Source of the DNA: Geobacteraceae bacterium
Lineage (GTDB): Bacteria > Desulfobacterota > Desulfuromonadia > Desulfuromonadales > Geopsychrobacteraceae
Direction of reading: 5' to 3'
DNA length: 11,000 nt
Assembly (NCBI GenBank): GCA_027064785.1
Contig: JAMOPE010000270.1
Coordinates: forward strand, 1 to 11,000
The notes under the pieces were generated by a model. The model did no database searches. It was not told where the DNA came from and saw only the letters and a program-made list of their open reading frames with translations. The translations under genes and the position numbers were made by a program. This document shows, in pieces, positions 1-11,000 of the stretch (positions are counted from its first letter, which is position 1; each line of letters starts with the position of its first letter).

Positions 1-330
1 AGATGACCAGAATGGAAAACGGAATCAGGAAGATGATACCGCCCAGCAGGTTGATCCATGCCTGACCACGGTGAGATAGCAGCGTATAGAAAACATCGAC
101 CCGGACGTGCCCGTCTTCTTTCAGGGCGTAGGCAGCGGCAAGCAGGAACAGTACGGCAAAGATATACTATTCCAGTTCCTGAACCCTGACACTAATTTTC
201 CGCAGAAAGTAGCGGGTGAATACGTCGTAACAGACAACAGAACAAGTAAAGTACTCAACCACGAGATTGCGTGGCCGATCTTGGTGTTGAGCCCGTCGAT
301 TAGACGGATAATCAAATGGATTAGTTTCAT
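1..330 (-). pseudogene. Decayed TRAP transporter small membrane subunit (DctQ family), runs off left edge
   Basis: Read on the minus strand from ATG at 330 (GGAGG ribosome site just upstream), the frame gives an amphipathic start and the first half of a membrane helix, then loses register near 235-237. Shifting by one base restores an unmistakable DctQ sequence: YDVFTRYF, then VRVQELE, then YIFAVLFLLAAAYALKEDG and HVRVDVFY, continuing to base 1. A base missing in TTG(G)TC would explain the shift. A second lesion follows in the restored frame: TAG at 169-167 stands where the family has Trp (ELEW; the intact DctQ at 4381-4920 reads ELEWHIF), a single G-to-A change from TGG. Two independent lesions within about 70 bases point to a dead gene rather than one sequencing error. 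Its dctM partner may lie to the left, outside the window; no dctP lies next to it on the right. Remaining doubt: assembly error. Confidence 0.82.
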
Positions 331-604
331 AATGTGCCCTCCGCTAGGCATAAAATATAAACTCAATGCGTAGCTTGCCGTACACTGGTATGTTGGGTTT
401 TGAGCCAATGACTAAGGAATTATTCTATATAATTATGTTTGATTTTGTGACTAACTTACGACTAAAAATCTTTGCAGTCGGCTGTCTAGTTCGAGTTTTT
501 CCACTGAGTTTGAAGGAGGTACCACTCACAGTAGAATTTTTTGCACCATTTGCCAAAAAACTTTATGCTTGTAATCTACTGATTTTTTCCTTGAGAGCGA
601 TTCT
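331..604. promoter_or_regulatory. Divergent intergenic region between the dctQ remnant and lytS
   Basis: This 274-base AT-rich gap has no convincing gene. It must carry the promoter of the kinase gene. Two arrangements are possible. One uses TTGCAC (541-546), 17 bases, then TATGCT (564-569), downstream of a LytTR-like repeat at 500-528. The other uses a perfect TATAAT at 428-433 that lacks a recognisable -35 at normal distance. On the minus strand an AT-rich stretch around 347-360 could be the -10 area of the decayed dctQ gene. GACTAA occurs three times (410, 449, 460) without clear meaning. Confidence 0.45.
500..528 (+). promoter_or_regulatory. Degenerate LytTR/BtsR-type direct repeat upstream of lytS
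   Basis: TCCACTGA (500-507), 13 bases, ACCACTCA (521-528). The second half fits the BtsR motif ACC(G/A)CT(C/T)A fully; the first matches at 6 of 8 positions. Spacer length is the same as in the perfect site at 3002-3030. Twelve bases after the second half lies a TTG hexamer (541), as at the other site (3043). It may mediate autoregulation of lytSR, or formerly drive the divergent dctQ gene. Confidence 0.45.
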
Positions 605-2302
605 ATGTCTCTGATATTTGAGCTTCTACAACAGACGGCAGTCATTATTGTTGTTGCCTATTTATTCAGCAAATCTCCAGCGATGGATTATTTGTCTGGT
701 GCACGGTTACAGCCGCGGCAAATGCTGGTTCTCTATGTTGTCTTTTCACTGTTTTCTATTTTAGGAACCTATACCGGCTTGCCAATTCAAGGTGCTATAG
801 CCAATACCCGGGCGATCGGAGCGGTTCTTGCCGGGTTGATTGGTGGCCCGATCCTAGGGGTGGCTGTTGGAATAACTGCAGGGTTGCACCGTTTTTCTCT
901 TGGCGGTTTTACTGCCTTTTCATGTGGTATTTCAACCACCGTCGAGGGGTTGATTGGCGGATTGGTTTTTTTCTTCTTAGTCCAGAGAAAAAAACCGGAA
1001 CAGTTGTTTCTGCCCTCGGTTGCTTTTCTGACTACGTTGGTTGCAGAAATACTGCAAATGTCAATTATTCTGTTGCTGGCTAGACCTTTTGGGGACGCTG
1101 TTGCTCTTGTTAAGGTGATTGCGCTGCCGATGATCTGTGCTAACTCAATTGGTGCTGCGCTGTTTATGAGCATGGTTCGGGATCAGAGAAGGATGCGTGA
1201 TAAAGTGGGTGCCCGTTTTTCGGCCAAAGCATTCACAGTTGCAGACCGTACTCTTGGGATTCTCAGCAGAGGGTTTAGTCCTGAAACTGCTCGGGAAATG
1301 GCTGAAGTTATCCGGCAGGAAACAGGGGTTGGCGCTGTTGCCATTACTGATCGGGAGAGAATTCTGGCATTTTCAGGTATCGGTTCGGATCACCATTGTA
1401 CTGGCAATCCGGTCGTCAGTCGCTGGTCAAAGCAGGCACTTGCCGAAAATAAAGTGGTTTTTGCTGACGGATATACGGATCATTTCCAGTGCCCTCTTTC
1501 TTCAGGTTGTCCTCTGAGATCGGCACTGGTTGTTCCTCTAAGATTGGACCAAGAAGTTATTGGCACGATCAGCCTTTATGAACCGAAAACCAAACTGTTT
1601 CTGAATATTAATCGTTCTTTTGGTGAAGGCCTGGCAACTCTCTACTCACATCAATTATTGCGCTCCCGTTATGAAGAGCAAAAATCTCTATTGATTCAAT
1701 CAGAATTGAAACTTCTCCAGGCTCAGGTAAATCCTCATTTTCTATTCAATTCTTTAAATACAATTATGGCGATCGTTCGTAAGGATGCGAATCGGGCCCG
1801 TCAGTTATTGATGCAACTCTCTAATTTTTTTCGTACGAATCTGAAACCTCAAAGTGATATCGTAACTTTGGAAGAGGAACTGAATCATATCAGTGCCTAT
1901 CTTGAAATAGAAAAAGCCCGGTTCGGGGAGCGCTTGACGGTTAACCATGAAATTGACCCGGCCCTGCTTGATTTAAGGATACCGGTTTTTACTCTGCAGC
2001 CTTTGATTGAAAATGCAATTAAGCATGGTATTGCTGATCTGCTGGAGCGCGGGCAGATCTGGATCAGGGTTTATTGTCAGGAAAAATTGATTGTAATTGA
2101 AGTTGAGGATAATGCTGGAAATTATTGTGAATCGCTCAATTCTCAGGGGTTGGGAATTCGATTGGTCGATCGACGGATAAAAAATGTGTACGGCAGCGAG
2201 TATGGATTAACGATTGATTGTGAACCACAGCAAAAAACTCTGGTTCAGGTCAAGTTGCCGTTGGTGAAAGGTGTGGCAAATGATTCGTGCGCTAATTATT
2301 GA
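605..2302 (+). CDS. LytS/BtsS-type sensor histidine kinase
   Basis: Membrane sensor kinase of 565 residues in the usual LytS order. Residues ~5-195 form the 5TM-5TMR_LYT receptor region, with hydrophobic segments and the conserved loop motifs NTRAIG (67-72), HRFSLGGFTAF (95-105) and CGIST (107-111). Residues ~210-345 are a GAF domain with DHH-C (Cys265) and a Cys296-x5-Cys302 pair. Residues ~365-445 are the His_kinase domain, with phosphoacceptor His378 in NPHFLFN. Residues ~450-560 are the ATPase, with Asn470 in the N box (LIENAIKHG), DNAGN and GLGI. Arg69, Arg96, Cys107 and Ser110 match in spacing the residues (Arg72, Arg99, Cys110, Ser113) reported for pyruvate binding by E. coli BtsS. ATG at 605 gives an N-terminus typical of the family; the ribosome site (GAGAG, 593-597) is weak. 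The gene overlaps the regulator gene and is followed by TRAP genes, so it probably senses the imported carboxylate. Confidence 0.92.
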   Translation: MSLIFELLQQTAVIIVVAYLFSKSPAMDYLSGARLQPRQMLVLYVVFSLFSILGTYTGLPIQGAIANTRAIGAVLAGLIGGPILGVAVGITAGLHRFSLGGFTAFSCGISTTVEGLIGGLVFFFLVQRKKPEQLFLPSVAFLTTLVAEILQMSIILLLARPFGDAVALVKVIALPMICANSIGAALFMSMVRDQRRMRDKVGARFSAKAFTVADRTLGILSRGFSPETAREMAEVIRQETGVGAVAITDRERILAFSGIGSDHHCTGNPVVSRWSKQALAENKVVFADGYTDHFQCPLSSGCPLRSALVVPLRLDQEVIGTISLYEPKTKLFLNINRSFGEGLATLYSHQLLRSRYEEQKSLLIQSELKLLQAQVNPHFLFNSLNTIMAIVRKDANRARQLLMQLSNFFRTNLKPQSDIVTLEEELNHISAYLEIEKARFGERLTVNHEIDPALLDLRIPVFTLQPLIENAIKHGIADLLERGQIWIRVYCQEKLIVIEVEDNAGNYCESLNSQGLGIRLVDRRIKNVYGSEYGLTIDCEPQQKTLVQVKLPLVKGVANDSCANY

Positions 2303-2990
2303 TGATGAGCAGCATGCAAGGGAGGAGTTAGAGCACCTTGTTCATGAAACGGGAGCTTTTGAACTTCTTGGCAGCTGTGCGAATGCAATCGATGCTTTGC
2401 GGCGGATTCGGATTGAAAAGCCGGAACTGCTCTTTCTGGATATAGAGATGCCGGTATTGAATGGATTTGAGCTGCTGGCAATGATTGAAGATGAATTAAT
2501 GCCGCATGTGGTTTTCGTGACAGCATATGATGAGCATGCACTCAAAGCGTTTGAAGAAAAAACTCTCGATTATCTTCTTAAGCCGGTCTCGGCCGAGCGA
2601 TTAATGAAAACGGTTAATAAGGTGAGAGAAACTATTCGAAGTGGCAAACTGCCTCAATACCAAGTTGAGTCGTTGCGTTGTATCCCCTGTCAGTTCGCAA
2701 ATAGAGTCAAATTGATTCATATCATTGACGTGGAACACATTTTTTCAGATTTGACTGGTATTCATGTTGTGACATCTGAAGGGCAGTTTTTTACTGAACT
2801 GACTTTGAAAATTCTCGAGGAGCGGACTCCGTTATTACGCTGCCAGCGGCAACACCTCGTTAACGCTGATAAAATTGATGAAATTAGGCTTTTGGACAAC
2901 GGTTTGGCCGAAATAAAAACTTATTTGGGCCACCTTCTTCCCGTCAGTCGTCGTTATCTGCGCCAGCTTAAAGTCCATTTGGTGCTTTGA
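2280..2990 (+). CDS. LytTR-family response regulator (LytR/BtsR-like)
   Basis: Cytoplasmic DNA-binding response regulator of 236 residues, partner of the kinase encoded just upstream. The receiver domain (1-~118) has the acidic pair Asp8-Asp9, phosphorylation site Asp54 in FLDIEMP, Thr81 and Lys101 in LLKP. The LytTR DNA-binding domain occupies ~135-236, with the usual ending around SRRYLRQLK. I prefer ATG at 2280 over GTG at 2271: AAAGGTG (2268-2274) then serves as ribosome site and the protein starts MIRALIIDDE, typical of the family. The coding region then overlaps the kinase gene by 23 bases, which suggests translational coupling. The likely target is the direct repeat just after the gene (3002-3030), in front of dctP. 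Which E. coli counterpart it matches best (BtsR or YpdB) cannot be settled by eye, but the DNA site favours BtsR. Confidence 0.93.
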   Translation: MIRALIIDDEQHAREELEHLVHETGAFELLGSCANAIDALRRIRIEKPELLFLDIEMPVLNGFELLAMIEDELMPHVVFVTAYDEHALKAFEEKTLDYLLKPVSAERLMKTVNKVRETIRSGKLPQYQVESLRCIPCQFANRVKLIHIIDVEHIFSDLTGIHVVTSEGQFFTELTLKILEERTPLLRCQRQHLVNADKIDEIRLLDNGLAEIKTYLGHLLPVSRRYLRQLKVHLVL

Positions 2991-3001
2991 TTCTACTTTT
3001 T

Positions 3002-3030
3002 ACCGCTTAATTGACCTATGCGACCGCTTA
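3002..3030 (+). promoter_or_regulatory. BtsR-type LytTR binding site (perfect direct repeat) upstream of dctP
   Basis: ACCGCTTA (3002-3009), a 13-base spacer, and an identical ACCGCTTA (3023-3030). Both the half-site and the spacer fit the motif described for E. coli BtsR (YehT), ACC(G/A)CT(C/T)A-N13-ACC(G/A)CT(C/T)A. A 21-base repeat period places both halves on one face of the helix, as LytTR dimers require. It lies directly after the LytTR regulator gene and before the transporter operon. Confidence 0.8.
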
Positions 3031-3146
3031 CCTATTCCTCTCTTGGTGTATTCATGTCTGCCAGTTTAGAGTTGCCAAATTGATCATGGGAAGAAGATGT
3101 TTTCCTATTGATACAATACTGTGCTCCGGGGCTTCTTTCGAAATCT

Positions 3147-3168
3147 AACCTAGATGGTTGTTTTTTTT
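3147..3168 (+). terminator. Weak terminator-like or attenuator element in the dctP leader
   Basis: A short stem AACC/GGTT (3147-3150 with 3156-3159, five-base loop) is followed, after one G, by eight T (3161-3168). The stem is too short for a confident intrinsic terminator. It could limit read-through from lytSR or be chance. Confidence 0.22.
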
Positions 3169-3211
3169 GAGTCGCCCTGTAATTTAAAACTATCTTGGAC
3201 GGAGGAAGAGG

Positions 3212-4297
3212 ATGAAAAGATCTATGTTTCGCATGTCAGTTTGTCTCCTAGCAGTATTCTCACTGCTAATGGTCGGAACTTTCACGCCCCAGGCTGAAGC
3301 TGCTCCTAAATATCGCTGGAAGCTGGCGATGACATGGCCAACCAACTTCCCGATTTTTGGTGATGCGGTTGTCAAAATGGCCGACATGGTTAAAGAGATG
3401 TCGAATGGCGAGATGGAAATCCGGATCGATTCTAAGAATAAACATAAAGCCCCCCTTGGTATCCTTGATATGGTTAAGGCCGGTCAGTATCAGATGGGTC
3501 ATTCTGCGTCCTACTACTGGAAGGGCAAGGACATGAACACCCTGTTCTTTTCCACCATGCCCTTCGGGATGATTGCTCCTGAGCAGTATGCCTGGTTCTA
3601 CTATGGCGGTGGTATGGAGTTGATGAAGGAAGTTTATGATAAGCATGGTGTCTACTCCTACCCCGGTGGTAACACCGGCAACCAGATGGGTGGCTGGTTT
3701 CAGAAAGAAATCAATAGTTTAGATGACCTTAATGGTTTGAAAATGCGGATCCCCGGGTTTGCAGGCGAAGTTCTCTCTCAACTTGGTGTTGTTGTCACCA
3801 ACATCCCTCCCGGCGAGCTATACACTGCTCTCGATCGTGGTACTATCGATGCTCTCGAGTGGGTTGGACCGTCTCTTGACCTGAATATGGGTTTCCATAA
3901 AATTGCTCCTTACTACTATACGGGTTGGCATGAGCCTGCAACCGAACTGCAATTTATGGTCAATCAGAAGGCATTTGATAAGTTACCAAAGCACCTGCAA
4001 AAGATTGTTGAAGTTGCCATGGAACTGGCTGCTTATGACATGTATGCGCGATCCTATAATGACAGTGCTGTGAATTTAGAAAAAATCACCAAAGACTATC
4101 CTAATATCAAAATTAAAACCTTCCCGAAAGAAGTTATTGCTGCGATGAAAGCTGCGAATGAGCAGCTGATTGAAAAGTACTCAGCAAAAGATCCAATGTT
4201 TAAGAAAATCCATGATGCACAGACTGCTTACATGAAAAAAGCGCGTCGTTGGACTGAAATCTCTGACTATGCGTATCTCAAAGATAACCTTGAGTAG
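3212..4297 (+). CDS. dctP: TRAP transporter periplasmic substrate-binding protein, TakP/lactate-like
   Basis: Periplasmic binding protein (361 residues) that captures a carboxylate and hands it to the DctQM membrane complex. A signal peptide covers 1-30 (KR near the start, hydrophobic core 10-24, cleavage after AEA). The mature part has the DctP-family fold signatures: YYWKGKD (101-107), PFG (117-119), WFYYGGG (128-134), PGGNTGNQMGGW (151-162), GLKMR (175-179) and EWVGP (216-220). The Arg of GLKMR (Arg179) is the family residue that pairs with the substrate carboxylate. Gln158 and Glu216-Trp217 fall where TakP of Rhodobacter and related lactate-binding proteins hold a metal ion bridged to pyruvate or lactate. 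I therefore infer a 2-oxo or 2-hydroxy monocarboxylate, rather than a C4-dicarboxylate, as ligand. ATG at 3212 has an ideal GGAGG. A terminator-like hairpin follows the gene. Confidence 0.92.
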   Translation: MKRSMFRMSVCLLAVFSLLMVGTFTPQAEAAPKYRWKLAMTWPTNFPIFGDAVVKMADMVKEMSNGEMEIRIDSKNKHKAPLGILDMVKAGQYQMGHSASYYWKGKDMNTLFFSTMPFGMIAPEQYAWFYYGGGMELMKEVYDKHGVYSYPGGNTGNQMGGWFQKEINSLDDLNGLKMRIPGFAGEVLSQLGVVVTNIPPGELYTALDRGTIDALEWVGPSLDLNMGFHKIAPYYYTGWHEPATELQFMVNQKAFDKLPKHLQKIVEVAMELAAYDMYARSYNDSAVNLEKITKDYPNIKIKTFPKEVIAAMKAANEQLIEKYSAKDPMFKKIHDAQTAYMKKARRWTEISDYAYLKDNLE

Positions 4298-4318
4298 AAT
4301 TGATTGATTGTACCTCTA

Positions 4319-4349
4319 GGCTCCCGATTGTTTTTTCGGGAGCCTTTTT
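4319..4349 (+). terminator. Intrinsic terminator or attenuator between dctP and dctQ
   Basis: Nine-base perfect stem GGCTCCCGA (4319-4327) with TCGGGAGCC (4336-4344), eight-base loop, then five T. It sits 22 bases after the dctP stop and before dctQ. No separate promoter for dctQM is evident. Partial termination here would give much more binding protein than membrane subunits, as is usual in TRAP operons. Confidence 0.85.
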
Positions 4350-4380
4350 CTTCTCATCTTTTACTTTCGGCAGGATTATT

Positions 4381-4920
4381 ATGCTGTTTAAAATAGAACG
4401 AGTTATCAACCTTTTTTCCGACATCGTCGGTTATATTGCCGCTGCGTTGATGCTGGTGATGTTGGTCAACGTCTTTTACGATGCGATTATGCGTTATCTT
4501 TTTCGTAGTGGGTCCATTGCTATGCAGGAGTTGGAGTGGCATATTTTTGCTGCGGTTTTTCTCCTTGGTATCTCCTATGCGTTAAAAGAAGAAGGGCATG
4601 TACGTGTCGATATTATCTATGATGGATGTAGTCCAAAATATAAAGCCCTCGTTAATATTGTCGGGACCTTTATCTTTTTAGTTCCACTGGCCGTTTTGAT
4701 TATTAACGGTTCAATCTGGTTTGTCCATGAGGCTTACATCTCAGGGGAGATCAGTGGGGATCCCGGAGGTCTGACTCACAGATATTTGATTAAGTCGGTT
4801 ATTCCGCTCGCTTTTATTTGTCTGATTATTTCTGCTGCCGGATTTGTGTTGCGAAATATCCGACTCTATCGTGGCTTGGAACTACCACCACCTCACGGTA
4901 CAGACAAAGATACCCTCTGA
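4381..4920 (+). CDS. dctQ: TRAP transporter small membrane subunit
   Basis: Inner-membrane DctQ subunit of 179 residues, which pairs with DctM in sodium-driven carboxylate uptake. Four hydrophobic segments are visible at about 14-37, 52-68, 89-109 and 138-158. Family marks are RYLFR (38-42), the ELEW motif (50-53) and YALKEEGHVRVD (66-77). The open frame extends upstream to 4300, but those codons run across the terminator hairpin. ATG at 4381 with AGGA at 4372-4375 gives a normal DctQ N-terminus and is preferred. It shares the ELEW(H/Y)IFA and ALKE(E/D)GHVRVD segments with the broken copy at 1-330, so the two are paralogues of the same subfamily. The DctM gene follows after 57 bases. Confidence 0.92.
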   Translation: MLFKIERVINLFSDIVGYIAAALMLVMLVNVFYDAIMRYLFRSGSIAMQELEWHIFAAVFLLGISYALKEEGHVRVDIIYDGCSPKYKALVNIVGTFIFLVPLAVLIINGSIWFVHEAYISGEISGDPGGLTHRYLIKSVIPLAFICLIISAAGFVLRNIRLYRGLELPPPHGTDKDTL

Positions 4921-4977
4921 TTAAAATCTAGAATTAATAGAGATAATACTCTTGATCAATAAAGGAAACCTGTTGAT

Positions 4978-6276
4978 ATGCTTGGTTTAATAATGTTTGT
5001 TGTCTGCTTGGGGCTGCTCCTGTTTGGATTCCCGGTTGCATTTACATTTGGTGGTGCTGCAGTTGTTTTTGGTCTGTTTGCTGATCCGGGCATGTTTGCT
5101 ATGATGCCGCACCGTATTTGGGCAGTTATGAACAACACCATTCTGATGGCGATACCGCTGTTCATTTTTATGGGGATTATCCTGCAGAAATCCAAGCTGG
5201 CGGAGAGACTGCTTGAGTCGATGGGCTTTCTGTTTGGTGAAGTCCGTGGCGGGATTGCGATTTCGACGATACTGGTCGGGGCACTCTTGGCGGCTTCAAC
5301 CGGAGTTGTTGGTGCAAGTGTTGTTGCTATGGGGGTCATCTCCCTGCCGGTCATGCTGAAATATAATTATGACAAGAAACTCGCCACCGGTTCAATCTGT
5401 GCCGCAGGGACACTTGGTCAAATTATTCCACCATCGATTGTTCTGATTATTCTTGGAGATGTTTTTCAGGTTCCGGTCGGGGATCTGTTTTTGGCTGCTT
5501 TCTGGCCTGGGTTATCTCTTGTTTTATGCTATGTGATTTATATCCTCATCGTTGCCTACTTTAAAAAGGAAATCGCACCCCCCATCCGTTTGGAAGGGGA
5601 AGAGCACGGGACGAAAGCACAGCAGGTCGGCAGAGCACTCAAAGCCATCATCCCCCCCTTGATTCTTATTATTGTTGTCCTTGGTTCTATTTTATTTGGT
5701 GTTGCGACGCCAACTGAATCTTCTGCTGTCGGTGGTGTTGGTGCGATTATTCTGGCTGCAATGTACCAGCAGTTATCATTCAAGATGGTCTGGGATAGTT
5801 CTCTTGAGACGGTTAAAATCACCTCGATGGTTTTTGCTATTCTGGTTGGCGCAACGGCTTTTTCGATGGTGTTTACCTATACCGGTGGTGATTATCTGGT
5901 AGAGGATTTCATGATGGCCCTGCCGGGTGAAAAATGGGGATTCCTGATTCTGTCGATGCTGGCAATTATGGCCCTCGGATTCTTTATCGACTTTGTCGAG
6001 ATTTCATATATTATTGTGCCGATTTTGGCTCCCATTGCCTATAACCTAGGGATTAACCCGGTCTGGTACGCAATTTTAGTGGCGATGAACCTGCAGACGT
6101 CTTTTTTAACCCCACCTTTTGGTTTTAGCTTGTTTTACCTGAAGGGGGTTTCACCTCCTGAAGTCCGTACTGTGGATATTTACCGTGGGGTTGTGCCCTT
6201 TATTGCGATACAGGTTTTTGTTTTGATGATCTTGATCGTCTGGCCTGAATTTTTCGGAATCAGCAGCTCATTTTAA
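4978..6276 (+). CDS. dctM: TRAP transporter large membrane subunit
   Basis: Inner-membrane translocation subunit of 432 residues, close to the usual DctM length. It is hydrophobic throughout, with about a dozen predicted membrane segments. Recognisable DctM sequences include the N-terminal FGFPVAF (16-22), NNTILMAIPLFIFMG (52-66), the loop GGIAISTILVGALLAASTG (91-109), GTLGQIIPPS (144-153) and, near the C-terminus, TSFLTPPFGFSLFYLKG. It couples sodium movement to carboxylate import with DctQ and the binding protein encoded upstream. Start ATG at 4978 is preceded by AAAGGAAA (4961-4968), a slightly long spacing but the only sensible start. It is the last gene of the dctPQM operon. Confidence 0.94.
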   Translation: MLGLIMFVVCLGLLLFGFPVAFTFGGAAVVFGLFADPGMFAMMPHRIWAVMNNTILMAIPLFIFMGIILQKSKLAERLLESMGFLFGEVRGGIAISTILVGALLAASTGVVGASVVAMGVISLPVMLKYNYDKKLATGSICAAGTLGQIIPPSIVLIILGDVFQVPVGDLFLAAFWPGLSLVLCYVIYILIVAYFKKEIAPPIRLEGEEHGTKAQQVGRALKAIIPPLILIIVVLGSILFGVATPTESSAVGGVGAIILAAMYQQLSFKMVWDSSLETVKITSMVFAILVGATAFSMVFTYTGGDYLVEDFMMALPGEKWGFLILSMLAIMALGFFIDFVEISYIIVPILAPIAYNLGINPVWYAILVAMNLQTSFLTPPFGFSLFYLKGVSPPEVRTVDIYRGVVPFIAIQVFVLMILIVWPEFFGISSSF

Positions 6277-6304
6277 CTGCCCTATGCCTTAAGACCGAAC
6301 CGCT

Positions 6305-6333
6305 AAAGGCTGTACTGAAAAAGTATGGCCTTT
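6305..6333. terminator. Long hairpin after dctM, possible terminator
   Basis: A 12-base stem closes without a bulge: 6305-6316 pairs with 6322-6333, using two G-U wobbles, around a GAAAA loop. It begins 29 bases after the dctM stop. Only three T follow on the plus strand, at the end of the stem itself, so this is not a textbook intrinsic terminator. It may protect the transcript end or act in both directions for dctM and the minus-strand ferritin remnant. Confidence 0.45.
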
Positions 6334-6370
6334 GGCAGTTATTCTTGCCGCTGATTGTTTTAGGTTCGTG

Positions 6371-6532
6371 CTATTCTTCGGTAGTCGGTGCAATACCCCC
6401 TTTTTTTCTTTCTGCCAGTTTTTGCTCAATCATCATCAAACCCCGCTCATCTTCCTGGATTCTTTCAAGTATCTGGCGTGTATTCGCTTCTTCTGTGATC
6501 TGCTCATCTGGAATGCTTTTTAAAATGTGCAT
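6371..6532 (-). pseudogene. Remnant of a ferritin gene (C-terminal part only)
   Basis: On the minus strand an ATG at 6532 opens 53 codons ending in TAG at 6371. The middle of the peptide resembles the C-terminus of the complete ferritin next door. EQITEEAN matches EQIEEEAS, and ERIQEDERGLMMIEQKLAER matches KRIQGDGRGLMMIDQELEKR. By eye 20 of 33 aligned residues agree, with one three-residue gap. An in-frame TGA lies directly before the ATG and no ribosome site is visible. About 125 N-terminal residues, with most diiron ligands, are missing, so it cannot form a four-helix ferritin. It is most likely the leftover of a tandem duplication, with ORF-like appearance retained by chance or recent decay. 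A short expressed peptide is less likely. Confidence 0.7.
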
Positions 6533-6553
6533 TCAGTGGTGATTTGTAACTGT

Positions 6554-6616
6554 TGCTTGGCCGCCAAGCAGGTTGACAACGCTGATTTTGAGTCAATAAC
6601 TAACCTGAAAATCAGG
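6554..6616. repeat. Cluster of small inverted repeats
   Basis: TGCTTGG (6554-6560) pairs with CCAAGCA (6564-6570) across CCG. CTGATTTT (6582-6589) pairs with AAAATCAG (6608-6615), whose second arm overlaps CCTGA-AAA-TCAGG (6604-6616). No role is known. The cluster lies between the ferritin terminator and the ferritin remnant. Confidence 0.4.
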
Positions 6617-6627
6617 CAGAATTGCAC

Positions 6628-6663
6628 AAAAAAAGGGTTGCACGCTGATGTTGTGCAACCCTT
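6628..6663 (-). terminator. Intrinsic terminator of the ferritin gene
   Basis: An 11-base stem, 6633-6643 with 6653-6663 (core GGGTTGCAC/GTGCAACCC), closes a nine-base loop. On the minus strand it runs into the complement of seven A (6628-6634), that is a U tract. It sits 27 bases beyond the ferritin stop codon. Confidence 0.9.
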
Positions 6664-6690
6664 CAGATTCATTGGACTGACAGTGTCGCA

Positions 6691-7191
6691 TCAGGCTGGT
6701 GCAAACGTTCGTTTCTCCAATTCCTGATCGATCATCATCAGGCCGCGTCCATCGCCCTGAATCCGTTTTAGCTTGGCGATGATATGACCGACACTGGCTT
6801 CTTCCTCAATCTGCTCGGTGATAAACCACTGGAGGAAGATCTGAGCCATGTGGTTTTTTTCTTCCTGAGCCAAATCCATCAGGTTGTTAATCCGTGATGT
6901 AACTTCCTGCTCATGTTTTAAAGTCTCTTCAAAAACTTCAAGAACTGAGCTGTACTCATTGCGTGGAGCATCAAGCTGCTTCAACTCAACTTTCCCGCCG
7001 GTTTCACAGACAAAGTTAAACATTTTTTCGGCGTGAGACATTTCTTCCTGAAACTGGATATTCATCCAGTTGGCCATGCCGGTGAGATCTTCCCCCTCAA
7101 AATATGCCTGCATTGCTTTGTAGGTGAATGCTGAATAGTATTCGTATTGAATCTGATCGTTAATAGCGTCAACAAGTTTCTGGCTTAACAT
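6691..7191 (-). CDS. ftn: Ferritin, non-haem iron storage protein
   Basis: Cytoplasmic ferritin of 166 residues, the usual size for bacterial FtnA-type subunits that build a hollow 24-mer and oxidise Fe(II) for storage as a ferric mineral. Using ATG at 7191 (complement of CAT at 7189-7191), the ligands fall at FtnA numbers: Glu17 (YEYYSAF), Glu50 and His53 (EEMSH), Glu94 (KHEQ), and Gln127 and Glu130 (EQIEEE). The ferroxidase centre and the bacterial third iron site therefore look complete. The frame is open ten codons further (ATG 7221), but GGGAG directly before 7191 and the family's start (MLSQKL) decide for the shorter form. The gene is monocistronic: its own promoter at 7237-7266, its own terminator at 6628-6663. 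Confidence 0.95.
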   Translation of the reverse strand: MLSQKLVDAINDQIQYEYYSAFTYKAMQAYFEGEDLTGMANWMNIQFQEEMSHAEKMFNFVCETGGKVELKQLDAPRNEYSSVLEVFEETLKHEQEVTSRINNLMDLAQEEKNHMAQIFLQWFITEQIEEEASVGHIIAKLKRIQGDGRGLMMIDQELEKRTFAPA

Positions 7192-7235
7192 TTCTCTCTC
7201 CCTTGTTTTTCTAAACATCATCTTGTATATGAGAC

Positions 7236-7254
7236 GATAATAGTAATAATTAGA
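7236..7254. promoter_or_regulatory. Fur-box-like sequence over the ferritin -10
   Basis: GATAATAGTAATAATTAGA matches the classical 19-base Fur consensus at 14 positions by my count. It overlaps the -10 and spacer of the ferritin promoter. Binding there by Fur (or a related iron regulator) would block the promoter when iron is plentiful, the reverse of the expected logic for storage, unless it acts as an activator or anti-silencer. The AT-rich context raises the chance of a random match. Confidence 0.35.
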
Positions 7255-7266
7255 GCGTTGTGTAAA
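7237..7266 (-). promoter_or_regulatory. Sigma70-type promoter of the ferritin gene
   Basis: On the minus strand, TTTACA (7266-7261), 18 bases, TATTAT (7242-7237). Both hexamers are close to consensus. The inferred transcript starts about 40 bases before the ferritin ATG. Confidence 0.6.
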
Positions 7267-7332
7267 GTGAAATATACCATCAGTTCACGGGAGAGTCACA
7301 TTAAAACATGTCGGATCAACTGTTCTTGACGG

Positions 7333-7362
7333 TTGCCAAATGACTTTTGCATGGGCTATTCT
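7333..7362 (+). promoter_or_regulatory. Candidate promoter of the engB operon
   Basis: TTGCCA (7333-7338), 18 bases, TATTCT (7357-7362). This matches the sigma70 consensus at 5 and 4 of 6 positions and implies a leader of about 55 bases before engB. The gap 7192-7423 holds this and the divergent ferritin promoter, nothing else recognisable. Confidence 0.4.
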
Positions 7363-7423
7363 CTGTGTTTGTCAGATGACCCCGTTATCGGTCGTGTACC
7401 GGTGGAAATTGCTGGAATGAAAT

Positions 7424-8023
7424 ATGAAAATACTATCGGCTGAGTTTATTAAAAGTGCCACACGTCCGGGAAATTATCCACCGGGAGAGTTGCCTGAGAT
7501 TGCATTTGCCGGTCGCAGCAATGTCGGGAAAAGTTCACTGATCAATGTTCTGGTCAACCGTAAAAGTCTTGTTCGAACGTCATCAACTCCCGGTCGAACC
7601 CAGTTAATCAACTTTTTTAATATCAATAACCAGCTCTCGCTGGTTGATCTTCCCGGTTATGGCTATGCGAAGGTTCCGCTGTCGGTGAAAAAAGCGTGGG
7701 GACCGATGATCCGGACCTACCTTGAAATTCGTGAGGCTCTTCACGGGGTCGTCTTCATTTTTGATATCCGCCGCATCCCGCGTGAAGAGGATATCCGTAT
7801 GCTCGACTGGCTGGAAGAGTTTGGTGTGCCGACGATTCCGGTGATTACTAAAATCGATAAAATCAGCCGTTCACAGCGGGCGAAACATATCAAGGCGATC
7901 GCAGCAGAAACTGGTTTGCCGACCGATGCCTTCAGTCTCTTCTCGGCATCAACCCGGGAGGGGAGTGACGAGATCTGGGAACGGATCGAAGCTGCTCTCG
8001 ATCCCGAAAGCGAGCAGGAGTGA
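7424..8023 (+). CDS. engB: Ribosome-assembly GTPase EngB (YsxC/YihA)
   Basis: Small essential-type GTPase (199 residues) that assists late assembly of the large ribosomal subunit. All GTP-binding motifs are present in order: P-loop GRSNVGKS (30-37), the Thr-rich switch I segment TSSTPGRTQ (52-60), DLPG (75-78), TKID (142-145) and SAS (174-176). The [14 protein letters not shown] and DLPGYGYA sequences are typical of EngB rather than of Era or EngA. ATG at 7424 gives the family start (MKILSAEF); the ribosome site GGA at 7414-7416 is modest. The phosphatase gene starts four bases after its stop, so the two are almost certainly cotranscribed. Confidence 0.97.
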
Positions 8024-8027
8024 TTCA

Positions 8028-8630
8028 ATGGTGAAAGCAACCCGGATCCATCTGTTGCGTCACGGGCAGGTTGCAGGATTTGAAGATAAACGCTACAACG
8101 GGCAAGGCGATGTTCGGTTGACCGATCTCGGCCGACAGCAGTCGGCGGCATTTGCCGGTCGTTTTCAGCATTTGACATTGAGCGGGATCTATTCGAGCGA
8201 TCTGTATCGCTGCCGGGTTGCCGCCGATCAAATTGCACTGTTGCAGAAAGTCGATCCTGTCTATCGTGAGGATCTGCGTGAATTGCATATCGGTGACTGG
8301 CAGGGAAAACCTTGGCAGCAAATTCAGCGTGAAGATCCTGAATTGTGGCAGGCGCGCCTGGATGATATTGTCAATGTTGCTCCTCCCGGTGGCGAAAGTC
8401 TGCTGCAGTTGGCGCAGCGGGTTCGTCCCGCAGTGCAACAGATTATTGAGTCTCATATCGGCAGGGAGGTCGTGATTGTTGCCCACGGGGGTGTGAATCG
8501 GGTGGTTCTTCTTGATGCGATTGGAGCTCCGTTGGATTGCCTGTTTAATATTGAACAGGATTTTGGTTGCTATAATGTGATCGATTATTTCAGCGATGGA
8601 ATTGCCGTTGTCAAAAAGCTAAACGGCTGA
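8028..8630 (+). CDS. Histidine phosphatase, probable alpha-ribazole phosphatase (CobC-like)
   Basis: Cytoplasmic phosphatase of the histidine phosphatase (phosphoglycerate mutase-like) family, 200 residues. Catalytic elements are visible: LRHG with nucleophile His12, Arg61 in SSDLYRCR, acid Glu85 in LRELHIGDWQG, and His153 in VAHGG. The sequence NGQGDVRLTDLG (24-35) and the overall size resemble CobC, which removes phosphate from alpha-ribazole 5'-phosphate in late cobalamin synthesis. The cbiET gene 50 bases downstream supports this, but the family is broad and eye inspection cannot exclude another phosphomonoester. ATG at 8028 is chosen because GCAGGAG (8014-8020), inside the end of engB, is an excellent ribosome site; the frame is open 34 codons further upstream, inside engB. 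Confidence 0.85.
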   Translation: MVKATRIHLLRHGQVAGFEDKRYNGQGDVRLTDLGRQQSAAFAGRFQHLTLSGIYSSDLYRCRVAADQIALLQKVDPVYREDLRELHIGDWQGKPWQQIQREDPELWQARLDDIVNVAPPGGESLLQLAQRVRPAVQQIIESHIGREVVIVAHGGVNRVVLLDAIGAPLDCLFNIEQDFGCYNVIDYFSDGIAVVKKLNG

Positions 8631-8680
8631 AAAGAATACGAGGAAGCGTTTTATAGATTTCTCCGAAAGGGAGGCAATAG

Positions 8681-9892
8681 ATGAAGTCAATTCATGTTAT
8701 CGGTGCCGGTATTGCTGGTCATGAAGGGTTTACCCCCCACGCTCTTGAGCTGATTAACCAGTGCGAGTTACTGTTTGGTGCTGAGCGGCTGCTGGGATTA
8801 TTCCCCAATTTCCCCGGAGAAAAATTCACAATTGATGACAATAGCACGGCGGCAATGGTGGCACGGTTGCAGAGCTGCGATTGTCCTGCCGTTGTCCTCG
8901 CTTCGGGTGATCCTCTGTTTTTTGGTCTGGGACGGTATCTGTTGCGTAATTTGACCGGTGAGTTGATTGAGTTTCTGCCGAATGTCACTTCGGTGCAATA
9001 CGCTTTCGCTAAAATTCGTGAGCCATGGGACGATTCAGTTTTTGTCTCGGCACATGGTCGCCCGATCAAGGATGTTGTTGACCGGATTGTTGCTAACGAC
9101 AAAGCAGCCGTTCTGACCGATGAAAACAATACTCCGGGGGCTATCGGTCGAGAGCTTCTCAGCCGTCGCCGGGGTGGTTACAAAGCATATCTGTGTGAAA
9201 ATCTGGGTACGGACGCTGAGAAAATCCGTGTGACCGATGTGAGAGGGCTTCTCGAACTTGATGTCGCTCGTCTCAACGTTTTGATTTTGTTGAAAGAATA
9301 CGAAGATGATGGTCAGCAGTATGTTCCGACTTTCGGGATCCCTGATGATGAGTTTGTCAGTATTAAAAAGTTGATTACCAAGGAAGAGGTGCGGGTTGTC
9401 ACCTTGGCGAAGTTAAAGCTGCGTCACGATATGTGCCTCTGGGATATTGGTGCCGGTTCGGGGTCAATCTGTATTGAGGCTGACCACCTTCTCCCTGAAG
9501 GGCGTATTTTTGCCATTGAGCGCAACGAGGAGTGTCGGCAATTTATCAAAGAAAACTTGCAGAAGTTTAATACCCGTAATGTTGTTCTTGTCGAGGGGGA
9601 TGCTCCCGATTGCCTGGATGAACTCCCCGATCCTGACTGTGCGTTTATCGGTGGAAGCGGCGGCCGGTTGTGGGATATTTTGGATACGGTCGATCAACGC
9701 CTTGCCGTTGGTGGCCGGATTGTTTTGAATGCCAGTACGCTGGATACGTTGACCGCAGCAAATGAGTATTTTGGAAATGCCGGTTATCAGGTGGAAGTGG
9801 TGACGGTCAATATTGCCCGCACCCGGCCCCATTCCGACTACAAAATGTTTGAGGCCTACGATCCGGTCTATATTTTGACTGCGGTTAAATAA
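8681..9892 (+). CDS. cbiET: Bifunctional cobalt-precorrin-7 C5 / precorrin-6B C15 methyltransferase, decarboxylating
   Basis: Fusion enzyme of 403 residues for corrin-ring building in cobalamin synthesis. The N-terminal half (1-~205) is the CbiE methylase, with GAGIAG (8-13) and SAM-site ASGDPLFFG (74-82). The C-terminal half (from FGIPDDEF, 218-225) is CbiT, with the SAM motif WDIGAGSG (254-261), EGDAPD (305-310) and FIGGSGG (322-328). It adds methyl groups at C5 and C15 and removes the C12 acetate carboxyl. The fusion is the same arrangement as aerobic CobL. I infer the anaerobic cobalt-first pathway only from the supposed host. The start ATG 8681 has AAAGGGAGG (8666-8674). It is probably the third gene of the engB operon; no other cobalamin genes lie in the window. 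Confidence 0.95.
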   Translation: MKSIHVIGAGIAGHEGFTPHALELINQCELLFGAERLLGLFPNFPGEKFTIDDNSTAAMVARLQSCDCPAVVLASGDPLFFGLGRYLLRNLTGELIEFLPNVTSVQYAFAKIREPWDDSVFVSAHGRPIKDVVDRIVANDKAAVLTDENNTPGAIGRELLSRRRGGYKAYLCENLGTDAEKIRVTDVRGLLELDVARLNVLILLKEYEDDGQQYVPTFGIPDDEFVSIKKLITKEEVRVVTLAKLKLRHDMCLWDIGAGSGSICIEADHLLPEGRIFAIERNEECRQFIKENLQKFNTRNVVLVEGDAPDCLDELPDPDCAFIGGSGGRLWDILDTVDQRLAVGGRIVLNASTLDTLTAANEYFGNAGYQVEVVTVNIARTRPHSDYKMFEAYDPVYILTAVK

Positions 9893-9895
9893 CCG

Positions 9896-11000
9896 TTACG
9901 GCTTCACTTCTCCAGTTATTTTCTGAATCATTTTTTGCAGAGAATCGAGTAAGTAGGGTTTTTTCAGAAATCCTGCAAGCCCTTTCCCAACAAATTTCTG
10001 TGAGACTTCCTGCTCGTTGTAACCGCTGCAGATAATGACTTTGACGTCGGGATCAATTCGTCGGAACTCCCGGAACGCTTCTTCTCCCCCCATCCGGGGC
10101 ATGGTGAGATCCATCAGAACAAATTTGATGTCACTGTGCTTTTCCTGAAAAATGTCGAGGGCTTCCTGCCCATCGCGAGCCGTGATTGTTTCAAATCCGA
10201 AATCAGCCAGCATTTCCGAACCGATATTCCGAACAGTTGCTTCATCATCGACAAGCAATACCAGCCCGCTGCCGTTGAGCGGAGCGAGGACATTCTCCGT
10301 TTTCTGACTGACGACGGGCAGTGATGAAGCAGGCAGAAGAATTTTGAATGTGCTGCCGCTGCCGACCTCCGTATAAACTTTTATTGCGCCCCGGTGACCC
10401 CGTACAATTCCCAGAACAGCAGCCATGCCCAGACCCCGACCGGTAAATTTTGTACTGAAGAACGGCTCAAAAATTCGATTGACCTTGTTTGATTCAATCC
10501 CGCATCCGGTATCGGCAACTTCGAGATAAACATAGGTTCCTGCCGCTAGGTTCTCATCCAGCCAGACCTCTTCCAGGTAAGCCCGGTCGCAGTCCATGGC
10601 TCCGGTAGAAATGGCGATCACTCCGTTCCCATCACCGATAGCATCGGAGGCGTTGATGATAAGGTTCATTACAATCTGACGCAGTTGGGTCGCATCGGCC
10701 TCAATACTGGGGAGGTCGTGTGTCAGGTCGTAGCGCAGCGTTGCTTTTTTACTGACAGAGACAGAGAGAATATGTTCCATTTCGATGATGATCTGGGTCA
10801 GGTCGACGGCTTCGACCACAAATTTTCCTTTGCCGGAGTAGGCCAGCATTTGATTTGCAAGATCGGCGGCACGACCGGCGGCCAAATTGATCTGGCGCAG
10901 GTGTTCCATCGCCGGAGACTCAATGGTCAAGCGGCGTTGGGCTAATTCACAGTGGCCAATGACGGCCATCAGAATATTATTGAAATCGTGGGCGATTCCA
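9896..11000 (-). CDS. Hybrid sensor histidine kinase, C-terminal part (5' end beyond right edge)
   Basis: The frame enters from the right edge and stops at TAA (9898-9896). At the very edge it reads GIAHDFNNIL, the H box; the phosphoacceptor His is encoded at 10990-10988. The dimerisation helices follow, then the ATPase domain with N box NLIINASDAIGDG (Asn codon at 10654-10652), ADTGCGI and GRGLGM. A C-terminal receiver domain comes next, with LLVDDE, phosphorylatable Asp in VLMDLTMP (codon at 10111-10109) and Lys in FLKKPY. Such kinases usually carry PAS or other sensor domains at the N-terminus, here not visible, so the signal is unknown. No output domain follows the receiver, so phosphate may pass on to a separate protein. 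It is convergent with cbiET with a three-base gap. The annotated start is a partial end, not a true start. Confidence 0.93.
   Translation of the reverse strand, partial: GIAHDFNNILMAVIGHCELAQRRLTIESPAMEHLRQINLAAGRAADLANQMLAYSGKGKFVVEAVDLTQIIIEMEHILSVSVSKKATLRYDLTHDLPSIEADATQLRQIVMNLIINASDAIGDGNGVIAISTGAMDCDRAYLEEVWLDENLAAGTYVYLEVADTGCGIESNKVNRIFEPFFSTKFTGRGLGMAAVLGIVRGHRGAIKVYTEVGSGSTFKILLPASSLPVVSQKTENVLAPLNGSGLVLLVDDEATVRNIGSEMLADFGFETITARDGQEALDIFQEKHSDIKFVLMDLTMPRMGGEEAFREFRRIDPDVKVIICSGYNEQEVSQKFVGKGLAGFLKKPYLLDSLQKMIQKITGEVKP

Follow-up and report, generated by a model that had tools for sequence, protein, structure and literature searches.

The 11,000-nucleotide stretch of DNA analysed here (hereafter the window), which originates from a bacterium of the Desulfuromusa group, probably encodes a BtsSR-type two-component system that senses extracellular pyruvate and controls a TakP-type TRAP importer, dctPQM. 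At the sequence level, the gene order, a regulator site, the conserved pockets of the sensor and the binding protein, and their co-conservation in related genomes were all observed. A literature search returned no description of a BtsSR-type pair coupled to a TRAP importer, the kinds of components themselves being known.

Layout of the locus and conserved binding pockets

The following features were annotated in the window:
about 1..330, - strand: divergent second TRAP dctQ, its start only, broken and cut by the contig end (comparison with relatives)
500..528, + strand: weak second BtsR-type site, 2 mismatches, pointing at lytS (pattern match, upstream of lytS)
605..2302, + strand: lytS, BtsS-like histidine kinase (Pfam 5TM-5TMR_LYT (PF07694), GAF, His_kinase (PF06580)/HATPase)
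2280..2990, + strand: lytR, BtsR-type LytTR response regulator (Response_reg and LytTR domains, 2271-2990; NF008677)
3002..3030, + strand: predicted BtsR-type site, direct repeat ACCGCTTA-N13-ACCGCTTA (pattern match, 0 mismatches; conserved in relatives)
3212..4297, + strand: dctP, TakP-type solute-binding protein (DctP PF03480; Sec-like signal by eye)
4318..4345, + strand: terminator-like hairpin between dctP and dctQ (folding)
4381..4920, + strand: dctQ, small TRAP membrane subunit (PF04290)
4978..6276, + strand: dctM, large TRAP membrane subunit (PF06808; TIGR00786 above cut-off)

The original prediction of a LytS-type kinase, a LytTR regulator, a perfect BtsR-type site and dctP-dctQ-dctM on one strand was borne out by the Pfam domains, the NF008677 assignment and a site with 0 mismatches, all on the forward strand. 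The regulator scored 309.8 bits against the curated cut-off of 246 for NCBIfam NF008677 (BtsR equivalog) and thus passes it, and is 47% identical to E. coli BtsR (111/234); its open reading frame opens at GTG 2271, ATG 2280 being the more likely true start. LytS is 50% identical to E. coli BtsS (278/557 aligned positions), with the phospho-acceptor histidine H382 of BtsS aligned to H378. The four pyruvate-contact residues of BtsS (R72, R99, C110 and S113, as given in the accessible part of PMC10653868) correspond to R69, R96, C107 and S110 of the window LytS (4/4). Because the downstream genes are dctPQM and no CstA-family gene was found in the window's draft genome, the pair is of the BtsSR type with another target, and not a BtsSR-BtsT system.

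The TRAP P, Q and M subunits (PF03480, PF04290, PF06808) are consecutive on one strand and form a predicted operon. When aligned to 2hzk, DctP retained all six sodium-pyruvate ligands of TakP (Y100, Q156, R177, E214, W215 and E240, from the accessible part of PMC1839085) as Y102, Q158, R179, E216, W217 and E241. All six were also kept in 79 of 80 named relatives. Among PDB sequences, DctP best matched 4pet (543 bits) and 5cm6 (528 bits), both of which we take to be structures with a pyruvate ligand, followed by 7ug8 and 2hzk, i.e., TakP (243 bits). The C4-dicarboxylate importer implied by the generic DctP name was rejected, as the six TakP ligands are present and TakP and a 'ketoacid-binding protein' are among the best PDB matches; the family scores were undecided, TIGR00787 being missed (63.9 vs 175.05 bits) and NF037995 passed (57.7 vs 50).

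The same wiring might serve another small monocarboxylate (2-oxobutyrate, lactate or glyoxylate) as the main cargo or signal in place of pyruvate, given that TakP binds a range of 2-oxoacids (accessible part of PMC1839085), and that a few changes may shift the specificity of a BtsS-type pocket, a possibility raised by the BtsS authors in the case of lactate (accessible part of PMC10653868). We consider this unlikely, as none of the four pyruvate residues of BtsS or the six ligands of TakP is changed, and the portion of the TakP study available to us gives a Kd of about 0.26 μM for pyruvate and describes alpha-ketoglutarate as unbound (PMC1839085).

A strong stem-loop was found within the 50 bases past dctP in 11 of 11 DctP-linked loci (-19.8 to -30.4 kcal/mol, without a shuffle control), with a T run behind some, not all, of them, and the hairpin may help to maintain more binding protein than membrane subunits. 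From these features we infer the following chain of events for pyruvate control of dctPQM. Extracellular pyruvate would bind the membrane pocket of LytS (R69, R96, C107, S110), LytS would phosphorylate LytR, and LytR would bind both ACCGCTTA repeats at 3002-3030 and activate the transcription of dctPQM. DctP would capture pyruvate, and perhaps other short 2-oxoacids, together with a cation, and DctQM would import this cargo with sodium, a coupling suggested by general knowledge of the TRAP family and by the cation site of TakP. The hairpin past dctP would reduce read-through, leaving more binding protein than permease, the weaker site before lytS suggests that the pair is probably self-regulating, and the TRAP importer, of presumed high affinity for 2-oxoacids, would fill the role of BtsT/CstA in E. 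coli and sister lineages.

BtsR-type sites and the neighbourhood in relatives

Sites were searched with the pattern ACCRCTYA-N13-ACCRCTYA, which we take to be the BtsR site; in the E. coli K-12 btsT promoter it reads ACCGCTTA-N13-ACCACTCA and starts 164 bp ahead of btsT. The site at 3002-3030 lies 11 bp past lytR and 181 bp ahead of dctP, and is the sole perfect match in the 2.37-Mb draft genome. Its origin by chance was rejected based on this uniqueness, on 300 dinucleotide shuffles of the 403 bp past lytR (none attained even 3 mismatches), and on its co-occurrence with lytR. Weak matches alone carry no meaning, since at ≤ 2 mismatches the whole genome contains 10 matches vs 23 with the reversed control pattern. 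No sigma-70-like promoter was found between the site and dctP, and no Rfam family reached the gathering score in the window.

BtsR-type regulators were detected in at least 31 of 136 genomes of the order, at a minimum of 37 loci (the best 20 candidates per genome were scored, so that these counts are lower bounds). The original prediction had proposed a survey of relatives, in which the lack of a conserved neighbourhood was to count against it; the lytR-site-dctPQM arrangement recurred at 10 of the 37 BtsR-type loci listed and in 10 of the 31 BtsR-bearing genomes, with lytS lost at a contig end in one of them (L065). A site with ≤ 2 mismatches was present in all 10 TakP-type lytR-dctPQM loci (reversed control, 0/39 loci), being weaker, with 2 mismatches, in the remoter L062, L064 and L065; in L054 the dctP start is out of frame. 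Eight of nine TakP-type loci fall in one clade of the LytS tree and are therefore not independent cases; this tree omits three of the 39 loci in our table (L059, L065 and L070, with LytS absent or short), and the table itself omits the weak match of G035 (L047, L082). Across the phylum, BtsR was found at E ≤ 1e−60 in at least 7 of 395 genomes, the window's own included, with the best 7 candidates per genome scored. A locus from another order of the same phylum (L170) was rejected as a TakP-type case; its ligands (YQREFQ) and weak site (3 mismatches at best) mark it as a lytSR-TRAP linkage of its own, with a different type of DctP.

It seems very improbable that lytSR is merely a neighbour, controlling other genes or only itself, with dctPQM under different regulation. 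The importer does exist without lytSR, given that a close dctP (E ≤ 1e−100) was found in 26 of 98 relatives and lytSR adjoins it in only 10 of these, the remaining 16 lacking it, some with a PAS-type kinase upstream instead (L091 by test, others by eye). However, the perfect site stands directly ahead of dctP, with no other perfect one in the genome, and in 71 named dctP loci the site occurred exactly where lytR adjoins (7/7 with adjacent lytR vs 0/64 without). Nine of the 80 named loci had < 500 bp upstream and were omitted from this count, including L084, in which a 1-mismatch site is visible but the sequence ends before lytR could appear. In two genomes of the same genus (G005, L087/L171; G009, L172) a divergent TRAP adjoins dctP, without lytSR between them and without a site. 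The recurrent neighbourhood, the tracking of lytR by the site and the conserved LytS and DctP pockets support, as far as sequence comparison goes, the earlier proposal that a BtsSR-like module drives the TRAP importer.

The second site (500-528) is a candidate autoregulatory site for lytSR. By itself it was rejected as significant, as across the genome the reversed control yields more matches than the true pattern, and it was retained only because its position is conserved in relatives: sites with ≤ 2 mismatches occurred within 300 bp before lytS in 6/10 DctP-linked loci vs 1/25 others, with 0/35 for both the reversed control and the opposite strand (35 loci; 4 of 39 were omitted, having too little sequence before lytS). 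This weak site and the broken divergent dctQ are part of the same neighbourhood; in relatives the divergent position holds an intact dctQ-dctM along with another TakP-like dctP.

We regard as improbable a reading in which the pyruvate-sensing pair controls the TRAP operons on either side of it as equal targets, the broken divergent copy in the window being a relic. Beyond lytS, three loci (L052, L053, L055) do have a dctQM in divergent orientation together with another TakP-like dctP (ligands YQREWE, 40-43% identity), with site-like repeats within that intergenic region, but those repeats that have ≤ 2 mismatches are directed at lytS (opposite strand, 0/35) and are also present in L054 and L062, where a divergent TRAP was unseen within the available stretch.

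Sensor pockets, alternative carriers and significance

A CstA-family carrier takes the place of the TRAP importer at 15 loci (of 37 in the order, and of 39 in the locus table). The site was missing within 403 bp past lytR in 9 of these 15, so the family as a whole shows no strict coupling between site and linkage; in L067 and L069 it lies further downstream, immediately before cstA. Among the 10 lytSR-TRAP genomes, some of which are incomplete, CstA was found in G016 only, beside a second lytSR pair. An MctSR-like system, the MctS/MctR pair being presumably a rhizobial monocarboxylate system, adjoins the same importer type in 19 of 80 named loci and is a second monocarboxylate-type sensor for it; the MctSR-like proteins tested scored below curated cut-offs.

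An RRCS pocket like that of E. coli was read in every LytS whose lytR precedes dctP (10 readable loci), dctQ (1) or a CstA-family gene (13 of 13 readable). The pocket differs at seven loci (RRAA twice, GSQS, SSSL, GLYS, GLYA and RSSS), and none of them (0/7) has a dctP, dctQ or CstA-type carrier within 2.5 kb past lytR (only 529 bp were available for L078); they are followed by a carboxyltransferase/sodium-pump operon (2), NfnAB-like genes (2) or others (3), and a site with 0-1 mismatch is kept in 4/7. We tentatively propose, as a possibility somewhat short of even, that the BtsSR of Desulfuromonadales is a re-targetable cassette, in which the DNA site is often kept and the controlled operon and sensor pocket change together. 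Two observations count against it: the seven non-RRCS loci represent about three lineages in the LytS tree, and at four RRCS loci no carrier follows within 2.5 kb (CstA lies further on in L080 and upstream of lytS in L169, L167 ends at a contig edge, and L060 is unexplained). This pocket-target pattern, thinly supported, may be more novel than the pyruvate-TRAP pairing; if the cassette reading is true, there would be undescribed LytS ligands, readable from the target operons, and the pattern would be a route to predicting them.

The pairing itself would extend LytS-type pyruvate control to an ion-coupled importer that depends on a binding protein, and suggests that the regulator can be retained while the carrier is swapped. 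BtsS binds pyruvate at about 60 μM according to the accessible part of PMC10653868, and compared with the about 0.26 μM of TakP this means that the pairing could serve the scavenging of scarce pyruvate. The pairing also suggests a function for a large number of genes annotated as 'TRAP dicarboxylate' (473 relatives in the genome-contig search), and can be tested in named strains, since the lytSR-TRAP arrangement is present in Desulfuromusa kysingii DSM 7343 and Malonomonas rubra DSM 5091 (L089, L090).

Comparison with known systems

The BtsS/BtsR-BtsT system of E. coli resembles the window in sensor architecture, the four pyruvate residues, the BtsR equivalog and the 13-bp-spaced direct-repeat site. 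Its target, BtsT, a proton symporter of the CstA family, is encoded away from the regulator, whereas the window's predicted target is a three-part TRAP operon directly after the regulator, and the window has a second site before lytS, where the best pattern match for E. coli btsS has 6 mismatches. In TakPQM of Rhodobacter sphaeroides, a TRAP system for 2-oxoacids, the binding protein belongs to the same family as the window DctP and shares its six sodium-pyruvate ligands, but TakP matches the window DctP far less (243 bits) than 4pet and 5cm6 do (543 and 528 bits); control of TakPQM by LytS/LytTR was not found in a literature search. In Desulfovibrio vulgaris, the LytR-type regulator DVU0596 has its target cstA directly downstream (accessible part of PMC3333781). 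DVU0596 and the window lytR thus share the position of their target carrier genes, the carrier being CstA in the former and TRAP in the latter, and this CstA linkage is the sister arrangement among the surveyed loci (15/39).

In Streptococcus mutans, LytST controls LrgAB, which reportedly takes up pyruvate. LytST-LrgAB and YpdAB-YhjX, like the window, have LytS-type sensors with pyruvate carriers of unrelated families, and neither uses a TRAP importer; for the latter, the link between the LytS-type sensor and a pyruvate carrier in E. coli is described in the accessible part of PMC5552118. Close gammaproteobacterial relatives of the window dctPQM pair with an MctSR-like system, and MctS/MctR combines a sensor unrelated to LytS with a NarL-type regulator, whereas the window pair consists of LytS and LytTR.

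Regulator pair, site and binding protein

The window is a complete contig of 11,000 bases in a 468-contig draft genome of 2.37 Mb. Domain searches bore out the five genes of the original prediction together with their domains (LytS-type kinase, LytTR regulator, dctP, dctQ and dctM), LytR passed the BtsR equivalog cut-off, and the perfect BtsR-type site was recovered between lytR and dctP as a repeat without mismatches.

605-2302, + strand: lytS, kinase
2280-2990, + strand: lytR, regulator
3002-3030, + strand: predicted BtsR site, ACCGCTTA-N13-ACCGCTTA, 11 bp 3' of lytR and 181 bp 5' of dctP
3212-4297, + strand: dctP, binding protein
4318-4345: terminator-like hairpin, 3' of dctP
4381-4920, + strand: dctQ
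4978-6276, + strand: dctM

The solved sequences nearest to DctP were 4pet and 5cm6, which we take to be pyruvate complexes. Six TakP residues hold sodium and pyruvate (PMC1839085), and in the alignment to 2hzk all six were identical in DctP. LytS shared 50% identity with E. coli BtsS, whose R72, R99, C110, S113 and H382 aligned with LytS R69, R96, C107, S110 and H378; the first four are described as critical for pyruvate binding and H382 as the phosphorylated histidine (PMC10653868).

A scan of the draft genome for the direct repeat ACCRCTYA-N13-ACCRCTYA returned the copy 5' of dctP as the sole perfect match. At up to 2 mismatches, the reversed control pattern gave 23 matches vs 10 for the real one, and weight was therefore given only to near-perfect or position-conserved matches. 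No plain sigma-70-type promoter was found from the site to dctP in the window.

Genes and sites 3' of lytR across the order

Using a threshold of E ≤ 1e-60, BtsR-type regulators were found in at least 31 of 136 genomes of the order, in at least 37 loci. The comparison set consisted of 39 loci, namely 37 of the order (the window and 36 fetched) and two from the wider phylum. The flavoprotein genes in two of them, assigned by Pfam domains, are presumably NfnAB-like.

Table. Genes within 2.5 kb 3' of lytR, and loci with a site (≤ 2 mismatches) in the 403 bp after lytR.
Gene; loci; loci with site
dctP (10 TakP type; L170, another DctP type); 11/39; 10/11
dctQMP; 1/39; 0/1
CstA family; 15/39; 6/15
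carboxyltransferase; 2/39; 2/2
NfnAB-like; 2/39; 1/2
none of these; 8/39; 1/8

The conserved lytSR-dctP neighbourhood, proposed originally as a check, was thus present, with a TakP-type dctP after lytR in 10 of the 39 BtsR-type loci. The remaining dctP locus, L170, had 3 mismatches. Within the same 403 bp, the reversed pattern gave no match at ≤ 2 mismatches in any of the 39 loci, and 300 shuffles of each of the 11 DctP-linked loci reached that level at most once per locus.

The site was also followed from the importer side, in 80 named dctP relatives (the best 80 of 473), 71 of which had the ≥ 500 bp of upstream sequence needed. It was present in all seven loci with lytR directly 5' of dctP and in none of the 64 without (Fisher p 7.5e-10, which overstates independence as the loci are related); site and regulator occur together. 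A close dctP was adjoined by lytSR in only 10 of 26 relatives, and in two genomes of the same genus (G005, G009) dctP adjoins a divergent TRAP, with neither lytSR nor site (the G009 contig stops within dctP).

CstA was not found by searching the window's draft genome and scored above cut-off in 15 of 98 relatives. Among ten lytSR-TRAP genomes only G016 carried it, next to a second lytSR pair (L075). In L067 and L069 the sites lay farther downstream, immediately 5' of cstA; cstA is described as under LytR-type control in Desulfovibrio vulgaris (PMC3333781).

Other pairs differed in the LytS residues aligned with BtsS R72, R99, C110 and S113. L072 (G022; GSQS) and L074 (G015; SSSL) have non-pyruvate pockets and a site with 0-1 mismatch 5' of the carboxyltransferase gene that comes next, followed in L072 by a sodium-pump decarboxylase beta subunit (both L072 genes supported by Pfam). 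The pair precedes the NfnAB-like genes in L058 (G062) and L061 (G087), both RRAA, with a 1-mismatch site in L061 and none in L058. Glycerate-kinase-like genes were seen by eye near the pairs of L164 (G487; RSSS) and L070 (G096; pocket not readable); directly 3' of lytR in L164, two copies of ACCGCT(C/T)A are separated by 12 bp in place of the usual 13 bp. L076 (G025; GLYS) has a perfect site 3' of lytR, yet known carrier genes are absent within 2.5 kb, and the stretch of L078 (G034; GLYA) ends with its contig.

Surroundings, origins and other sensors

A strong predicted stem-loop occurred in the 50 bases 3' of dctP in all 11 DctP-linked loci (a count without shuffle control). A second, weaker site-like repeat preceded lytS in 6 of the 10 DctP-linked loci whose sequence extends far enough vs 1 of 25 others (7 of 10 if L055, at 3 mismatches, is counted), and on the opposite strand in none of the 35.

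The divergent second TRAP dctQ (1-330, - strand) is broken by an in-frame stop and a shift of frame; it lies at the contig edge, so a sequencing error is possible. L052, L053 and L055 have intact copies, close to dctM and to a second dctP that is also TakP-like. In the lytSR-linked draft locus L054 (G032), the opening portion of the dctP gene is out of frame (whole gene ~4655-5773); the gene may be truly disrupted or may be misassembled. A remnant at ~6406-6505 (- strand) resembles the 3'-terminal part of an intact ferritin gene at 6691-7221 (alignment score 59 vs 41 for the best of 200 shuffles); by eye, L093 has two ferritin-like genes at the corresponding place.

A tree was built from 36 LytS sequences with E. 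coli BtsS added. Eight of the TRAP-linked rows formed a single clade (support 100/100), L064 had no resolved place and L170 fell elsewhere, which puts the number of origins of the TRAP linkage at one or more, possibly two or three.

Among the best 80 of 473 relatives, dctPQM adjoined a kinase and regulator resembling those of L133 in 19 loci, none with lytR. MctS and MctR were the closest models for the scanned examples, with scores under those models' cut-offs. Host titles include Glaciecola, Colwellia, Thalassolituus and Sedimenticola, which we assume to be gammaproteobacteria; the 19 loci fall between L130 and L163. A PAS-type kinase lies 5' of some Desulfuromonadales importer copies (L091 by domain scan, others by eye). 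The same TRAP importer is therefore joined to different sensors.

Comparison with the E. coli system

No description of LytS/LytTR regulation paired with a TRAP transporter and pyruvate was present among the matches listed from open-licence papers, which is weak evidence of absence. The comparisons support a BtsSR-type pair wired to a TRAP importer, with a function predicted from sequence. The btsT promoter of E. coli carries ACCGCTTA-N13-ACCACTCA; the window has ACCGCTTA-N13-ACCGCTTA.
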